A stretch of 64,000 nucleotides of DNA from Mumia sp. Pv4-285 (lineage in GTDB: Bacteria; Actinomycetota; Actinomycetes; Propionibacteriales; Nocardioidaceae), in NCBI RefSeq assembly GCF_041320275.1, contig NZ_CP162023.1, positions 496,001 through 560,000 of the forward strand, in the 5' to 3' direction. Under the pieces are notes generated by a model. The model ran no database searches. It worked only from the letters and a program-made list of their open reading frames with translations, and was not told the DNA's origin. Of this stretch, positions 1 through 64,000 are shown one piece after another (the first letter of the stretch is position 1; every line of letters begins with the position of its first letter). The translations under genes and the position numbers were made by a program.

Positions 1-414
1 GCCTGGAAGATGTCGCGCGACCAGGTCGCCGGGTACGAGGCGTCCGGCGGGCGCACGCACCACACGATCGTAGGCAAGCCCGTCGTGATCGTGACCTACC
101 GCGGTCACAGGACCGGCCTGGTGCGCAAGACGCCGGTCATGCGGGTCGAGCACGAGGGCGAGTACGCGGTGGTGGCGTCGATCGGCGGGCGCCCGGACAA
201 CCCGCAGTGGTACGCGAGCATCGTCGCGGACCCGCACGTGATGCTCCAGGACGGACCCGAGCCGCGCGACTACGTGGCGCGTGAGGTGCAAGGAGACGAG
301 AAGGCGCTGTGGTGGGCGCGCGCGGTGGAGGCGTACCCGTCGTACGCCGACTACCAGAAGAAGACCTCGCGCGAGATCCCGGTCTTCGTGCTGACAGCGG
401 CCGACGGTGCTTGA
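1..414 (+). CDS. Ddn-like deazaflavin (F420)-dependent oxidoreductase, 5' end outside window
   Basis: This protein resembles the F420H2-dependent nitroreductase (Ddn) family, small split-barrel enzymes that reduce substrates with the deazaflavin cofactor F420. Family marks are the central stretch with VIVTYRGHRTG, the MRVEHEGEYAVVAS strand pair, NPQWYASI, and the C-terminal segment WWARAVEAYPSYADYQKKTSREIPVF. The frame is open from base 1 (A-W-K before the ATG at 10), and the family normally has more N-terminal residues, so the gene probably begins upstream of the window. It lies 9 bases before a paralogue with the same layout. The substrate is unknown. Confidence 0.8.
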   Translation, partial: AWKMSRDQVAGYEASGGRTHHTIVGKPVVIVTYRGHRTGLVRKTPVMRVEHEGEYAVVASIGGRPDNPQWYASIVADPHVMLQDGPEPRDYVAREVQGDEKALWWARAVEAYPSYADYQKKTSREIPVFVLTAADGA

Positions 415-423
415 CTGAGGAGC

Positions 424-855
424 ATGCCAGTCACCGGAGAGTACGAGCCGAGCCCCTCGGCGCGCGTGCGCAAGCACGTCGAGGAGATGGAGACGACGGG
501 CGAGCCGACGAACACGCCGCTGGGCCTGCCGATCGTGATCATGACCTTCCAGAGCCGCAGACCCGGCAAGGTCCACAAGATCGCGGTGATGAAGGTCGAG
601 CACGACGGCGCTTACGCGCTGGTCGCGTCGAAGGGCGGCGCGCCGCAGCACCCCTCCTGGTACCACGCACTCACCCAGCATCCTGAGATCGACCTCCAGG
701 ACGGTACGGAGAAGCACGCCCTGCGGATCCGGGAGATCCACGGCGCCGAGCGGTCGGAGTGGTGGGACCGTGCCGTCGAGGCGTACCCGCCGTACGCGGA
801 GTACCAGACCAAGACCGACCGCGAGATCCCGATCCTGCTCGGCGAGCCGATCTAG
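424..855 (+). CDS. Ddn-like deazaflavin (F420)-dependent oxidoreductase
   Basis: This is a second 143-residue member of the F420-dependent split-barrel family and a paralogue of the gene just upstream. It shares the VIMTFQ..RPGKVHKIAVMKVEHDG core, the HPSWYHAL motif and the WWDRAVEAYPPYAEYQTKTDREIPI tail. The ATG follows a GAGGAG ribosome-binding site closely spaced after the first gene's stop, so the two are probably co-transcribed. An F420-linked reduction of an unidentified substrate is inferred from the family. Confidence 0.82.
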   Translation: MPVTGEYEPSPSARVRKHVEEMETTGEPTNTPLGLPIVIMTFQSRRPGKVHKIAVMKVEHDGAYALVASKGGAPQHPSWYHALTQHPEIDLQDGTEKHALRIREIHGAERSEWWDRAVEAYPPYAEYQTKTDREIPILLGEPI

Positions 856-902
856 ACCCGGCGCCACGGAGCCGATCTGGGCGACCTGGGACAATGGGGC
901 AT

Positions 903-2324
903 GTGACGACTCCGAATGTGCTCGCGCTCCGCTACGCCTCGCCCGAGATGGTCCGCATCTGGTCCCCCGAGCACAAGATCGTGCTCGAGCGGCGACTCTG
1001 GATCGCCGTGATGGAGGCGCAGCGTGATCTCGGCATCGAGACGCCCGACGGCGTGATCGAGGCGTACGAGGCCGTCGTCGACCAGGTCGACCTGGAGTCG
1101 ATCGCCGCTCGCGAGCGCGTCACGCGCCACGACGTGAAGGCGCGCATCGAGGAGTTCAACGCCCTCGCCGGCCACGAGCACATCCACAAGGGCATGACGT
1201 CGCGCGACCTCACCGAGAACGTCGAGCAGCTCCAGGTCCGCTCGTCGCTCGCGCTCGTGCGCGACCGCGCGGTGGCTGCCCTCGTGCGGCTGGCCGCGCG
1301 GGCGTCGGAGTACGAGGCGCTCGTGATGGCGGGGCGCAGCCACAACGTGCCGGCTCAGACCACGACTCTCGGCAAGCGGTTCGCGACCGTCGCCGACGAG
1401 ATGCTCGTCGGAGTGCAGCGGATCGAAGAGCTGGTCGCCCGCTACCCGATGCGCGGCATCAAGGGCCCGGTGGGGACGGCGCAGGACCAGCTCGACCTGC
1501 TCGGTGGCGACCGTGAGGCGCTGGCCTCGCTCGAGCAGCGCGTCGCGGACCACCTCGGCTTCGACAACGTGCTCACCAGCGTCGGCCAGGTGTACCCGCG
1601 CTCGCTCGACTTCGACGCCCTGAGTGCGCTCGTCCAGCTCGCCGCCGCGCCGTCGAACCTCGCGACGACGGTCCGGCTGATGGCGGGCAACGAGCTGGTC
1701 ACCGAGGGCTTCAAGCCCGGCCAGGTGGGCTCGTCGGCGATGCCGCACAAGATGAACTCGCGCTCGTGCGAGCGGGTCAACGGGTTCGCCGTCGTGCTGC
1801 GCGGCTACCTGTCGATGATCGGAGAGCTGGCGGGCGACCAGTGGAACGAGGGTGACGTCTCGGACTCCGTCGTACGCCGCGTGGCGCTGCCGGACGCGTT
1901 CTACGCCGCCGACGGCCTGTTCGAGACGTTCTTGACGGTGCTCGACGAGTTCGGAGCGTTCCCGGCGGTGGTGCAGCGCGAGCTCGACCGGTACCTGCCG
2001 TTCCTGGCCACGACGAAGGTCCTGATGGCCGCCGTCCGTCACGGGGTCGGCCGCGAGTCGGCGCACGAGGCGATCAAGGAGCACGCCGTCGGCGTCGCGC
2101 TCGAGATGCGCGAGAAGGGCGCCAGCGAGAACGACCTGTTCGCCCGCCTCGCCGCCGATGCACGGCTCGGTCTGACCGAGGCCGACCTCCGGGCGCTGGT
2201 GGCCGAGCCGCTGTCCTTCACCGGTGCGGCGGTGCCGCAGGTCGAGTCGGTCGTCGCGCAGGTCGAGGAGCTGGCCGCCCGTCACCCGCAGGCCGCGGCG
2301 TACAGTCCCGGCGACATCCTCTGA
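903..2324 (+). CDS. purB: Adenylosuccinate lyase
   Basis: PurB catalyses two steps of purine synthesis: SAICAR to AICAR plus fumarate, and adenylosuccinate to AMP plus fumarate. The 473-residue protein has the fumarase/aspartase superfamily signature GSSAMPHKMNS in the second half and the conserved HKGMTSRDL and GRSHNVPAQ segments holding catalytic histidines. I chose the GTG at 903 (start MTTPNVLALRYAS) because a -10-like GACAAT (890-895) lies 7 bases before it, which implies a leaderless message; an in-frame ATG at 894 overlaps that box. The gene is convergent with the anti-sigma gene, with only 4 bases between the stop codons. Confidence 0.95.
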   Translation: MTTPNVLALRYASPEMVRIWSPEHKIVLERRLWIAVMEAQRDLGIETPDGVIEAYEAVVDQVDLESIAARERVTRHDVKARIEEFNALAGHEHIHKGMTSRDLTENVEQLQVRSSLALVRDRAVAALVRLAARASEYEALVMAGRSHNVPAQTTTLGKRFATVADEMLVGVQRIEELVARYPMRGIKGPVGTAQDQLDLLGGDREALASLEQRVADHLGFDNVLTSVGQVYPRSLDFDALSALVQLAAAPSNLATTVRLMAGNELVTEGFKPGQVGSSAMPHKMNSRSCERVNGFAVVLRGYLSMIGELAGDQWNEGDVSDSVVRRVALPDAFYAADGLFETFLTVLDEFGAFPAVVQRELDRYLPFLATTKVLMAAVRHGVGRESAHEAIKEHAVGVALEMREKGASENDLFARLAADARLGLTEADLRALVAEPLSFTGAAVPQVESVVAQVEELAARHPQAAAYSPGDIL

Positions 2325-2328
2325 CCGG

Positions 2329-3009
2329 CTAGTCGCGGTCCAGCCGCAGGATCGCCGCGCCGCCGGGTCGTACGACCTCGATGACCTCGATCCGGTCCTC
2401 GGGCAGCGCCACACCGGTGCGGAACGTCATCTCCTGCCCCGGCGCGATCGACCAGGAACCCACCGCGTACGCCCGCCCGTCCGTGTCGACGACCCGCAGG
2501 CCGTACGTCCGCGCTTCACCGCCACCCGCGTATCCGCCGTAGCGGCAGTCCAGCACGATCTGCGTGCCCCACTCCTTTTCGTCCAGCGTCGCCGCCGCCG
2601 AGACGGGCACGTCCACGAGGGAGGTCAGCGGGGCCTCGGCGACGGACTCGGAGGTCCGGTCTCCGCTCGACGGCGTGTCCGTCGGCCATGCCGCGACGAC
2701 GACGGTGACCGCGCAAGCCGCCACCGCCGCCGCGGCACCCCCGAGAACCCGTCGCCGCCGACGCCGCTCCGCACGGGCCCGCCCCACCAGGCCGGGGAGC
2801 AGCGTCTCGGGCAGGGGCACATCTGCCGCGTGGTCGCCGACGTCCACCGCGGCCGTACCGGCGAGCGCCGCCGCGACCGGCTGCACGGAGGCGACGCGAG
2901 CCCGGCAGTCCGCGCACGAGCCGAGGTGCCGCTCGAAGGCCCCGCGCTCGGCGTCGTCCAGCAGGCCGAGCACGTAGGCGGCGTCGCTGGTCGCGTACGG
3001 GTCGCTCAT
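2329..3009 (-). CDS. rslA: Zinc-binding anti-sigma factor (RslA-like)
   Basis: This is a 226-residue membrane anti-sigma factor. Its N-terminal ZAS domain carries the HxxxCxxC motif (His28, Cys32, Cys35) used by redox-sensing zinc anti-sigma factors. A single membrane segment lies at about residues 88-108 after an arginine run, and an extracytoplasmic domain rich in beta strands follows. The start overlaps the sigma factor stop by 4 bases (ATGA), so the two are translationally coupled. The expected role, from family and context, is to hold the adjacent SigL-type sigma factor inactive at the membrane until a redox or envelope signal releases it. Confidence 0.87.
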   Translation of the reverse strand: MSDPYATSDAAYVLGLLDDAERGAFERHLGSCADCRARVASVQPVAAALAGTAAVDVGDHAADVPLPETLLPGLVGRARAERRRRRRVLGGAAAAVAACAVTVVVAAWPTDTPSSGDRTSESVAEAPLTSLVDVPVSAAATLDEKEWGTQIVLDCRYGGYAGGGEARTYGLRVVDTDGRAYAVGSWSIAPGQEMTFRTGVALPEDRIEVIEVVRPGGAAILRLDRD

Positions 3010-3533
3010 CGCGCTCCTCCTGCGTCCTCGATCGCGCGCCGCAGGGCGTGCAGCGCATGGTGGGTGCGGGACTTCACCGTGCCTTCCGGGATACCGAGCC
3101 GCCGCGCGGCCTGGGCGACCGAGGCGCCCCGGTAGTAGCTCTCCAGCAAGACCTCCCTGTGGTCGCGCGACAACGTCCGCAGCGCGTCGATGACGAGCTG
3201 GCGGTCCAACGCCCGCTCTGCCGGGTCGTCTCCGACAGCCTCCTCGGGAACGTCGGCGGCCACCACCTCGTGCCGGTGCGCGGCGGAGCGTCGCTGGTCC
3301 ACGACCAGGTGCCGAGCGACCGTGAACAGCCACGGGCGAGGTGAGCCGCCTGAGGGGTCGAGGACCTCGGGATGCCGCCAGGCCCGGAGGAGGGTCTCCT
3401 GGACGACGTCCTGGGCACGGGAGCGGTCGCCGTCGAGGAGGTGCACCGTGTACGACCACAGCGCGGCGGCGTGCTCGTCGTGCAGCGCGCGCAGCAGCGC
3501 CTCGTCCGCGGCGGCCGTGGTCGAGGGGCTCAC
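3006..3533 (-). CDS. sigL: ECF RNA polymerase sigma factor, SigL type
   Basis: This 175-residue ECF sigma factor has region 2 with the RAQDVVQETLLRAWRHPEV block and the WLFTVARHLVVDQRRS segment. Region 4 carries the LSRDHREVLLESYYRG..VAQAARRLGIPEGTVKSRTHHAL helix-turn-helix. As I recall the mycobacterial SigL sequence, these blocks match it closely. The start is a GTG preceded by GGGGG/AGGG on the coding strand; no other in-frame start exists upstream. A promoter of the SigL consensus type lies about 110 bases upstream, and an identical one faces the lipoprotein gene on the other side, so autoregulation is likely. The likely regulon includes the divergent lipoprotein. Confidence 0.88.
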   Translation of the reverse strand: MSPSTTAAADEALLRALHDEHAAALWSYTVHLLDGDRSRAQDVVQETLLRAWRHPEVLDPSGGSPRPWLFTVARHLVVDQRRSAAHRHEVVAADVPEEAVGDDPAERALDRQLVIDALRTLSRDHREVLLESYYRGASVAQAARRLGIPEGTVKSRTHHALHALRRAIEDAGGAR

Positions 3534-3646
3534 GACCCTGCCCCCACGACGCCAGTCATGAGCCGCGACCCCTCCGACGCAGCACCGGCTCCGCCGACGG
3601 CGGTGCGGCGGCGGCGCTCGCGCGAGGCGGGGTCACGCATGTCCAT

Positions 3647-3674
3647 GACACGAGGCCGGGACCTTCCCGGTTCA
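3647..3674 (-). promoter_or_regulatory. SigL-type promoter for the sigL-rslA operon
   Basis: Read on the minus strand, the sequence is TGAACC (3674-3669), a 16-base spacer, then CGTGTC (3652-3647). This matches the published M. tuberculosis SigL consensus (TGAACC -35, CGTgtc -10). The predicted transcript start near 3640 leaves a leader of about 107 bases before the GTG at 3533. Confidence 0.7.
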
Positions 3675-3704
3675 CTCGATTGTGCGTCCGACGAGGGACT
3701 CACG

Positions 3705-3732
3705 TGAACCGTGAAGCCTCCGCTCTCGTGTC
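3705..3732 (+). promoter_or_regulatory. SigL-type promoter for the lipoprotein gene
   Basis: The sequence is TGAACC at 3705-3710, a 16-base spacer and CGTGTC at 3727-3732. It has the same hexamers and spacing as the sigL promoter in the opposite orientation. The -10 box ends 6 bases before the lipoprotein ATG at 3739, so the transcript should be leaderless. Confidence 0.72.
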
Positions 3733-3738
3733 AGGGGT

Positions 3739-4248
3739 ATGAGAGTCGTACGACAGGTGGTCGGTGCCGTCGCCGCGCTGGTGCTTCTGGCGGGGTGCGG
3801 TTCGGACGACGACGGGGATGCGTCCGGCCCTCCGCCGACCGAGGCCGACGGGGCGGCCGCGGTATCGACTCACGAGTCGGAGGGGACGACGTACCTGGTC
3901 GACGGGGACGGGCGCGCCCTCTATCTGTGGGTTGCCGACACCGGGTCGGAGTCGACCTGCAGCGGCGCGTGCGCCGGTGCGTGGCCGCCGCTGCTCACCG
4001 AGGGCGACCCGAAGGCGGAGGACGACGCGGAGCAGGGTGCGCTCGGGACTGCCGCGCGTGCCGACGGCGGGACGCAGGTGACCTACGACGGCCATCCGCT
4101 CTACTACTACGTCGAGGACGAGGGTGAGAGCGTCGCAGGCCAGGGGAGCGACGGGTTCGGAGCGAAGTGGTGGCTGGTCGATCCGTCCGGCGACGCGATC
4201 ACCACCGACGTCGGCGGGGGTACGGACCCGGGCGGCGGGGGCTACTGA
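3739..4248 (+). CDS. Lipoprotein with Yx(F/W/Y)xxD repeats (COG4315 family)
   Basis: This 169-residue secreted lipoprotein has a signal peptide ending in the lipobox LAGC with Cys20 as the lipidation site. The mature part contains two copies of the short family repeat: YLVDGDGRALYLWVADTG..STCSGACAGAWPP and QVTYDGHPLYYYVEDE, each ending in an aromatic-xx-acidic motif. The C-terminus is a glycine-rich tail. The biochemical role of the family is unknown. It is divergent from sigL-rslA and carries a matching SigL-type promoter, so it is probably a direct SigL target responding to the same envelope or redox signal. Confidence 0.85.
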   Translation: MRVVRQVVGAVAALVLLAGCGSDDDGDASGPPPTEADGAAAVSTHESEGTTYLVDGDGRALYLWVADTGSESTCSGACAGAWPPLLTEGDPKAEDDAEQGALGTAARADGGTQVTYDGHPLYYYVEDEGESVAGQGSDGFGAKWWLVDPSGDAITTDVGGGTDPGGGGY

Positions 4249-4258
4249 CGTGAACTGA

Positions 4259-4315
4259 GACGTTGCGTATCGACATCGCAGCCATCCTGTGGGCGCGATG
4301 TCGATACGCAACGTC
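4259..4315. terminator. Bidirectional stem-loop between convergent genes
   Basis: A perfect 21-bp inverted repeat (4259-4279 with 4295-4315) with a 15-base loop lies between the lipoprotein stop and the stop of the ABC permease on the other strand. There is no U tract. Position and stability suggest a shared terminator. Confidence 0.7.
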
Positions 4316-4332
4316 GACGTTCGGGTCCTGCG

Positions 4333-5135
4333 TCAGCTGCTGGCGCGCATCGCCCGCGCCCCGACGAGCAGGCCCACGACGCAGGTGAGAGCGGCCGCGG
4401 CTGCTCCCGCGACGGCGTCGCCGTCCCACGTGCCCGCGATCAGCGCGCGCTCGGCGTCGACGACGTAGGTCAGCGGGTTCACCTTCGACAGCGCCTCGAG
4501 CCAGCCCGGTGCCCCCTGCAGCGGCAGCAGGATGCCGGCGAGGAGCATCAGCGGGAACAGCAGCGTCTGCTGCACTCCCCAGAACGCCCACTGGTTCTCC
4601 TTGACGGCGAGCGCGAGGGCGTACGACAGCGCGCCGAGACCCACGCAGAACACCGAGAGGACCACGAGTCCTGCGACGAGTCCGGCGACGTCGGGACGGA
4701 ACCCGAACGGCACGGCCACGCCGACGATGACCAGCGCCTGGACGATCGTCGGGACGATCTCCTTGAGGGCACGACCGACCATCAGCGAGGAGCGGGAGAG
4801 CGGGCTGACGAGCGTGCGCTCGTGCGACCCGGTCTGCATCTCGAACTGCAGGTTGGCGCCGGTCGTCGACGTGCCGAAGAGCGCCAGCATGACGATCACG
4901 CCGGGGACGAACCACTGGAGCGTGTCGGCGGTCGACTGCCCGCTCGACGCGACCAGCAGCGGGGTGAACAGCCCGAGGAAGAACAACGGCTGGATGATGC
5001 CGAAGATGACCGAGAACGGGTCCCGGACCACAGGGCGCAGCTCGCGCGTGAAGACGAGCGCGATGTCGTGCACCTGGCCCGTCGCGCGGCTGGACGTGGG
5101 CGTGCTCTGACCGGTGGGGTGAGTGTCGACGGCGC

Positions 5136-5139
<4 letters not shown>
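4333..5139 (-). CDS. ABC-2 type transport permease (DrrB-like)
   Basis: This 268-residue membrane protein of the ABC-2 family has about six hydrophobic segments after a hydrophilic N-terminus. It has the family's GIIQPLFFLGLF first helix, a conserved hydrophilic stretch before the second helix, and the characteristic LPLQGAPGWLEALSKVNPLTYVVDAERALI loop near the C-terminus. It overlaps the ATPase gene upstream by 4 bases and must form the export channel of a DrrAB-type drug or lipid exporter. The substrate cannot be told from sequence. Confidence 0.9.
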
Positions 5140-6149
<1,010 letters not shown>

Positions 6150-6211
6150 GGGTCTACGTTCTCGTGGCTTCCGGTCAGGTTCTGTCCTGATTGGTCACTT
6201 ACCCTGAGAAC

Positions 6212-7174
6212 ATGGCTGGATCGAGTGAACGCATGCTGCGGCTGCTGTCGTTGCTGCAGACGCACCGCTACTGGACGGGCCCCGAGCTCGCCGACAAGCT
6301 CGACGTCAGTGAGCGCACCCTGCGGCGCGACGTCGATCGGTTGCGGGGACTCGGCTACCCCGTGGACGCGACGCGAGGAGCTGCCGGGGGCTACCAGCTC
6401 CAGGCCGGCGCCTCCCTGCCGCCGCTGCTGATCGGCGACGACGAGGCGGTCGCGATCGCGGTCGGGCTGCAGGCCTCGGCGGGCACGGGCGCGAGCGCGT
6501 TCGACGACGCCGCCGTCCGTGCCCTCAGCAAGATCGTGCAGGTGATGCCCCCGCGGCTGCGGCGCCGTGTGAAGGCGCTGCAGGACTACACGGACCGCGG
6601 CCCGATGTACGGCGGTCCGGCCGTCGACGCAGTGCTGCTGTCGGTCCTCGCCCAGACGTGCCGCGACGACGAACGCCTCGAGCTCGTCTACCACCGTGCC
6701 GACGGCGAGCGCGGGCGTCGGACGGTCGAGCCGCACCGGCTCGTCTCTCGCGGTCGCCGCTGGTACCTGGTCGCGTACGACCTCGGTCGCGGCGACTGGC
6801 GTACGTTCCGCGTCGACCGCATGTCCGAGCCGCGGGCCACAGGTGTGCGGTTCCGTCAGCGGGAGCTGCCGGCGCCGGACGCGGCGACGTTCGTGAGCGA
6901 GAAGATCGCCGCGCTCCGGCCGGCGATCGACGTGGCGTTCACCGTCCACGCGCCGGCGGCGCAGGTGAAGCAGGCCGTTCGCCGGTGGGGGACGGTCGAG
7001 GCCGACGGCGACGAGCGTTCGCGCGTCACGATGACCGTCGACACGTTCGACTGGGTCGTCTTCGTCCTCGCCTCGGTCGGTGCCTCGTACGAGCAGGTCG
7101 AGCCGCCGGAGCTGGCGGAGCACCTGCGGCGGACGGGGGCTCTGCTCGCGGGGGCGACGACCGGCGCGGCCTAG
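6212..7174 (+). CDS. WYL-domain transcriptional regulator
   Basis: This 320-residue regulator has an N-terminal DeoR/HTH_11 winged helix (residues 5-60, LADKLDVSERTLRRDVDRLRGLGYPV), a middle linker and a WYL domain with the motif RRWYLVAYDLGRGDWRTFRVDRM. The start is the ATG at 6212 (MAGSSERMLRLLSLLQTHR), behind GAGAA; a GTG at 6191 would run into the promoter region. It is divergent from the DrrAB-type exporter. An imperfect dyad (TCAGG, 6 bases, CCTGA at 6175-6190) in the shared region is a possible operator. Its stop shares bases with the stop of the convergent gene (CTAG at 7171-7174). Confidence 0.88.
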   Translation: MAGSSERMLRLLSLLQTHRYWTGPELADKLDVSERTLRRDVDRLRGLGYPVDATRGAAGGYQLQAGASLPPLLIGDDEAVAIAVGLQASAGTGASAFDDAAVRALSKIVQVMPPRLRRRVKALQDYTDRGPMYGGPAVDAVLLSVLAQTCRDDERLELVYHRADGERGRRTVEPHRLVSRGRRWYLVAYDLGRGDWRTFRVDRMSEPRATGVRFRQRELPAPDAATFVSEKIAALRPAIDVAFTVHAPAAQVKQAVRRWGTVEADGDERSRVTMTVDTFDWVVFVLASVGASYEQVEPPELAEHLRRTGALLAGATTGAA

Positions 7175-8709
7175 GAGGCGCGCCGCTTCGCCTCGGTCGC
7201 CTCCTGCAGGCGCTCCGCGTACGGCCGGGTGTCGCCGACCGCGGCGATCGCCCGCCACAGGGACCACGCGGCGATCAGCACCGCGACAGCGATCGACCAG
7301 CCCGCGCCGGCGCCGAGGGTCAGCGCGAGCGAGCCGAGGACCGCCGCATCGGGACCGCGGACGATGCCGACGATCGCGCCCGGTGGCAGTGCGCCCATCG
7401 GGCTGGTGACCAGCGGGCCGTCGAACCGCGGGGGCGCCGACGCCGCGGACCGGACGATGCCGCTCCAGATCGCCAGCGCGATCACGACACCCGTCACGGT
7501 CGAGCCGCTGGGAAGGAGCACGGTCACGACCGTCGCCCAGAGAGCGGCCACGACGCCGCCCGGGACGGAGAGCCCGACCAGGATCGCGAGGTCGTCGATC
7601 CCGAGCGCGCGCCGCAGGCCCGGCGAGCGCCAGGCGATCCTGAGGGACGCCGCGGTCCACCGGGTGGCCGCGTAGCCAGCGAGCGCCGCGAGCAGGACCG
7701 CGAGGGTCCCGAGGCCGGTGGCAGCGCCGATCAGCACCACGACCGCAGCGCCCGCCAGTCCGAGGAGCCGTCGCGGGGACCGAGCCAGTCTGATCGCCTC
7801 GCGCGCCACGACTGCCGCGAACCCGCTCCCAAAGCCGCGCCGCGAACGTCGTGCGCCCATCAGGCGGAAGCGGCGGGCGGTGAGCACCTCGCCGACCAGC
7901 GACACGTCGAGCCCGTACGCCGCGCCCGACAGGCCGGCGACCAACGCACCACCCGGCTCCACGTCGGCCCGGCGCAGCCTGCCGACCCGGGGTGTCGCCA
8001 GCGCCACGGCCACGAGCCCGGCGACGACCAGACCGATCGCAGCGACCCCGGTGAGCGACCCACCGACCTGCAGGTCCCACGAGAGTCCGGCCGCCACGGC
8101 GGCCGCGAGGGCGACCGCCGCCGCGAGCAGCGCATCGCCGGTCATGGACACGGCACGACGAGCGCCGGGGTGCGGCTGGGCGGCGGTCGCGAGCGCGGTG
8201 GTGAGCATCCCCGCTCCCAACCCGCCGACGAGCACGGCCACGACCGTCGCGGGCGGTGACGTCGTCCCGGTCATCGCCACGCCGGGCAGCGCCACGCAGA
8301 CCGCGGCGGCGACGCCGACGGCGCCCGCGTACCGACGACGCAGGAGGCCGCCGCGGGCGACGGGTGTCGAGAGGACCCACTGTGCGGACGCGCTGTCGCT
8401 GACGACGGGTCCGATCGAGGCGAGCGCGTGGAGGACGGCGCCGATCGTGCCGAGGGCCACCACCGCGGGCAGCTCCTCGCGCACGACCCCGCACCCGGCG
8501 GTCGGGCAGCCGAGCAGCTCGTGGTGCACCTGGGCGAGTGCGGCACCGACGACGACGCCGAGCATCAGGAGGGTGAAGATCGCGACGTACGCGTCCTCGG
8601 CGACCTGGAGCCAGGTGCGGTTGGCGTGCGCCCGGCGCGCGTGAGTCAGCCGGCGGCGCAGCGCCCGCGGAGACGGGACGTTCGAGGCCGTGGTCGCGGC
8701 GGCACTCAC
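7171..8709 (-). CDS. Polytopic membrane protein (DUF6297-like), permease partner of an ABC ATPase
   Basis: This 512-residue membrane protein has a cytoplasmic N-terminus followed by about twelve hydrophobic segments and arginine-rich cytoplasmic loops (RLTHARRAHANRTW, RRFRLMGARRSRRG, REAIRLARSPRRLLG). It resembles the actinobacterial DUF6297 family, which occurs beside single-domain ABC ATPases. It overlaps the upstream ATPase gene by 4 bases, so the pair should form one transporter. No substrate can be named. Confidence 0.72.
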   Translation of the reverse strand: MSAAATTASNVPSPRALRRRLTHARRAHANRTWLQVAEDAYVAIFTLLMLGVVVGAALAQVHHELLGCPTAGCGVVREELPAVVALGTIGAVLHALASIGPVVSDSASAQWVLSTPVARGGLLRRRYAGAVGVAAAVCVALPGVAMTGTTSPPATVVAVLVGGLGAGMLTTALATAAQPHPGARRAVSMTGDALLAAAVALAAAVAAGLSWDLQVGGSLTGVAAIGLVVAGLVAVALATPRVGRLRRADVEPGGALVAGLSGAAYGLDVSLVGEVLTARRFRLMGARRSRRGFGSGFAAVVAREAIRLARSPRRLLGLAGAAVVVLIGAATGLGTLAVLLAALAGYAATRWTAASLRIAWRSPGLRRALGIDDLAILVGLSVPGGVVAALWATVVTVLLPSGSTVTGVVIALAIWSGIVRSAASAPPRFDGPLVTSPMGALPPGAIVGIVRGPDAAVLGSLALTLGAGAGWSIAVAVLIAAWSLWRAIAAVGDTRPYAERLQEATEAKRRAS

Positions 8710-9347
8710 GCGTGCATCTCGAGAACGTCGTCACCGACGGCGGAGGCGAGGTCCGGGTCGTGGGTGGCCATCACGATCGCCGCACCGGCGCGCTTGTCGG
8801 CGAGCAGCCGCTCGGCCAGCCACGCCTGTCCGTCGGTGTCGAGGCGCTGCTCCGGCTCGTCGAGGACCAGCAGCCGGTAGGGGCGGACGAACGCCGTCGC
8901 CAGGGCGAGCCGCTGCCGCTGGCCGGACGACAGCGTGCCGGGGAACTGGTCGCGTACGGAGGCGATGCCCACCGCCTCCAGCACCTCGTCCGCCTGCTCG
9001 GCCGGCCGGCCGTGCGCGCGGGCGAGGAGGTCGAGGTGCTCCAGGACTGTGAGGTCGGGGAAGAAGGCGAGGTCGCCGAGGACGGCAGCGACGTCGGCGC
9101 GGAAGCGCGGGTCGGACTCGTCGACGGGGCGGCCGTCGTACGTGACCGTGCCGGAGGTCGGCCGCTCACCGACGAGGCACCGCAGCAGGGTCGTCTTGCC
9201 CGATCCGTTCGGTCCGCGCAGCACCAGGCAGCGGCCCGCACGGACGTGGAAGGTGAGGTCGTCGAAGACGACGTGGTGCCCGTAGGCGTGCTCGAGGTCC
9301 TTGACCGAGACCAGCGACGGGGGCGTCTTCTTCGACGTGCGGCTCAC
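8706..9347 (-). CDS. ABC transporter ATP-binding protein
   Basis: This 213-residue single nucleotide-binding domain has Walker A GPNGSGKTT (residues 45-53), a variant signature LSSGQ (139-143), Walker B LLVLDEPE and an ATHDPD H-loop. It overlaps the polytopic membrane protein downstream by 4 bases, which is the only evident partner. Size and motif variants fit the CcmA-like small ATPases paired with unusual permeases. The intergenic stretch to 9460 shows no further gene. Confidence 0.9.
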   Translation of the reverse strand: MSRTSKKTPPSLVSVKDLEHAYGHHVVFDDLTFHVRAGRCLVLRGPNGSGKTTLLRCLVGERPTSGTVTYDGRPVDESDPRFRADVAAVLGDLAFFPDLTVLEHLDLLARAHGRPAEQADEVLEAVGIASVRDQFPGTLSSGQRQRLALATAFVRPYRLLVLDEPEQRLDTDGQAWLAERLLADKRAGAAIVMATHDPDLASAVGDDVLEMHA

Positions 9348-9460
9348 CGCGTCAGTCTGCCACCGCGGTACGAACGGTCTGGCGGGTGCGTGCCCTCGAC
9401 ACCTCCGTCGCCGGATGACAAGGTGAGCGGACGCTTAGTCCGAATCTCCTGAGGAGTCCG

Positions 9461-10600
9461 ATGGCCGAGATCCACGGCACCTACGACGACCGCTTCCAGC
9501 CGCTGGTCGACGAGCTCGCCCGACGCATCGACGCGGGGGACGAGGTCGGGGCATCGCTGGCTGTCGTCCAGGACGGCAGCACCGTCGTCGACGTCTGGGG
9601 CGGGCACGTGGACGTCGCACGGACGACCCCGTGGGCCGAGGACACGATCACGCACGTGTGGTCGTGCACCAAGACGGTGACCGCCCTCGCGGCACTGGTC
9701 CTGCACGACCGCGGGCTGATCGACGTCCACGAGAAGGTCGCAGAGTACTGGCCGGAGTTCGCCGCGAACGGCAAGGCCGACGTCGAGGTGCGCCACCTCC
9801 TCGCCCACACCTCCGGTGTCGCCGGCATGGACCAGCCCTGCACCGTCGAGGACCTGTACGACGCGCAGGCCGCGGTCGCACGGTTCGCCGCGCAGGCGCC
9901 GTGGTGGGAGCCGGGCACGGCGTCGGGCTACCACGCGATCAACTACGGGCACCTCGTCGGCGAGGTCGTGCGCCGCGTCACCGGGTCGACGCTGACCGAG
10001 TTCGTCGCGTCGGAGATCGCCGGGCCGCTCGGCGCCGACTTCACGATCGGGCTGCGGCGCGAGGCGTACGACCGGGTGAGCCCGATCATCGCGCCGACCG
10101 GCGTCGAGATGCCGCCGGGCGTCCAGCCGGGCCCGCTCGCGATGCGGACGCTCGGCGGGCCGGCCCTGCACGCGAGCATGGCGCTGACCGACGAGTGGCG
10201 CGCGGCCGAGATCGGCGGCGCCAACGGGCACGGCAACGCACGGTCGCTCGCGCGGATCCAGTCCGCGATCACGCACGACGGCGTCGTCGACGGGCACAAG
10301 CTGCTCAGCCCCGAGACGATCGACCTGATCTTCGACGAGCAGGTCGCGGGTCCCGACCTCGTGCTGGGGGCGCCGCTGCGGTGGGGCATCGGCTACGCCC
10401 TGGTCGACCCGGCCACCCAGCCGTACCTGCCCGAGGGTCGCATCTGCCACTGGGGTGGCTGGGGCGGCTCGTACGTGGTCAACGACCTCGACCGTCGCAT
10501 GACCGCGACCTACGCGATGAACCGGATGGGCAACGGGCTCCTCGGCTCGCACCGCGGTGCGGGCTACCTGCGCGCGCTCTACGCCGTCGTCGACGCCTGA
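9461..10600 (+). CDS. Beta-lactamase-fold serine hydrolase (esterase type)
   Basis: This 379-residue member of the class C beta-lactamase/EstB group has the catalytic SxxK tetrad at Ser68-Cys-Thr-Lys71, the second-motif tyrosine at about Tyr157 in GYHAINYG, and a C-terminal WGGWGGS motif in place of KTG. There is no signal peptide, so it is probably a cytoplasmic esterase rather than a beta-lactamase. The ATG follows a GAGGAG site. It is convergent with the MarR gene, with the two stops inside a small palindrome. Confidence 0.88.
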   Translation: MAEIHGTYDDRFQPLVDELARRIDAGDEVGASLAVVQDGSTVVDVWGGHVDVARTTPWAEDTITHVWSCTKTVTALAALVLHDRGLIDVHEKVAEYWPEFAANGKADVEVRHLLAHTSGVAGMDQPCTVEDLYDAQAAVARFAAQAPWWEPGTASGYHAINYGHLVGEVVRRVTGSTLTEFVASEIAGPLGADFTIGLRREAYDRVSPIIAPTGVEMPPGVQPGPLAMRTLGGPALHASMALTDEWRAAEIGGANGHGNARSLARIQSAITHDGVVDGHKLLSPETIDLIFDEQVAGPDLVLGAPLRWGIGYALVDPATQPYLPEGRICHWGGWGGSYVVNDLDRRMTATYAMNRMGNGLLGSHRGAGYLRALYAVVDA

Positions 10601-10610
10601 GCCTCAGGCG
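10594..10610. terminator. Short palindrome over two convergent stop codons
   Basis: CGCCTGAG and CTCAGGCG with a single-base centre span the stop codons of the + strand hydrolase and the - strand MarR gene. It is too short for a strong terminator, so termination is only suggested. Confidence 0.3.
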
Positions 10611-11038
10611 CCGAGGAGCGCGCGCAGGAGGCGTACGAGATCGTCGCGCTCGGCCGCGGAGAGCGTCGTGGTCGCGTCCGCCTGCGCGTCGGCGATCACC
10701 GTGTCGAGGGCCTCGAGCCGATCGCGTCCGGCGCGCGTCGCTGCGATGCGGTTGCGCCTCCGGTCGTCGGGGTCGGGCTCGCGCAGCACCAGCCCGTCTG
10801 CCTCCAGCGTGTCGAGGAGCCTGACCATGTCGCCGCGGTCGAGCCCGACGGTGTCACTGAGCGCCGCCTGGCTGAGCGGTCCGCGCTCGTCGAGCGCGGC
10901 GAGGACCGAGTAGTGGCTCCGGTGAGCGCCGACTCCGCGGAGCGCGTCGGTGACGACGCGACCCGTGGCGGCCGCGGCCTGGGCCAGCAACCAGCTCGGC
11001 AGCGCGGTCACCCGCTGCGGGGCACGGTCGATCTCCAT
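10604..11038 (-). CDS. MarR family transcriptional regulator
   Basis: This 144-residue winged-helix regulator has a DNA-binding region with LSQAALSDTVGLDRGDMVRLLDTLEADGLVLREPDPDDRRRNRIAATRAG, the classic MarR recognition helix and wing. A -10-like TAGCCT lies 6 bases before its ATG on the minus strand, suggesting a leaderless transcript. It is divergent from purC, 72 bases away, but nothing in sequence shows it controls purC; autoregulation is the default expectation for the family. Confidence 0.88.
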   Translation of the reverse strand: MEIDRAPQRVTALPSWLLAQAAAATGRVVTDALRGVGAHRSHYSVLAALDERGPLSQAALSDTVGLDRGDMVRLLDTLEADGLVLREPDPDDRRRNRIAATRAGRDRLEALDTVIADAQADATTTLSAAERDDLVRLLRALLGA

Positions 11039-11110
11039 GGGAGGAGGCTACGACCAAGCGTGGGTCCACTCGCTCCTCCACCGGCCGGCGGCGGCGTCTA
11101 GGCTGACCAG

Positions 11111-11980
11111 GTGACCGCCCCGTACGTCGTCCCCGGAGCCACCCACGTCTACTCCGGCAAGGTCCGTGACCTGTACGACCTGCCGAACGGCAACCTCCTC
11201 ATGGTCGCCAGCGACCGGATCTCCGCGTACGACCACGCGCTCGACCCGCCGATCCCCGACAAGGGCGAGATCCTCACCCGCATGTCGCTGTGGTGGTTCG
11301 ACCAGCTGAGCGACGTCGCTCCCCACCACGTCGTCTCGACCGACGTCCCCGACGTCGTCGCAGGGCGTGGCATCGAGGTCGAGCGGCTCGAGATGATCCA
11401 GGTCGAGTGCATCGCGCGCGGCTACCTGACCGGGTCGGGTCTGATCGACTACCGGGACACGGGCGTCGTCTCGGGCATCGCGCTCCCCGACGGCCTGACC
11501 GACGGCTCGCGGCTGCCCGAGCCGATCTTCACTCCGAGCACCAAGGCCGCGTACGGCGGTCACGACGAGCCCATCTCGTACGCCCAGGTGGCTGAGCAGG
11601 TCGGCGACGCGCTGGCCTCGAGGCTGCGCGACCTGACGCTCGCCGTGTACGCACGCGGAGAGGCGATCGCCCGCGAGAAGGGCATCATCGTCGCCGACAC
11701 CAAGATCGAGATCGGCGTGCGCCCGGACGGCACCCTGCTGCTGGCCGACGAGCTGCTGACTCCGGACTCGTCGCGGTTCTGGCCGGCCGACCAGTGGGAG
11801 CCCGGTCACGCGCAGCCGTCGTACGACAAGCAGTTCGTCCGCAACTGGCTGACCTCGCCGGAGTCGGGCTGGGACCGCGCGTCGGACACGCCGCCTCCCC
11901 GCCTGCCCGACGACATCGTCGAGAAGACGCGGGCGCGCTACCTCGAGGCGTACGAGACACTCACCGGCGAGCGCTTCTAG
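11111..11980 (+). CDS. purC: Phosphoribosylaminoimidazole-succinocarboxamide synthase
   Basis: PurC condenses CAIR with aspartate using ATP to make SAICAR, the substrate of PurB. The 289-residue sequence has the full family pattern: [11 protein letters not shown] at the N-terminus, [24 protein letters not shown], and DTKIEIGV with the catalytic acidic residues near the C-terminal third. The start is a GTG 6 bases after a -10-like TAGGCT (11099-11104), so the message is probably leaderless. Confidence 0.96.
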
Positions 11981-12152
11981 CCGCTGCCGGACTCGCTTGC
12001 ACCCCCTGCGGCCCCGGGCCGACAGGAATTTCACCCCTGTGCGATGCGCGTCACGTGTGCCGTGTCACTCTTGGGGGACCGTACTCGCCGGTAGCCCTGC
12101 TCCCGCGCCGTACGTGATCCCCGTGACCGGAAACCCTGACAGGAGCACTGCG

Positions 12153-13703
12153 GTGAGCAACCTGGCCTCCCTTCTCGAGAACTCTGCGGCGAAGTACCCC
12201 GAGCGGACCGCCATCGTCTTCGGTGACAAGCGGCTGACCTATCCCCAGGTCGACGCTGCTGCGAACCAGGTCGCGAACCTCCTCGCGTCCCGCGGGATCG
12301 GCCACGGCGACAAGGTTGCTCTCGCCTGCCCGAACATCCCGTACTTCTCGGTCGTCTACTACGGCATCCTCAAGGCGGGTGCGACCGTCGTCCCGCTCAA
12401 CATCCTGCTCAAGGGCCGCGAGGTCGCCTACCACCTCGACGACTCCGACGCCCGCGCGCTCTTCGCGTTCCAGGGCACTCCGGACCTGCCGATCGGCCAG
12501 GAGACGTGGGATGGCTTCAACGCCACCGACGGCTGCGAGCACTACTTCCTCATCACCGCCGACCCGACCGCGCCGTCGCCTATCGAGGGTGCCGAGACCT
12601 TCGCGGCCGCAGTGAGCAACCAGCCGCCGACGCACGAGACGGTCCAGACCGACGACTCCGACACGGCCGTGATCCTCTACACCAGCGGGACGACGGGTCA
12701 GCCGAAGGGCGCCGAGCTGACGCACTCGAACATGCTCAGCAACGCGCTCGTCGGCGACCGTCTCTTCGGTGCGGACGCCGAGCACCCCGACACGTACCTG
12801 TGCGTGCTGCCGCTGTTCCACTCCTTCGGGCAGACGGTGATCCAGAACGGCGCGTTCGCCTTCGCCGGCACCGTCGTCATGCTGCCGCGGTTCGAGGCCG
12901 ACGCGGCGCTCCAGCTCCTCGTGAACGAGAAGGTCACCTACTTCGCCGGCGTGCCGACGATGTACTGGGGCCTGCTCGGCGCCCTCGAGAGCAGCGGCGT
13001 CGACGCGCACCAGATCGCGGACAACCTGCGCGTCGCCGCAGCGGGCGGGTCGTCGCTGCCGGTCGAGATCATCCGCGAGTTCAAGGCCCGCTTCGGCGTC
13101 GACATCCGCGAGGGCTACGGCCTCTCGGAGACGTCGCCGGTGGCGAGCTTCGCGCCGCGCGGCGCTGAGCCTCGTCCGGGCTCGATCGGTACGCCGATCC
13201 CGGACGTCGAGATGAAGCTCATCGACCCGGAGTGGAACGAGGTCACCGAGCTGGGCGAGATCGGTGAGATCGCGATCAAGGGCCCGAACATCATGAAGGG
13301 CTACTACAACCGCCCGGAGGCGACCGCCGAGGTCATCAAGGACGGCTGGTTCCGTTCGGGCGACCTCGGGCGCAAGGACGAGGACGGCTACTACTACATC
13401 GTCGACCGCGCCAAGGACATGATCATCCGCGGCGGCTTCAACGTGTACCCGCGCGAGCTCGAAGAGGTCCTGATGACGCACCCGGCGGTCTCGCTGGTCG
13501 CAGTCATCGGTGTGCCCCACGACAGCCACGGCGAGGAGGTCAAGGCCGTCGTCATCAAGAACGCCGGTGACGAGACCACCGAGGAAGAGCTGGTCGCGTG
13601 GGCCAAGGAGCAGATGGCGGCGTACAAGTACCCGCGCGTCGTCGAGTTCCGTGACGCGCTCCCCATGACGAGCACCGGCAAGATCCTCAAGCGCGAGCTG
13701 TAG
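12153..13703 (+). CDS. Long-chain fatty-acid-CoA ligase
   Basis: This 516-residue member of the adenylate-forming superfamily activates a carboxylic acid to its CoA thioester through an acyl-AMP. Motifs are YTSGTTGQPKGAELTH (P-loop), GYGLSETSPV, WFRSGDLGRKDEDGYYYIVDRAKDMII (hinge) and the C-terminal catalytic lysine in PMTSTGKILKREL. The start is the GTG at 12153, with AGGAG 8 bases upstream. It sits between purC and purS without an obvious metabolic link. A fatty-acid substrate is the best guess; medium-chain or aromatic acids are possible. Confidence 0.88.
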   Translation: MSNLASLLENSAAKYPERTAIVFGDKRLTYPQVDAAANQVANLLASRGIGHGDKVALACPNIPYFSVVYYGILKAGATVVPLNILLKGREVAYHLDDSDARALFAFQGTPDLPIGQETWDGFNATDGCEHYFLITADPTAPSPIEGAETFAAAVSNQPPTHETVQTDDSDTAVILYTSGTTGQPKGAELTHSNMLSNALVGDRLFGADAEHPDTYLCVLPLFHSFGQTVIQNGAFAFAGTVVMLPRFEADAALQLLVNEKVTYFAGVPTMYWGLLGALESSGVDAHQIADNLRVAAAGGSSLPVEIIREFKARFGVDIREGYGLSETSPVASFAPRGAEPRPGSIGTPIPDVEMKLIDPEWNEVTELGEIGEIAIKGPNIMKGYYNRPEATAEVIKDGWFRSGDLGRKDEDGYYYIVDRAKDMIIRGGFNVYPRELEEVLMTHPAVSLVAVIGVPHDSHGEEVKAVVIKNAGDETTEEELVAWAKEQMAAYKYPRVVEFRDALPMTSTGKILKREL

Positions 13704-13713
13704 GACGTACGGT

Positions 13714-13753
13714 CGGGATTCCGGCGGCAGGTAGACTTTCCGCCGGAATCCCG
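13714..13753. promoter_or_regulatory. Stem-loop with a -10-like element in its loop, upstream of purS
   Basis: A perfect 14-bp inverted repeat (13714-13727 with 13740-13753) lies between the ligase stop and the purS start. Its 12-base loop contains TAGACT (13732-13737), which looks like a -10 box. It could be the ligase terminator, an operator over the purS promoter, or both. No U tract follows. Confidence 0.5.
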
Positions 13754-13777
13754 TCCCGCCTCCCAAGGAGTGCCATC

Positions 13778-14050
13778 GTGGCTCGTGTCGTCGTCGACGT
13801 CATGCCCAAGCCGGAGATCCTCGACCCCCAGGGCAAGGCCGTGCACGGCGCTCTCGACCGCCTCGGCTTCGGCGGGGTGGCCGACGTCCGCCAGGGCAAG
13901 CGGTTCGAGCTCCAGGTCGAGGGCGAGATCACCGAGGAGCGGCTCGCCGAGATCCGCAACATCGCCGAGACCCTCCTCTCCAACCCCGTGATCGAGGACT
14001 ACGCGGTCCGCATCGAGGAGTCGGTCGGCGTCGAGGGCGGCGCAGCGTGA
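13778..14050 (+). CDS. purS: Phosphoribosylformylglycinamidine synthase subunit PurS
   Basis: This 90-residue small subunit of the three-part FGAM synthase bridges PurL and PurQ and helps pass ammonia between them. The sequence has the family's [26 protein letters not shown] start and the [12 protein letters not shown] strand. The GTG start has AAGGAG 8 bases upstream. Its stop overlaps the purQ start (GTGA), so the two subunits are translationally coupled, as is usual in Gram-positive bacteria. Confidence 0.95.
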
Positions 14051-14715
14051 AGGTCGGCGTCGTCACCTTCCCGGGCTCGCTCGACGATGTCGACGCCCAG
14101 CGCGCGGTGCGCCTCGCCGGCGCCGAGCCGGTGGCGCTCTGGCACGGTGACCACGACCTCCGCTCCGTCGACGCCGTCGTCCTGCCGGGCGGCTTCTCGT
14201 ACGGCGACTACCTCCGCTGCGGCGCGATCGCGCGCTTCGCTCCGGTGATGACCGAGGTCGTCGCCGCAGCGCACGGCGGCATGCCCGTCCTCGGCATCTG
14301 CAACGGGTTCCAGATCCTCTGCGAGTCCCACCTGCTGCCCGGTGCGCTGATCCGCAACGACCACCGCAAGTTCGTGTGCCGCGACCAGCGGCTGCGCATC
14401 GACAACGCGGCGACCGCCTGGACGAGCGACTACCAGGCCGGCGACGAGATCGTCGTCCCGCTCAAGAACGGCGAGGGCGGCTTCGTCGCCGACGAGTTCA
14501 CCCTCGACCTCCTGGAGGGCGAGGGCCGCGTGGTCGCCCGCTACCTCGACGACAACCCCAACGGCTCGCTGCGCGACATCGCGGGCATCACCAACGAGCG
14601 CGGCAACGTGGTCGGCCTCATGCCGCACCCCGAGCACGCGGTCGAGGACCTCTGCGGTCCCGGCACCGATGGTCTCGGCTTCTTCACGTCGGTGCTCAGC
14701 GCCCTCGTGAAGTAG
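14047..14715 (+). CDS. purQ: Phosphoribosylformylglycinamidine synthase subunit PurQ (glutaminase)
   Basis: This 222-residue class I glutamine amidotransferase supplies ammonia to PurL for the FGAR to FGAM step. The nucleophile Cys85 lies in [11 protein letters not shown], and the His-x-Glu of the triad is in [11 protein letters not shown] near the C-terminus. It is coupled to purS by a 4-base overlap. purL is not adjacent but lies about 6 kb downstream. Confidence 0.96.
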
Positions 14716-14749
14716 TCGCGGCTCACCAGCCTCGTACGAAGGAGCCCCC

Positions 14750-15046
14750 ATGACCGAGTCCGTGGTCGACGTCCACGAGAACACCGACGAGCAGCGGTAC
14801 GACCTGATGGTCGACGGCGACCTCGGCGGCACCATCGTCTACCGCGACCCGCGGCCTGGCGTGCGCCAGCTCGTGCACACCGAGGTACGCCCCGAGCTCG
14901 GCGGTCGGGGGCTCTCCGGGGTGGTCGCCAAGGCGGCCCTCGACGACATCCGTACGAAGGGCTGGAAGGTCGTCCCGACCTGCCCGTACGTCGCCTCGTA
15001 CATCGACAAGCACCCCGAGTACGCGGAGCTCGTCGTCGACCGCTGA
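14750..15046 (+). CDS. Small GNAT-like N-acetyltransferase (YidJ/COG2388 type)
   Basis: This 98-residue protein of the minimal acetyltransferase group has the pattern VHTEVRPELGGRGLSGVVAKAALDDIRTKGWKVVPTCPYVASYIDKHPEY, where GGRGLSG is the acetyl-CoA loop and CPYVASYI the family signature. A GAAGGAG site lies 8 bases before the ATG. Its acceptor is unknown. It may be co-transcribed with purSQ, since only 34 bases separate them. Confidence 0.85.
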   Translation: MTESVVDVHENTDEQRYDLMVDGDLGGTIVYRDPRPGVRQLVHTEVRPELGGRGLSGVVAKAALDDIRTKGWKVVPTCPYVASYIDKHPEYAELVVDR

Positions 15047-15094
15047 GCGCCGCTGCGTGCTCGAGTAGCGCACCTCGCCCGTTGGGGTGAGGAT

Positions 15095-15122
15095 CGAGAG
15101 ACCCCCGGCTCGATGTCTCTCG
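15095..15122 (+). terminator. Possible stem-loop after the small acetyltransferase
   Basis: CGAGAGAC (15095-15102) pairs with GTCTCTCG (15115-15122) around a 12-base loop. It lies after the acetyltransferase stop and just before the next ATG, so it may be a weak terminator or a leader hairpin. Confidence 0.35.
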
Positions 15123-15140
15123 GCAGCAGGGGTTCGCTCG

Positions 15141-15554
15141 ATGGTCGCAAAGCTCGTGACGTGGTCGATCACCGCATCGGCCGTGGCTGCACTCAGTCTC
15201 GTCGGGGGCGCGGGGAAGGGGCCGGCGGATGACCCAGCGGAGACCCTTGAACGCATGCTGGTGGCGATCGGGAGCGCCGACTACACGGCGGCCTGCGAGA
15301 TGACCGCCGTCGACGGCGTCCCCGTGGAGTCCGACGCCGGTGAAGAGTGCGCCGAGAGGTTGCGGGTCTTCGCGGAGGGCATGAGCCCTTCCGCGCTCGG
15401 ACAGCTGCGCGGTGTCGAGGTCGCCTCGGTCCGCGCCTCCGGAGAGACGGTCGAGATCCCCGGGACACGTGTCGCGGGGGCTCCGCAGTCGTACCAGCAG
15501 TCGGTCTTCGAGCTCGTGCGGCTGGACGGCCTGTGGTACGTGGTGGGGACATGA
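15141..15554 (+). CDS. Predicted exported protein of unknown function, paralogue A
   Basis: I do not recognise this 137-residue protein. The ATG at 15141 gives an N-terminal hydrophobic segment (LVTWSITASAVAALSLVGGAG) that looks like a signal peptide or anchor. The rest contains DPAETLERMLVAIGSADYTAACEMT and a C-terminal FELVRLDGLWYVVGT, a layout reminiscent of NTF2-like/DUF4878 lipoproteins. The same landmarks recur in the next gene, so the two are tandem duplicates; they overlap by 4 bases (ATGA). An upstream in-frame GTG at 15087 would place the hydrophobic segment internally and is less likely. Confidence 0.6.
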   Translation: MVAKLVTWSITASAVAALSLVGGAGKGPADDPAETLERMLVAIGSADYTAACEMTAVDGVPVESDAGEECAERLRVFAEGMSPSALGQLRGVEVASVRASGETVEIPGTRVAGAPQSYQQSVFELVRLDGLWYVVGT

Positions 15555-16042
15555 GCGCCCACGCAGGGCCCGGGCGCCAACGCCGAGGCACTCTGCCCGT
15601 CGTGGTCGCGCTGGTCGTCGTCGGTCTCGCCGCGGCACTCCTGTCGCTGACCACCAGCACGGGATCGTCCGGTCTCCCGGTGAGCCCGGTGTCCGCGGCC
15701 GCCCAGAGCTGGAGGACGTCGCCGTCGGAGACACTCGAGCGGATGCTGAAGGCGTTGGGTACGGGTGACGTGGCCGCGGCCTGCAGCGTCGCGGCGCCCG
15801 ACGGGTTCCCGATCAGGACGGACGGGGCGCAGCGGCGGTGCCGGCGCGAGCTCCGAGCCGACCTCGACGACCTGGAGCCGCGTGTTCTCGAGGCCTACCG
15901 CGACGTGGAGGTCCGGGGTGCCGAGATCGAGGGCAACAGCGCCACCGTGCGACCTCATCAGATCGCCGACGCGCCGATCACGATGGTCAACGCCGTCTTC
16001 GTGCTGGTGGAGGCGGGGGGATCCTGGTACGTGGTCGTCTGA
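15551..16042 (+). CDS. Predicted membrane-anchored or exported protein, paralogue B
   Basis: This 163-residue protein of unknown function has an N-terminal membrane segment (VVVALVVVGLAAALLSL), a linker, then a domain matching the preceding gene: SPSETLERMLKALGTGDVAAACSVAAPDGFPI, an RCRRELRADL stretch, and VFVLVEAGGSWYVVV at the end. Paired cysteines sit at equivalent places in both proteins and could form a disulfide. The start overlaps the upstream stop, so the duplicates are expressed together. An NTF2-like fold is a guess from the pattern. Confidence 0.65.
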   Translation: MSAHAGPGRQRRGTLPVVVALVVVGLAAALLSLTTSTGSSGLPVSPVSAAAQSWRTSPSETLERMLKALGTGDVAAACSVAAPDGFPIRTDGAQRRCRRELRADLDDLEPRVLEAYRDVEVRGAEIEGNSATVRPHQIADAPITMVNAVFVLVEAGGSWYVVV

Positions 16043-16093
16043 CCGGTGCAGCGGCGCGCTGACGCGGGTTCCCGGCCCGGCGCCCGATGGTCC

Positions 16094-17326
<1,233 letters not shown>

Positions 17327-17371
17327 TCGCGATCCGTCCCCGCGTCACCGGGCGGGCCTAGGGTGGGCGCC

Positions 17372-17788
17372 ATGGACCAACGCATCAGCTTCGTGACGCT
17401 CGCCGTCGACGACGTCGCCCGCAGCCGGGCGTTCTTCGTGGACGGTCTCGGCTGGGAGGAGAGCCTGTACGCCCCGGGGGAGGTGCTCATGATCGCCGTC
17501 GGTGAGCGCCTGGTGCTGTCCCTGTGGGACCGCGCCGCGTTCGAGGCCGAGGTCGGGCCTGTCCGCTCGGGGGCCGGCTTCGCGCCGTTGACCCTCGCTC
17601 ACAACGTGGCGAGCCCCGAGGAGGTCGACGCGGTGCTCTCCGAGGCGGCCGAGGCGGGTGCCACCGTGCGGACGCCGGGCTCGCAGCGCGAGTGGGGCGG
17701 CTACAGCGGCTACTTCGTCGATCCCGACGGCTTCGCCTGGGAGGTCGCCTTCAACCCGGGTCCGATCGGTGCCTCCGTCCTGCCTTGA
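17372..17788 (+). CDS. VOC superfamily (glyoxalase-like) protein
   Basis: This 138-residue protein has paired beta-alpha-beta-beta-beta modules of the vicinal-oxygen-chelate fold: ISFVTLAVDDVARSRAFFVDGLGW at the start and GYFVDPDGFAWEVAFNP at the end. The function is unknown, as for most single-gene members. TAGGGT (17359-17364) ends 7 bases before the ATG, indicating a leaderless transcript; an in-frame GTG at 17363 falls inside that box and is therefore unlikely. Confidence 0.8.
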   Translation: MDQRISFVTLAVDDVARSRAFFVDGLGWEESLYAPGEVLMIAVGERLVLSLWDRAAFEAEVGPVRSGAGFAPLTLAHNVASPEEVDAVLSEAAEAGATVRTPGSQREWGGYSGYFVDPDGFAWEVAFNPGPIGASVLP

Positions 17789-17796
17789 CGGCTCAG

Positions 17797-17815
17797 TTAG
17801 GGTTGCCTGATATGA
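17797..17815 (+). promoter_or_regulatory. Candidate IdeR/DtxR-type iron box at the siderophore-protein start
   Basis: TTAGGGTTGCCTGATATGA matches 12 of 19 positions of the canonical DtxR/IdeR box. It overlaps a -10-like TAGGGT (17798-17803) and the ATG at 17812. Repression by an iron-loaded regulator would fit the gene it controls. Confidence 0.45.
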
Positions 17816-18657
17816 GCACTACGACGCAGCCCCCGACGTCCACGGCGAAGGCGCGTCGCACGCCGATCAAGTTCGAGGTCGTGGCCAGCGAGCGGCTCAC
17901 GCGCCACATGCAACGCGTCGTGCTCTCCAGCCACCAGTTCGACGAGTTCGCCCGGAAGTTCGGCGGGTTCACCGACTCCTACGTGAAGCTGGTGTTCCTC
18001 GCCGACGGATTCGACTACCCCGACCCGCTCGACCTCGACTTCGTGCGTGAGTCCTACCCCCGCGAGGCACAGCCCGTGGTCCGCACCTACACGCTGCGGG
18101 CGATCGACCACGTGCACAGCCGCATCACCATCGACTTCGTCGTCCACGGAGACACCGGGGTCGCCGGCCCGTGGGCCAAGCGCGCGAAGGTCGGCGACGT
18201 GATCCACGTGAACGGCCCGGGCGGCGCCTACGCCCCCGACCCGGCCGCACCGTGGCATCTGCTGGCGGGCGACGAGGCCGCGCTGCCCGCCGTGCTGGCC
18301 GCCCTCGAGAGCATGCCTGCCGGCGCGCGCGTGCACGCGTTCGTCGAGGTCGACGGTCCTGAGGACGAGCAGCCGGTGGTGTCGGAGGCCGACGTCACGA
18401 TGACCTGGCTCCACCGCGACGGTGCGCACGCCGGTTCGACGACGCTGATCGCCGACGCGATCCGCTCGCTCGACTGGCTGCCCGGCGAGCCGCACGTTTT
18501 CGTCCACGGCGAGTCGGGGCTGCTCAAGCAGCTCCGCTCCTATCTCCTCAAGGAGCGCGGCGTCTCGCGGGACCGGCTCTCGCTCTCCGGATACTGGCGC
18601 CGCGGTGAGACCGAGGAGGGCTTCCGCGCCTGGAAGACCGAGCAGCCGCCGGCGTAG
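17812..18657 (+). CDS. Siderophore-interacting protein (ferric-siderophore reductase family)
   Basis: This 281-residue flavoprotein of the SIP/ViuB family reduces ferric siderophores in the cytoplasm to release iron. The FAD-binding motif RTYTLR is at residues 91-96, FVVHGDTGVAGPWAKRAKVGD is the second FAD-binding block, GPGGAYAPDPAAPWHLLAGDEAALPA is the NAD(P)H-side motif, and the C-terminus has GYWRRGETEEGF. The ATG at 17812 overlaps a candidate iron box and follows a -10-like element by 8 bases, so expression is probably iron-regulated. Confidence 0.9.
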   Translation: MSTTTQPPTSTAKARRTPIKFEVVASERLTRHMQRVVLSSHQFDEFARKFGGFTDSYVKLVFLADGFDYPDPLDLDFVRESYPREAQPVVRTYTLRAIDHVHSRITIDFVVHGDTGVAGPWAKRAKVGDVIHVNGPGGAYAPDPAAPWHLLAGDEAALPAVLAALESMPAGARVHAFVEVDGPEDEQPVVSEADVTMTWLHRDGAHAGSTTLIADAIRSLDWLPGEPHVFVHGESGLLKQLRSYLLKERGVSRDRLSLSGYWRRGETEEGFRAWKTEQPPA

Positions 18658-18661
18658 CCGC

Positions 18662-19816
18662 TCAGAAGTAGTCGGTCATGAACGCGGTGGCCGCGAACGC
18701 CGCGTCGATGCGTGCGTCGGTGTCCGCGTCGCCGCCCTCGGCGAGTCCCGACCTGCGCAACGACGCGAGGGGCGTCCCGGAGTAGAGCGCTGCCGCGCCG
18801 CGCGGTCCGAGAGTGACGCCGCCTGCGGCGCTGGAGGTCCGCCGGAGCTCCCCGACGCCGTCCGACACCGTCAGCGAGTACGCCCCCGACCCCGCGACGT
18901 CGAGCGGGTCGGACAGCGTGAGAGCCGCATCGACCTCGAGCCCCGGCGGGAAGCCGCGGGCAGCGATGGCCGCGGGCGCGTCGATCAGGCGCAGCATCCA
19001 CCACTGCGTCTCCCGCGTGGTGATCTCGTTGTCGGGGAGCATCCACCACACCGGGTCGTGCGGCCCCAGCGCGACGCGCGCCGTCGATCGTACGGAGGAC
19101 CCGGAGCCGACGATCCGCCACAGCGCTCGCAGCGTCGACGCCGACGAGGCGGTGATCGTCTGCACGTCGTAGTGGTCCGAGGCGAACGAGTAGGAGACGA
19201 CGCCGTCGTCGGCGAGGTACGTGAGGATCTCGTCGTCCTCGAGGTCGCGCGCGATCTCGACCGGTTCCCAGTCGAAGGGGCCGCTGTCCCTCGCGGATGC
19301 CGAGGTCGCGGCGATCGCGCGGGCGATCTCGGCCGCGTCGTCCGCCCCGGCGCGCCGGAGCGGCACGTCTGGTCCGGTCAGCCGCCGGAGCGCGTCGGTG
19401 GAGATCTCCACGACCCGACGCGTGCCGGCGATCTCGTACCCCACCGACCGGTACGGCGCCGTCGTCGCGGGGTAAAGCGCGGACAGGACGAACCCCAGCT
19501 CGCGAGAGCGCTCGAGGACGCGGTGCATCAACGCCGAGCCGACGCCGCTGCCGCGGTGCTCAGGCGCGACGACGACACCGCCGATCCCGGCCATGGGCAC
19601 CCGGCGCCCGGCCCACCACTGTCCGAAGTGGTTGATCCGTGCGGACGCGACGACGGTGCCGCCCACATAGGCCCCGAGCATGCGCTTCTCGTCGATCGAG
19701 CGCCGCGCCAACGCCTTCCACTGCTCCGAGTCTCCGGAGGAGAGGGGGCCGAAGGATCGGGAACGGACGTCGAGCGCGTCGTCGAGGTCATCGGGCGAGA
19801 GGTCACGGATCTCCAC
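18662..19816 (-). CDS. Eis-type GNAT N-acetyltransferase
   Basis: This 384-residue protein has the three-part Eis architecture: an N-terminal GNAT domain with the acetyl-CoA loop VVVAPEHRGSGVGSALM at about residues 81-97, a second GNAT-like domain, and a C-terminal SCP2-like domain. It ends in a free phenylalanine carboxylate (FMTDYF), which in Eis serves as the catalytic base. Mycobacterial Eis acetylates aminoglycosides and host or bacterial amines; the substrate here is not known. The GTG start lies 6 bases after a -10-like TAGTTT on the minus strand, so it is probably leaderless. Confidence 0.87.
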   Translation of the reverse strand: MEIRDLSPDDLDDALDVRSRSFGPLSSGDSEQWKALARRSIDEKRMLGAYVGGTVVASARINHFGQWWAGRRVPMAGIGGVVVAPEHRGSGVGSALMHRVLERSRELGFVLSALYPATTAPYRSVGYEIAGTRRVVEISTDALRRLTGPDVPLRRAGADDAAEIARAIAATSASARDSGPFDWEPVEIARDLEDDEILTYLADDGVVSYSFASDHYDVQTITASSASTLRALWRIVGSGSSVRSTARVALGPHDPVWWMLPDNEITTRETQWWMLRLIDAPAAIAARGFPPGLEVDAALTLSDPLDVAGSGAYSLTVSDGVGELRRTSSAAGGVTLGPRGAAALYSGTPLASLRRSGLAEGGDADTDARIDAAFAATAFMTDYF

Positions 19817-19888
19817 GGATCGAAACTAGTCGGAGTCCTGGTCTACCGTCGAAGGAGTTCTCGGGACCAGCGAGACGAGGAGGCCGAG

Positions 19889-20269
19889 ATGGCCGACAGC
19901 ATCATCCACTTCGAGATCCCGTTCGACGACGCCGACCGGGCGCGAGCGTTCTACCGCGAGGCGTTCGGGTGGGCGGTCCAGGAGCTGCCCGAGATGGACT
20001 ACACCATGGTCCAGACCGGTCCGGTCGGCGACGACATGGCGCCCAGCGGACCGGGCTACATCAACGGCGGCATGTTCCAGCGGTCCGACCCGTTCCGAGG
20101 TCCGGTCGTGACCGTGGGTGTCGACAGCATCGACGAGACCCTGGCCCGGCTGGGTTCCCTCGGCGCGACCGCCGTCGGCAAGAAGGAGCCGGTCGGCGAC
20201 ATGGGCTTCGCCGCCTACTTCACCGACCCGGAGGGCAACGTCATCGGTCTCTGGGAGAACGCGAGTTGA
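19889..20269 (+). CDS. VOC superfamily (glyoxalase-like) protein
   Basis: This 126-residue VOC protein has the N-terminal module IIHFEIPFDDADRARAFYREAFGW and the C-terminal MGFAAYFTDPEGNVIGLWEN, the standard placements of the metal-ligand Glu. A GAGGAGG site precedes the ATG. It is divergent from the eis-like gene, and its stop is 8 bases from the following cupin gene, so those two are likely an operon. The substrate is unknown. Confidence 0.82.
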   Translation: MADSIIHFEIPFDDADRARAFYREAFGWAVQELPEMDYTMVQTGPVGDDMAPSGPGYINGGMFQRSDPFRGPVVTVGVDSIDETLARLGSLGATAVGKKEPVGDMGFAAYFTDPEGNVIGLWENAS

Positions 20270-20277
20270 GGTCACCT

Positions 20278-20592
20278 GTGCACGTCATCGAAGTCACCAC
20301 CACCGACAACGTCGAGGGCGAGGCGTACGCCGCCGGGGTCTCGATCATCCAGGAGGACACGGACGTCGCGGGCAGCGGTCCGCGGCTCCACCTGCACCCG
20401 TACGCCGAGACGTTCGTGATCCACGCCGGGAGCGCGCTGTTCACCGTGGCGGGCGAGGAGGTGGTCGGTCGGGCCGGCCAGGTGATCGTCGTCCCTGCCC
20501 ACACTCCGCACAAGTTCTCCGTCCTCCCCGGCGGATACCGCGCCACGCACATCCACGCGAGCGAGACCTTCGTCACGGAGTGGCTGGAGTAG
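20278..20592 (+). CDS. Small cupin-domain protein
   Basis: This 104-residue single-domain cupin has motif 1 GPRLHLHPYAETFVIHAGSALF, with the metal-binding His-x-His and Glu, and motif 2 GQVIVVPAHTPHKF. The GTG at 20278 is preferred; a TTG at 20266 overlapping the upstream stop is possible. It could be a dioxygenase, isomerase or binding protein, and nothing in the context decides. It is closely linked to the VOC gene upstream. Confidence 0.8.
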   Translation: MHVIEVTTTDNVEGEAYAAGVSIIQEDTDVAGSGPRLHLHPYAETFVIHAGSALFTVAGEEVVGRAGQVIVVPAHTPHKFSVLPGGYRATHIHASETFVTEWLE

Positions 20593-20625
20593 GGGGCCTT
20601 CGGGGGTGCCGACTACCCTGGTGTC

Positions 20626-22926
20626 GTGACCGACGCGCCTGCCGCCACCGCCCAGCCAGCCCACCGTGCCAAGGCTCGCCTCGACACCGTCGAGCACGCC
20701 GGCTCGACCCCGGACCACGAGCAGCCGTGGGCCGAGCTGGGGCTGAAGCCCGACGAGTACGCGCGCATCCGCGAGATCCTCGGTCGCCGCCCGACCGGTG
20801 CCGAGCTCGCGATGTACTCCGTGATGTGGAGCGAGCACTGCTCCTACAAGTCGAGCAAGGTGCACCTCAAGAAGTTCGGTGAGCTGCCGCAGGAGACACC
20901 GCTCGGCAAGACGCTCGCCGGCATCGGCGAGAACGCCGGCGTGATCGACGTCGGCCAGGGCTATGCGGTCACCTTCAAGGTCGAGTCGCACAACCACCCG
21001 AGCTACGTCGAGCCGTACCAGGGCGCCGCGACCGGCGTCGGCGGCATCGTCCGCGACATCCTCGCGATGGGCGCCCGCCCGGTCGCGGTGATGGACCCGC
21101 TCCGCTTCGGCCCGCTCGACGCCCCCGACACCAAGCGGGTGATGCCGGGCATCGTCGCGGGCGTCGGCGGCTACGGCAACTGCCTCGGGCTGCCCAACAT
21201 CGGCGGCGAGGTCGTCTTCGACGAGACCTATCTCGGCAACCCGCTCGTCAACGCGCTCTGCGTCGGCGTGCTGCGCCACGAGCAGCTCCACACCGCCCAC
21301 GCGTCCGGCGAGGGCAACCAGGTCGTCCTGTACGGCGCGCGCACCGGTGGCGACGGCATCGGCGGCGTCTCGGTCCTCGCGTCGGAGACCTTCGACGCAG
21401 ACGGCCCGGCGAAGCGTCCCAGCGTGCAGGTCGGCGACCCGTTCATGGAGAAGCTCCTCATCGAGTGCACGTTGGAGCTGTTCGACGCCCAGGTCGTCGC
21501 CGGCATCCAGGACCTCGGTGGCGCCGGCCTGTCCTGCGCGACCAGCGAGCTCGCGAGTGCGGGCGACGGCGGCATGCACGTCGAGCTCGACACGGTCCCG
21601 CTGCGTGACTCGTCGCTCTCGCCCGAGGAGATCCTCATGAGCGAGTCGCAGGAGCGCATGATGGCGGTCGTCGAGCCTCAGCACCTCGACCGCTTCATGG
21701 AGATCTGCGCCAAGTGGGACGTGGAGGCCACGGTCGTCGGAGAGGTGACCGAGACCGGCCGGCTGGTGATCGACTGGCACGGCGAGACCGTCGTCGACGT
21801 GCCGCCGCGATCGGTCGCCCACGACGGCCCGACGTACGAGCGGCCGTACGCGCGACCGGACTGGCAGGACGCGCTCCAAGCTGACACGACGGCCTCGTTG
21901 GCCCGGCCGGCGAGCGGCGACGAGCTCCGGTCGACCCTCCTCGACGTGCTCGGGTCCCCGAACCAGGCCGACAAGTCGTGGGTCACCGACCAGTACGACC
22001 GCTACGTCCGCGGCAACACGGTGCTCGCGCAGCCGGAGGACGCCGGCGTGATCCGCATCGACGACGAGACCAACCTCGGCGTCGCGGTGTCGACCGACTG
22101 CAACGGGCGGTTCGCGAAGCTCGACCCGTACGCCGGCGCGCAGCTCGCGCTCGCCGAGTCGTACCGCAACGTGGGGGTGTCGGGCGGTCTGCCGCTCGCC
22201 GTCACCGACTGCCTCAACTTCGGCTCGCCCGAGGACCCGGCGGTCATGTGGCAGTTCGAGCGTGCGACGGCAGGACTGAAGGACGCGTGCGAGGTGCTCG
22301 GCATCCCCGTCACCGGCGGCAACGTGTCGTTCTACAACCAGACCGGTGAAACGGCGATCCTTCCGACGCCCGTCGTCGGGGTGCTCGGCGTCGTCGACGA
22401 CGTCACCAAGCGCATCAAGCAAGGCTTCGCCGCGGATGGTGACATCGTTCTGGTCCTGGGCACGACGCGGGACGAGCTCGACGGTTCGGCGTGGTCGCAG
22501 GTCGTCCACCAGCATCTCGGCGGAGTCCCGCCGCAGGTCGACCTCGCCGCCGAGAAGGCCCTTGCCGACCTGATGGTGGAGGTCGCGAAGCAGGGCTTGG
22601 CGACCGCCGCGCACGACCTCTCCGACGGTGGTCTCGCGATCGCGCTCGCCGAGGCGGCGATCCGCAACGGCGTCGGCGCCACGGTCGCGTTCGAGGGCGA
22701 TGCCTTCGAGGCGCTGTTCTCGGAGTCGGCCGCACGCGCGATGGTCACGGTCGCCGCGTCCGAACTCGAGGGCTTCAGGGCGCTCGCCGCTTCGTACGGG
22801 GTGCCGATCACACGGATCGGTACGACCGGGGGCGACGCGCTCGTCGTCGACGGGCAGCTCGCGGTTCCGGTGACGGAGCTGCGCGACCGCTGGACTGCGA
22901 CGATCCCCGCCGTGATGGGTGCCTGA
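20626..22926 (+). CDS. purL: Phosphoribosylformylglycinamidine synthase subunit PurL
   Basis: This 766-residue small-type PurL is the ATP-dependent amination subunit that converts FGAR to FGAM with ammonia from PurQ. Family motifs include [12 protein letters not shown] near residue 65, [44 protein letters not shown] in the second half, and [15 protein letters not shown] near the end. The GTG start is 6 bases after a -10-like TACCCT (20614-20619), so it is leaderless, and it is transcribed separately from purSQ. Confidence 0.97.
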
Positions 22927-22934
22927 ACGCTGAT

Positions 22935-22979
22935 CGTGCAAGTTCAGTGCTGAATGCCAGCACCGATCCCTCACGATCA
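22935..22979. repeat. 45-bp palindromic repeat, copy 1 (gene-flanking)
   Basis: This is an imperfect hairpin with GTGCTG/CAGCAC (22947-22952, 22958-22963) as inner stem and TGATCGTG/CACGATCA (22931-22938, 22972-22979) as outer stem. It is the first of two direct copies, 37 of 45 bases identical to 23991-24035. It overlaps the stop codon of the AbiEi/DUF559 gene and follows purL, so it may also terminate transcripts from both sides. Confidence 0.7.
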
Positions 22980-23933
22980 CGCACTGCCCTCGTCGACCAG
23001 GCAGTCGGGTGACGAGCACCGCCGGGCCGTCCCCATCCACCCGTGCTGCTGAAGGATGACGGCGAGCTTCGCGGCCGTACGGCACGGGCGGCGGAAGACC
23101 TGTCCCCATCCGAGCCTCGCGGTGGGGCGCCCTTCGCCGAGGACGTCGAGGTCGCGGTCGAGGTCGACATCCCGTTGCTCGGCGGTCTCGTGGTAGATGC
23201 GCCCGTCGAGCTCGATCACCACCAGCTCGAGATCCGCGTCCCGATACACCGCCCCGCCGCTCCCGACGGCCTTGAGCTGGCGGCGCGCGGCGGGTAGACC
23301 GTGCGGGCGTTCGACTCGGCGCAGGTATCCGTGCTCGAGTACCGAGTGCGTGCCCGAGGCGATGTCAGCGAGCACAGCCTGGATCCAGCGGCGCCGCCGG
23401 ACACGCGTTCGAGGGTGCATGGCTGCGAGGATGCGGTCGGCGGTGGTTCGCCGGCTCGCGCAGGCCCGCGCGAGTGTGGCAACGGTGACGACCTCGTCGT
23501 CGCCGGAGGTCGCCACGTCGAGTACCGCCTCCTCGTACCGCAGCCGTGGTGGCGAGCGGTTCCACGACACCATCGCGTCGAGCCGCTTGCGCCGAGCGAC
23601 CCGCAGCCCCGGCTGCGCGACCACGTTGCGTCGCCTGTCGATCGCGACCTCGATGACGTGCGGCGTCGTGGAGTCGAGGCGTACTCGTTCGGCTGCGCGG
23701 AGGGCGGACTCACCCGCCAGTGCTGCAGGCCACGCATACAGCACCGCCCCCCACGCCTGCTGCAACCACGTCGGGTTGCCCGTGTGGTCGACGTACACGC
23801 CAGGGAGGACCGGACTCAGCTCACGCCGCTTCAGCATTCGCCGGATGTCGTGCGGCTGCAGACCGAGTTCGAGCAGCTGCCGCCGCGCAACCACTCCGGA
23901 CTGCTGGTCGCACACTTCCTCCCACGGCTGCAC
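22977..23933 (-). CDS. AbiEi-type N-terminal domain plus DUF559 (Vsr-like) nuclease-fold protein
   Basis: This 318-residue protein has an N-terminal winged-helix region like AbiEi antitoxins (QSGVVARRQLLELGLQPHDIRRMLKRRELSPVLPGVYVDH). Its C-terminal DUF559 domain belongs to the very-short-patch-repair-like PD-(D/E)xK group, with ADLELVVIELDGRIYHETAEQRDVDLDRDLDVLGEG carrying the acidic residues. Such genes are common orphans in actinobacterial genomes and their role is unknown. No toxin partner is next to it. The gene is bracketed by two direct copies of a 45-bp palindrome, suggesting it moves or is maintained as a cassette between purL and the next genes. Confidence 0.75.
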   Translation of the reverse strand: MQPWEEVCDQQSGVVARRQLLELGLQPHDIRRMLKRRELSPVLPGVYVDHTGNPTWLQQAWGAVLYAWPAALAGESALRAAERVRLDSTTPHVIEVAIDRRRNVVAQPGLRVARRKRLDAMVSWNRSPPRLRYEEAVLDVATSGDDEVVTVATLARACASRRTTADRILAAMHPRTRVRRRRWIQAVLADIASGTHSVLEHGYLRRVERPHGLPAARRQLKAVGSGGAVYRDADLELVVIELDGRIYHETAEQRDVDLDRDLDVLGEGRPTARLGWGQVFRRPCRTAAKLAVILQQHGWMGTARRCSSPDCLVDEGSA

Positions 23934-23990
23934 CGGGCCAGCCTGCTACGCGCGCCCGGTTGCGTGCGTTCCGTCATCCACAGCCAAGAC

Positions 23991-24035
23991 CGTGCAGGAT
24001 CAGTGCCGCATGTCAGCACCGATCCTGCATGATCA
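23991..24035. repeat. 45-bp palindromic repeat, copy 2 (gene-flanking)
   Basis: A hairpin of TGCAGGATC-A-GTGC (23993-24006) with GCAC-C-GATCCTGCA (24016-24029), a single A/C mismatch and a 9-base loop. It is 37/45 identical to the copy at 22935-22979 and lies in the same orientation, 57 bases upstream of the AbiEi/DUF559 start and just ahead of the GNAT promoter. Confidence 0.7.
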
Positions 24036-24065
24036 ACGCGTACGGTCGCGGACTAGGCTCGCCCT

Positions 24066-24566
24066 GTGTTCCCGACCCGTGCGTACTCCCGGGACGCGGA
24101 GGCGATCGTGGCGCTGCGCGACGACCTTGCGCGCTGGCAGGTCGCGTCCGGCATCGTCCAGTGGAAGCCCGGCGAGGTGACCGCCGACCAGGTGCGCGAT
24201 CAGATCGCGGAGCAGCAGTGGTGGCTGCTGCGCGACGACGGCGCCATCAGCGCGACCGTGCGGGTGCTGGAGGACGACCCGACCATCTGGGACGACCTCG
24301 TGGCGCCGGGCACCGGCGACGCGCTCTACGTGCACGGGCTGATGGTCAGGCGGACGCACCGCGGGCGCGGGCTCGGCGGGGTGATGCTGGAGTGGGTCGA
24401 GTCCCGCGTGCGGGACGCCGGGCGTACGACGCTCCGGCTCGACTGCGCTGCGGCCAACACGTCCTTGCGTGCCTACTACGTCGGCCTCGGTTTCACCGAG
24501 CTCGGTGAGCGTGAGTTCCCTCCGCCGTACAAGACGCTCGCCCGGTTCGAGAAGCCCGTCGGCTGA
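24066..24566 (+). CDS. GNAT family N-acetyltransferase
   Basis: This 166-residue acetyltransferase has the acetyl-CoA loop RRTHRGRGLGGVMLEWVESRV and downstream LDCAAANTSLRAYYVGLGFTELGEREF, the usual GNAT C-terminal half. The acceptor is unknown. The GTG start sits 6 bases after TAGGCT (24054-24059), so it is leaderless, and directly downstream of the second palindromic repeat. The two-component genes that follow have their own promoter. Confidence 0.85.
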   Translation: MFPTRAYSRDAEAIVALRDDLARWQVASGIVQWKPGEVTADQVRDQIAEQQWWLLRDDGAISATVRVLEDDPTIWDDLVAPGTGDALYVHGLMVRRTHRGRGLGGVMLEWVESRVRDAGRTTLRLDCAAANTSLRAYYVGLGFTELGEREFPPPYKTLARFEKPVG

Positions 24567-24602
24567 CTCCGGCCGGCAGCCTGCCGTGCCAGACTCCCTC
24601 CC

Positions 24603-25694
24603 ATGAGGACACCGTGGTCCCGTCGCGCTCTCGGGTCCGCCGAGGACCGCGCGACGTACGAGACCCTGCACACGGCCTCCCAGGCGGCACCCGCGCTACG
24701 TCGAGGGCTGACCGAGGAGAGCGCGTCTGCAGCGCTCAAGCACCTTCGGACCCTCCTGGGTGCGTCGTCGGTCGCGCTGACCGACACCGAGCGGGTGCTC
24801 GCGACCGAGGGGACCCGCGATCGGCGTTCGGACGCGATGGAGCTGGCACGGCAGGCGATCGCGGCGGGGACGACCCAGGCGTTCAGCACCCCGCACGCGC
24901 ACTACCCGCACGCGATCGTGGCGCCGCTCACCGTCGAGGACGCCGTCGTCGGTGCGGTCGTGGTCCGCTCGGCGGCGCGGTCGGCGGGTCTGGCGCGTGC
25001 GACGACGGAGGTCGCGCGCTGGGTGTCGAGCCAGCTCGAGCTCGCCGAGCTGGACAAGTCCCGTACGGCGCTGATGGAGGCCGAGCTGCGGGCGCTGCGT
25101 GCCCAGATCTCGCCGCACTTCGTCTACAACTCGCTCGGAGCGATCGCGTCGTTCGTCCGGACCGACCCTGAGCGCGCCCGTGAGCTGCTGCTCGAGTTCG
25201 CCGACTTCACGCGCTACTCGTTCCGGCGGCACGGCGAGTTCACGACGCTCGCCGACGAGCTCCAGTCGATCGAGCGCTACCTCGTGCTGGAGAAGGCCCG
25301 GTTCGGGGACAGGCTCCACGTCACCGTGCAGGTGGCGCCGGAGGTGCTCGCGGTGACGCTGCCGTTCCTGTCGATCCAGCCGCTGGTCGAGAACGCCGTC
25401 CGCCACGGGCTCGAACGCAAGGCCGGCGGCGGCAAGGTCGTCGTGATCGCGCTCGACGCGGGCACGGAGGCGGTGATCACGGTCGAGGACGACGGGGTCG
25501 GCGAAGACCCCGACCGCGTACGCCGGATCCTCGCCGGCGACGGTGCGACCGACTCCGTGGGGCTCGGCAACGTCGACGAGCGCATGCGGACCGTCTATGG
25601 GAACGCGTACGGCATCGTGGTCGAGACCGCGCCCGGCGCTGGGACGAAGGTGACGGTCAGGGTGCCGAAGTATGCGCCGGGCGCCGCCCGATGA
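24603..25694 (+). CDS. LytS-type sensor histidine kinase (GAF domain)
   Basis: This 363-residue kinase has a cytosolic sensor region (about 40-150) resembling GAF, then a His_kinase domain with the phospho-acceptor His172 in QISPHFVYNSL, the N-box QPLVENAVRHGL (Asn264) and a HATPase_c glycine box ending GLGNVDERMRTVYG. There is no membrane segment, so the signal is probably intracellular. It is followed by its LytTR regulator and then by a small membrane protein and a sodium:solute symporter, so control of substrate uptake is likely. A CAGACT box 7 bases before the ATG suggests a leaderless start. Confidence 0.9.
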   Translation: MRTPWSRRALGSAEDRATYETLHTASQAAPALRRGLTEESASAALKHLRTLLGASSVALTDTERVLATEGTRDRRSDAMELARQAIAAGTTQAFSTPHAHYPHAIVAPLTVEDAVVGAVVVRSAARSAGLARATTEVARWVSSQLELAELDKSRTALMEAELRALRAQISPHFVYNSLGAIASFVRTDPERARELLLEFADFTRYSFRRHGEFTTLADELQSIERYLVLEKARFGDRLHVTVQVAPEVLAVTLPFLSIQPLVENAVRHGLERKAGGGKVVVIALDAGTEAVITVEDDGVGEDPDRVRRILAGDGATDSVGLGNVDERMRTVYGNAYGIVVETAPGAGTKVTVRVPKYAPGAAR

Positions 25695-25745
25695 GGCGTC
25701 CGGCCTCGTGACGGGGGCCACACGGGACGCCTAGACTCAGGCGCC

Positions 25746-26504
25746 ATGGGCCTCAACGTACTCGTCGCCGACGACGAGCAGCCCGTCCTCGACGAGCTGG
25801 TGTACCTGCTCGGCCGGGACGAGCGGATCGACAACGTGACCGCGGTGACGTCGGGAGCCGACGTGCTGCGGGCACTCGAGGCCGACGACGCCGCGGTCGA
25901 CGCCGTCTTCCTCGACATCGCGATGCCGGCGCTCTCCGGGCTCGAGGTCGCCCGGGTCCTCGCGAGGTTCCGCAGCCAGCCCAAGGTCGTGTTCGTGACC
26001 GCCCACGAGGACCACGCCGTCGACGCCTGGGACCTCGACGCGGTGGACTACGTCCTGAAGCCGGTCGCTGAGGACCGCCTCCGGGAGTCGGTACGCCGGG
26101 TCATCGGCGCGCGTCCCGCCGACCCGCGCGGTGCCTCGGACGCGGACGAGGTGGTGGCGGTCGAGCTCGCCGGAGTGACGAGGTTCGTCCCGCGCAGCAG
26201 CGTCGCGTACGTCGAGGCCCAAGGCGACTACGTCAGGCTCCACACCGTCACCGGCGAGAGCCACCTGCTCCGTACGCCGCTGGTGACCCTCGAGCACGAC
26301 TGGTCCGACGCCGGGTTCGTCCGCATCCACCGGAGCCTGCTGGTCGACTCGGCCCGGGTGCGGGAGGTCCGGATGCTGGGCGGGCGGTGCACCGTGCTCG
26401 TCGACGCCGGCGCCGCCCCGTACGTCGAGCTCCAGGTGGCTCGCCGTCACACGCGTGACCTGCGCGTCCTCGTCCAGCAGCGCTCTCGCCCCGTCGGCAG
26501 CTGA
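25746..26504 (+). CDS. LytTR-family response regulator
   Basis: This 252-residue regulator has an N-terminal receiver domain with phospho-acceptor Asp57 in AVFLDIAMPALSG and a C-terminal LytTR DNA-binding domain (GVTRFVPRSSVAYVEAQGDYVRLHT...FVRIHRSLLVDSARVRE). It is the partner of the upstream LytS-type kinase. TAGACT (25732-25737) lies 8 bases before the ATG, so it can also be transcribed on its own. Its target is probably the symporter operon that begins one base after its stop. Confidence 0.93.
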   Translation: MGLNVLVADDEQPVLDELVYLLGRDERIDNVTAVTSGADVLRALEADDAAVDAVFLDIAMPALSGLEVARVLARFRSQPKVVFVTAHEDHAVDAWDLDAVDYVLKPVAEDRLRESVRRVIGARPADPRGASDADEVVAVELAGVTRFVPRSSVAYVEAQGDYVRLHTVTGESHLLRTPLVTLEHDWSDAGFVRIHRSLLVDSARVREVRMLGGRCTVLVDAGAAPYVELQVARRHTRDLRVLVQQRSRPVGS

Positions 26505-26505
26505 C

Positions 26506-26889
26506 GTGGCCGACTCCGACCAGCCGCCTCCACGGGCACGGATCCGGGTCACCAGCCCGCACACCACCCTGCGCCCGCACCGGCGGCGTACGGTCGTGCA
26601 GGAGATCGACGAGGAGACCGAGATCGGCGAGGTCTACATGCGCTCGCTGGTCCGTTCGCAGCTGCGCCTCGCGCTCGTCGTCTCGTTCGTCGTGGCGGTC
26701 CTCGTCGGGGGCCTGCCGATCCTGTTCGTGCTCACCGACCTCGATGCTGTCCAGGTGGGCCCGGTCCCGCTGCCGTGGTGGCTGCTCGGTGCGGCCGTCT
26801 ATCCCGTCCTGTTCGTGATCGGGTGGGTCTTCGTCGCCGCGTCCGAGCGCAACGAGCGCGCCTTCAGCGACCTCGTCGAGCGGCCCTGA
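26506..26889 (+). CDS. Small two-helix membrane protein, symporter partner (DUF485-like)
   Basis: This 127-residue protein has a proline- and arginine-rich N-terminus, then two hydrophobic segments (LALVVSFVVAVLVGGLPILFV and LPWWLLGAAVYPVLFVIGWVFV) and a short polar tail with ASERNERAFSDLVE. The layout matches the small DUF485-type partners of acetate/pyruvate symporters, though the sequence is diverged. It lies between the LytTR regulator (one base gap) and the symporter (22 bases), and is probably in the same operon. The GTG at 26506 is the closest start to the regulator's stop. Confidence 0.72.
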   Translation: MADSDQPPPRARIRVTSPHTTLRPHRRRTVVQEIDEETEIGEVYMRSLVRSQLRLALVVSFVVAVLVGGLPILFVLTDLDAVQVGPVPLPWWLLGAAVYPVLFVIGWVFVAASERNERAFSDLVERP

Positions 26890-26911
26890 GCCGCGGGCAA
26901 GGACACCGCCC

Positions 26912-28459
26912 GTGAACGCCACGTACTCCGCCATCGCCGTCGCTGCGGTCGCGCTCGCAACCCTGGGGATCGGCCTGTTCGGGCTGCGGTTCAGCCGGAC
27001 CACGTCGGACTTCTTCGTCGCGTCGCGGTCGGTCGGCCCGCTGTGGAACTCGTCGGCGATCGGCGGCGAGTACCTCTCGGCTGCCTCGTACCTCGGCATC
27101 GCCGGACTGATCGTGACCTTCGGGGCCGACATGGTGTGGTTCCCGGTGGGCTGGACCGCGGGCTACCTGGTGCTGCTGGCGTTCGTCGCCGCTCCGCTGC
27201 GCCGCTCCGGCGCCTACACGCTGCCCGACTTCACGCAGATGCGCGTCCAGTCGACCGCCGCCCGGGGGGTCGCGTCCGTCCTGGTCGTGGTGATCGGGTG
27301 GCTCTACCTGATGCCGCAGTTCCAGGGTGCGGGCCTGGTGCTGCACACGGTGATCGGGGCGCCGGCTTGGGTGGGCTCGGTGCTCGTCGCGGTGATCGTG
27401 GTCATCAACGTCGTCTCTGGCGGCATGCGCAGCATCACTTTCGTGCAGGCGTTCCAGTACTGGCTCAAGCTGACGGCCCTGCTCGTCCCGCTGGTCTTCC
27501 TGCTGCACGCCTGGGTGGACGACGGCAGCCCGACCCCGAGCGACGCCGGCGCGTCGGCGTCGTGGCTGTCGCCGGTCGCGGCAGACACCGGGCTCGGCCT
27601 CTCGTTGTACGCGACGTACTCGCTGATCGTCGCGACGTTCCTCGGCACGATGGGCCTCCCGCACGTGGTCGTCCGCTTCTACACGAACCCCGACGGGCGC
27701 GCCGCTCGCCGGACCACGCTGCTGGTGCTCGCGCTGCTCGGCGTCTTCTACCTGATGCCCACCGCGTACGGCGTGATCGGCCGGATTTACGCGGGAGACC
27801 TCGTCGACACCGGCGAGACCGACATCGTGGTGCTCGAGCTGCCGATGCGGATGATCGGCGGGACGCTCGGCGAGGTCCTGGGCGCGCTGCTGACCGCGGG
27901 CGCCTTCGCCGCATTCCTCTCGACGTCGTCCGGTGTGACGATGTCGCTCGCCGGAGTGCTCGCGCAGGGCCCGCTGGCGCGGCGCGTCCTCGGCCCGGTC
28001 GCGGGACTGCAGGTCGGGGCGCTCCTCGGGATCCTCGTACCGCTCGGCCTCGCGCTCGTCTCCGGAAGGATCGCGGTGGCGAGCTCCGTCGGGTTCGCGT
28101 TCGCCGTCGCTGCGTCCACGTTCTGCCCGTTGCTCGTGCTCGGGATCTGGTGGCCGCGGCTGACCGCACCCGGCGCGATCGCCGGCATGGTCGCCGGAGG
28201 GGTCGGTGCGGGCGGTGCCGTCATCGCGGCGATCGTGCGAGGGACGGACGACGGTTGGGTCGACCAGCTGCTCTCCCGACCGGCTGCGTGGTCGATGCCG
28301 CTCGCGCTCGCCACGATGGTGCTCGTATCCCTCGCGACGCAGGGCCGGCGACCCTCGAACGTGAGACGCACGATGGTGCGGCTCCACACACCCGAACGCC
28401 TCCGACTCGACCGGGCGGACGCCGACGGGCTCAGCCGACCGGACCCGCCCCGAGCGTGA
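26912..28459 (+). CDS. Sodium:solute symporter family protein (acetate/pyruvate type)
   Basis: This 515-residue SSS-family carrier has about thirteen membrane segments. It has the SSS marks SSAIGGEYLSAASYLGIAG in segments 1-2 and TMGLPHVVVRFYTNPDGRAARRT in the middle, and it resembles the cation-acetate symporter ActP/MctC group. A second, closer ActP relative lies at 36 kb. Control by the adjacent LytS/LytTR pair is likely, as with pyruvate or carboxylate uptake in other bacteria. The C-terminal codons overlap the convergent HtrA-like gene by 29 bases. Confidence 0.9.
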   Translation: MNATYSAIAVAAVALATLGIGLFGLRFSRTTSDFFVASRSVGPLWNSSAIGGEYLSAASYLGIAGLIVTFGADMVWFPVGWTAGYLVLLAFVAAPLRRSGAYTLPDFTQMRVQSTAARGVASVLVVVIGWLYLMPQFQGAGLVLHTVIGAPAWVGSVLVAVIVVINVVSGGMRSITFVQAFQYWLKLTALLVPLVFLLHAWVDDGSPTPSDAGASASWLSPVAADTGLGLSLYATYSLIVATFLGTMGLPHVVVRFYTNPDGRAARRTTLLVLALLGVFYLMPTAYGVIGRIYAGDLVDTGETDIVVLELPMRMIGGTLGEVLGALLTAGAFAAFLSTSSGVTMSLAGVLAQGPLARRVLGPVAGLQVGALLGILVPLGLALVSGRIAVASSVGFAFAVAASTFCPLLVLGIWWPRLTAPGAIAGMVAGGVGAGGAVIAAIVRGTDDGWVDQLLSRPAAWSMPLALATMVLVSLATQGRRPSNVRRTMVRLHTPERLRLDRADADGLSRPDPPRA

Positions 28460-29618
28460 CCGCATCCGTGTGGCTCTGACCCGACGCGTCGACCCACCCG
28501 AGCATGACGCGGTCGCCCGCGTCGTAGTGCGCGATCGCCTCGGACAGTGCCTCCGAGGAGGTGATCGAGGTGCCGTCCAGCGACGTGACTGTGTCGCCAG
28601 CGACGAGCCCGGCCTCTGCTGCCGCGGATCCGTCGACGGTCCCGGAGATCGTGGCGCTGCCGGTCGCGGTCGGCGCCAGCGTGACGCCGAGGAAGGCCGA
28701 CGCCCCGATCTCGACGGTGCCGCTCTCCTGGCCGGACGCGATCTGCTCGGCGATCAGGAGGGCAGCGCCGATCGGTACGGCGTACCCGGTGATGTCGGCC
28801 GAGCCGCTCGACGCGGCGGTGTTGATCCCCACCACCTCGCCGTCGTCGTCGTACAGCGGTCCGCCCGAGTCACCCGCGACGATGTCCGCGTCGACCTGGA
28901 TCAGGTCGTCCAGGGACTCCGAGCCGCCGGACTCGTCGGAGACCGTGATCGACTGCCCGGTCCCGGTCACGGTCCCGGCGGCAGCGCTCGCCTGCGACGT
29001 ACCGCCGGCGTTCCCGACGCCGACGACGTCGTCACCCACCTCGACCGCCTCGTCGGAGTCGGTCGCGACCGTGCTCAGGCCGGACGCGTCCTTCAGCTGG
29101 AGCAGCGCGACGTCGGTCGCTGCGTCGTAGCCGACGACCTGCGCCTCGTACGTCTCGCCGGTCGACGCGATCTCGACCGAGATCTCCGTCGCGCCCTCCA
29201 CGACGTGGTGGTTGGTCAGGACCTCGCCGTCGGACGTGAGGACCATGCCGGTCCCCGCCGCCTCGCCGCTCCCGTAGTCGAGCGTCGTCGAGATGTAGGC
29301 GAGGCCGACCTGCTGCGCCGCGGTCGCCTCCGTCGCCTCGGTGCTGTCCGTGGCGGTGCTCGGGTCGCCCCAGGGGTTGCCGTCGTAGCCGTGGTCGGGC
29401 AGGTACGGCATCGGGTCGGCGACGGCGGCCGTCCCATCTGTCGAAGGGGTGACCGGGGCCGCGGCGGTCGTCGTCGAGGAGTAGCCGACGCCGACTGCGC
29501 CGAGGACCGCAGCTGCCGCGAGACCGGCGACGCCGCGCCGCACCATTTTGGTGCGTGCGCGGCGTCGGTCGTCGAGATGACGGGCGGTGGTGTCCTGGGG
29601 GGAGGTCGTGGATGCCAT
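28431..29618 (-). CDS. HtrA/S1C-type serine protease with PDZ domain
   Basis: This 395-residue membrane-anchored envelope protease has an N-terminal anchor at about residues 28-46 and a low-complexity Thr/Ala/Pro linker. The trypsin-like domain carries the triad His138 (TNHHVV), Asp169 (ATDVALLQL) and Ser251 (GDSGGPL), and a C-terminal PDZ domain begins near residue 310 (LGVTLAPTATGS...AGLVAGDTVTSLDG). Such proteins degrade or sense misfolded proteins outside the membrane. Its 3' end overlaps the convergent symporter gene by 29 bases, an unusual coding overlap. Confidence 0.93.
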   Translation of the reverse strand: MASTTSPQDTTARHLDDRRRARTKMVRRGVAGLAAAAVLGAVGVGYSSTTTAAAPVTPSTDGTAAVADPMPYLPDHGYDGNPWGDPSTATDSTEATEATAAQQVGLAYISTTLDYGSGEAAGTGMVLTSDGEVLTNHHVVEGATEISVEIASTGETYEAQVVGYDAATDVALLQLKDASGLSTVATDSDEAVEVGDDVVGVGNAGGTSQASAAAGTVTGTGQSITVSDESGGSESLDDLIQVDADIVAGDSGGPLYDDDGEVVGINTAASSGSADITGYAVPIGAALLIAEQIASGQESGTVEIGASAFLGVTLAPTATGSATISGTVDGSAAAEAGLVAGDTVTSLDGTSITSSEALSEAIAHYDAGDRVMLGWVDASGQSHTDAVTLGAGPVG

Positions 29619-29686
29619 GACCTCAGTGGACCGCGCCGCCCTGGGTGCCTGCTGTGAGCAGGCTGTGGAGGGCCGAAAAGGTTCCG

Positions 29687-31159
29687 TCAGCGGCTGCGAC
29701 GGCCGGCCTGGGACGAGAAGGCTGCAGCCCCGCCGGTGCGCGACGACGAGCCGCCGCCGTTGCGCGAGGCGCCACCGTTGCCGCCGCCGGAGCGACGACC
29801 GCCGCTCGACTGGCCACCGCCGGACTGACCCGGGCTCCCGGAGGCACCCGAGCCGCTGCCACGGCGCCGGTTGCGCGAGCGGTTGCCGCTACGAGCCACG
29901 TCGCCGCCACGGCCTCCGCCCTGGCCGCGGCCCGACTGCCCGCGGCCGCCCTGCCCGCCGGTCGCCGCTGCGGCGATCTCCGGGGGAGGCGAGACGCGCT
30001 CGGCCTGCGGGCCGACGAGGGTGTGCACGATCTCGGCGCCCGGCGCCACGTCGTGGTCGGTCGGCTTGATCGCGGCGGCGCGCATCAGTGAGCGGACGTC
30101 GCGTCGCTGCTCGGGGGTCGCGATGGTGATCACGACGCCGGAGGCGCCGGCCCGCGCTGTACGGCCCGAGCGGTGCAGGTACGCCTTGTGCTCGGTCGGC
30201 GGATCGACGTGGACGACGAGCGAGATGTCGTCGACGTGGATGCCGCGTGCTGCGATGTCCGTCGCGACGAGCACGCGCACGGTGCCGTCGGAGAAGGCCG
30301 ACAGGTTGCGCTGGCGTGCGTTCTGGCTCAGGTTGCCGTGCAGGTCGACGGCCGGGATGCCCGACGACGTGAGCTTCTTCGCGAGCTTCTTGGCCGAGTG
30401 CTTGGTCCGGGTGAACGCGAGGGTCTTGCCCTCACCACCGACGAGCTCGCTGATCAGCGCCTGCTTGTTGTCGTGGCTCACCGAGAGCACGTGGTGCTCC
30501 ATGTCGGGAACGTGCGACGTCGCCTCGTCGACCGAGTGGGTCACGGGGTTGTGGAGGTAGCGCTTGACGAGCGTGTCGATGCCGTTGTCGAGCGTCGCCG
30601 AGAAGAGGAGACGCTGAGCGTCGCGCGGGGTGCGGTCGAGGATCCGCTTCACGCCGGGGAGGAACCCGAGGTCGGCCATGTGGTCGGCCTCGTCCAGGAC
30701 GGTGACCTCGATGTCGCTCAGGTCGCAGTGACGCTGACCGATGAGGTCCTCGAGGCGGCCGGGCGTGGCGACGACGACGTCGACGCCGTTGCGGAGCTTG
30801 GTGACCTGCGGGTTCTGGCCGACGCCACCGAAGATCGTCATCGTGCGCAGCTGCATCGCCTGGGCGAGCGGCGCGAGGGTCTCGAGGACCTGCGTCGCGA
30901 GCTCGCGCGTCGGGACGAGGATCAGGGCACGCGGGTGCTTCGGGCGACGCGTCCGGCGGCTCGCGGCGAGGACGGCGAGCGTCGGGAGGCTGAACGCGAC
31001 GGTCTTGCCGGAGCCCGTACGGCCGCGGCCGAGGACGTCACGGCCGGCGAGGCTGTCAGGCAGCGACGCCGCCTGGATGGGGAAGGGGGTGGTGATGCCG
31101 CGCTCCGAGAGGGAGGCGACAAGGGGTGCGGGCACGCCGAGATCGGCGAAGGTGGGCAC
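29687..31159 (-). CDS. DEAD-box RNA helicase with Gly/Ser/Arg-rich tail
   Basis: This 490-residue ATP-dependent RNA helicase has the Q motif region (PFPIQAASLP), motif I GRTGSGKT, Ia PTRELA, II DEAD (VLDEADHMADLGF), III SAT, V ATDIAARGIHV and VI HRSGRTARAG. After residue 400 a disordered tail of about 90 residues is rich in Gly, Arg and Ser (GGQGGRGQSGRGQGGGRGG), typical of RNA-binding cold-shock helicases. The start is a GTG at 31159 with AAGGA upstream. A 249-base region before the next gene leaves room for a long regulatory leader. Confidence 0.93.
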   Translation of the reverse strand: MPTFADLGVPAPLVASLSERGITTPFPIQAASLPDSLAGRDVLGRGRTGSGKTVAFSLPTLAVLAASRRTRRPKHPRALILVPTRELATQVLETLAPLAQAMQLRTMTIFGGVGQNPQVTKLRNGVDVVVATPGRLEDLIGQRHCDLSDIEVTVLDEADHMADLGFLPGVKRILDRTPRDAQRLLFSATLDNGIDTLVKRYLHNPVTHSVDEATSHVPDMEHHVLSVSHDNKQALISELVGGEGKTLAFTRTKHSAKKLAKKLTSSGIPAVDLHGNLSQNARQRNLSAFSDGTVRVLVATDIAARGIHVDDISLVVHVDPPTEHKAYLHRSGRTARAGASGVVITIATPEQRRDVRSLMRAAAIKPTDHDVAPGAEIVHTLVGPQAERVSPPPEIAAAATGGQGGRGQSGRGQGGGRGGDVARSGNRSRNRRRGSGSGASGSPGQSGGGQSSGGRRSGGGNGGASRNGGGSSSRTGGAAAFSSQAGRRSR

Positions 31160-31408
31160 AGAGGTGTCCTTCGTATCGTGGGGATGGCCGTGATTGCATC
31201 CACTCACGAATGAGGACGGGGAGGGCGCAATGTGCGCGCCGCTCAAGCAGACGACCGCGGACGCGGGGTGCGTCCTTCGTCCACAGTACGGGGCGGATGG
31301 TCGTTGCGACGAATCCAGTGGCGGTGATCACACGCGGCGGTGTACTTCTGAACCCTTGTCTTTCTGCCGCTCGGTTCGCAGCACATCCCGGTGCGGGAGA
31401 TCGCAACC
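31160..31408. other. Gene-free interval, probably the helicase leader
   Basis: No convincing gene lies in these 249 bases. On the minus strand they precede the DEAD-box helicase, a gene class often preceded by long, autoregulatory 5' leaders. On the plus strand they end in a GGGAG site for the next gene. No conserved RNA family could be recognised. Confidence 0.4.
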
Positions 31409-31789
31409 GTGCCGTGGAGCACTGACTCCTGGCGTCGCCTCGGCGTCGAGATCCACGAGTGTTCGCTCGTGTCAGTTGCGCTCGACGTCTCCGGCGCGGA
31501 CGCGTACGAGCTGGTGGTGGCTGTGCGTGACCTCGAGGCGAGGCTCAGGGCCATGACCTTCGTTGACGCTCACGAGATCGTCTTCAACGGCGCCGCGGAC
31601 CTTGCCGAAGATCGACCGCTCGACGCTGCAGGTGACATCGACAACGGTCTGGCCACCTACCACGGCTACTACTTTCTCGACTCCATCGACGGCCGCCTGC
31701 GATGCCGCGCAGCCGGTGTGGTGGTCACGCGGCTCGGCGATGCGACGGCGGCCGGTGAACACCTCGATCGTGCGGGCGTACGCATGTAG
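31409..31789 (+). CDS. Protein of unknown function upstream of a VapBC module
   Basis: This 126-residue protein is not recognised. It is acidic, with alternating hydrophobic strands (SLVSVALDVSGADAYELVVAVRDLEARL) and AAGVVVTRLGDATAAGEH near the end, and has no signal or membrane segment. I take the GTG at 31409, which has GGGAG 7 bases upstream; a GTG at 31391 is the alternative. Its stop codon TAG (31787-31789) is the first half of the -10-like box of the VapB gene. Whether it belongs to the toxin-antitoxin locus is open. Confidence 0.5.
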   Translation: MPWSTDSWRRLGVEIHECSLVSVALDVSGADAYELVVAVRDLEARLRAMTFVDAHEIVFNGAADLAEDRPLDAAGDIDNGLATYHGYYFLDSIDGRLRCRAAGVVVTRLGDATAAGEHLDRAGVRM

Positions 31790-31800
31790 AATGCATGCAT
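31787..31800 (+). promoter_or_regulatory. VapBC promoter with palindromic operator
   Basis: The -10-like TAGAAT (31787-31792) is 6 bases before the VapB ATG. The palindrome ATGCATGCAT (31791-31800) covers the -10 end, the transcription start and the start codon. This is where a VapB ribbon-helix-helix dimer would be expected to bind for autoregulation. Confidence 0.55.
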
Positions 31801-32053
31801 GAATGTGGCGCTTCAGATCCGAGATGTTCCCGAGACTGTCCGCGATGCGATCGCCCAGCGTGCCGAGGAGCGCGGACAGTCGATGCAGGCCTACCTGCTC
31901 GACCTCGTCTCCCGCGATGCACGGATCGCTCGCAACCTCGCGCTCCTCGACAGCACGGCTGGTCGCCGTGTGACACTTCCCGCCGACCTCCTCCCGGAGG
32001 AGATCGTGCGAGAGGGACGCGACCACCGAGCGAATGGCGAGACGGACGAGTGA
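31799..32053 (+). CDS. vapB: VapB/FitA-type ribbon-helix-helix antitoxin
   Basis: This 84-residue antitoxin has an N-terminal ribbon-helix-helix of the FitA/Arc type: ALQIRDVPETVRDAIAQRAEERGQSMQAYLLDLVSRDA. An acidic and hydrophobic C-terminal tail (LPEEIVREGRDHRANGETDE) would bind and block the toxin. The stop overlaps the toxin start (GTGA), so synthesis is coupled. The ATG is 6 bases after TAGAAT, so the message should be leaderless, and a palindrome covers that start. Confidence 0.9.
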   Translation: MNVALQIRDVPETVRDAIAQRAEERGQSMQAYLLDLVSRDARIARNLALLDSTAGRRVTLPADLLPEEIVREGRDHRANGETDE

Positions 32054-32448
32054 TCGTCCTGGACGCGAGCGTGTGGGTTCCCGCGCTCGCCGACGACAGC
32101 GCGCTCGGTGAATCGTGTCGTGACGTGCTCGCTCAGGACCCTGACTGGGTCGCACCCGCTCACGGGCCTGTCGAGGCTCTGCGCACCATTCGTCGATACC
32201 GCGCTGTCGGCGCGGTCTCGGAGGAGCTCGCCGACCTCTGTGCGGCGGCGATCTGGGGTGCTGAGGTGCTGTACGTCGGCCCGGAGCCTTGGGTCCTGCG
32301 GCAGACGTGGGAGCTTCGGCACAACCTCAACCCGTACGATGCGCCATACGTCGCCGTCGCTCGGTCGATGGCGATCCCGCTCGTCACCAGAGACGTGCGG
32401 ATGGCGCGGGCTGCGGATGCCCTAGGGGTGCAGACCGTGGTGCCATGA
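32050..32448 (+). CDS. vapC: VapC toxin, PIN-domain ribonuclease
   Basis: This 132-residue PIN-domain RNase is the toxin of the pair. The four acidic metal-binding residues are present: Asp5 (MIVLDASVW), Glu42 (GPVEALRTI), Asp97 (NPYDAPYVAVA) and Asp115 (LVTRDVRMARA). VapC toxins usually cleave tRNA or rRNA at specific sites; the target here is unknown. The GTG start overlaps the antitoxin stop. Confidence 0.92.
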   Translation: MIVLDASVWVPALADDSALGESCRDVLAQDPDWVAPAHGPVEALRTIRRYRAVGAVSEELADLCAAAIWGAEVLYVGPEPWVLRQTWELRHNLNPYDAPYVAVARSMAIPLVTRDVRMARAADALGVQTVVP

Positions 32449-32475
32449 GCCAGGTCGTGCCCTAGATTGCGGGGC

Positions 32476-33978
32476 ATGGGCACGACGGCCCCCGTGGTCC
32501 GTGGAGACGGGCCGACCACCGCACCCCTTCCGCCGTACGCACGCGTGCCGGTGCTCTCCGCCGCCGCGACGCTCGTCATGGTTCTCCTCGCCACCGCGAA
32601 CCGGTACGGGTTCCACCGCGACGAGCTCTACTTCCGGATGCTGGATCCCGCCTGGGGCTACGTCGACCAGCCGCCTCTGATCCCGCTGCTCGCCAACGCG
32701 ATGACGGACCTGGTCGCCGACGAGCCGTGGGCCGTACGCCTGCCGGCGATCATCGCCGTGGTCTCGGCGACACTCGTGGCGGCCGCGATCACGCGAGAGC
32801 TCGGCGGCGGCGCCCTCGCCCAGGGACTGTGCGCGTGGACGTTCGCGTTCGCGTCGTTCCCGCTGGTCGCCGGGCACGTCCTCGTCACCACGTCGACCGA
32901 CCTGCTCGCCTGGCTGCTGGCCTCGTGGTTCGCGGCCAAGGCGCTGCTGCGCGGGGACGAGCGCTGGTGGTTGGCGGTCGGCGCGGTGGTCGGGCTGGCC
33001 ACGTATGGCCGGTTGCTGATCCCGTGGTGGGTGCTCGGGATGGTGGCGGGCTTCCTGATCGTCGGCCCGCGTCGGCCGTTGACCTCCCGCCTGTTCTGGG
33101 CGGGCGGCGCGATCGCGGCGCTGCTCGCCCTGCCGAACCTCGTCTACCAGGTCGTGAACGGGTTCCCCCAGCTCGACATGGGCGCCGCACTCGCGGAGAA
33201 CAACGCCGACGAGGTCCGCGTGATGTTGTGGCCCTTCCTGTTCATCATGCTTCCGGCCGTCTGGGTCGTCGGGCTCGTGGCGCTCTGGCGCCGCGCGGAG
33301 TGGCGGGCCCTGCGCGCGTTCGTCGTCGCCTTCGTCGTGGTCGTCGTGCTGACCTTCGTCGGTGGAGCGCAGTTCTACTACCCGGTCGGCATCCTGGCCG
33401 TCCTCTTCGCCGCGGGATGGGTCCCGACGGCGGCCTGGCTGGCACGGTCGTCGACCGCCGTCCGCGTCGGGATCGGGGCGCTGCTCGCCGTCTTCACCGC
33501 CGTAGGCGTCGTCATCTCCCTCCCCGTCATCCCCGAGAGCACGCTCGGCGGGACCCCGGTCCCGGGGATCAACGTCGCGGCGGCCGACCAGGTCGGATGG
33601 CCGGCGTACGCACGCCAGGTCGCCGACGTCTGGGAGACGCTCCCCGCGGAGGAGCGCGACAGAGCCGCGATCGTCACGTCCAACTACGGGGAGGCGGGGG
33701 CGATCGACCGGTACGGGCCCGCGCTCGGTCTGCCGACGCCGTACAGCGGGCAGAACGCCTTGCACGACCAGGCGCGGCCGGACGGGACCGAGACGGTCGT
33801 GTTCGTCGGCGGCCAGTACGGCTACGCGACGACGTTGTTCGACACCTGCGAGGTGCAGGACCGGCTCGAGAACGGTGCCGACGTCGACAACGAGGAGGAG
33901 GGTGTGCCGGTGGCGGTCTGCCGTGGTCCTCTGCGGCCGTGGCCCGAGCTCTGGGACGACCTGCGACACCTGGACTGA
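32476..33978 (+). CDS. GT39-like membrane glycosyltransferase
   Basis: This 500-residue polytopic protein of the GT-C/PMT_2 (glycosyltransferase 39) group has an acidic motif in the first loop (FHRDELYFRML), many membrane segments in the first 370 residues, and an extracytoplasmic C-terminal domain (residues ~370-500). Such enzymes transfer sugars from polyprenyl carriers outside the membrane. The acceptor is unknown. TAGATT (32463-32468) 7 bases before the ATG suggests a leaderless start. Confidence 0.85.
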   Translation: MGTTAPVVRGDGPTTAPLPPYARVPVLSAAATLVMVLLATANRYGFHRDELYFRMLDPAWGYVDQPPLIPLLANAMTDLVADEPWAVRLPAIIAVVSATLVAAAITRELGGGALAQGLCAWTFAFASFPLVAGHVLVTTSTDLLAWLLASWFAAKALLRGDERWWLAVGAVVGLATYGRLLIPWWVLGMVAGFLIVGPRRPLTSRLFWAGGAIAALLALPNLVYQVVNGFPQLDMGAALAENNADEVRVMLWPFLFIMLPAVWVVGLVALWRRAEWRALRAFVVAFVVVVVLTFVGGAQFYYPVGILAVLFAAGWVPTAAWLARSSTAVRVGIGALLAVFTAVGVVISLPVIPESTLGGTPVPGINVAAADQVGWPAYARQVADVWETLPAEERDRAAIVTSNYGEAGAIDRYGPALGLPTPYSGQNALHDQARPDGTETVVFVGGQYGYATTLFDTCEVQDRLENGADVDNEEEGVPVAVCRGPLRPWPELWDDLRHLD

Positions 33979-33981
33979 GGT

Positions 33982-34593
33982 CTACGCGGGGGGCGTCTCG
34001 ACGACGTCGTCACCGAATGCGGCGGCGAACGCCTGCGCGATCAGCTCCGGGAGCGCGGTCTCACCGTCGTCCTCCGCCCAGCGCACCAACGCGGTGTGCA
34101 TCGCGGCGAGGCACGCGCTGGCCGCGGCGTGCGCGGCGAAGGCAGCGTCGGACTCGGGGTCGTATCCGAGCGCATCGACGATCGCGAGCTGCAGGGCGTA
34201 GTTGTTGTCCAGGTGCCTAGCCCGCAGCGCTGGCGTCGAGATCATGAGCCGGAGCCGCGTGAGCAGGAGGTCGCCGCGTTCCTCGCCGGTGGTCAAGGCC
34301 GTGGCCGCCTCGATGAGCGCGGTGCCGATGCGGCGAACCAGTGGACCGACGGCGGGGGACGCCCTGATCCTCTCCGCGACGACCTGGGCGTTCTGGTCGA
34401 CGAGGACGAGGTCCTCCTTCGTCGGGAAGTGCCGGTAGACGGTCATCGGCGAGACGCCCGCGGCGCCGGCGACGTCGCTCATCGTCGTCGCGTCGTAGCC
34501 GCGCTCGGTGAACAGGCGCACGGCGTGCGCCTGGATCGCGCGCTGTGTCTCGGCTCGTCGCTGTGCGCGCAGGGTTGAGGGCTGGTCGGGCAT
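33982..34593 (-). CDS. TetR family transcriptional regulator
   Basis: This 203-residue repressor has the N-terminal helix-turn-helix AVRLFTERGYDATTMSDVAGAAGVSPMTVYRHFPTKEDLV and a helical ligand-binding domain. The ATG at 34593 lies 7 bases after a -10-like TAGTGT on the minus strand, and that box is covered by the first of two tandem operators. It is divergent from the SDR gene, which is the probable target. Confidence 0.92.
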   Translation of the reverse strand: MPDQPSTLRAQRRAETQRAIQAHAVRLFTERGYDATTMSDVAGAAGVSPMTVYRHFPTKEDLVLVDQNAQVVAERIRASPAVGPLVRRIGTALIEAATALTTGEERGDLLLTRLRLMISTPALRARHLDNNYALQLAIVDALGYDPESDAAFAAHAAASACLAAMHTALVRWAEDDGETALPELIAQAFAAAFGDDVVETPPA

Positions 34594-34602
34594 GTGATAG
34601 AC

Positions 34603-34637
34603 ACTACCGCACTGGTAGTCACTACCAGTTCGGTAGC
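34603..34637. promoter_or_regulatory. Tandem TetR operators between the regulator and the SDR gene
   Basis: There are two 17-bp dyads: ACTACC-GCACT-GGTAGT (34603-34619) and ACTACC-AGTTC-GGTAGC (34621-34637), 18 bp centre to centre. The first overlaps the regulator's -10 box; the second lies where the -35 of the SDR gene would be. This is the expected layout for joint repression of both genes. Confidence 0.75.
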
Positions 34638-34658
34638 AACTAACGTTGGAGCGGTGGC

Positions 34659-35423
34659 ATGAACGATATGACCGGCAGAACGGCTGTGGTGACCGGAGCG
34701 TCGCGCGGCATCGGGCGCGCCATCGCGCGTCGGCTCGCAGCAGACGGCGCAACGGTGGTCGTTCACTTCGGGACGGACGAGGTCGGCGCCTCGGCGACGG
34801 TCGTAGAGATCGAGCGAGCCGGAGGAGCGGCGTACGCCGTGGGTGCCCAGCTCGGTACGGACGACGACGTCGAGTCGCTCTTCGAGGGGATCGAGGCCGC
34901 TCTGGCGGGCCGCCCGCTCGACGTCCTCGTCAACAACGCGGCGGCCGCGCCTGCCGGACCGCTCGGAGCGACGACGCGGGCGGAGTTCGACCACCTGTTC
35001 GCCGTCAACGTGCGAGCGCCCTACTTCATCGTCCAACGGGCGCTGCCCCTGCTCCGGGACGGCGGCCGCATCATCACGATCTCGTCCGTCGCGACCCGGA
35101 TGGCCAATCCCTCCCAGACCTCGTTCGCCATGACGAAGGGTGCGTTGGAGACCATGAGCCTGACGTTGGCCAACCAGCTAGGCGTACGCGGCATCACCGT
35201 GAACGCTGTGGCACCCGGCGCCACCCGGACCGCCGACAACGGAGCAGTCTTCGAGGCGCCGGGCTTCGCGGAGCTCATCGCGGGCGCGACCGCGCTCGAT
35301 CGACTGGGCGGCGCTGACGACGTCGCCGAGGTGGTCGCGTTCCTCGCGTCCGACGCTGCGCGCTGGGTCACCGGCCAGGTCATCGACGCGAGCGGAGGCC
35401 TGTTCCTCGGGCCGCGTGCGTGA
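34659..35423 (+). CDS. Short-chain dehydrogenase/reductase family protein lacking the catalytic Tyr
   Basis: This 254-residue Rossmann-fold protein has the NAD(P) motif TGASRGIGRAIA (12-23), the NNAA motif at 92-95, IISS serine near 142 and a C-terminal family end (WVTGQVIDASGG). The usual YxxxK active site reads FxxxK here (Phe156-Ala-Met-Thr-Lys160), so the proton-donating tyrosine is missing. It may be a non-standard reductase or have another role. It is divergent from a TetR regulator with two operators between them, and is probably induced by a small molecule. Confidence 0.87.
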   Translation: MNDMTGRTAVVTGASRGIGRAIARRLAADGATVVVHFGTDEVGASATVVEIERAGGAAYAVGAQLGTDDDVESLFEGIEAALAGRPLDVLVNNAAAAPAGPLGATTRAEFDHLFAVNVRAPYFIVQRALPLLRDGGRIITISSVATRMANPSQTSFAMTKGALETMSLTLANQLGVRGITVNAVAPGATRTADNGAVFEAPGFAELIAGATALDRLGGADDVAEVVAFLASDAARWVTGQVIDASGGLFLGPRA

Positions 35424-35541
35424 GGTCTCGATCGATTCGAGCCTCGACCGGCGTGTCCGTTCGTCGCGTCACGGTGACCGTTCGTCGTCGCGGGAAAACC
35501 GCACGGCGACCGCGGGCGCGCGCCCGCCGAAGGGGCATCCG

Positions 35542-35557
35542 TGTGATCTAGCACACA
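35542..35557 (+). promoter_or_regulatory. CRP/GlxR-like site upstream of the DUF485-symporter operon
   Basis: TGTGA-TCTAGC-ACACA matches 9 of 10 arm positions of the TGTGA-N6-TCACA consensus. It lies about 35 bases before the expected start set by a -10-like TAGCGT (35573-35578). cAMP-dependent control of acetate uptake is plausible. Confidence 0.5.
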
Positions 35558-35619
35558 CTTCGCCACCCTCCCTAGCGTGCGCTGAGAGACCCCCGTCCGC
35601 GCACCCGAGAGGTGAAGCC

Positions 35620-35958
35620 GTGATCGAGAGAACCACACCGGCAGAGGATGCGGCGTACGCCCGCATCCACGCCACAGACGAGTTCCGCACGCTCAGACGC
35701 AAGTACATCGGCTTCGTCGTCCCCGTGACGATCGGCTTCATGTCCTGGTACCTGCTCTACGTCGTCTGCTCGAACTGGGCACCCGACTTCATGAGCACCC
35801 AGGTCTTCGGGAACGTCAACATCGCCCTGATCTTCGGTCTGCTGCAGTTCGTCACGACGTTCGGCATCGCCATCTGGTACTCGAAGTTCTCCGTGAAGAA
35901 CCTCGACCCGCACGCCGACAAGCTCCGCGCTGACTACGACGAGGAGATCGGCCGATGA
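35620..35958 (+). CDS. DUF485 family membrane protein
   Basis: This 112-residue protein has two membrane segments (YIGFVVPVTIGFMSWYLLYVVCS and NVNIALIFGLLQFVTTFGIAIWYSKF) and the DUF485 pattern FRTLRRKYIGF at the N-terminal end. DUF485 genes are regularly found upstream of cation-acetate symporters, as here; the stop overlaps the symporter ATG by 4 bases. The GTG at 35620 has GAGAGG upstream. Confidence 0.92.
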   Translation: MIERTTPAEDAAYARIHATDEFRTLRRKYIGFVVPVTIGFMSWYLLYVVCSNWAPDFMSTQVFGNVNIALIFGLLQFVTTFGIAIWYSKFSVKNLDPHADKLRADYDEEIGR

Positions 35959-37604
35959 GCACGACGGACGTGATCCTTGCTGCGGAGGACGGTGGCCACC
36001 AGACGCTCACGACGGTGCTGTTCGTCGGTGTCGTGCTGCTGACCGTCGGCATCACCTTCTGGGCGAGCCGCAACACCAAGACGGCTGCTGACTACTACGC
36101 CGGCGGCCGCTCGTTCAGCGGGTTCCAGAACGGTCTCGCGATCGGCGGCGACTACATGTCCGCCGCGTCCTTCCTCGGCATCTCCGGTGCGATCGCGCTG
36201 TCCGGCTACGACGGGTTCCTCTACTCCATCGGGTTCCTCGTCGCATGGCTGGTCGCCCTGCTGCTCATCGCGGAGCTGCTGCGCAACTCCGGCCGTTTCA
36301 CGATGGCCGACCAGCTGGCGTACAGGATGCGGCAGCGCCCCGTGCGTACAGCCGCCTCGGTGTCCACCGTGGTGGTCTCGATCTTCTACCTGCTGGCGCA
36401 GATGGTCGGCGCCGGCGCGCTGGTCTCGCTGCTCCTCGGCGTGGAGGGCGACACCCTCAAGAACCTGACGATCGTCGGGGTCGGTGTCCTGATGATCTTC
36501 TACGTGGTCGTCGGCGGCATGAAGGGCACCACCTGGGTGCAGATCGTCAAGGCCGTCCTCCTCATGGTGGGAACCCTGCTGATCAGCGTCCTGGTGCTGG
36601 CGAAGTTCAACTTCAACCTGTCCGAGCTCCTCGGCACGGCCGCCTCGAACTCGGGCCAGGGCCAGGCGTTCCTGGAGCCAGGCCTGAAGTACGGCGCCAA
36701 CCTCACGAGCAAGATCGACTTCCTGTCGCTCAGCATCGCGCTCGTGCTCGGCACGGCAGGCTTGCCGCACATCCTGATCCGCTTCTACACCGTGCCCACG
36801 GCACGACAGGCGCGGACGTCGGTGAACTGGGCGATCGGCCTGATCGGCACCTTCTACCTGATGACGCTCATCCTCGGCTTCGGTGCGGCCGCACTGCTCA
36901 GCACCGAGCAGTATGCGAAGGTCGCCGAGTCCGGCGGAAACCTCGCGTCACCGCTGCTCGCCGAAGCGGTCGGCGGCGGGGAAGGATCGACCGGAGGCGC
37001 GATCCTGCTCGCACTGATCGCAGCAGTCGCGTTCGCGACCATCCTCGCGGTGGTCGCTGGGTTGACTCTCGCCTCCGCATCGTCGGTCGCGCACGACCTC
37101 TACGCCAACGTGTTCAAGAAGGGCGAGGTCACCGGCGAGGAGGAGGTGAAGGTCGCGCGCATCGCGGCGTTCGTCATCGGTGGTGTGGCGATCGCGCTCG
37201 CGATCCCGGGCCAGTCGCTCAACGTGGCCTTCCTCGTCGCGCTCGCGTTCGCGGTCGCCGCTTCCGCGAACCTTCCGGCGCTGATCTACAACCTGTTCTG
37301 GAAGGACTTCAACACGCGCGGTGCGACGTGGAGCATCTACGGCGGCCTCATCTCCGCCGTCGGTCTGGTGTTCTTCTCGCCGGTCGTCTCCGGCAAGGTC
37401 AACCCCGAGACCGGTGAGAGCCTGTCGCTCTTCCCGGCAGGTGTGGACTTCAGCTGGTTCCCGCTGGAGAACCCCGGCCTGGTCTCGATCCCGATCGGCT
37501 TCTTCCTCGGCTGGCTGGGCACAGTGACCGCGAAGGAGAAGGCGGACCCGAAGATGTACGACGAGCTGGAGGTCCGCTCCATGACGGGAGCGGGTGCCGA
37601 GTGA
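35955..37604 (+). CDS. actP: Cation/acetate symporter
   Basis: This 549-residue SSS-family symporter has AIGGDYMSAASFLGISGAIALSGYDGFLYSIGFLVAW and GTAGLPHILIRFYTVPTARQARTSVNWA, which are hallmarks of ActP/MctC acetate and short-chain carboxylate carriers. About thirteen membrane segments are visible. It is coupled to the DUF485 gene by a 4-base overlap, and a CRP/GlxR-like site lies upstream. A strong stem-loop at 37627-37671 ends the operon. Confidence 0.93.
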   Translation: MSTTDVILAAEDGGHQTLTTVLFVGVVLLTVGITFWASRNTKTAADYYAGGRSFSGFQNGLAIGGDYMSAASFLGISGAIALSGYDGFLYSIGFLVAWLVALLLIAELLRNSGRFTMADQLAYRMRQRPVRTAASVSTVVVSIFYLLAQMVGAGALVSLLLGVEGDTLKNLTIVGVGVLMIFYVVVGGMKGTTWVQIVKAVLLMVGTLLISVLVLAKFNFNLSELLGTAASNSGQGQAFLEPGLKYGANLTSKIDFLSLSIALVLGTAGLPHILIRFYTVPTARQARTSVNWAIGLIGTFYLMTLILGFGAAALLSTEQYAKVAESGGNLASPLLAEAVGGGEGSTGGAILLALIAAVAFATILAVVAGLTLASASSVAHDLYANVFKKGEVTGEEEVKVARIAAFVIGGVAIALAIPGQSLNVAFLVALAFAVAASANLPALIYNLFWKDFNTRGATWSIYGGLISAVGLVFFSPVVSGKVNPETGESLSLFPAGVDFSWFPLENPGLVSIPIGFFLGWLGTVTAKEKADPKMYDELEVRSMTGAGAE

Positions 37605-37626
37605 CCCGCTGAGTCTCCCGACAGAC

Positions 37627-37671
37627 CGGCCCCTGGTCCGCGCCGTCCCCCCGAGCGCCGACCAGGGGCCG
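37627..37671 (+). terminator. Terminator of the DUF485-symporter operon
   Basis: CGGCCCCTGGTC (37627-37638) pairs perfectly with GACCAGGGGCCG (37660-37671) around a 21-base loop, followed by TTCAGT. It lies 22 bases after the symporter stop. Confidence 0.8.
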
Positions 37672-37708
37672 TTCAGTGCCCAGGGCTTCCATCGGTGAGG
37701 ATGGATCA

Positions 37709-38632
37709 GTGATCGGGGTGCTCGAGGGGTTCGGGGTCATCACGGTCGTGATCGCTGTCGGGTTCCTGCTGGCGCACTTCGGAGTCCTCACGCTGGAGTA
37801 CCAGGAGCTGCTCTCGCGGCTCGTCTTCTTCGTCGGAAGCCCGGCTCTGCTCTTCTCCGTCCTTGCCGACACCGACGTCGCTGGGGCGCTCTCCCAGGCG
37901 CTCGTCGCCAACGCCGCCAGTGTCGTGGTCGTCGCTGCGGTCGCGATCGCGCTCGCACACTGGCGATGGCGACGCGGATGGGGTGACGCGACGATGGCCG
38001 GCCTCGGTGCCGGATACGTGAACGCCGGCAACCTCGGGCTCCCCATCGCGCTCTACGTCATCGGCGACGTGTCCGCGGTCGCTGGCGCGCTCCTCCTCCA
38101 GCTGCTGGTGCTCGCTCCGTTGGCGTTCGTGGTCCTGGACCAGGCCGCCTCCGGCGAACGGCCCACGGTGTGGCGGGTGGTCTCGCGGCCGTTCCGCAAC
38201 CCCGTCACCGTCGCGGCCATCATCGGCGTCGTCACCGCACTCTCCGGCGTGTCCGTCCCGCGGTGGGTCGCCGACCCGATCGACCTCCTCGCAGGCCTCG
38301 CGATCCCCGGCATGCTGATCGCGTTCGGGCTCTCGCTGCGGCTGGGCCCGAAGCCCGGAGCGAGCGGCGCGAGCGGGCAGGTCGCCACCATCTCCGCGCT
38401 CAAGCTCTTGGCCCAGCCGCTCGTCGCGTACCTGGTCGGGCGGTTCGTGCTCGGGCTCGAGGGCGAGGCGCTGCTCGCGGTCGTGGTCGTCGCCGGGCTC
38501 CCCACGGCGCAGAACGTGTTCGTGACCGCGGTGCGGTACGACCGGTCCGTCCCGGTGATGCGTGACGTCGTCTTCGCCACGACGGTGCTGTCGTTCGGCA
38601 CCATCCTGGCGATCGCCGCCATTCTCGCCTGA
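37709..38632 (+). CDS. AEC (auxin efflux carrier) family permease
   Basis: This 307-residue membrane protein of the AEC/BART superfamily has ten membrane segments in two halves, with the family patterns GYVNAGNLGLPIALYVIGD in the first half and GLPTAQNVFVTAVRYDRSVPVMRDVVFATTVLS at the C-terminus. Members often export malonate, malate or other organic anions; the substrate here is not evident. The GTG at 37709 has GAGG upstream. Confidence 0.87.
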   Translation: MIGVLEGFGVITVVIAVGFLLAHFGVLTLEYQELLSRLVFFVGSPALLFSVLADTDVAGALSQALVANAASVVVVAAVAIALAHWRWRRGWGDATMAGLGAGYVNAGNLGLPIALYVIGDVSAVAGALLLQLLVLAPLAFVVLDQAASGERPTVWRVVSRPFRNPVTVAAIIGVVTALSGVSVPRWVADPIDLLAGLAIPGMLIAFGLSLRLGPKPGASGASGQVATISALKLLAQPLVAYLVGRFVLGLEGEALLAVVVVAGLPTAQNVFVTAVRYDRSVPVMRDVVFATTVLSFGTILAIAAILA

Positions 38633-38649
38633 GCCTCGCCCCTCTTCTG

Positions 38650-38895
38650 CTGGTCGAGGCGCCCCTACTTCCGCTGGTCGAGGCGCCCCTCTTCCGCTGG
38701 TCGAGGCGCGAAGCGATCGAGACCCCTGGTGGTCTCGAGACGGGCTCGTTCCTCGCCCTCCTCGACCAGCGGGGGTGTGGGTTTCTGCTGGTCGAGGCGC
38801 GAAGCGATCGAGACCCCTGGTGGTCTCGAGACGGGCTCGTTCCTCGCCCTCCTCGACCAGCGGGGGTGTGGGTTTCTCCTCGACCAGCGAGGGAG
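38650..38895. repeat. 91-bp tandem repeat with inverted-repeat ends and partial copies
   Basis: Two 91-bp units (38697-38787 and 38788-38878) are 90/91 identical. Each starts with CTGGTCGAGG and contains its inverse CCTCGACCAG, plus an inner TCGAGACC/GGTCTCGA pair. Partial copies lie at 38650 and 38673 and on the right from about 38878. The sequence belongs to the GTCTCGA...TCGACCAG repeat family abundant in Nocardioides and relatives. A lone fragment recurs at 41196-41215. Confidence 0.85.
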
Positions 38896-38904
38896 CAGCC
38901 GGCA

Positions 38905-39945
38905 CTATCCGTTCGGCAGGACCACCGCACGCCCGCGGATGTCGCCGGCGTGCAGCCTCTCGTACGCGGTCGGTGCCTCGTCGAGCGAGAACGTCTCGAT
39001 CTCGACGTGGATCTGATCGCGGTGCGCCATGTCGATGACCTCGATCAGCTCGGCGCGCGATCCCCAGTACGGCACGCGGACCGCTGCGTCGTACGGGGTC
39101 GCTCCGAACCCGACGGTCGCCGTCCCGCCGCCGATGCCGACGATCTCGACGTCACCTCCCATCGCTACCGCTGCCATCGCGGTCTCGATGGTCGGCTGCG
39201 CGCCGACGAAGTCGAACACCGCCTCCGCACCGAGGCCACCCGTGAGCTCTTTGATCCTGCCGGCGGCGTCGGCGTCGGACAGCAGCGCCTCGTGCGCACC
39301 GACCTCCTTGGCCAGGGCGAGCTTCTCGTCGCTGAGGTCGAGGGCGATGACGCGCGCCCCGGTGAGCGCGCGCAGGATCTGGATGCCGACGTGCCCGAGG
39401 CCGCCGGTACCGATCACGACCGCGGTGCTGCCGGCGACCAGCTTCGGCATCGCCGTCTTGATCGCGTGGTACGGCGTGAGTCCGGCGTCGGTCAACGACA
39501 CGTTGCGGACCGGGTCAAGGTCGCCGAGCGGGACGAGGTGCCGTACGTCGTCGACGATCAGGTATTGGGCGATCGCACCGGGAGCACCGAGGCCTGGGGG
39601 AGCAATGCCGAGGTCGGCGGCGTACGGGCAGCAGTTCTCCATCCCGCGGGCGCAGGCATGGCAGAGCCCGCATCCCCACGGGCCATAGACGGCGACGGAG
39701 TCCCCGACCTTCACACCGGTCACACCGTCTCCGAGGGCGTCGACCGTGCCGGCGCCCTCGTGGCCGAGGGTGAGCGGGAGCCCGAACGTGTACTGGTCTT
39801 CGGGCAGGCTCATCACGAACTCGTCGGAGTGGCAGACGCCGGCGGCGGTGACCTTGAGGCGGACCTCACCGGCGGCGGGTTCCGGCGTCTCGACGTCCAC
39901 GACCCGCGGGGCGCTCCCGATCTCGACGTACTGGAGTGCGCGCAT
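38905..39945 (-). CDS. Zinc-dependent alcohol dehydrogenase (MDR family)
   Basis: This 346-residue medium-chain dehydrogenase has catalytic zinc ligands Cys38 and the His62-Glu63 motif (GHEGAG), structural zinc cysteines at 92, 95, 98 and 105/106 (GCGLCHACARGMENCC), and the dinucleotide motif GTGGLGHVG near residue 180. It oxidises alcohols or reduces aldehydes with NAD(P). It ends right after the 91-bp repeat cluster. The ATG at 39945 is divergent from the patatin-like gene. Confidence 0.93.
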   Translation of the reverse strand: MRALQYVEIGSAPRVVDVETPEPAAGEVRLKVTAAGVCHSDEFVMSLPEDQYTFGLPLTLGHEGAGTVDALGDGVTGVKVGDSVAVYGPWGCGLCHACARGMENCCPYAADLGIAPPGLGAPGAIAQYLIVDDVRHLVPLGDLDPVRNVSLTDAGLTPYHAIKTAMPKLVAGSTAVVIGTGGLGHVGIQILRALTGARVIALDLSDEKLALAKEVGAHEALLSDADAAGRIKELTGGLGAEAVFDFVGAQPTIETAMAAVAMGGDVEIVGIGGGTATVGFGATPYDAAVRVPYWGSRAELIEVIDMAHRDQIHVEIETFSLDEAPTAYERLHAGDIRGRAVVLPNG

Positions 39946-39981
39946 GTCCCCACGAAACCACCGCTCCGGCACAATGGCGCG

Positions 39982-40833
39982 GTGACTACACGCGCACTGG
40001 TCCTCGGCGGCGGCGGGATCACCGGGATCGCCTGGGAGATCGGCCTGCTGCACGGTCTCGTGGAGCTCGGCCTCGATCTCTCGGGAGCCGACCTGGTGAT
40101 CGGGACGTCGGCCGGCTCGGTGGTCGGGGCGCAGCTCACCAACGGCGCCACGACCGACGCGATGTACGAGCGGCAGCTGGCGCCCATCGGCACGTTCGGG
40201 CCCGAGCCCGCAGCGTCGATCGGGTTCGGCGTGACGGCACGCTGGATCGGCACAGGTATCCGGAGCGGTCGCGACCTGGAGCTGCTCGGACGGCGCCTCG
40301 GCGCCTACGCGATGCGCGAGGCAGACCGTGGCCGCGTGCCGACGGAGGCTGAGCGGGTCGCCGTCATCAGCAATCGCCTCGTGTCGCACGAGTGGCCGGA
40401 GCGGGCTCTGCGGGTGACGGTCGTGGACGCGGTGAGCGGGGCGTTCCGTGCGTTCGGAGCCGATGACGGAGTCCCGTTGGTCCTGGCCGTCGCGGCGAGC
40501 TGTGCCGTCCCTGGCGTCTACCCGCCGATCTCGATCGACGGGAACCGCTACATCGACGGAGGTACGCGGTCGTCGGCGAACGCCGACCTCGCCGCCGGCC
40601 ACGACCGGGTCGTGGCACTGACTCCGATCGCCGCGGCGTTCCCGCGCTCGCGTGGAGCCGCCGCGCAGCTGGCGCAGACGGACAGCCGCCACACCGTCGT
40701 GGCACCCGACCAGGATGCGCGGCGCGCCATCGGCCGCAACGTGCTCGATCCTTCGGCACGAGCAGCGACGGCACGTGCGGGGCGTGCGCAAGCGCGCGCG
40801 GTCGTGGATGCCGTGACCCAGGTGTGGGGCTGA
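39982..40833 (+). CDS. Patatin-like phospholipase
   Basis: This 283-residue lipid acyl hydrolase has the oxyanion-hole glycines GGGGITG (9-15), the nucleophile Ser43 in GTSAG and the catalytic aspartate in YIDGGTRSSANADLA, the Ser-Asp dyad of the family. The GTG start follows CACAAT (39970-39975) by 6 bases, so it is leaderless. It is followed 2 bases later by the sterol-carrier-like gene, probably co-transcribed. Confidence 0.9.
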   Translation: MTTRALVLGGGGITGIAWEIGLLHGLVELGLDLSGADLVIGTSAGSVVGAQLTNGATTDAMYERQLAPIGTFGPEPAASIGFGVTARWIGTGIRSGRDLELLGRRLGAYAMREADRGRVPTEAERVAVISNRLVSHEWPERALRVTVVDAVSGAFRAFGADDGVPLVLAVAASCAVPGVYPPISIDGNRYIDGGTRSSANADLAAGHDRVVALTPIAAAFPRSRGAAAQLAQTDSRHTVVAPDQDARRAIGRNVLDPSARAATARAGRAQARAVVDAVTQVWG

Positions 40834-40835
40834 CC

Positions 40836-41195
40836 GTGGCACGCCGGCTCACGCCGCTCGACCCGGCCGCCTGGCAGGAGCTCAGTGCCCGGCTCGACGT
40901 ATCCGACCCGTCGCCGGGCGACCTTCGCGCGGCGACGAAGCACCTGCTGGCCGTCCTCGACCAGCAGGCACCGGGCAACAGCGTTGAGGTGCGGGTGCCG
41001 CCGTACGCTGCCGTGCAGGTCATCCCTGGTGCCCGCCACACCCGAGGCACGCCGCCGGCCGTCGTCGAGACCGACCCTGCGACGTGGATCGCGCTCGCCA
41101 CGGGCCGTACGACGTGGGCCGAGGCGGTCGCCGCCGGCAAGGTCAACGCCTCTGGCGAGCGCAGCGACCTCTCGCCGTACCTGCCGCTGGCCTGA
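40836..41195 (+). CDS. Sterol-carrier family protein
   Basis: This 119-residue protein resembles the small actinobacterial sterol-carrier family (Rv0807-like): EVRVPPYAAVQVIPGARHTRGTPPAVVETDPATWIALATGRTTWAEAVAAGKVNASGERSDLSPYLPL has the SCP2-type end. In mycobacteria the homologue lies beside purF, which agrees with the conserved neighbourhood here, although other genes now separate them. The GTG at 40836 (MARRLTPLDPAAW) is preferred over a GTG at 40824 inside the patatin gene. Confidence 0.8.
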   Translation: MARRLTPLDPAAWQELSARLDVSDPSPGDLRAATKHLLAVLDQQAPGNSVEVRVPPYAAVQVIPGARHTRGTPPAVVETDPATWIALATGRTTWAEAVAAGKVNASGERSDLSPYLPLA

Positions 41196-41218
41196 CCTCC
41201 TCGACCAGCGAGGGACCG

Positions 41219-42538
41219 TCAGCGGCGACCAGCCTGCAGCGCCGCCCAGAGCCGCGGCTCGGCTGTACGCCATGCCGGCAGGCGCACCTTCTTGCGGTAG
41301 TCCCGCACCGCCCGCTCCGTCGTGGCATCGAACAGGCCGTTGCGCGGCACGGATCGGTTCAGCGCCGCGGTGAGCGACCGTTGCAGCTTGTAGACGGGCT
41401 TGCCAGTCGATCCACGCTTGAGCACCGGGGCCGTGGCGCCCGACAGGAGCGACACCCACACCTTGCGGCTCACCGTGCCGGTCTGCGACCACCCACGCGC
41501 GGCCCGATAGCGGTTGACCGCACGCTGCGCCTTGGCGCCGAACTTGGACCCGGAGGTCGACCCCTTGTAGTAGCCGCGCTGCTTCAGCAGGCACTTGGCC
41601 TCGGGGACGAGGTCGGGGCGCCGCTGGTTGCGTCGGATGTAGCGGTACTTGGAGACGCTCGCCGTCCCGCACTGGGCCTTCGGCTTCGTCGTCGTGGACC
41701 CAGCGCCGATGTCCATCACGTTGCGGTCGATGTTGATCGTGACGCCGTTGTAGCGGCTGAGGTCATTGCCGACGTACTGGTGGATCCGACTGCCGTCCGC
41801 CCAGTAGCGGTCGTCGAGGTAGGGCTCGGCCTTGAGGTTCGCCTTGCGGTTGTACCAGCCGTACCAGAGCACGTCCGGGTAGTGGTAGCCGCTGACCGAC
41901 GCGTTGCGGAGCGTGTTCATCGTCGTGATCGCCGCCGACGCGCTCGAGTAGAGCCCGGAGCGATAGCCGCGCTGCGCGATCCGCGCGCTCCATCCGTTGA
42001 CGAACTCGATGACGGCCACGTTGCAGGTGGCGTTGGAGACCGGGTACCACTCGATGTCGAGGGTGAGGACGTTCTTCTTGCCGATCCCCAGCGAGCCCGC
42101 TGCGGCGACGCTCTCGTCGGCCGCGAGCACACCCTGCGTGCGTGCCGTCGCGGGGTTCGACGACATCTTCTGCTTGTTGCCGCCGTAGCAGGGGGCCTGC
42201 ATGCCGACGTGGATCGGCAGGAGGCGCCACCCCCGCGCGGACTGGGTCGACACCCAGCTGCGGGTCAGGTTCGGCTGCGCGCACGCCCTCGACGAACCGG
42301 AGATGTAGACACCGACGGCGCCGAACGGGGAGGAGACCCACCAGGCGTCCATCGCGGCCTGGGACGGCGCCGTGCAGGCGTCGAACGCAAACCCCGTGAA
42401 GCTGCCGGGAGCGCGGACCTCCGCGTTCGCGGGTGCGGCGGCGAGTGCTGGCGCGAGTGCTCCCGCGGCCAGCGTGAGTCCTGCGACAGCAGCGGTGAGC
42501 CGCCGTCGAGAGATGGTCCGGATCCGTGTGGCGAGCAT
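41219..42538 (-). CDS. Secreted DUF1906 glycoside-hydrolase-like protein with peptidoglycan-binding repeats
   Basis: This 439-residue exported protein has an N-terminal signal peptide (RRRLTAAVAGLTLAAGALAPALAAAPANAEV). A DUF1906/GH25-like domain follows, starting GFAFDACTAPSQAAMDAWW and containing LTLDIEWYP with the acidic residues and GLYSSASAA, and it runs to about residue 285. Two C-terminal segments of the PG_binding_1 type follow (KCLLKQRGYYKG...FGAKAQRAVNRYRAARGW and RGSTGKPVYKLQRSLT...LFDATTERAVRDYRKK). It probably acts on or binds the cell wall. The ATG at 42538 has GGGGGA upstream; an ATG at 42568 would overlap the divergent gene. Confidence 0.88.
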   Translation of the reverse strand: MLATRIRTISRRRLTAAVAGLTLAAGALAPALAAAPANAEVRAPGSFTGFAFDACTAPSQAAMDAWWVSSPFGAVGVYISGSSRACAQPNLTRSWVSTQSARGWRLLPIHVGMQAPCYGGNKQKMSSNPATARTQGVLAADESVAAAGSLGIGKKNVLTLDIEWYPVSNATCNVAVIEFVNGWSARIAQRGYRSGLYSSASAAITTMNTLRNASVSGYHYPDVLWYGWYNRKANLKAEPYLDDRYWADGSRIHQYVGNDLSRYNGVTINIDRNVMDIGAGSTTTKPKAQCGTASVSKYRYIRRNQRRPDLVPEAKCLLKQRGYYKGSTSGSKFGAKAQRAVNRYRAARGWSQTGTVSRKVWVSLLSGATAPVLKRGSTGKPVYKLQRSLTAALNRSVPRNGLFDATTERAVRDYRKKVRLPAWRTAEPRLWAALQAGRR

Positions 42539-42566
42539 CGACGTGGTCCCCCGTAAAGTGCCGATC

Positions 42567-43904
42567 ATGAGCCTTGCAGCGGTGCAACGACTTCATGCCA
42601 TCATGCCCTCGGTGAGGTCCGACTTGAAGGATCTCGTGCGGATTCCTTCTGTGGGCGCAGATCCTGCGCGGGCAGACGACGTACGCCGCAGTGCTGACGC
42701 CGTTGCTTCGTTGCTCCGTGACGCCGGGTTCGCCGAGGTCGACGTCGTCTCCGCGGGCGGCGGACCCGCCGTCATCGCCAACCACCCCGCACCGCCGGGC
42801 GCGCCCACCGTGCTGCTCTACGCGCACCACGACGTCCAGCCCACCGGCGACCCGGCAGCCTGGACGTCGCCGCCGTTCGAGCCGACCGAACGCGGAGACC
42901 GCCTGTACGGCCGGGGTGCGGCCGACGACAAGGCGGGGATAGCTGCCCACCTCGCGGCCTTCCGGGCGTGGGAGGGCAATCCGCCGGTCGGCGTCACCGT
43001 CTTCGTCGAGGGCGAGGAGGAGTCGGGGTCTGCCAGCCTCGGCGCGCTGCTCGACACCTATCGCGACCGCCTCGCCGCCGACGTCATCGTCATCGCCGAC
43101 TCCAGCAACTGGGACATCGGCACCCCCGCCCTCACCACCACGCTGCGCGGCCTGGTCGACTGCGTCGTCGAGGTCGAGACGCTGAAGCACGCCGTGCACT
43201 CCGGGATGTGGGGCGGCGTCTTCCCCGACGCCCTGGCGGTGCTCGTGCGGCTGCTCTCGACGCTGCACGACGACTCCGGCGAGGTCGCCGTCTCCGGTCT
43301 GCACGTCGGGGAGGCGGCCGACGTCGTCTACCCCGAGGACCGCCTCATCGCCGAGTCCGGAGTGCTCGAGGGCGTCGAGCAGATCGGCTCCGGCTCGGTC
43401 GTCGACCGGTTGTGGGCGAAGCCCGCGATCAGCGTCATCGGCATCGACGCGCCGACGGTCGCCGACTCGTCGAACACGCTCGTGCCGCGGGCTCGGGCGA
43501 AGATCTCCCTGCGCATCGCGCCCGGCTCCGACACCGACGCGTCCATGGACGCGCTCGTCGAGCACCTGCGTACGCACGCGCCCTGGGGTGCCCGGGTCAC
43601 GGTGACGCCGAACGATCGCGGAGACGCGTACGCGATCGACGCCCAGGGGCCCGCGTACGAGGCCGCGCGCGCCGCGTTCCGCGAGGCATGGGAGGGCGTG
43701 GAGCCGATCGACATGGGCGTGGGCGGTTCGATCCCGTTCATCGCCGAGTTCGCCGGTCGTTATCCCGACGCTGCCGTGCTGGTGACGGGAGTGGAGGACC
43801 CCGACACGCGGGCCCACGGGATCGACGAAGGCCTGCACCTCGGGGAGTTCAAGCGCGTGTGCCTCGCGGAGACTCTGCTGCTGGGACGGCTCGCCGACGC
43901 GTAG
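42567..43904 (+). CDS. M20 family metallopeptidase (dipeptidase)
   Basis: This 445-residue cytosolic zinc peptidase of the M20 family (ArgE/DapE/PepV group) has metal ligands YAHHDVQP, GRGAADDKAG and FVEGEEESGS, with a dimerization lid domain in the middle (LKHAVHSGMWGG). It is probably a dipeptidase or carboxypeptidase; the specificity is not evident. TAAAGT (42554-42559) is 7 bases before the ATG, indicating a leaderless start. Confidence 0.92.
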   Translation: MSLAAVQRLHAIMPSVRSDLKDLVRIPSVGADPARADDVRRSADAVASLLRDAGFAEVDVVSAGGGPAVIANHPAPPGAPTVLLYAHHDVQPTGDPAAWTSPPFEPTERGDRLYGRGAADDKAGIAAHLAAFRAWEGNPPVGVTVFVEGEEESGSASLGALLDTYRDRLAADVIVIADSSNWDIGTPALTTTLRGLVDCVVEVETLKHAVHSGMWGGVFPDALAVLVRLLSTLHDDSGEVAVSGLHVGEAADVVYPEDRLIAESGVLEGVEQIGSGSVVDRLWAKPAISVIGIDAPTVADSSNTLVPRARAKISLRIAPGSDTDASMDALVEHLRTHAPWGARVTVTPNDRGDAYAIDAQGPAYEAARAAFREAWEGVEPIDMGVGGSIPFIAEFAGRYPDAAVLVTGVEDPDTRAHGIDEGLHLGEFKRVCLAETLLLGRLADA

Positions 43905-43925
43905 GAACGGTGTTCCACCTATTGA

Positions 43926-43953
43926 GAAGATATGTGACAAATCATATATCTTC
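43926..43953 (+). terminator. AT-rich stem-loop after the M20 peptidase
   Basis: A 12-bp stem with one wobble pair (43926-43937 with 43942-43953) and a 4-base loop CAAA lies 21 bases after the stop. It is strikingly AT-rich for this genome and could instead be an operator for the secreted protein gene that follows. Confidence 0.55.
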
Positions 43954-44015
43954 GCGCATTTCGCTCTATGTTCTTCTGAAACGGCCGCTATCGGGGTGGC
44001 CGCGGAAGGAGAGAC

Positions 44016-45140
44016 ATGACGATGACTCCAACCCGCCGCGGCGCGGGCCTGGTCGCGGCGGGTGCCCTCGTTGCAGGTGCCCTCGGCGCGCTCCCGATGT
44101 CCGCGGCGCACGCCGCTGAGGTCACGACAGACTACTCGTGCGACTACACCGGCGGCCCGCACGCATCGTCGCTGAGCGCGGATGTTCAGGCGCCGGCGAC
44201 GATCCTGACGGGTCAGCCGCTCACGCTGAGCGCGACCGGCGTCGAGTATGCCTGGGGCGCGACCTGGAGCCAGGCGGGCCGCGACTACTCGATGAAGTAC
44301 AAGGGCGTGACCGCGACCGTGCCGGTGATCGTCAACGGCGTCGCTCTCGCGCAACCGGCGAAGCTGACCTTCGACGACGCTGACCTGGTCGTCCCCGCAG
44401 CCGGCAACATGACGTGGCCGGCGAAGATCGCGTTCCCTGCGATCCCGACCACCTCGGGCGCCGACGTGAGCGTCACATTCGGCAAGGTCGACTTCGACAT
44501 GCAGGTCGCTCTCAGCCTCGTCGGCGGCGGCAACATCTTCATCCCGGCCAAGGTCCCTTGCGCGGTTTCCGGCGCGGCGCCGACGGTCGCGAGCGTCGAT
44601 GTCCTTCCCCCGGGCACCCTCGCCTCGGCCGCAGCGCTGCGGGCCGTCGGCAAGCCCGTCGTCGGCCAGCGACTGTCGGCCGTCGGTGGGACGACCACCC
44701 CGGCCAGCGCGGTCGCGTACACGTGGCTCGTCGGCGGCAAGGCTGCCGGCGCCGGTGCGGCGTACGTCGTGAAGCCCGCCGATCTCGGCAAGGCCGTCGC
44801 CCTGAGCTCGCGGGCGACGAAGGTCGGCTACAAGACGAAGATCACCACCGTCACCGTCGGGAAGGTCGCCGCCGGCACCTTCGTCGTACCGGGCAAGCCC
44901 AAGGTCACCGGCAAGGCCAAGGTGGGCAAGACGCTCACGGCCAAGCCCAGGGCCGTCGCCGGGACCAAGGTCACGTACCAGTGGCTGAAGAACGGCAAGG
45001 CCGTCAAGGGCGCGAAGGCCAAGAAGCTCAAGCTCAAGAAGTCGTTCAAGGGCAAGAAGGTGTCGGTGAAGGTCACCTACACCCGGGCCGGCTACCGCAC
45101 CGTCGTCGTGACGTCGGCCGCCAAGAAGGTCAAGAAGTAA
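44016..45140 (+). CDS. Secreted protein with Lys-rich C-terminal repeat domain
   Basis: This 374-residue exported protein begins with a signal peptide (AGLVAAGALVAGALGALPMSAAHAAE). A beta-rich domain of about 180 residues with a Cys pair follows. Then come two copies of an actinobacterial extracellular repeat of the form GxPxVxGxxLxAxxGTxxPxSxxxYxWLxGGKxxxGA; the second (about 290-374) is extremely lysine-rich (GKPKVTGKAKVGKTLTAKP, KAKKLKLKKSFKGKKVSVK). It is probably a surface protein; the basic tail could bind wall polyanions. GGAAGGAGAG precedes the ATG. Confidence 0.8.
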   Translation: MTMTPTRRGAGLVAAGALVAGALGALPMSAAHAAEVTTDYSCDYTGGPHASSLSADVQAPATILTGQPLTLSATGVEYAWGATWSQAGRDYSMKYKGVTATVPVIVNGVALAQPAKLTFDDADLVVPAAGNMTWPAKIAFPAIPTTSGADVSVTFGKVDFDMQVALSLVGGGNIFIPAKVPCAVSGAAPTVASVDVLPPGTLASAAALRAVGKPVVGQRLSAVGGTTTPASAVAYTWLVGGKAAGAGAAYVVKPADLGKAVALSSRATKVGYKTKITTVTVGKVAAGTFVVPGKPKVTGKAKVGKTLTAKPRAVAGTKVTYQWLKNGKAVKGAKAKKLKLKKSFKGKKVSVKVTYTRAGYRTVVVTSAAKKVKK

Positions 45141-45150
45141 CCCAGATCTG

Positions 45151-45204
45151 ACGAAAGACCCGGCATCCGGCCGCCTGTCCCGGCTCGGATGTCGGGTCCT
45201 TCGT
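45151..45204 (+). terminator. Terminator of the secreted Lys-rich protein gene
   Basis: Arms of 19 bases (45151-45169 and 45186-45204) pair with one mismatch and one wobble around a 16-base loop, 10 bases after the stop codon. The following 138 bases hold no gene. Confidence 0.75.
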
Positions 45205-45342
45205 TGTCGCGATCCTGGCCGCACGTCCGAACGGAGCCACGTCGCAACCTGGCACAGCTCGTGACGTTGTTCAGCATGATGTTGACACACGCAAGGATGG
45301 GCACGCGGACATGAATATTGGCGGCAAGGACCTGGGGTAGTG

Positions 45343-45795
45343 ATGCGCGTCGAGTCTCACGATCGCTTCAGCGCCGTTGCCGAGTTTGACCCGGTGACGG
45401 GGCGCCTCGATGAGTTCAGCCGTGCGTCCGGCGCCGCTGCGGACCGGGTCGCCCCACAGGGCCACTATTCAAGGTTGGCGGGGACGCTCGTGGTGTTCTA
45501 CCGACTTGGCGCGTCACTTTGGATACGCATCGGGGTCGCATCCCGGAATCTCGACGACGCGGGAGTGGAGATCCGCTGGAAGAGGTCTCGTGGGCACTCA
45601 ACTCTGGACCTCATCGATAACGGAGTGCTGGTTGCGGAAGCGGAGTATCAGCCAGGCCCGGGAGGTGGCGACGCGGATCCGACTCCTTTCGCGGAATCGG
45701 AAGACTGGGACTTCGGGCTGTTCGTGAATGCGGTGCTTGGGAGCGAAGGTCGCCGCGCGCGCATCTACGGCGGGGCGGGAGGATACGCGGAATGA
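45343..45795 (+). CDS. Unknown protein A of a two-gene unit
   Basis: I cannot assign this 150-residue protein. It has no signal or membrane segment, a hydrophobic central stretch (LAGTLVVFYRLGASLWIRIGVA) and an acidic C-terminal part ending GGAGGYAE. Codon use is less GC-rich than in neighbours, with several AGG, TTG and AAT codons, and its upstream region is AT-richer (CATGAATATTGG), which suggests recent acquisition. The ATG at 45343 has AAGGA 12 bases upstream. It overlaps the next unknown gene by 4 bases (ATGA). Confidence 0.6.
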   Translation: MRVESHDRFSAVAEFDPVTGRLDEFSRASGAAADRVAPQGHYSRLAGTLVVFYRLGASLWIRIGVASRNLDDAGVEIRWKRSRGHSTLDLIDNGVLVAEAEYQPGPGGGDADPTPFAESEDWDFGLFVNAVLGSEGRRARIYGGAGGYAE

Positions 45796-46130
45796 CGAAA
45801 TCGCGGAGGGGGCAGCCGTACCGTCGGAAGATCCGGTTCCTGGATGACGCGTTGATTCTCGAGGATGGCGCGCGGTGGGATCGAGTCCGTCCCGCGAGCT
45901 CGTACTTCAGTACCGCGCGCGAGGTCTGTGAGCTGTCGCCGATCCGTGCCGTCCTCATCGATGGCCGCACCGCGCCGACGGACATGACGCTCGAGCGATA
46001 TAGAGCCTGCGTCGCACAGGCGCTGACAACCGTCCCTGCGGAAGGCGAGGACCCGGCGGTCCAGTTCGTCGTCTACTCCCGAGGCGGCCACACCATCGTC
46101 GGTGTGGTGCCGGCGCAGGACTGGTTCTGA
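45792..46130 (+). CDS. Unknown protein B of a two-gene unit
   Basis: This unrecognised 112-residue protein starts with a basic segment (MTKSRRGQPYRRKIRF) and has alternating strands and helices; it ends QFVVYSRGGHTIVGVVPAQDWF. It contains a rare AGA codon and several GAT and TTG codons unlike the surrounding genes. It is coupled to the preceding gene by an ATGA overlap, so the two should act together. A toxin-immunity or other accessory pair is possible but nothing shows it. Confidence 0.6.
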   Translation: MTKSRRGQPYRRKIRFLDDALILEDGARWDRVRPASSYFSTAREVCELSPIRAVLIDGRTAPTDMTLERYRACVAQALTTVPAEGEDPAVQFVVYSRGGHTIVGVVPAQDWF

Positions 46131-46170
46131 GCGTCCCCGGCGGTGCGGGCCGGCGGTGATCCAGCGAGCT

Positions 46171-46209
46171 GCTGGGCCCTGATCCAGCGCTGATGGATCA
46201 GAGCCCAGC
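46171..46209. terminator. Bidirectional terminator between convergent genes
   Basis: A 16-bp stem with one mismatch (46171-46186 and 46194-46209) and a 7-base loop lies between the second unknown gene and the acyl-CoA ligase stop on the opposite strand. Confidence 0.8.
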
Positions 46210-46211
46210 CG

Positions 46212-47783
46212 TCAGATCTGGCGGCCCGACTCCGCCCAGTAGCCCTTGCGAAGGTCGCGCTTGAGGATCTTGCCGGACGGGTTGCGGGGGAGGAGCTCGA
46301 CGACGTCGATCGTCCGCGGGCACTTGTAGCCGGCGAGCTGCTCGCGCGTGTACGCGATGAGCTCCTCCTCGGTGACCGACTGGCCCTCGCGGAAGGCGAC
46401 GACGGCCTTCACGCTCTCGCCCCAGCGCTCGTCGGGAACGCCGATCACGGCAACCTCGGCGACCGCGGGGTGTCCGGTGAGGACGCGCTCCACCTCGGGG
46501 GAGTACACGTTCTCGCCACCGGTGACGATCATGTCTTTGATGCGGTCCTCGACGTATACGTAGCCGTCCACGAAGCGCCCGATGTCGCCCGTCCGGAACC
46601 AGCCGTTCTCGGTGATGACCTCGGCGGTGGCCCCGGGCTTGTTGAGGAAGCCCTTCATCAGCTGCGGCGTGCGGAACCACAGCTCGCCCGCCTCGCCCTC
46701 GGCCACGTCCTCCAGCAGGAACGGGTCGACGACGCGGGTCTCCACGCCCGGGATCGGGATGCCGGCCGACAGCAGCCGCTCCGGGTGGTCGGCGTCGAGG
46801 TGGTCCTCGGGGAGCAGGTGCGTCACGACGCCGCACACCTCGGTGAGGCCGTACACCTGCATGAACTTCGTGTCCGGCCACGCCTCCATCGCCGCGCGCA
46901 GCAGCGGCAGCGGCATCGGCGCGGCGCCGTACGTGAAGAACTTCAGGCGACCGAACAGCGCGGCGGCCTCAGGCCCTCCGGCGAGCGCCATCTGCGCGAC
47001 GGCGGGGACGAGGAACGCGGAGTTGGCGCCCTTCATGATCGCCGTCGCCAACGACATCGGGTCGGGGTCGCGCGTCATGATGCTCGGGAACCCGTCGTGG
47101 ATCGCGAACTGCACGTACGAGGTGCCGCCGACGTGGAAGAGCGGCATGGCGACGAGGCTCTTGTCGCCGGGCTCGAGCTCCCAGTCCGCGTGGGCGTTCA
47201 CCGTGTGCGCGACCATCGCGCGGTGCGACAGCATGACGCCCTTGGGTCGCCCGGTCGTGCCCGAGCTGTACATCACGAGGCAGATGTCGTCTGGACGGTG
47301 GTCGGGCGACGGTCCGGCAGGCTGTGACGCGGCGAGCCACGCCTCGTACTCGTCTCCTTCAGCTCCGTCTGGCGTCACCTGGATGATCTGCTCGACCGTG
47401 GGGAGCCTCTCGCGGATCGTCTCGATCGCCGGGACCAGCTCCGTCCCGACGAACAGGACCCGGGCACCGGAGTCGTTGATCGTGTAGTCCAGCTCGTCGC
47501 CGGCAAGGCGCCAGTTGACGATCGCGGTCGCCATGCCGCGGGAGGCGGCCGCGAGAGTGATCTCGACGCACGCCGGATGGTTCTTGTCGAGGAACGCGAC
47601 GACGTCCCCCCGGCCCAGCCCGAGGTCGCGCAGGCCGCCTGCAGCGCGGCGTACGCGGTCGTCGAACTCGGCGTACGACCATGCCCTCTCGCCGTAGTCC
47701 ATGCAGTCGGCGTCCGGCGTCACCTCGGCCCAGTAGGCCAGGCGATCATCCAGGAAGGTAGGTGTCGGAGGGGCTGCGGTCAT
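46212..47783 (-). CDS. Fatty-acid-CoA ligase (AMP-forming)
   Basis: This 523-residue acyl-CoA synthetase has MYSSGTTGRPKGVMLSH as P-loop, YGLTEVCGV as adenine motif, WFRTGDIGRFVDGYVYVEDRIKDMIVTGGENVYSPEVE as hinge and a C-terminal catalytic lysine in PRNPSGKILKRDL. It is close to mycobacterial FadD-type ligases for fatty or steroid-derived acids; the substrate is not certain. The ATG at 47783 has GAGGAG upstream. A perfect CRP/GlxR-type palindrome 52-67 bases before the start suggests carbon-source control. Confidence 0.92.
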   Translation of the reverse strand: MTAAPPTPTFLDDRLAYWAEVTPDADCMDYGERAWSYAEFDDRVRRAAGGLRDLGLGRGDVVAFLDKNHPACVEITLAAASRGMATAIVNWRLAGDELDYTINDSGARVLFVGTELVPAIETIRERLPTVEQIIQVTPDGAEGDEYEAWLAASQPAGPSPDHRPDDICLVMYSSGTTGRPKGVMLSHRAMVAHTVNAHADWELEPGDKSLVAMPLFHVGGTSYVQFAIHDGFPSIMTRDPDPMSLATAIMKGANSAFLVPAVAQMALAGGPEAAALFGRLKFFTYGAAPMPLPLLRAAMEAWPDTKFMQVYGLTEVCGVVTHLLPEDHLDADHPERLLSAGIPIPGVETRVVDPFLLEDVAEGEAGELWFRTPQLMKGFLNKPGATAEVITENGWFRTGDIGRFVDGYVYVEDRIKDMIVTGGENVYSPEVERVLTGHPAVAEVAVIGVPDERWGESVKAVVAFREGQSVTEEELIAYTREQLAGYKCPRTIDVVELLPRNPSGKILKRDLRKGYWAESGRQI

Positions 47784-47834
47784 CGGCTGACTCCTCGGGG
47801 CGGCGCGTGCGCGTCGGCGGACAGTGGTGACGAC

Positions 47835-47850
47835 TGTGACACGGGTCACA
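47835..47850. promoter_or_regulatory. Perfect CRP/GlxR-type palindrome
   Basis: TGTGA-CACGGG-TCACA matches the TGTGA-N6-TCACA consensus at all ten positions. It lies between the acyl-CoA ligase start (47783, minus) and the -10 box of the 42-residue ORF (47867, plus), so it could control either or both. Confidence 0.65.
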
Positions 47851-47878
47851 CGGTGAGGCAAGGACGTACTCTGAGGTG

Positions 47879-48007
47879 GTGCCTCTTGCTGAGATCTCCG
47901 CCGCCGGATCCCTTCCCCAACCGCTCATCGGAGCGGTCGCCGTCGGCATTCCGCTGCTCATCGTCGCTGTCTTCTTCGTCTTCTGGGACCGCCCGAAGAA
48001 GCCCTGA
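47879..48007 (+). CDS. 42-residue single-pass membrane protein upstream of purF
   Basis: This small open frame of 42 codons starts at the GTG at 47879, 6 bases after a -10-like TACTCT (47867-47872). The peptide has a polar start (MPLAEISAAGSLPQP), one membrane helix (LIGAVAVGIPLLIVAVFFVFW) and a charged end (DRPKKP), a typical bitopic protein with the positive-inside tail. It has its own promoter and ends 38 bases before purF. No known function; the coding claim rests on the hydrophobic pattern, codon bias and promoter spacing. Confidence 0.6.
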   Translation: MPLAEISAAGSLPQPLIGAVAVGIPLLIVAVFFVFWDRPKKP

Positions 48008-48045
48008 GCAGGAGCGCATTCACCCCAGGCACCTACACTGGAGGC

Positions 48046-49560
48046 GTGCCTCGCGGAGACGGTCGTCTGACCCACGACCTGGACCCCCACGACGTCGGCC
48101 CCCAGGATGCCTGCGGTGTCTTCGGAGTATGGGCTCCAGGCGAAGAAGTAGCCAAGCTCTCGTACTTCGGGCTCTACGCCCTCCAGCACCGCGGACAGGA
48201 GTCCGCGGGCATCGCAGTGAGCAACGGATCGCAGATCCTCGTCTACAAGGACATGGGCCTCGTCTCGCAGGTCTTCGACGAGGCCACGCTCGAGTCGCTC
48301 CAGGGAAGCCTGGCCATCGGCCACACCCGCTACTCGACCACCGGCGCCAGCGTCTGGCAGAACGCGCAGCCGACGTTCCGGCCGACCGCGCACGGGTCCG
48401 TGGCCCTCGGTCACAACGGCAACCTGACCAACACCGCCGAGCTCGCCGACCTCCTCGAGAAGCGCACCGCCGAGACCGGCAGCGAGCTCGTCGGCCGTGT
48501 GCGGGAGTTCGCGTCCAGCGACACCGCTGTGATGGCCTCGCTGCTCGCCTCGTACGAGGACCGCTCGCTCGAGGACGCCGCGCTGGAGGTGCTGCCGCAG
48601 CTGCGCGGCGCCTTCTCCCTGGTCTTCATGGACAACGACACTCTGTACGCCGCGCGCGACCCGCAGGGCATCCGTCCGCTGGTGCTCGGCCGCCTCGAGC
48701 GCGGATGGGTCGTCGCCTCCGAGACTGCCGCGCTCGACATCGTCGGTGCCTCGTACATCCGCGAGATCGAGCCGGGCGAGTTCGTGGCGATCGACGCAGA
48801 CGGCCTCCGTACGCACCACTTCGCTGAGCCGGCGCCCAAGGGCTGCGTCTTCGAGTTCGTCTACCTCGCGCGTCCCGACACCCAGATCTCCGACCAGAGG
48901 GTCTTCTCCGTCCGAGCCGAGATCGGTCGCCGCCTGGCCGCGGAGGCCCCGGTCGAGGCCGACCTCGTGATCCCCGTGCCGGAGTCCGGCACGCCGGCGG
49001 CGATCGGCTTCGCGGAGGCCTCGGGCATCCCGTTCGGCCACGGGCTCGTCAAGAACTCGTACGTCGGCCGCACGTTCATCCAGCCGAGCCAGACCCTGCG
49101 CCAGCTCGGCATCCGGCTCAAGCTCAACCCGTTGCGCGACGTCATCGCCGGCAAGCGCCTGGTCGTCGTGGACGACTCGATCGTGCGGGGCAACACGCAG
49201 CGTCAGCTCGTCCGCATGCTCCGCGAGGCGGGTGCTGCCGAGGTCCACGTGCGCATCTCCAGTCCACCGGTGAAGTGGCCCTGCTTCTACGGCATCGACT
49301 TCGCGACCCGGGCCGAGCTGATCGCCAACGGCATCTCGGTGGACGAGATCCGCCGCTCGATCGGCGCGGACTCCCTGTCCTACATCTCGCTCGAGGAGAT
49401 GGTCGACGCCACGAACGTGCCCAAGGCGAACCTGTGCCGGGCGTGCTTCGACGGCGAGTACCCTGTCGCGCTGCCCGAGGGCAGCCTGGTCGGCAGGAAC
49501 CTTCTCGAGCCCGAGGAGCACGCGGACGACCGCGTCTCCGTGACCATGGTCAATCCCTGA
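48046..49560 (+). CDS. purF: Amidophosphoribosyltransferase
   Basis: PurF makes phosphoribosylamine from PRPP and glutamine, the first committed step of purine synthesis. The 504-residue protein has a 22-residue propeptide before the N-terminal nucleophile Cys23 (DACGVFGV). The PRPP-binding motif is LVVVDDSIVRGNTQ, and cysteines in GCVFEF, PCFYGID and NLCRACF fit the 4Fe-4S cluster of the Bacillus-type enzyme. The GTG start lies 6 bases after TACACT (48034-48039), so it is leaderless. purM follows after 16 bases. Confidence 0.97.
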   Translation: MPRGDGRLTHDLDPHDVGPQDACGVFGVWAPGEEVAKLSYFGLYALQHRGQESAGIAVSNGSQILVYKDMGLVSQVFDEATLESLQGSLAIGHTRYSTTGASVWQNAQPTFRPTAHGSVALGHNGNLTNTAELADLLEKRTAETGSELVGRVREFASSDTAVMASLLASYEDRSLEDAALEVLPQLRGAFSLVFMDNDTLYAARDPQGIRPLVLGRLERGWVVASETAALDIVGASYIREIEPGEFVAIDADGLRTHHFAEPAPKGCVFEFVYLARPDTQISDQRVFSVRAEIGRRLAAEAPVEADLVIPVPESGTPAAIGFAEASGIPFGHGLVKNSYVGRTFIQPSQTLRQLGIRLKLNPLRDVIAGKRLVVVDDSIVRGNTQRQLVRMLREAGAAEVHVRISSPPVKWPCFYGIDFATRAELIANGISVDEIRRSIGADSLSYISLEEMVDATNVPKANLCRACFDGEYPVALPEGSLVGRNLLEPEEHADDRVSVTMVNP

Positions 49561-49576
49561 GCGGCGGAGGGTCGCA

Positions 49577-50626
49577 GTGACGTCGTACGCAAGTGCCGGA
49601 GTCTCGATCGAGGCCGGAGACCGTGCCGTCGAGCTGATGAAGGAGTGGGTCGAGAAGGCTCGCCGGCCGGAGGTCCTCGGAGGGATCGGCGGGTTCGCCG
49701 GCCTGTTCGACGCCTCGCAGCTGAAGCGCTTCGACCGTCCGTTGCTCGCCACGTCCGCGGACGGTGTCGGCACGAAGGTCGCCATCGCGCAGCGCATGGA
49801 CGTCCACGACACGATCGGCTTCGACCTCGTCGGCATGCTCGTCGATGACCTCGTCGTCTGCGGTGCGGAGCCGCTGTTCCTCACCGACTACATCGCGACC
49901 GGCAAGGTCGTGCCGGAGCGGGTGGCTGCGATCGTCAAGGGCATCGCCCAGGCGTGCGAGGAGGCGGGCTGCGCTCTGCTGGGCGGCGAGACCGCCGAGC
50001 ACCCGGGCCTGCTCGGTCCTGACGACTACGACGTCGCGGGCTCGACGACCGGCGTCGTCGAGGCAGAGTCGCTGCTTGGCGCTCACAAGGTCCAGGCGGG
50101 CGACGCCGTGATCGCGATGGCGTCGTCGGGCCTGCACTCCAACGGCTACTCGCTGGTCCGCAAGGTCTTCTTCGAGGTGGCCGGCTGGGACGTCGAGCGT
50201 GAGGTGTCCGAGCTCGGGGGCACCCTCGGCGAGACGCTGCTGACGCCGACGCGCCTGTACGCGAAGCCGTGCCTGGAGCTGGCGTCGGCGGTCGAGGTGC
50301 ACGCGATGTCCCACATCACCGGTGGCGGGTTCGCCGCGAACCTGGCGCGTGTGATCCCGGACGGCGTCTCCGTCCGGGTCGAGCGCAGCACCTGGACGCC
50401 GGCCCCGGTGTTCGGGCTGGTCGGCGAGCTCGGCGGGGTCTCTCGTCCCGATCTGGAGTCCGCTCTCAACATGGGTGTCGGCATGGTGGCGCTGGTCGCT
50501 CGCGACTCGGCAGAGCGTGCACTCGCCGTTCTCGCCGAGCAGGGCATCGACGCCTGGGAGTGCGGCGAGGTCCTCGATGTTCCCGGCGGAGGGGTTGAGC
50601 TGGTCGGCGGCTACCGCGCAGTGTGA
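49577..50626 (+). CDS. purM: Phosphoribosylformylglycinamidine cyclo-ligase
   Basis: PurM closes the imidazole ring, converting FGAM to AIR with ATP. The 349-residue protein has the family's SYASAGVSIEAGDRAVELM start, LLATSADGVGTKVAIAQ, LVGMLVDDLVVCGAEPLFLTDYIATGK and HITGGGFAANLARVIP. It has a GTG start and runs in an operon with purF, 16 bases downstream. Confidence 0.97.
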   Translation: MTSYASAGVSIEAGDRAVELMKEWVEKARRPEVLGGIGGFAGLFDASQLKRFDRPLLATSADGVGTKVAIAQRMDVHDTIGFDLVGMLVDDLVVCGAEPLFLTDYIATGKVVPERVAAIVKGIAQACEEAGCALLGGETAEHPGLLGPDDYDVAGSTTGVVEAESLLGAHKVQAGDAVIAMASSGLHSNGYSLVRKVFFEVAGWDVEREVSELGGTLGETLLTPTRLYAKPCLELASAVEVHAMSHITGGGFAANLARVIPDGVSVRVERSTWTPAPVFGLVGELGGVSRPDLESALNMGVGMVALVARDSAERALAVLAEQGIDAWECGEVLDVPGGGVELVGGYRAV

Positions 50627-50637
50627 TCTGCATCACC
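50622..50637 (+). promoter_or_regulatory. CRP/GlxR-like palindrome at the purM stop
   Basis: TGTGA-TCTGCA-TCACC matches 9 of 10 arm positions and overlaps the purM stop codon. It lies about 130 bases before the DUF3073 gene. A regulatory role is uncertain. Confidence 0.35.
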
Positions 50638-50764
50638 CTCGACATCGGGTGCCGGAATCGTCGGTGACGAGTCGCCGGGTCGGTTCGCGCATCCTTGGCC
50701 TCAACAGGTAGCCTTAGCGCTACGAGAGACCACATTCCGAGACTTCGCGAGGGGGTCGGACCCT

Positions 50765-50959
50765 ATGGGGCGCGGCCGTGCAAAAGCCAAGCAGACGAAG
50801 GTTGCACGCAACCTGAAGTATCAGACGCTCGACACCGACTTCGACCAGCTGCAGCGCGAGCTCCACGGTGAGCCCGACGGCGCTGTCGAAGAGCCGGACC
50901 CCGAGCTTCTCGAGAAGTACGCCGACTTCGCCGACAGCGAGTCCGGTCCTCCGAAGTGA
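50765..50959 (+). CDS. DUF3073 family small protein
   Basis: This 64-residue protein has the conserved actinobacterial DUF3073 start MGRGRAKAKQTKVARNLKYQTLDTDFDQLQREL and an acidic tail. In Mycobacterium and Streptomyces the homologue lies right after purM, as here. The function is unknown; the basic N-terminal half and acidic C-terminal half suggest nucleic-acid or ribosome contact. The 138 bases before it hold a -10-like element and no other gene. A strong terminator follows. Confidence 0.93.
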   Translation: MGRGRAKAKQTKVARNLKYQTLDTDFDQLQRELHGEPDGAVEEPDPELLEKYADFADSESGPPK

Positions 50960-50966
50960 ACGTCGC

Positions 50967-51003
50967 CGACGCAGCCCGCCGGATTCTCCCGCGGGCTGCG
51001 TCG
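50967..51003. terminator. Terminator of DUF3073, shared with the ABC exporter on the other strand
   Basis: A perfect 13-bp stem (50967-50979 with 50991-51003) and an 11-base loop, followed by TGTCTTG, lies 8 bases after the DUF3073 stop and 36 bases before the convergent ABC gene's stop. Confidence 0.85.
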
Positions 51004-51038
51004 TGTCTTGCGCACTGACAGACGCGCCGCCGTCCGTC

Positions 51039-52808
51039 TCAGGACTGGGACCAGGACGCCCACAGCCGGGCGTACTGACCATCCTGCGCGAGCAGCTCGT
51101 CGTGAGTGCCTTCCTCGACGATCGCACCGTGGTCGAGGACGACGATCCGGTCAGCCTGCACCGCCTGCGTGAGCCGGTGTGCGACCACGAGGGCGGTGCG
51201 GCCCCGGAGGACGTCGGCCGCGGCCTCGTCGAGCTGCCTGGCCCCTGACGAACCGGCTTCCGCTGTGGCCTCGTCGAGGACCACGACCGGACGGTCGGCG
51301 AGCAGGATCCGGGCGAGCGCGAGCTGCTGAGCCTGGGCGGGGGTGAGCGGGTGCCCGTGCGCGCCGACGACGGTGCCCAGTCCGTCGGGGAGCGCGGCGA
51401 CCCAGCCGGACGACCGCGTACGCCGCAGCGCGTCGTGCAGCGCGGAGTCGTCGGCGTCCGCGGCGGCCAACGTCAGGTTGTCGCGGACCGTGCCGGCGAA
51501 GACGTGCACCTGCTGGGTGACGAGCGCGACCTGGTTCCGTACGCCGCGGGCGCCCCACTCCTCGTACGAGGCGCCGCCGAGACCGCGTGCCCCCGAGGTC
51601 GGGACCAGGTGACCTGCCGCGACGAGCGCGAGGGTCGACTTGCCCGCACCCGTCGCCCCGACCAGGGCGACGCGCTCGCCGGCGCCGACGCTCAGCGTCA
51701 CGTCGTGCAGGACCTCGTCGCCGTCGCTGTAGTGGTGGTGGATGCCCGCGACCTCGAGTGCGAGTCCCGACCGGTCGGGGACTTCCGTCTCCGTGCGCAC
51801 CGTGCTTCCGGCTTCGTCGTCGGAGTCGGGCAGGAGCGCGAGTCCGGCGAGACGAGCCAGTGAGGCACCAGCCGACTGGACCTGGTCGAAGGTCGTGAGC
51901 ACCCCTCCGATCGGCCCGAAGAGGCGGTGGAAGAACAGCGCGGCCGTCGTCGCGGCGCCCACCGTGACGATGTCGTCGCGGACGAGGACGAAGCCCGTGC
52001 CGAGCACGAGGAGCAGTCCGACGAGCTCGGCCCGGTTGGTCCGGGCGAAGAACCGGGTGAGCATCCGGTACACGGTGATCGACACCGTGGCCGCGTGCCA
52101 CGAGCGGACGGCGACCTGCTCCTGCCACGCCTCGCCGTACCCGAGCGCCCGCAGCGTCCGTGCACTGTGGACGCCGGTCAGCAAGGCTTCCGCGCGCTCG
52201 CCCTGAGCGATCCGCTCCTCGCGGTAGAGCGGGGCGGACCGCGGCAGGTACCAGCGCAGGCCGAGCACGTAGAAGGGCAGCGCGCACAGGCCGGCGAGCC
52301 CGAGGCGCCAGTCGATCGCCGCGAGCCCGACGGCGGTGAAGGCGATCGCGACCGACGACTCCACCGTGTACGGGACCGCCTCGTCGAGGGTGTCGGTGAC
52401 CGTGCGGACGTCGTCGCCGACCCGCGACAGGACGTCACCGGTGCCGGCCTCCTCGATCCGGTCAGGCTCGAGGCCGAGGACGCGTGCGACGACCTCCTCG
52501 CGCAGCCGGGCGAGCGCAGGGACGACCGCCTGGCCGAGGGCGGCGACGGCGAGTCCGGCACAGAGCGCGGCGGCGACGGCAGCCGCAGCGATCACCGACG
52601 CCGCACGGACCACCTCGGTCGTCGTGCCTCCGTCGCGGACGATGTCGACGAGGTCGCCCAGGACCCACGGCGGGACGAGCCCGAGGATGCCGCTCGCCGC
52701 GAACGCGGTCGTCGCGAGCGCCAGTGCGGCGCGCCGCTCACGCAGCAGGGTCCACGCCACGCCGACGGTCTCGCGCCGGGACGCGATCGGAAGGATCGTG
52801 CCGCTCAT
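51039..52808 (-). CDS. ABC exporter half-transporter, subunit with intact Walker A
   Basis: This 589-residue fusion of a six-helix exporter membrane domain (to about residue 330) and an ATPase domain has Walker A GATGAGKST at 384-392, Walker B VVVLDEAT at about 508-515 and the H-loop His544 (VVAHRL). The signature is degenerate: LTPAQ (488-492) instead of LSGGQ. With its partner this gives one complete and one dead ATP site. It overlaps the upstream subunit by 4 bases. The exported substrate is unknown. Confidence 0.92.
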   Translation of the reverse strand: MSGTILPIASRRETVGVAWTLLRERRAALALATTAFAASGILGLVPPWVLGDLVDIVRDGGTTTEVVRAASVIAAAAVAAALCAGLAVAALGQAVVPALARLREEVVARVLGLEPDRIEEAGTGDVLSRVGDDVRTVTDTLDEAVPYTVESSVAIAFTAVGLAAIDWRLGLAGLCALPFYVLGLRWYLPRSAPLYREERIAQGERAEALLTGVHSARTLRALGYGEAWQEQVAVRSWHAATVSITVYRMLTRFFARTNRAELVGLLLVLGTGFVLVRDDIVTVGAATTAALFFHRLFGPIGGVLTTFDQVQSAGASLARLAGLALLPDSDDEAGSTVRTETEVPDRSGLALEVAGIHHHYSDGDEVLHDVTLSVGAGERVALVGATGAGKSTLALVAAGHLVPTSGARGLGGASYEEWGARGVRNQVALVTQQVHVFAGTVRDNLTLAAADADDSALHDALRRTRSSGWVAALPDGLGTVVGAHGHPLTPAQAQQLALARILLADRPVVVLDEATAEAGSSGARQLDEAAADVLRGRTALVVAHRLTQAVQADRIVVLDHGAIVEEGTHDELLAQDGQYARLWASWSQS

Positions 52809-54511
52809 CGGAGCACCGCCTCCTCGTAGTCGGCGCGACCGAGGAGGTCGGTGTGGGTGCCTTCGGCGACGGTCTTCCCGTCGAGGACCAGTACGACGCG
52901 GTCGGCTCGCTGGAGCACGGACGGGCTGGAGGTGATGACGACGGTCGTGGCGGTCGAGCCCTCGCCGTGGCGAAGGCCGCGGATGCCCGCGGCGATCACC
53001 TCCTCCGTCACCGAGTCGACCGCGCTGGTGGGGTCCTGCAGCACCAGGAAGGGGCGGTCCGCGGTGAGAGCTCGGGCGAGAGCGAGGCGTTGGCGCTGCC
53101 CGCCGGACAAGGCTCCGCTGACCCGGACGCGACGGTCGAGCCCGTCCGGGTGGCCCTGCACGACCTCGGCCGCAGCGGAGGCGTCGAGGGCGGCCGCGAG
53201 CCGGTCGTCCGGTGCGACCGCGGTGGGGTCGACGTTGAAGCGGACGCTGCCCTCGAAAAGGTCGACGTGGTGGCTGGCGACGAGCAACGCCGCTCGGCGC
53301 GCAGCGACGTCGAGACCGTGCAAGGGCACTCCACCGAGCCGAGCCTCTCCGCTGTCGGGGACGGCCTCACCGCTGAGGAGGGCGACGAGCGTGTCCGATG
53401 CGGCCGGGTCGTCGACCACGACCGCCACCAGCTCGCCGGGCGCGGCCACGAGGTCGAGGCTGCGCAACGGGCCAGAGACGACTCCTTCGACGGCGAGCAC
53501 CAGGGGGTCGGCCGGCGAGGCGTCGCCCTCCGGCACGAGGCGCGGCGTACGGAGGACGGCGCCGACACGGCCCGCCGACGCGTGCGACGCGGCGGCGTGC
53601 GCTCCGATCTCCGCGAGCAGGCCGACAGGCTCGGCGAGGAACTGGGTGAGTCCGACGACAGCGACGAACTGCCCGAGCGACAGGTCCCCGTCGAGCGCCC
53701 GCAGTCCCGCCACGAGGGCGACCGCGGCGAGCAGCAGTCCGCTGAGTCCGCTCGTGGCTCCGGCGAGGACGCCCCAGCCGCGCACCGTGCGGACGGCCGC
53801 GGCCGCGGCCCGGCTGCTCGCGTCGCGGTACCGGGCGACGGCGACCCGCTCTGCGCCGACGCCCGCCAGCGGGCGTACGCCTTGGACGAGGTCGGTCGCC
53901 ATGCCCGCGGCACGGGCGACGGCTTCCTGCTCGGTGCCGGAGCGGCGCGCGATCACCGGGCTGATCACCTGGGTCAGGGCGACGACGGCAGGCACCCCGA
54001 TGAGGACGAGCAGCCCGAGCTGGACGTCGAGCCACAGGAGGTACGCGGCCGTGCCGACGGTCGCCGCGAGCGCGCTCAGGGCGAAGCCGAGCTGTCGTAC
54101 GACGTAGGTGACCGCATCCGTGTCGCTCGTCGCGACCGACAGCAGCTCGCCGGGCAGCAGCCCCGTGCGTGCGCCGCGTGGATGGAGCACGTGCTCGGTG
54201 AGCTCGAGCCGCAGCGCGTGCTGCTCGCGCTGCACGGCACCGAACCCGAGCCGTGCGCCGAAGCGGTACGAGTAGCTCAGCACGCCCATCAGCACGCAGA
54301 GCCCGAGGGCGCCGACCACGAACGCCGAGACGTCGCCCGGTGCGATCGCGGTGTCGATGATGATGCCGATCGCGACCGGCACGAGTGCCTCGCACACCTG
54401 CCACAGGCTGAGCAGGGCGTACGAACCGACCAGCCGACCGCGGTGGCGACGGAGGGTGCGACGCAGCAGCGACCACGCGGTGAGCGGCGCCGCCTCCGAC
54501 GCCTCAGCCAT
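52805..54511 (-). CDS. ABC exporter half-transporter, subunit with degenerate Walker A
   Basis: This 568-residue partner has a six-helix membrane domain and an ATPase domain whose Walker A is lost (VVVDDPAASDTL at about 364-375). Walker B reads FLVLQDP, with Gln in place of Asp, and the H-loop histidine is replaced (VVITSSPS). The signature LSGGQ at 468-472 is intact and would serve the Walker A of the other subunit. The pair is a heterodimeric exporter with a single working site. It is not found between DUF3073 and the dehydrogenase in Streptomyces, so it is probably an insertion. Confidence 0.92.
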   Translation of the reverse strand: MAEASEAAPLTAWSLLRRTLRRHRGRLVGSYALLSLWQVCEALVPVAIGIIIDTAIAPGDVSAFVVGALGLCVLMGVLSYSYRFGARLGFGAVQREQHALRLELTEHVLHPRGARTGLLPGELLSVATSDTDAVTYVVRQLGFALSALAATVGTAAYLLWLDVQLGLLVLIGVPAVVALTQVISPVIARRSGTEQEAVARAAGMATDLVQGVRPLAGVGAERVAVARYRDASSRAAAAAVRTVRGWGVLAGATSGLSGLLLAAVALVAGLRALDGDLSLGQFVAVVGLTQFLAEPVGLLAEIGAHAAASHASAGRVGAVLRTPRLVPEGDASPADPLVLAVEGVVSGPLRSLDLVAAPGELVAVVVDDPAASDTLVALLSGEAVPDSGEARLGGVPLHGLDVAARRAALLVASHHVDLFEGSVRFNVDPTAVAPDDRLAAALDASAAAEVVQGHPDGLDRRVRVSGALSGGQRQRLALARALTADRPFLVLQDPTSAVDSVTEEVIAAGIRGLRHGEGSTATTVVITSSPSVLQRADRVVLVLDGKTVAEGTHTDLLGRADYEEAVLR

Positions 54512-54625
54512 GAAGCGTCGGGATGACGACGTCGTCGCGGCGAACTGCCGGGGCCAGGTCTCGGAGCACGACGTTGATCGTACGTGCGGCCTGGCGAGAC
54601 CGGCGCACCACGTGGCAGCGGGAGG

Positions 54626-55705
54626 TCAGGGCAGCCAGACGCCCCGCAGTCGTGACACCTCGCGCATCCGCTGCTCGGCGATGCGGTCGGCCGCCTTCGA
54701 GGGAGCGACTCCCTCGTCCTTCGCGCGGTGCAGCACGTCGAGCGTGGTCGCCTGGATCCTGGTCGCGCGTGCCTTCGCACGGTCGAACGAGAAGCCTTCG
54801 AGCTCGTCGGCTACCTGGATCAGCCCACCGGCGTTCACGCAGTAGTCGGGCGCGTACACGATCTCGCGTTCCGACAGCAGCTCCTCCGTGCCGGTGTGAG
54901 CGAGCTGGTTGTTGGCTCCGCCGCACACGATCCGCGCACTGAGGACGGCGACCGTCTCGTCGTCGAGCGCGCCGCCGAGGGCGCACGGTGCGTACACGTC
55001 GAGCTGCTCGCGCACGAGCGTGGCCGTGTCGGCCACCGTGCGGACCGAGGGGTACAGGGTTCGAACCGCCTCGAGCGCCGACGGGTCGACGTCGGTGACG
55101 ACGACGTCGGCGCCGTCCTCGACGAGGTGGCCGACGAGGTGGCGTCCGACCTTGCCGACCCCGGCGACGCCGACTGTCCTGCCCGCGAGCGACGGGCTGT
55201 CCCACACGAACTCGGCGCACGCGCGCATGCCCTGGAACACGCCGAAGGCGGTGAGCACTGACGAGTCGCCGGCACCGCCGTGCGCGGTCGTCCGACCCGT
55301 GACGTACGAGGTCTCGCGCGCGATCAGGTCCATGTCCTCGGGGAAGGTGCCGACGTCGCACGCCGTGTAGTAGCGGCCGTTCAGCGACTCCACGAAGCGC
55401 CCGTACGCCCGCAGCCGCGCCTCGGACTTGTCGCGGCGCGGGTCGCCGATGATCACGGCCTTGCCGCCGCCGAGGTCGAGCCCGGCCAGCGCAGCCTTGT
55501 ACGCCATCGCGCGAGAGAGCGCGAGGACGTCGGCGAGCGCGGCCTGCTCGTCGGCGTACGGGTAGAAGCGCGTGCCGCCGAGCCCGGGCCCGAGCGCGGT
55601 GGACCACACCGCGACGATCGCCTTCAACCCGCTCTGCTCGTCCTGGCAGAACACCACCTGCTCGTGACCGCCACCGAACGGGGACACCGTCGTCGTACCC
55701 ACCAC
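54626..55705 (-). CDS. Leucine/valine-type NAD-dependent amino-acid dehydrogenase
   Basis: This 359-residue Glu/Leu/Phe/Val dehydrogenase has a catalytic lysine in [20 protein letters not shown], the [25 protein letters not shown] segment and the dinucleotide loop [12 protein letters not shown]. It oxidatively deaminates branched-chain amino acids to 2-oxo acids, feeding branched fatty-acid precursors. Streptomyces valine dehydrogenase lies in the same position, between DUF3073 and bldC. The start is a GTG on the minus strand. Confidence 0.92.
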
Positions 55706-55771
55706 AGCCAGCCTCCTCAGACGTATTCCCCCACTCTAGGGCGGCTCGTGACGTGCGCCGGTGGGTGCGAT

Positions 55772-55800
55772 TTGTCGTAGGGAACCCAATTCGGTTACAT
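55772..55800 (+). promoter_or_regulatory. Putative bldC promoter
   Basis: TTGTCG (55772-55777), a 17-base spacer and TTACAT (55795-55800) fit a housekeeping-type promoter and leave a leader of about 55 bases before the bldC ATG. Confidence 0.4.
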
Positions 55801-55862
55801 CTCGGTACGGATTCGCGTATACCCCTCGGCTCGGGATGGGTGTGTTTGGCATCATTCACACC

Positions 55863-56096
55863 ATGGATTCGCACTCCCCCGATGCGGAACGCCTTCTCAC
55901 GCCCTCTGAGGTCGCCGCGATGTTTCGCGTCGTCCCGAAGACCGTGACCCGCTGGGCACAAGCAGGCAAGATCAGTTCTATCCGTACGCTCGGCGGTCAC
56001 CGCCGTTTTCGTGAGAGCGAGGTTCGGCGCCTTCTCGCCGAGGGATTCGGCACCGACGACGACTTCGGTGCCGCTGACGAGTCCCGCGCCAGCTGA
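55863..56096 (+). CDS. bldC: BldC-type MerR-like DNA-binding protein
   Basis: This 77-residue winged-helix protein is close to Streptomyces BldC: LLTPSEVAAMFRVVPKTVTRWAQAGKISSIRTLGGHRRFRESEVRRLLAE is the complete DNA-binding domain. BldC has no effector domain and binds DNA as head-to-tail oligomers on direct repeats; in Streptomyces it delays development. Here, in a likely non-sporulating organism, its role is open. The ATG at 55863 was chosen because the family starts just before this domain. Confidence 0.93.
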   Translation: MDSHSPDAERLLTPSEVAAMFRVVPKTVTRWAQAGKISSIRTLGGHRRFRESEVRRLLAEGFGTDDDFGAADESRAS

Positions 56097-56179
56097 CGCG
56101 GGAGGCTCGAGAACGGATCCGTACGCCGTGGTCGAGGGTCGGGGGACCTGCTGCCGCGCACGAATCGAGAGGACAGACC

Positions 56180-56632
56180 ATGACTGACGTCCCGACGAAC
56201 CGTTCTCTGCTGCTGAAGAGCCTCGGCATCGGTCTCGCGAGCGGAGGTCGCGCGTCGCTCGGACCTGCGGTCACCGCGTTCGCGAGCGATCGACCGGCGC
56301 CTGCGCGCGCCGCTGCGCTCGTCGCGGTCGCCGGGGAGCTGATCGGCGACAAGCTGCCGCGCGCCTCCAGCCGGCTCAAGGCCCCGTCACTGTCCGGTCG
56401 CGTCCTCAGCGGCGCCGGGACGGGGGCCTTCCTGGCGCGCTCTGCCGGGGAGCCGGTGCTGGTCCCCGCGGCCGTCGCCGGTGGCGCAGCGGTGGTCGGC
56501 TCGTTCGCCGGTCTGGCCTGGCGCCGGGCGTGGGCGCGCACCGGACGCCCCGATCTGCCTGCCGCAGTCGTCGAGGATGCCGTCGTGATCGGGCTCGCGT
56601 ACGCCGTCTACCGCGCGACGTCGTCCCGCTGA
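56180..56632 (+). CDS. DUF4126 family membrane protein
   Basis: This 150-residue protein has Ala/Gly-rich hydrophobic segments (SLGIGLASGGRASLGPAVTAF, PVLVPAAVAGGAAVVGSFAGLAW, AVVEDAVVIGLAYAVY) matching the DUF4126 pattern. The function is unknown; about four membrane segments are predicted by eye. It follows bldC with an 83-base gap and has GAGAGGA upstream. Confidence 0.8.
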   Translation: MTDVPTNRSLLLKSLGIGLASGGRASLGPAVTAFASDRPAPARAAALVAVAGELIGDKLPRASSRLKAPSLSGRVLSGAGTGAFLARSAGEPVLVPAAVAGGAAVVGSFAGLAWRRAWARTGRPDLPAAVVEDAVVIGLAYAVYRATSSR

Positions 56633-56692
56633 CCGTCGCGGTCCTGCGTCACCGAGCGGAGCCGTACGACTCCGCGGTCGAGGTCGACACGC

Positions 56693-56727
56693 CGAAGGCC
56701 CGCAGACGTCATGTCTGCGGGCCTTCG
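56693..56727. terminator. Strong terminator between DUF4126 and tRNA-Phe
   Basis: A 15-bp perfect stem (56693-56707 with 56713-56727) and a 5-base loop lie 6 bases beyond the 3' end of tRNA-Phe (minus strand) and about 60 bases after the DUF4126 stop. It can serve both. Confidence 0.85.
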
Positions 56728-56732
56728 TGGTG

Positions 56733-56806
56733 TGGCCAGGGCCGGGGTCGAACCGGCGACCTTCCGCTTTTCAGGCGGACGCTCGTACCAACTGAGCTAC
56801 CTGGCC
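56733..56806 (-). tRNA. tRNA-Phe (GAA)
   Basis: 74 bases on the minus strand; acceptor arms GGCCAGG/CCTGGCC, discriminator A, anticodon loop CTGAAAA with anticodon GAA, T arm with GGTTCGACC. The CCA end is not encoded. Confidence 0.95.
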
Positions 56807-56925
56807 GTTGCCGGTGGCCGTCGGAACGGCACCTGAACAACGATGCGCCCGGGGCGACCCGGGCGAGCACCACTATACAAGGCGGTCCCGGCCGGTGAGA
56901 AACCGGCCGCGGCAGTGCGATCGGC

Positions 56926-57534
56926 TCAGAGGACGGTGATGACGTCGGCGTCGTCGAGACGCGGTAGCCGGTCGAACCAGCTGCTCTCGGTGGGGTGGCC
57001 GATGTTGGCGACGACCAGCGTCTTCCGGTTCGTGCCTGCATGGAACTCGGCGTCGATGCCCGCGCCGTCGAAGCCGGTCATCGGGCCGGCGTACAGTCCT
57101 GCAGCTCGGACGCCGATGATGAAGTAGCCGATCTGGAGCCCGGCGTTGAGGTCTGCCATCGCGGTCCGGTTGTCGGCGGCGTCGTGCAGGACGTCGCGCA
57201 TGTGGGGCGCGTGGGGCAGCACGGTCGGGAGGAACTCGTGGAAGTCGGCGTCGGAGGCGAGGATCGCGACGACCGGTGCGCTCGCGGTCTTCGCGCGGTT
57301 GCCTTCGGCCATGTGGGGAAGCAGCCGGGCGCGGGCCTCGTCGCTGGTGATCAGAGTGATGCGCAGAGGCTGGCCGTTCATCGCGGTCGGACCGTACTTC
57401 ACGAGGTCGTAGACGGCGCGGATCTCGTCCGCCGTCACCGCCTCGTCCGTGAAGGCGTTGGCGGTGCGGGCCTCGCGGAACAGGAGATCCTGTGCGGCGC
57501 GCGGCAGAGTGAGCTCAGGCAGGGTGACGGGCAT
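56926..57534 (-). CDS. RutE-like nitroreductase family protein
   Basis: This 202-residue FMN enzyme is of the malonic-semialdehyde reductase/nitroreductase (RutE/HadB) group: LFREARTANAFTDEAVT near the N-terminus, VKYGPTAMNGQPLRITLI as flavin-binding motif, ADLNAGLQIGYFIIGVRAAGL, and GFDGAGIDAEFHAG near the C-terminus. I choose the ATG at 57534; ATG 57552 and TTG 57573 are alternatives. It lies between tRNA-Asp and tRNA-Phe and is preceded by an AT-rich region with repeated ATGCAC and a TCACAAA/TTTGTGA dyad. Confidence 0.87.
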   Translation of the reverse strand: MPVTLPELTLPRAAQDLLFREARTANAFTDEAVTADEIRAVYDLVKYGPTAMNGQPLRITLITSDEARARLLPHMAEGNRAKTASAPVVAILASDADFHEFLPTVLPHAPHMRDVLHDAADNRTAMADLNAGLQIGYFIIGVRAAGLYAGPMTGFDGAGIDAEFHAGTNRKTLVVANIGHPTESSWFDRLPRLDDADVITVL

Positions 57535-57551
57535 AGTGGTTGAAACGTGCA

Positions 57552-57583
57552 TCACAAAAGGTGCATTCCGCAACTATTTGTGA
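57552..57583. promoter_or_regulatory. AT-rich dyad upstream of the nitroreductase
   Basis: TCACAAA (57552-57558) and TTTGTGA (57577-57583) form an inverted repeat with 25-bp centre spacing. Two ATGCAC copies on the minus strand lie nearby. It may be the operator or promoter of the nitroreductase gene. Confidence 0.35.
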
Positions 57584-57623
57584 CAGTGGCCACGTGTCCG
57601 ACGCGACCAGACCAGAGAAATGA

Positions 57624-57655
57624 CGAGAGGCCCGCACCGAAGTGCGGGCCTCTCG
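57624..57655 (-). terminator. Terminator of the tRNA-Glu/tRNA-Asp unit
   Basis: A 14-bp perfect stem (57624-57637 with 57642-57655) with a CGAA loop, followed on the minus strand by TCATTTCTCT, lies 7 bases beyond the 3' end of tRNA-Asp. Confidence 0.88.
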
Positions 57656-57662
57656 ATCGATG

Positions 57663-57736
57663 CGACCCTGACGAGACTCGAACTCGCGACCTCCGCCGTG
57701 ACAGGGCGGCGCGCTAACCAACTGCGCCACAGGGCC
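57663..57736 (-). tRNA. tRNA-Asp (GTC)
   Basis: 74 bases on the minus strand; acceptor GGCCCTG pairs with CAGGGTC (one G-U), discriminator G, anticodon GTC in the loop CTGTCAC, T arm with GTTCGAGTC. The CCA end is not encoded. Confidence 0.95.
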
Positions 57737-57853
57737 AATCTTTAGTTGTCGCACCGCTCAGCGGTGCGAGCACCACTTTAGCGGACGCCTCTCGCGACTC
57801 CAAAATCGGGGGGTGCCTCGTGGGCACTCGCCCTGGAGCAGACCGAGAGAGGG

Positions 57854-57926
57854 TGCCCCCAACGGGATTCGAACCCGTGCTACCGCCTTGAAAGGGCGGC
57901 GTCCTAGGCCACTAGACGATGAGGGC
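57854..57926 (-). tRNA. tRNA-Glu (TTC)
   Basis: 73 bases on the minus strand; acceptor GCCCTCA with TGGGGGC (one T-G), discriminator A, anticodon TTC in the loop CTTTCAA, T arm with GGTTCGAATCC. The CCA end is not encoded. It lies upstream of tRNA-Asp in the same transcript. Confidence 0.95.
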
Positions 57927-58026
57927 GTCCCGTCCGCGACGCGCACGGACGGTTCATCGTACGGGGATGCGCGCCGTGTCGCCAAAGCCGGGCAGGTGCT
58001 GTGGTGCTCTCGGGCAGACTGGAGCC

Positions 58027-58377
58027 GTGATGGAGATGTCGCAGGACAGGTTCGCCGAGCTCGTCGAGCAGGCCTTCGACGCGCTGCCCGAGGACCTCAC
58101 CGGTCTCCTCGAGAACGTCGTGCTGCTCATCGAGGACGACGCACCCGACGATGACCCCACGCTGCTCGGCCTGTACGACGGGGTGCCGGTCACCGAACGC
58201 ACCTCGGCGTACGGCGGCGTCCTGCCCGACCGCATCACGATCTACCGCAACCCGACCCTCGCGATCTGCGACGTCGAGGACGACGTGGTGGAGGAGGTCG
58301 GCATCACGGTCGCGCACGAGATCGCGCACTACTTCGGCATCGACGACGACCGCCTGCACGAGCTGGGGTACGCGTGA
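58027..58377 (+). CDS. Minimal zincin-type metallopeptidase (TTHA0227 family)
   Basis: This 116-residue protein is of the short 'metallopeptidase family' group with a minimal zincin fold: HEIAHYFGIDDDRLHELG carries the HExxH zinc motif near residue 97 and a third His eleven residues on. Its substrate is not known. The GTG at 58027 is 6 bases after CAGACT (58015-58020), so it is leaderless; the following ATG is an alternative. It overlaps the pirin gene by 4 bases. Confidence 0.87.
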   Translation: MMEMSQDRFAELVEQAFDALPEDLTGLLENVVLLIEDDAPDDDPTLLGLYDGVPVTERTSAYGGVLPDRITIYRNPTLAICDVEDDVVEEVGITVAHEIAHYFGIDDDRLHELGYA

Positions 58378-59129
58378 GGGTCTTCCGTCGTCGGCGTGAC
58401 TCCGAGCCGCGCCGCGCGCTGCAGGTCGTTCGTTCCGACGAGCGCTTCGAGACGTGCCGCGACGGGATCACGACGCGGCACAGCTTCTCGTACGGAGACC
58501 ACTACGACCCCGACAACGTGGCGTTCGGTCCGCTCCGCGCGGTCAACGAGGAGCGGCTCGATCCGGGGGCGGGCTACGAGAGCCACCGGCACAGCGACGT
58601 CGAGATCGTCACCTGGGTGCTCGACGGTGCTCTCGCGCACGAGGACTCGACCGGCACCCGCGGCGTGGTCCGCCCGGGGGAGGTGCAGCACGTCAGTGCG
58701 CGATCCGGTGTCGAGCACACGGAGCGCAACGCGTCACCGACCGAGCCGCTCCGATTCCTCCAGATGATGCTGGCGCCGGCCGACGCCGAGCTCGCCGATC
58801 CCGATCCGGGACCACCGGCGTACCGGCAGTGGGATCTCCAGGGTGCGCGCGGCTACCTGCTCGAGGTGCTGCGGCTCCGCGACGCTGTGACGCTGCTCGC
58901 GGCGCTGCTCGACGGCGGGGACGTCGTGGACCTGCCGTCCGACGGAGCGGTGCACCTGCAGGTCACGCGCGGCCGCGTCGAGGTCGAGGGCGAGACGCTC
59001 GACGCCGGCGACGTCGTGCGCGTGACGGGCGAGGGGCGCGTGCGTGTGAGCGCAGAGACGTCGTCCGAGATACTGGCCTGGCACTTTCACGCCGAGCGAG
59101 CGCCCGGCGACGACCAAGGAGCAACGTGA
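58374..59129 (+). CDS. Pirin family protein
   Basis: This 251-residue bicupin has the pirin signature [59 protein letters not shown], with the three His and one Glu metal ligands, and [18 protein letters not shown]. Some bacterial pirins act as quercetinases; others regulate metabolism by protein contact. The start overlaps the metallopeptidase stop by 4 bases, and its stop overlaps the aroQ start by one base. Confidence 0.92.
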
Positions 59130-59551
59130 TGGCCACCGTCCTCGTCCTCAACGGCCCGAACCTCAACCGCCTCGGGCTGCGCGAACCGACGGTCTACGGT
59201 GACCGGACCTACGACGACCTGGTCGCGCTGTGCCACGCCGCTGGGGCAGAGGTCGACCTCACCGTCGAGGTGCGCCAGACGAACAGCGAGGCCGAGATGA
59301 TCGGCTGGCTCCACGACGCGGCCGACGCCGGCAGCCCGGTCGTCATCAACGCGGGCGCCTGGACGCACACGTCGATCGCCATCCGCGACGCAGCCGCGAT
59401 GCTGACCGCGCCGCTGGTCGAGGTGCACATCACCAACGTGCACACGCGCGAGGAGTTCCGCCACCACTCGTACCTGTCCTCGGTCGCCACGGGCGTGATC
59501 GTGGGGCTCGGCTTCGAGGGTTACGCAGCCGCGCTGCGGTTCCTCGCGTAG
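59129..59551 (+). CDS. aroQ: Type II 3-dehydroquinate dehydratase
   Basis: AroQ dehydrates 3-dehydroquinate to 3-dehydroshikimate in aromatic amino-acid synthesis. The 140-residue protein has [18 protein letters not shown] with the catalytic Tyr23, [18 protein letters not shown], and the catalytic histidine in [21 protein letters not shown]. The ATG shares a base with the pirin stop (TGATG). Other shikimate genes are not in the window. Confidence 0.95.
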
Positions 59552-59642
59552 TCGAGGGCGCAGGTTACTCCACACGTTTCGGGTTGAGACATTGCGGACA
59601 CCGATCTAGCGGGTGTCCGTGGTCGTGCTTAGTCTGAGCATC

Positions 59643-61064
59643 GTGAACGACCTCGTCGGACATCAGGCCCACGACGACGCCGTGCGCAGGCTGCGTGCCT
59701 CGTACGACGCCATCCCCGACGGTGCGCCCGTGAGGTTGGCGAAGCGCACCACCAACCTCTTCCGGCCGCGCGACGCGACCGACGCACCCGGTCTCGACGT
59801 CAGCGGGCTCACGGGCGTCATCAGCGTGGACATCGATCCAGCGTCGGGCGAGGCGACCGCGGACGTGCAAGGCATGTGCACCTACGAGGACCTCGTCGCC
59901 GTGACGCTGGCCCGCGGCTACATCCCGTACGTCGTGCCCCAGCTCCGCACGATCACCCTCGGCGGTGCGGTCACCGGGCTCGGCATCGAGGCGACGTCGT
60001 TCCGCAACGGTCTCCCGCACGAGTCCGTCGTCGAGATGGACGTCTTCACCGGAGCGGGCGAGGTCGTCACCTGCAGCCGCGAGGTCGAGAGCGATCTGTT
60101 CCTCGCCTTCCCCAACTCGTACGGCACGCTCGGATACTCGACGCGCATCCGCATCCTCCTGGAGAAGGCGCCGGGCTGGGTGCGGCTGCGCCACCTGCGC
60201 TTCGACGACACGGTCGCAGCCGCGACCGCGATCGCCCGGATCGTCGCCGACCGCAGCGACCACGGCACGCGCGTCGACGCGATCGACGGCACGGCGTTCA
60301 GCCCCGGCGAGATCTACCTGACGCTCGCCGAGTTCACCGACGCCGACCCGAGCACCACCGGTCAGGACGTCAGCGACTACACCGGTCAGCAGGTCTACTA
60401 CCGGTCCGTGCGCGAGCGGAGCACCGACGCGCTCACGATGGCCGACTACCTCTGGCGCTGGGACACCGACTGGTTCTGGTGCAGCGGTGCGTTCGGTGCG
60501 CAAAATCCGTTGATCCGACGGGTGTGGCCGCGGAAGTATCGTCGGAGTGACGTCTACCAGCGCATCGTCGGACTCGACACGAAGTACGCGCTCGCTCACA
60601 AGCTCGACCGCATCAAGCGCAACGGCGTCGCCAAGCGCGAGCGCGTCATCCAGGACATCGAGGTCCCGGTCGACCGCCTCGCCGAGTTCCTCACGTGGTT
60701 CGACGACGAGGTCGGCATGCGCCCCGTGTGGCTGTGCCCGCTGCGGTTGCGTGAGCCCGACGGTCCCGGCAGCACGACCCGCTGGCCGCTCTACCCGCTC
60801 GAGCCGTCGACGACGTACGTCAACGTCGGCTTCTGGGGCACGGTCGCGGTGCCGGCCGACGCGCCCGCCGGCATGGTCAACCGACGCGTCGAGGACCAGG
60901 TGCACGCCCTCGGCGGACACAAGTCGCTCTACTCGGAGGCGTTCTACGACGCCGACACGTTCGCAGAGCTCTACAACCTTCCCCACCTCGCCGAGGTGAA
61001 GTCCACGTACGACCCCAAGGACCGGTTGACCGGCCTGTACGAGAAAGCGGTGAAGCGGCGATGA
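59643..61064 (+). CDS. bfaA: FAD-binding oxidoreductase of 10-methyl fatty acid synthesis
   Basis: This 473-residue flavoprotein of the DHCR24-like/FAD_binding_4 group has VISVDIDPASGEATADVQGMCTYEDLVAVTLARGYIPYVVPQLRTITLGGAVTGLGIEATSFRNGLPHESV as the FAD-binding block. It is followed, with an ATGA overlap, by a cyclopropane-synthase-like methyltransferase. That pair matches BfaA-BfaB (TmsA-TmsB) known to make 10-methylstearic (tuberculostearic) acid: the methyltransferase adds the methylene and the flavoenzyme reduces it. The GTG at 59643 is 7 bases after TAGTCT (59630-59635), so it is leaderless. Confidence 0.85.
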   Translation: MNDLVGHQAHDDAVRRLRASYDAIPDGAPVRLAKRTTNLFRPRDATDAPGLDVSGLTGVISVDIDPASGEATADVQGMCTYEDLVAVTLARGYIPYVVPQLRTITLGGAVTGLGIEATSFRNGLPHESVVEMDVFTGAGEVVTCSREVESDLFLAFPNSYGTLGYSTRIRILLEKAPGWVRLRHLRFDDTVAAATAIARIVADRSDHGTRVDAIDGTAFSPGEIYLTLAEFTDADPSTTGQDVSDYTGQQVYYRSVRERSTDALTMADYLWRWDTDWFWCSGAFGAQNPLIRRVWPRKYRRSDVYQRIVGLDTKYALAHKLDRIKRNGVAKRERVIQDIEVPVDRLAEFLTWFDDEVGMRPVWLCPLRLREPDGPGSTTRWPLYPLEPSTTYVNVGFWGTVAVPADAPAGMVNRRVEDQVHALGGHKSLYSEAFYDADTFAELYNLPHLAEVKSTYDPKDRLTGLYEKAVKRR

Positions 61065-62353
61065 CGACCATGACGAAGACGACGATCACCCTGGGCGAGG
61101 CCTTCGAGCGCCTCGTTCCCGGCGGTGTGTCGTTCCGGTTCGAGGGATACGACGGCAGCACCTCCGGCCCCCCGGACGCACCCATCACGGTCCGCCTCCT
61201 CAACGAGCGCGGACTCTCCTACATCATGAGCGCCCCAGGCGACCTCGGGTTCGCCCGCGCGTACGTCACCGGTGACCTCGAGATCGACGGTGCCCACCCG
61301 GGCGACCCGTACGACGCGCTGGTGCACCTCATGGACAAGACCCGGCTGCGTGCCCCGTCGGCGGCCGAGACGTTCCGCATCGTGAAGGCGCTCGGGCTCT
61401 CCCACCTCGTCCCGCCGCCGCCTCCGCCGCAGGAGCACCTGCCGCGCTGGCGCCGCGCGCTCGAGGGACTCCGGCACTCCAAGTCCCGTGACGCGGTCGC
61501 GATCCATCACCACTACGACGTGTCCAACCGGTTCTACGAGCTCGTTCTCGGCCCGTCGATGACCTACACCTGCGCGGTGTTCCCGAAGGCCGGCTCGTCC
61601 CTGGAGGAGGCGCAGTTCGAGAAGTACGACCTGGTCTGCCGCAAGCTCGACCTCCAGCCGGGACAGCGTCTCCTCGACATCGGGTGCGGGTGGGGCGGCA
61701 TGGTCCGTCACGCCGCGAAGCACTACGGCGTCAAGGTCATCGGCGCCACGCTCTCGGAGCAGCAGGCGCTGTGGGCGCAGGAGGCGATCGTGCGCGAGGG
61801 CCTATCGGACCTCGCCGAGGTCCGGTTCTCCGACTACCGCGACATCACGGAGACCGGCTTCGACGCGATCAGTTCGATCGGTCTGACCGAGCACATCGGT
61901 GTCCAGAACTACCCCGCCTACTTCGGGTTCATCCGCGACCACCTCAAGGTCGGCGGCCGCCTGCTCAACCATTGCATCACCCGCCCCGACAACCGCACGC
62001 GCGCATCGGCCGGGCACTTCATCGACAGGTACGTGTTCCCGGACGGCGAGCTGACCGGGTCCGGCAAGATCATCACGGAGGTCCAGGACGCGGGGCTGGA
62101 GGTGCAGCACGAGGAGAACCTCCGCATGCACTACGCGATGACGCTGCGCGACTGGAACCGCAACCTGCGAGACAACTGGGACGAGGCCGTCGCCGAGGTC
62201 GGCCTCGGCACCGCGAAGGTGTGGGGTCTCTACATGGCCGGGTCGCGACTCGGTTTCGAGCGCAACTCGATCCAGCTGCACCACGTGCTCGCGACGAAGA
62301 CGGACCCGTCGGGCGAGACGACCTTCCCGCTGCGGCCGACGTGGGGGAGCTGA
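61061..62353 (+). CDS. bfaB: Cyclopropane-fatty-acid-synthase-like SAM methyltransferase of 10-methyl fatty acid synthesis
   Basis: This 430-residue methyltransferase has SAM motif I LLDIGCGWGGMVRHAAKHYG, motif II GATLSEQQALWAQ and the family HHHYDVSNRFYELVLGPSMTYTCAVFPKAGSSLEEAQ. It transfers a methylene from SAM to an unsaturated acyl chain in phospholipid. In the BfaB group the product is a 10-methylene fatty acid that the adjacent flavoenzyme reduces. It is coupled to the upstream gene by a 4-base overlap. Confidence 0.88.
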   Translation: MTTMTKTTITLGEAFERLVPGGVSFRFEGYDGSTSGPPDAPITVRLLNERGLSYIMSAPGDLGFARAYVTGDLEIDGAHPGDPYDALVHLMDKTRLRAPSAAETFRIVKALGLSHLVPPPPPPQEHLPRWRRALEGLRHSKSRDAVAIHHHYDVSNRFYELVLGPSMTYTCAVFPKAGSSLEEAQFEKYDLVCRKLDLQPGQRLLDIGCGWGGMVRHAAKHYGVKVIGATLSEQQALWAQEAIVREGLSDLAEVRFSDYRDITETGFDAISSIGLTEHIGVQNYPAYFGFIRDHLKVGGRLLNHCITRPDNRTRASAGHFIDRYVFPDGELTGSGKIITEVQDAGLEVQHEENLRMHYAMTLRDWNRNLRDNWDEAVAEVGLGTAKVWGLYMAGSRLGFERNSIQLHHVLATKTDPSGETTFPLRPTWGS

Positions 62354-62378
62354 CCCGCGGCTCCCGTACGCTGCGCAC

Positions 62379-62939
62379 GTGACGAGCTTTGACACCGGCG
62401 ACGCCGTAGCCCACGACGTCGTCGGCGTCGTGCGCTACCGGTTCGATCAGCTCCCGACGTACGAGCGGCGGTTCGGCAGGTCGATCGCGGTGAATACGTT
62501 CTTGCTCGGCTTCGTGCTGGTGATCGCCCTCGCTTGGCTCGTCGTCGTGCCGGCGTTGGGCTCGGTCGCGCTGGTCCCCGGCTTGTTGTTCCTGCTCGTG
62601 GGGGCGATACCGGCGTACACCCTGGCGTCCATGCGTCGGTTCCGTCGTGGGCTGCCGCGACCGGGAGGGCCCGACGTCGCTGTCGTCGTACGCCGGTCCG
62701 GCCTCGACCTGGCTTGGCCTGACCTCGGTCCGACCCGGCTGACGAGCCTGACGTGGGGTGACATCGCCGCCGTCGACCAGCGACGGGTGCGTGCCGTCAG
62801 CGTGCTACGCGTCCGCACCCGTCGCCGGCCGGCGGGCTCGTGGTGGCGTGTCGCGTACATCCCGCAAGACCTCCTCGACACCTCGGTCGACCTCGTCGTC
62901 CGTGACGTGCACACCCTCACCCGTACGAACGGGACGTGA
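62379..62939 (+). CDS. Membrane protein of unknown function (PH-like region)
   Basis: This 186-residue protein has a cytoplasmic start, two hydrophobic segments (NTFLLGFVLVIALAWLVVVPAL and LVPGLLFLLVGAIPAYTL) and a beta-rich C-terminal part (VAVVVRRSGLDLAWPD...SLTWGDIAAVDQRRVRAVSVLRVRTRRR) that resembles membrane-associated PH-like domains. The GTG start lies 6 bases after TACGCT (62367-62372), so it is leaderless and expressed apart from the operon upstream. It could be mistaken for the third gene (TmsC) of the 10-methyl operon, but I see no support for that. Confidence 0.65.
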   Translation: MTSFDTGDAVAHDVVGVVRYRFDQLPTYERRFGRSIAVNTFLLGFVLVIALAWLVVVPALGSVALVPGLLFLLVGAIPAYTLASMRRFRRGLPRPGGPDVAVVVRRSGLDLAWPDLGPTRLTSLTWGDIAAVDQRRVRAVSVLRVRTRRRPAGSWWRVAYIPQDLLDTSVDLVVRDVHTLTRTNGT

Positions 62940-62973
62940 GGGATTGCGCCCGGTGTGCGGGCGCAATCCCTCA
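62937..62973. terminator. Bidirectional terminator overlapping a stop codon
   Basis: A perfect 16-bp stem (62937-62952 with 62958-62973) and a 5-base loop begin at the stop codon of the membrane-protein gene and end 20 bases before the convergent MMPL gene's stop. Confidence 0.88.
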
Positions 62974-62992
62974 GGATCGGTCGGACAGAAGG

Positions 62993-64000
62993 TCAGGCGG
63001 CGGCGCCCACCTCCCGGCGGTCCGGCGCGCGCAGCCTGCCGAGGCGCTTGTCGAGCACGAGCAGCGCCGCCGGCAGGAGCACCAGCCGTACGATCGTGGC
63101 GTCGACCAGGATCGCGACCGACAGACCGACACCCATCTGCTTCATCTCGAGCATGGACAGCGTCGCGAACACGGCGAACACGGACACCATCACCGCTGCG
63201 GCGCTCGTGACGACGCTCGCGGTCTCGCGCACGCCGTACTCGACGGCGAGCCGTGTCGACAGCCCACGCCGCATCCCCTCACGGATCCGGCTCATGACGA
63301 ACACGTGGTAGTCCATCGAGAGCCCGACCAGGACGACGAAGCAGAACAGCGGCACCCAGTCGACGAGGAAGCCCGGCGACGTGAAGTCGAGGATCCCCTC
63401 CGCCCACGTGTTCTGGAAGACCAGCGTCATCACGCCGAACGCCGCACCGACCGACAGCAGGTTGAGCCCGGTCGTGAGCAGGGCGACCGTCCCGCTGCGG
63501 AACACGAACCACATCATCAGCAGCGTCAGCAGCAGGACGAACCCGACGACGAGCGGCAACGCGTCGCGCTGCGCATCCTGGGCGTCCATCGTGGTCGCGA
63601 CGTCGCCGCCGATAGCCCACTCGGACACGTCGGCGCCCGCCAGCGCGTCGGGGACGACGGTGTCCCGAAGCTCGGTCACCGCGTCCTCGTTCGCCATGTC
63701 ACCCTCAGCGCCGACCGCGGTCAGTCGCAGGAGCGACGTACGCCCGTCGGACGAGACCTCGACCGGCTCTGCCGCCGCCGCGAGCCCGTCCGCCTGCGCC
63801 TGCGATCCGATCTCCTCCAGCGCAGCCGTCGCCGCGCCTGCGTCTGCGGCGGCCCCGGTGCGTGCGACGACCTCGATGGTCGACCGCTCCGCCGGGAAGT
63901 GCTGCTGCACCTGCTGGTACGTCTCCACCGCCGCGATGTCCTGCGGCAGGGTGTCGAGGTTGCCCTGGTGGAGCGTCATGCCGAGCGCCGGTGCGGAGAG
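62993..64000 (-). CDS. MMPL family (RND superfamily) transporter, C-terminal part
   Basis: This is the C-terminal 335 residues of an MMPL-type exporter; the frame stays open through the window's last base, so the gene begins outside. Visible are the end of the second periplasmic domain and five to six membrane segments, with VLVGLSMDYHVFVMSRIREGMRRGLS carrying the Asp-Tyr pair of the proton relay found in mycobacterial MmpL proteins, and the closing LSVAILVDATIVRLVLLPAALLVLDKRLG. MMPL proteins export lipids or drugs; the substrate cannot be given. It is convergent with the membrane-protein gene. Confidence 0.92.
   Translation of the reverse strand, partial: LSAPALGMTLHQGNLDTLPQDIAAVETYQQVQQHFPAERSTIEVVARTGAAADAGAATAALEEIGSQAQADGLAAAAEPVEVSSDGRTSLLRLTAVGAEGDMANEDAVTELRDTVVPDALAGADVSEWAIGGDVATTMDAQDAQRDALPLVVGFVLLLTLLMMWFVFRSGTVALLTTGLNLLSVGAAFGVMTLVFQNTWAEGILDFTSPGFLVDWVPLFCFVVLVGLSMDYHVFVMSRIREGMRRGLSTRLAVEYGVRETASVVTSAAAVMVSVFAVFATLSMLEMKQMGVGLSVAILVDATIVRLVLLPAALLVLDKRLGRLRAPDRREVGAAA

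Follow-up and report, generated by a model that had tools for sequence, protein, structure and literature searches.

Why should a gene for a nuclease-like protein, lodged between purL and a GNAT acetyltransferase gene, carry a copy of the same long palindrome at either end? Could the palindromes be its operators, terminators at its borders, or the ends of something that moves? The locus lies in the window, the 64-kb stretch of DNA analysed here (C1:496001-560000 of a 4.65-Mb Mumia genome). A sequence-only reading took it for a small mobile or REP-like cassette, and the empty sites and preferential bracketing reported below support that view. Our preferred explanation, which we hold at a probability of roughly 0.56, is that palindrome, gene and palindrome make up a widespread actinobacterial unit akin to a REPtron, in which an unrelated nuclease binds its own palindrome as a dimer. 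Palindromes bracketing AbiEi/DUF559 genes were described in none of the matches listed from open-access PubMed Central full texts, a collection outside which most subscription papers fall.

A matched palindrome pair encloses the gene

Repeat finding placed the palindromes at 22932 and 23988 as direct repeats, 38/47 identical and spaced by 1056. Two direct copies of a 45-bp unit had been proposed to flank the gene; the direct copies are confirmed, as a symmetric unit of 47 bp (Table 1). Copy 1 does overlap the stop codon of the minus-strand ORF (22932-22978 against 22977-23933), and purL and the GNAT gene are the neighbours, as proposed. Copy 2 lies upstream of the start codon as claimed, at a distance that becomes 54 nt with the 47-bp unit instead of the 57 given for the 45-bp one. 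The hairpin capacity ascribed to each copy was borne out: on either strand, the 55-nt stretch around each copy folds better than every one of 200 dinucleotide shuffles (z -3.26 to -5.67).

Table 1. Features of the palindrome-bracketed locus, in window coordinates.
Feature	Position	Strand	Remarks
purL, left neighbour	20626..22926	+	
Palindrome copy 1, 47 bp	22932..22978	.	overlaps nuclease gene stop codon; 5 nt past purL stop
AbiEi-like + Vsr-like nuclease gene, 318 aa, GTG start	22977..23933	-	ORF, AbiEi profiles, predicted fold
Vsr/EDxHD-like nuclease domain (predicted), codons 196-299	23037..23348	-	
AbiEi-like winged helix + second domain (predicted), codons 1-192	23358..23933	-	
54-nt leader, palindrome copy 2 to start codon	23934..23987	-	family median about 65 nt
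Palindrome copy 2, 47 bp	23988..24034	.	upstream end of cassette
GNAT acetyltransferase gene, right neighbour	24066..24566	+	

With at least 16 of 22 positions paired, the 64-kb window contains 12 palindromes, which form two pairs spaced 300-2000 nt; one of these is the nuclease-gene pair (38/47). Relaxing the cut-off to at least 15/22 yields 31 palindromes and 19 pairs, the best of which after the nuclease-gene pair reaches 23/47. The nuclease-gene pair is thus the sole matched palindrome pair 300-2000 nt apart in the 64-kb window. Chance pairing of palindromes was rejected on these window counts and on the control windows and mismatched-pair comparisons given below. The other pair at 16/22 consists of strong 47-nt palindromes, at 62399 and 62932, that are mutually unlike (15/47).

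The protein combines an AbiEi-like module with a Vsr-like nuclease in its predicted fold

Structure prediction (pLDDT 93) gives a protein in which a two-domain, AbiEi-like module is joined to a Vsr/EDxHD-like nuclease. The window protein scores 18.7 bits against Pfam AbiEi_4 (cut-off 25) and 14.5 bits against MTES_1575, below its curated threshold of 38.2; MTES_1575 reaches E<=0.01 in 1 of 56 family members. The AbiEi/DUF559 nuclease label offered by the sequence-only reading is therefore weak by Pfam profile, with scores below the cut-offs, but clear by predicted fold. In the PDB, the nuclease part comes closest in fold to Vsr and EDxHD nucleases; the nearest viral folds include DUF559 proteins, which makes DUF559 a fair name. 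PADLOC matches for such genes are AbiEi. Beyond these models of a defence library the genes are little annotated, and NCBIfam matched 0 of the 56 family proteins. No solved structure was matched by sequence, PHROGs returned weak matches to unknown families only, the plasmid search yielded no match, and the phage search gave one distant match (MT835975, 35% identity).

In an alignment of the 56 proteins, E200, D232, E241, D243, H248 and D257, all in the predicted nuclease domain, are invariant; reading of the 318-residue window protein revealed no H-x-H motif. The window gene has a dN/dS of 0.21 against its M. xiangluensis ortholog, and values across six pairs range from 0.10 to 0.25; the intact pairs compared are under purifying selection. 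Gene decay is not rare: ten of the matches listed from the family genome search each carry one in-frame stop.

Gene and palindromes are present or absent together in Mumia

Five other Mumia genomes were compared: G001 (Mumia xiangluensis), G002, G003, G004 and G005 (Mumia quercus). At their purL-GNAT junctions G001 and G005 have both palindromes together with the gene, at 78% and 76% identity, whereas G002, G003 and G004 have neither gene nor palindromes there, the GNAT gene lying within about 45 nt of purL. The junction had been put forward as a place where close relatives might show an empty site, and three of the five others do, two having the gene with both palindromes; with its own genome included, Mumia is divided three to three. 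In G005 both palindromes have changed jointly to another sequence.

A search of the genome that contains the window found six clear copies of the palindrome and weaker ones. Two of the four clear solo copies match the cassette ends, and two solo copies sit between convergent ORFs. The palindromes of R1, a model built from the six clear copies, also bracket the G004 homolog and a second one in G001, a pseudogene interrupted by a single in-frame stop. R1 had no match at E<=1 in G002, which is without the gene; G003 has palindromes and a weak gene match only. Of 15 Mumia solo hits, selected for comparison among those with a locus sequence, 10 are at least 35/47 identical to a compared palindrome of their own genome and five are not; the three from G001 are slightly closer to G000 palindromes.

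Other arrangements occur beside these. About 1.8 kb beyond the bracketed M. xiangluensis pseudogene lies a third palindrome (G001 C1:693150, 694221, 695998). At about 3744804 of the window's own genome (L170), a related gene with one in-frame stop has a matched palindrome pair, a decayed unit. Two distant DUF559-type genes of the same genome (L016 and L017, about 1774005 and 1025068) have longer palindromes of 58-84 nt on both sides, which suggests a related but different class.

The arrangement recurs across actinobacteria

Is the bracketed gene peculiar to Mumia? Of the family's 341 genomes, 227 have gene homologs at E<=1e-12, in a search that scored about six candidates per genome and in which genomes without a match at that level count as gene-less. 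We examined 91 family loci (L022, L023, L067-L155), drawn chiefly from the leading entries among the matches listed. Of these, 64 have a palindrome of at least 16/22 upstream and 63 have one downstream; 81 have one on either side and 46 on both sides. The same level is reached in 6/178 control windows of equal size. A flank similarity score of at least 15 was attained at 21/24 mycobacterial or Gordonia loci against 0/24 control windows, and at 43/56 other named loci against 0/50; for the named loci, 80 in total, start codons were extrapolated from the alignment.

Pooling gave 171 loci from Mumia, Nocardioides, mycobacteria, Gordonia and others, of which 156 were distinct and 155 had both flanks. 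The best end pair of a locus has a median identity of 37/47, whereas ends taken from different loci reach 23/47 in the same search; the 155 loci are distinct in sequence yet include orthologs and are therefore not independent. A 99th-percentile cut taken from mismatched pairs, related loci included, is passed by 4/91 and 41/155 loci; this control is weakened for the 91 by the related loci, and their own control windows are cleaner (87 windows, maximum 17). No flank at 16/22 or better was present at 31/155 loci. The expectation that palindromes flank such genes preferentially thus held in the 91 loci and then in the 155 distinct ones, against control windows and mismatched pairs.

Confident pairs, defined as at least 34/47 identical with both members at least 14/22 paired, number 91 among the 155 loci, and their layout is nearly constant. 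The upstream palindrome lies a median of 65 nt from the start codon (IQR 63-81) and the downstream one a median of 4 nt from the stop (IQR -2 to 13), giving a compact palindrome-gene-palindrome unit of about 1.1 kb. The ends are direct in 57 pairs, inverted in 23 and tied in 11.

The near-constant distance from upstream copy to start codon would suit an operator. Could the protein be a regulator only, its AbiEi-like module repressing its own gene through the upstream copy, with other copies acting as sinks or on neighbouring genes and the nuclease acting elsewhere, for instance on phage DNA? According to passages of PMC7319586, AbiEi-family proteins autoregulate through 23-bp inverted repeats in the promoter; two such repeats would fit into 47 bp, and the PADLOC matches point the same way. 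Such a regulator leaves the matched copy at the stop codon unexplained, and likewise the joint absence of gene and both copies, the inversion described below and the dozen dispersed 47-bp copies in unrelated contexts. Nor does the window gene, with purL and GNAT as neighbours, have an AbiEii-type partner beside it. We judge this reading unlikely.

Further afield, 396 genomes sampled from the phylum were searched with a profile, and 13 of them, including the window's own, gave a match. A flank pair scoring at least 19.5, a value that is control-free at that window size, was present at 9/13 distant loci (L158, L160, L161, L162, L164, L165, L166, L168 and L170), not every repeat being palindromic and some loci coming from the window's own genome; the remaining four (L163, L016, L017 and L020) are without such a pair. 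Left out of this set were L157 (the same locus as L242), L159 (18.5), L018 (9.5) and L167 (a duplicated flank on a short contig).

A second, shorter and near-perfect palindrome around GTCACCGGATATCCGGTGAC, or a close variant, lies near L093, L112, L120, L121, L134, L139, L145 and L300. Several loci of the Nocardioides family have it close by, in most cases on the upstream side of the gene, and in one instance, in G148, it adjoins a solo copy.

Palindromes track their proteins and are symmetric as DNA

Across 89 loci, palindrome identity follows protein identity (Mantel r 0.52; 0/300 permutations as high), a correlation that is partly shared descent. Of the 3640 cells in the stems, Watson-Crick combinations fill 2911, with G-T or T-G in 195 and A-C or C-A in 219. 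Because G-T is no commoner than A-C, where an RNA hairpin would favour G-T, the symmetry is one kept at the level of DNA. In the R2 alignment of 32 sequences, selected as palindromic, changes on both sides were seen at all 20 pairs.

The same counts bear on the idea that the palindromes have nothing to do with the protein and serve as transcription terminators or insulating hairpins. Their strong stems, the downstream copy at the stop codon and the two own-genome solo copies between convergent ORFs would suit such a role; the lack of a G-T excess over A-C mismatches would not, and neither would a copy upstream of the gene or two ends that match each other and track the protein. We regard this explanation as very improbable. 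An RNA hairpin or terminator was accordingly rejected as the main reading on its G-T mismatches, while single copies may terminate transcripts.

Solo copies of a cassette's own palindrome are dispersed in its genome

One Nocardioides genome (G138) contains 12 solo copies of the same 47-bp palindrome that forms the ends of its gene (L084), in unrelated contexts and with no evident similarity beyond the palindrome. Allowing up to 3 mismatches, the L084 pattern has 14 matches in G138 and 12 in a second genome, G320, with cassette ends counted in both totals (listed for G320, inferred for G138); among the 341 genomes searched it has 0 matches in the other 339, and the reversed pattern, as a control, has 0 anywhere. 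The orthologous cassette of G320 has the same ends. Palindromes spread genome-wide with no preference for such genes would have spoken against a cassette; these copies instead match the ends of their own cassette and are absent from the other 339 genomes.

At nine solo sites of G138 compared with G320, the palindrome is present in both genomes at eight and in G138 only at one. Recent movement is not inferable from this, because 8/9 sites are shared and the lone polymorphic site is not clean. By eye, no consistent target-site duplication was seen at the solo copies or at the polymorphic site. A conventional insertion sequence is unsupported: the closest paralog of the window gene in its own genome is 65% identical, and consistent duplications of this kind were lacking by eye.

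Does carrying the gene go with carrying more palindromes? A general model gave 284 strand-hits (median 14) in 20 gene-bearing g7 genomes and 38 (median 1) in 20 gene-less ones, with cassette ends counted (P 6e-5; 0.001 when the five genomes from which model sequences were taken are set aside). After subtraction of 4 hits per gene match, the medians were 3 and 1 (P 0.039; 0.18 without those five). No strand-hit was found in 3/20 gene-bearing genomes, and some were found in 11/20 gene-less ones. The relation between copy number and gene presence is weak once cassette ends are removed.

Inversion and alternative states at a mycobacterial site

At REARRANGEMENT, Mycobacterium sp. NS-7484 (L214) and M. 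peregrinum (L222) have the stretch enclosed by the palindromes in opposite orientations while both flanks keep theirs, and the breakpoints of the inversion fall at the palindromes. A left-flank search of 297 genomes of the genus supplied 21 loci for comparison (L251-L271), nine of which were read in sequence. The cassette lies in one orientation in two (L251, L252) and inverted in three (L256, L262, L264); the other 16 are without the cassette gene, seven of them sequence-read. Of these, L253, L254 and L259 have no palindrome at the site, L255 has a degenerate palindrome beside another gene, and L257 and L258 have a single gene-less palindrome. In L260 this intergenic site is occupied, in place of the 47-bp palindrome, by a different long hairpin of the GCGATTTGTGCACGG type, so that such elements seem to accumulate there.

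Full, solo and empty states at one place invite a comparison with solo LTRs. Cassettes would move, and recombination between direct palindromes would then delete the gene and leave one palindrome, which would not be mobile by itself. The prevalence of direct over inverted ends (57 against 23 of 91 confident pairs) agrees with such remnants, as do most of the compared G138 and G320 copies, which lie at sites shared by both genomes and hence old. Yet the solo palindrome of L257 and L258 is unlike the cassette ends at that site and, by eye, belongs to another sequence family, and G138 has 12 solo copies beside one cassette with that palindrome among the gene matches examined. On balance an origin of solo copies purely as remnants appears unlikely.

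Might the nuclease instead act like a homing enzyme, cutting gene-free sites into which its gene is copied by break repair, the palindromes being parts of the recognition site or scars of repair? Homing genes normally interrupt, and hence protect, their target. Here complete palindromes persist on both sides of the gene, and the mycobacterial loci place cassettes at many unrelated sites; we think a homing-type element quite unlikely.

A possible mechanism

Direct support for the REPtron-like reading comes from the near-constant layout, the matched ends, the joint presence and absence, the inversion of a whole segment and the genome-specific dispersal of one palindrome. How could such a unit work? 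Two protein molecules might bind the 47-bp palindrome through their AbiEi-like modules, whereupon the Vsr-like domains would make a nick or a cut there. When the cut copies undergo repair or strand transfer, palindromes could spread and the gene could sometimes be moved, inverted or lost. The upstream copy may double as the operator of the gene, which is compatible with the REPtron-like reading. We propose dimer binding and cutting because the AbiEi operator approaches 47 bp in size and I-Bth0305I dimerises on a long site. According to the relevant passages of the two reports, the AbiEi binding site spans 49 bp, made up of two 23-bp inverted repeats with 3 bp between them (PMC7319586), and the target on which I-Bth0305I, of the same nuclease fold, forms a dimer is nearly 60 bp long (PMC3943268).

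The evidence says that many such genes form the centre of an element, mobile or domesticated, with palindromes on both sides, and the recurrence of gene and own palindrome across many actinobacteria looks like an unrecognised class of mobile element. This would give a non-HuH counterpart of REP/RAYT, would explain the dispersed palindrome sets of Nocardioides and Mumia, and would offer many natural pairs of a nuclease and a very long recognition site. Tentatively, and at slightly less than even odds, the REPtron principle may have been invented a second time, independently and on double-stranded rather than single-stranded DNA, in a large natural family of dimeric nucleases that are each specific for their own palindrome of about 47 bp and spread their sites through the host genome; there would then probably be hundreds of protein-site pairs from which to read the recognition code.

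Comparison with known systems

With IS200/IS605 elements the unit has in common its short length and palindromic ends; it differs in the absence of an HxH motif, in its predicted fold and in having no near-identical second gene copy in its own genome. The AbiEi antitoxins of type IV toxin-antitoxin systems (S. agalactiae AbiEi, Rv2827c) share the two-domain fold predicted for the window protein, which adds to it a C-terminal nuclease domain and palindromes at both gene ends; unlike AbiE systems, the window locus has no adjacent AbiEii (DUF1814) toxin gene. Vsr and the EDxHD homing endonuclease I-Bth0305I share the predicted catalytic-domain fold. The window protein, however, has another DNA-binding module, is not intron-borne and is flanked by its own palindromes.

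The closest parallel is the REPtron, described in passages of PMC2817692 and PMC8266576 as a RAYT (TnpA-REP) gene with a REP at either end, further copies of the REP being scattered over the genome. Judged by those passages, the likeness extends to cognate palindromes on both sides, often near the stop codon, to dispersed solo copies and to co-evolution of gene and palindrome. The differences are equally specific. The REPtron enzyme is a HuH protein with a catalytic tyrosine, whereas the Mumia-type enzyme is predicted to combine AbiEi and Vsr-like folds. REPs carry an unpaired GTAG head, but only one of 127 47-mers here begins with GTAG and one ends with CTAC. The flanking REPs of a REPtron are inverted, while the ends described here are more often direct. 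REPs often number tens to hundreds, against about a dozen copies in our best case, and the 47-bp palindrome and actinomycetotal host also set the Mumia-type unit apart. It works like a REPtron but is not a member of that class: its enzyme is non-HuH, its palindromes are GTAG-less and its ends are mostly direct.
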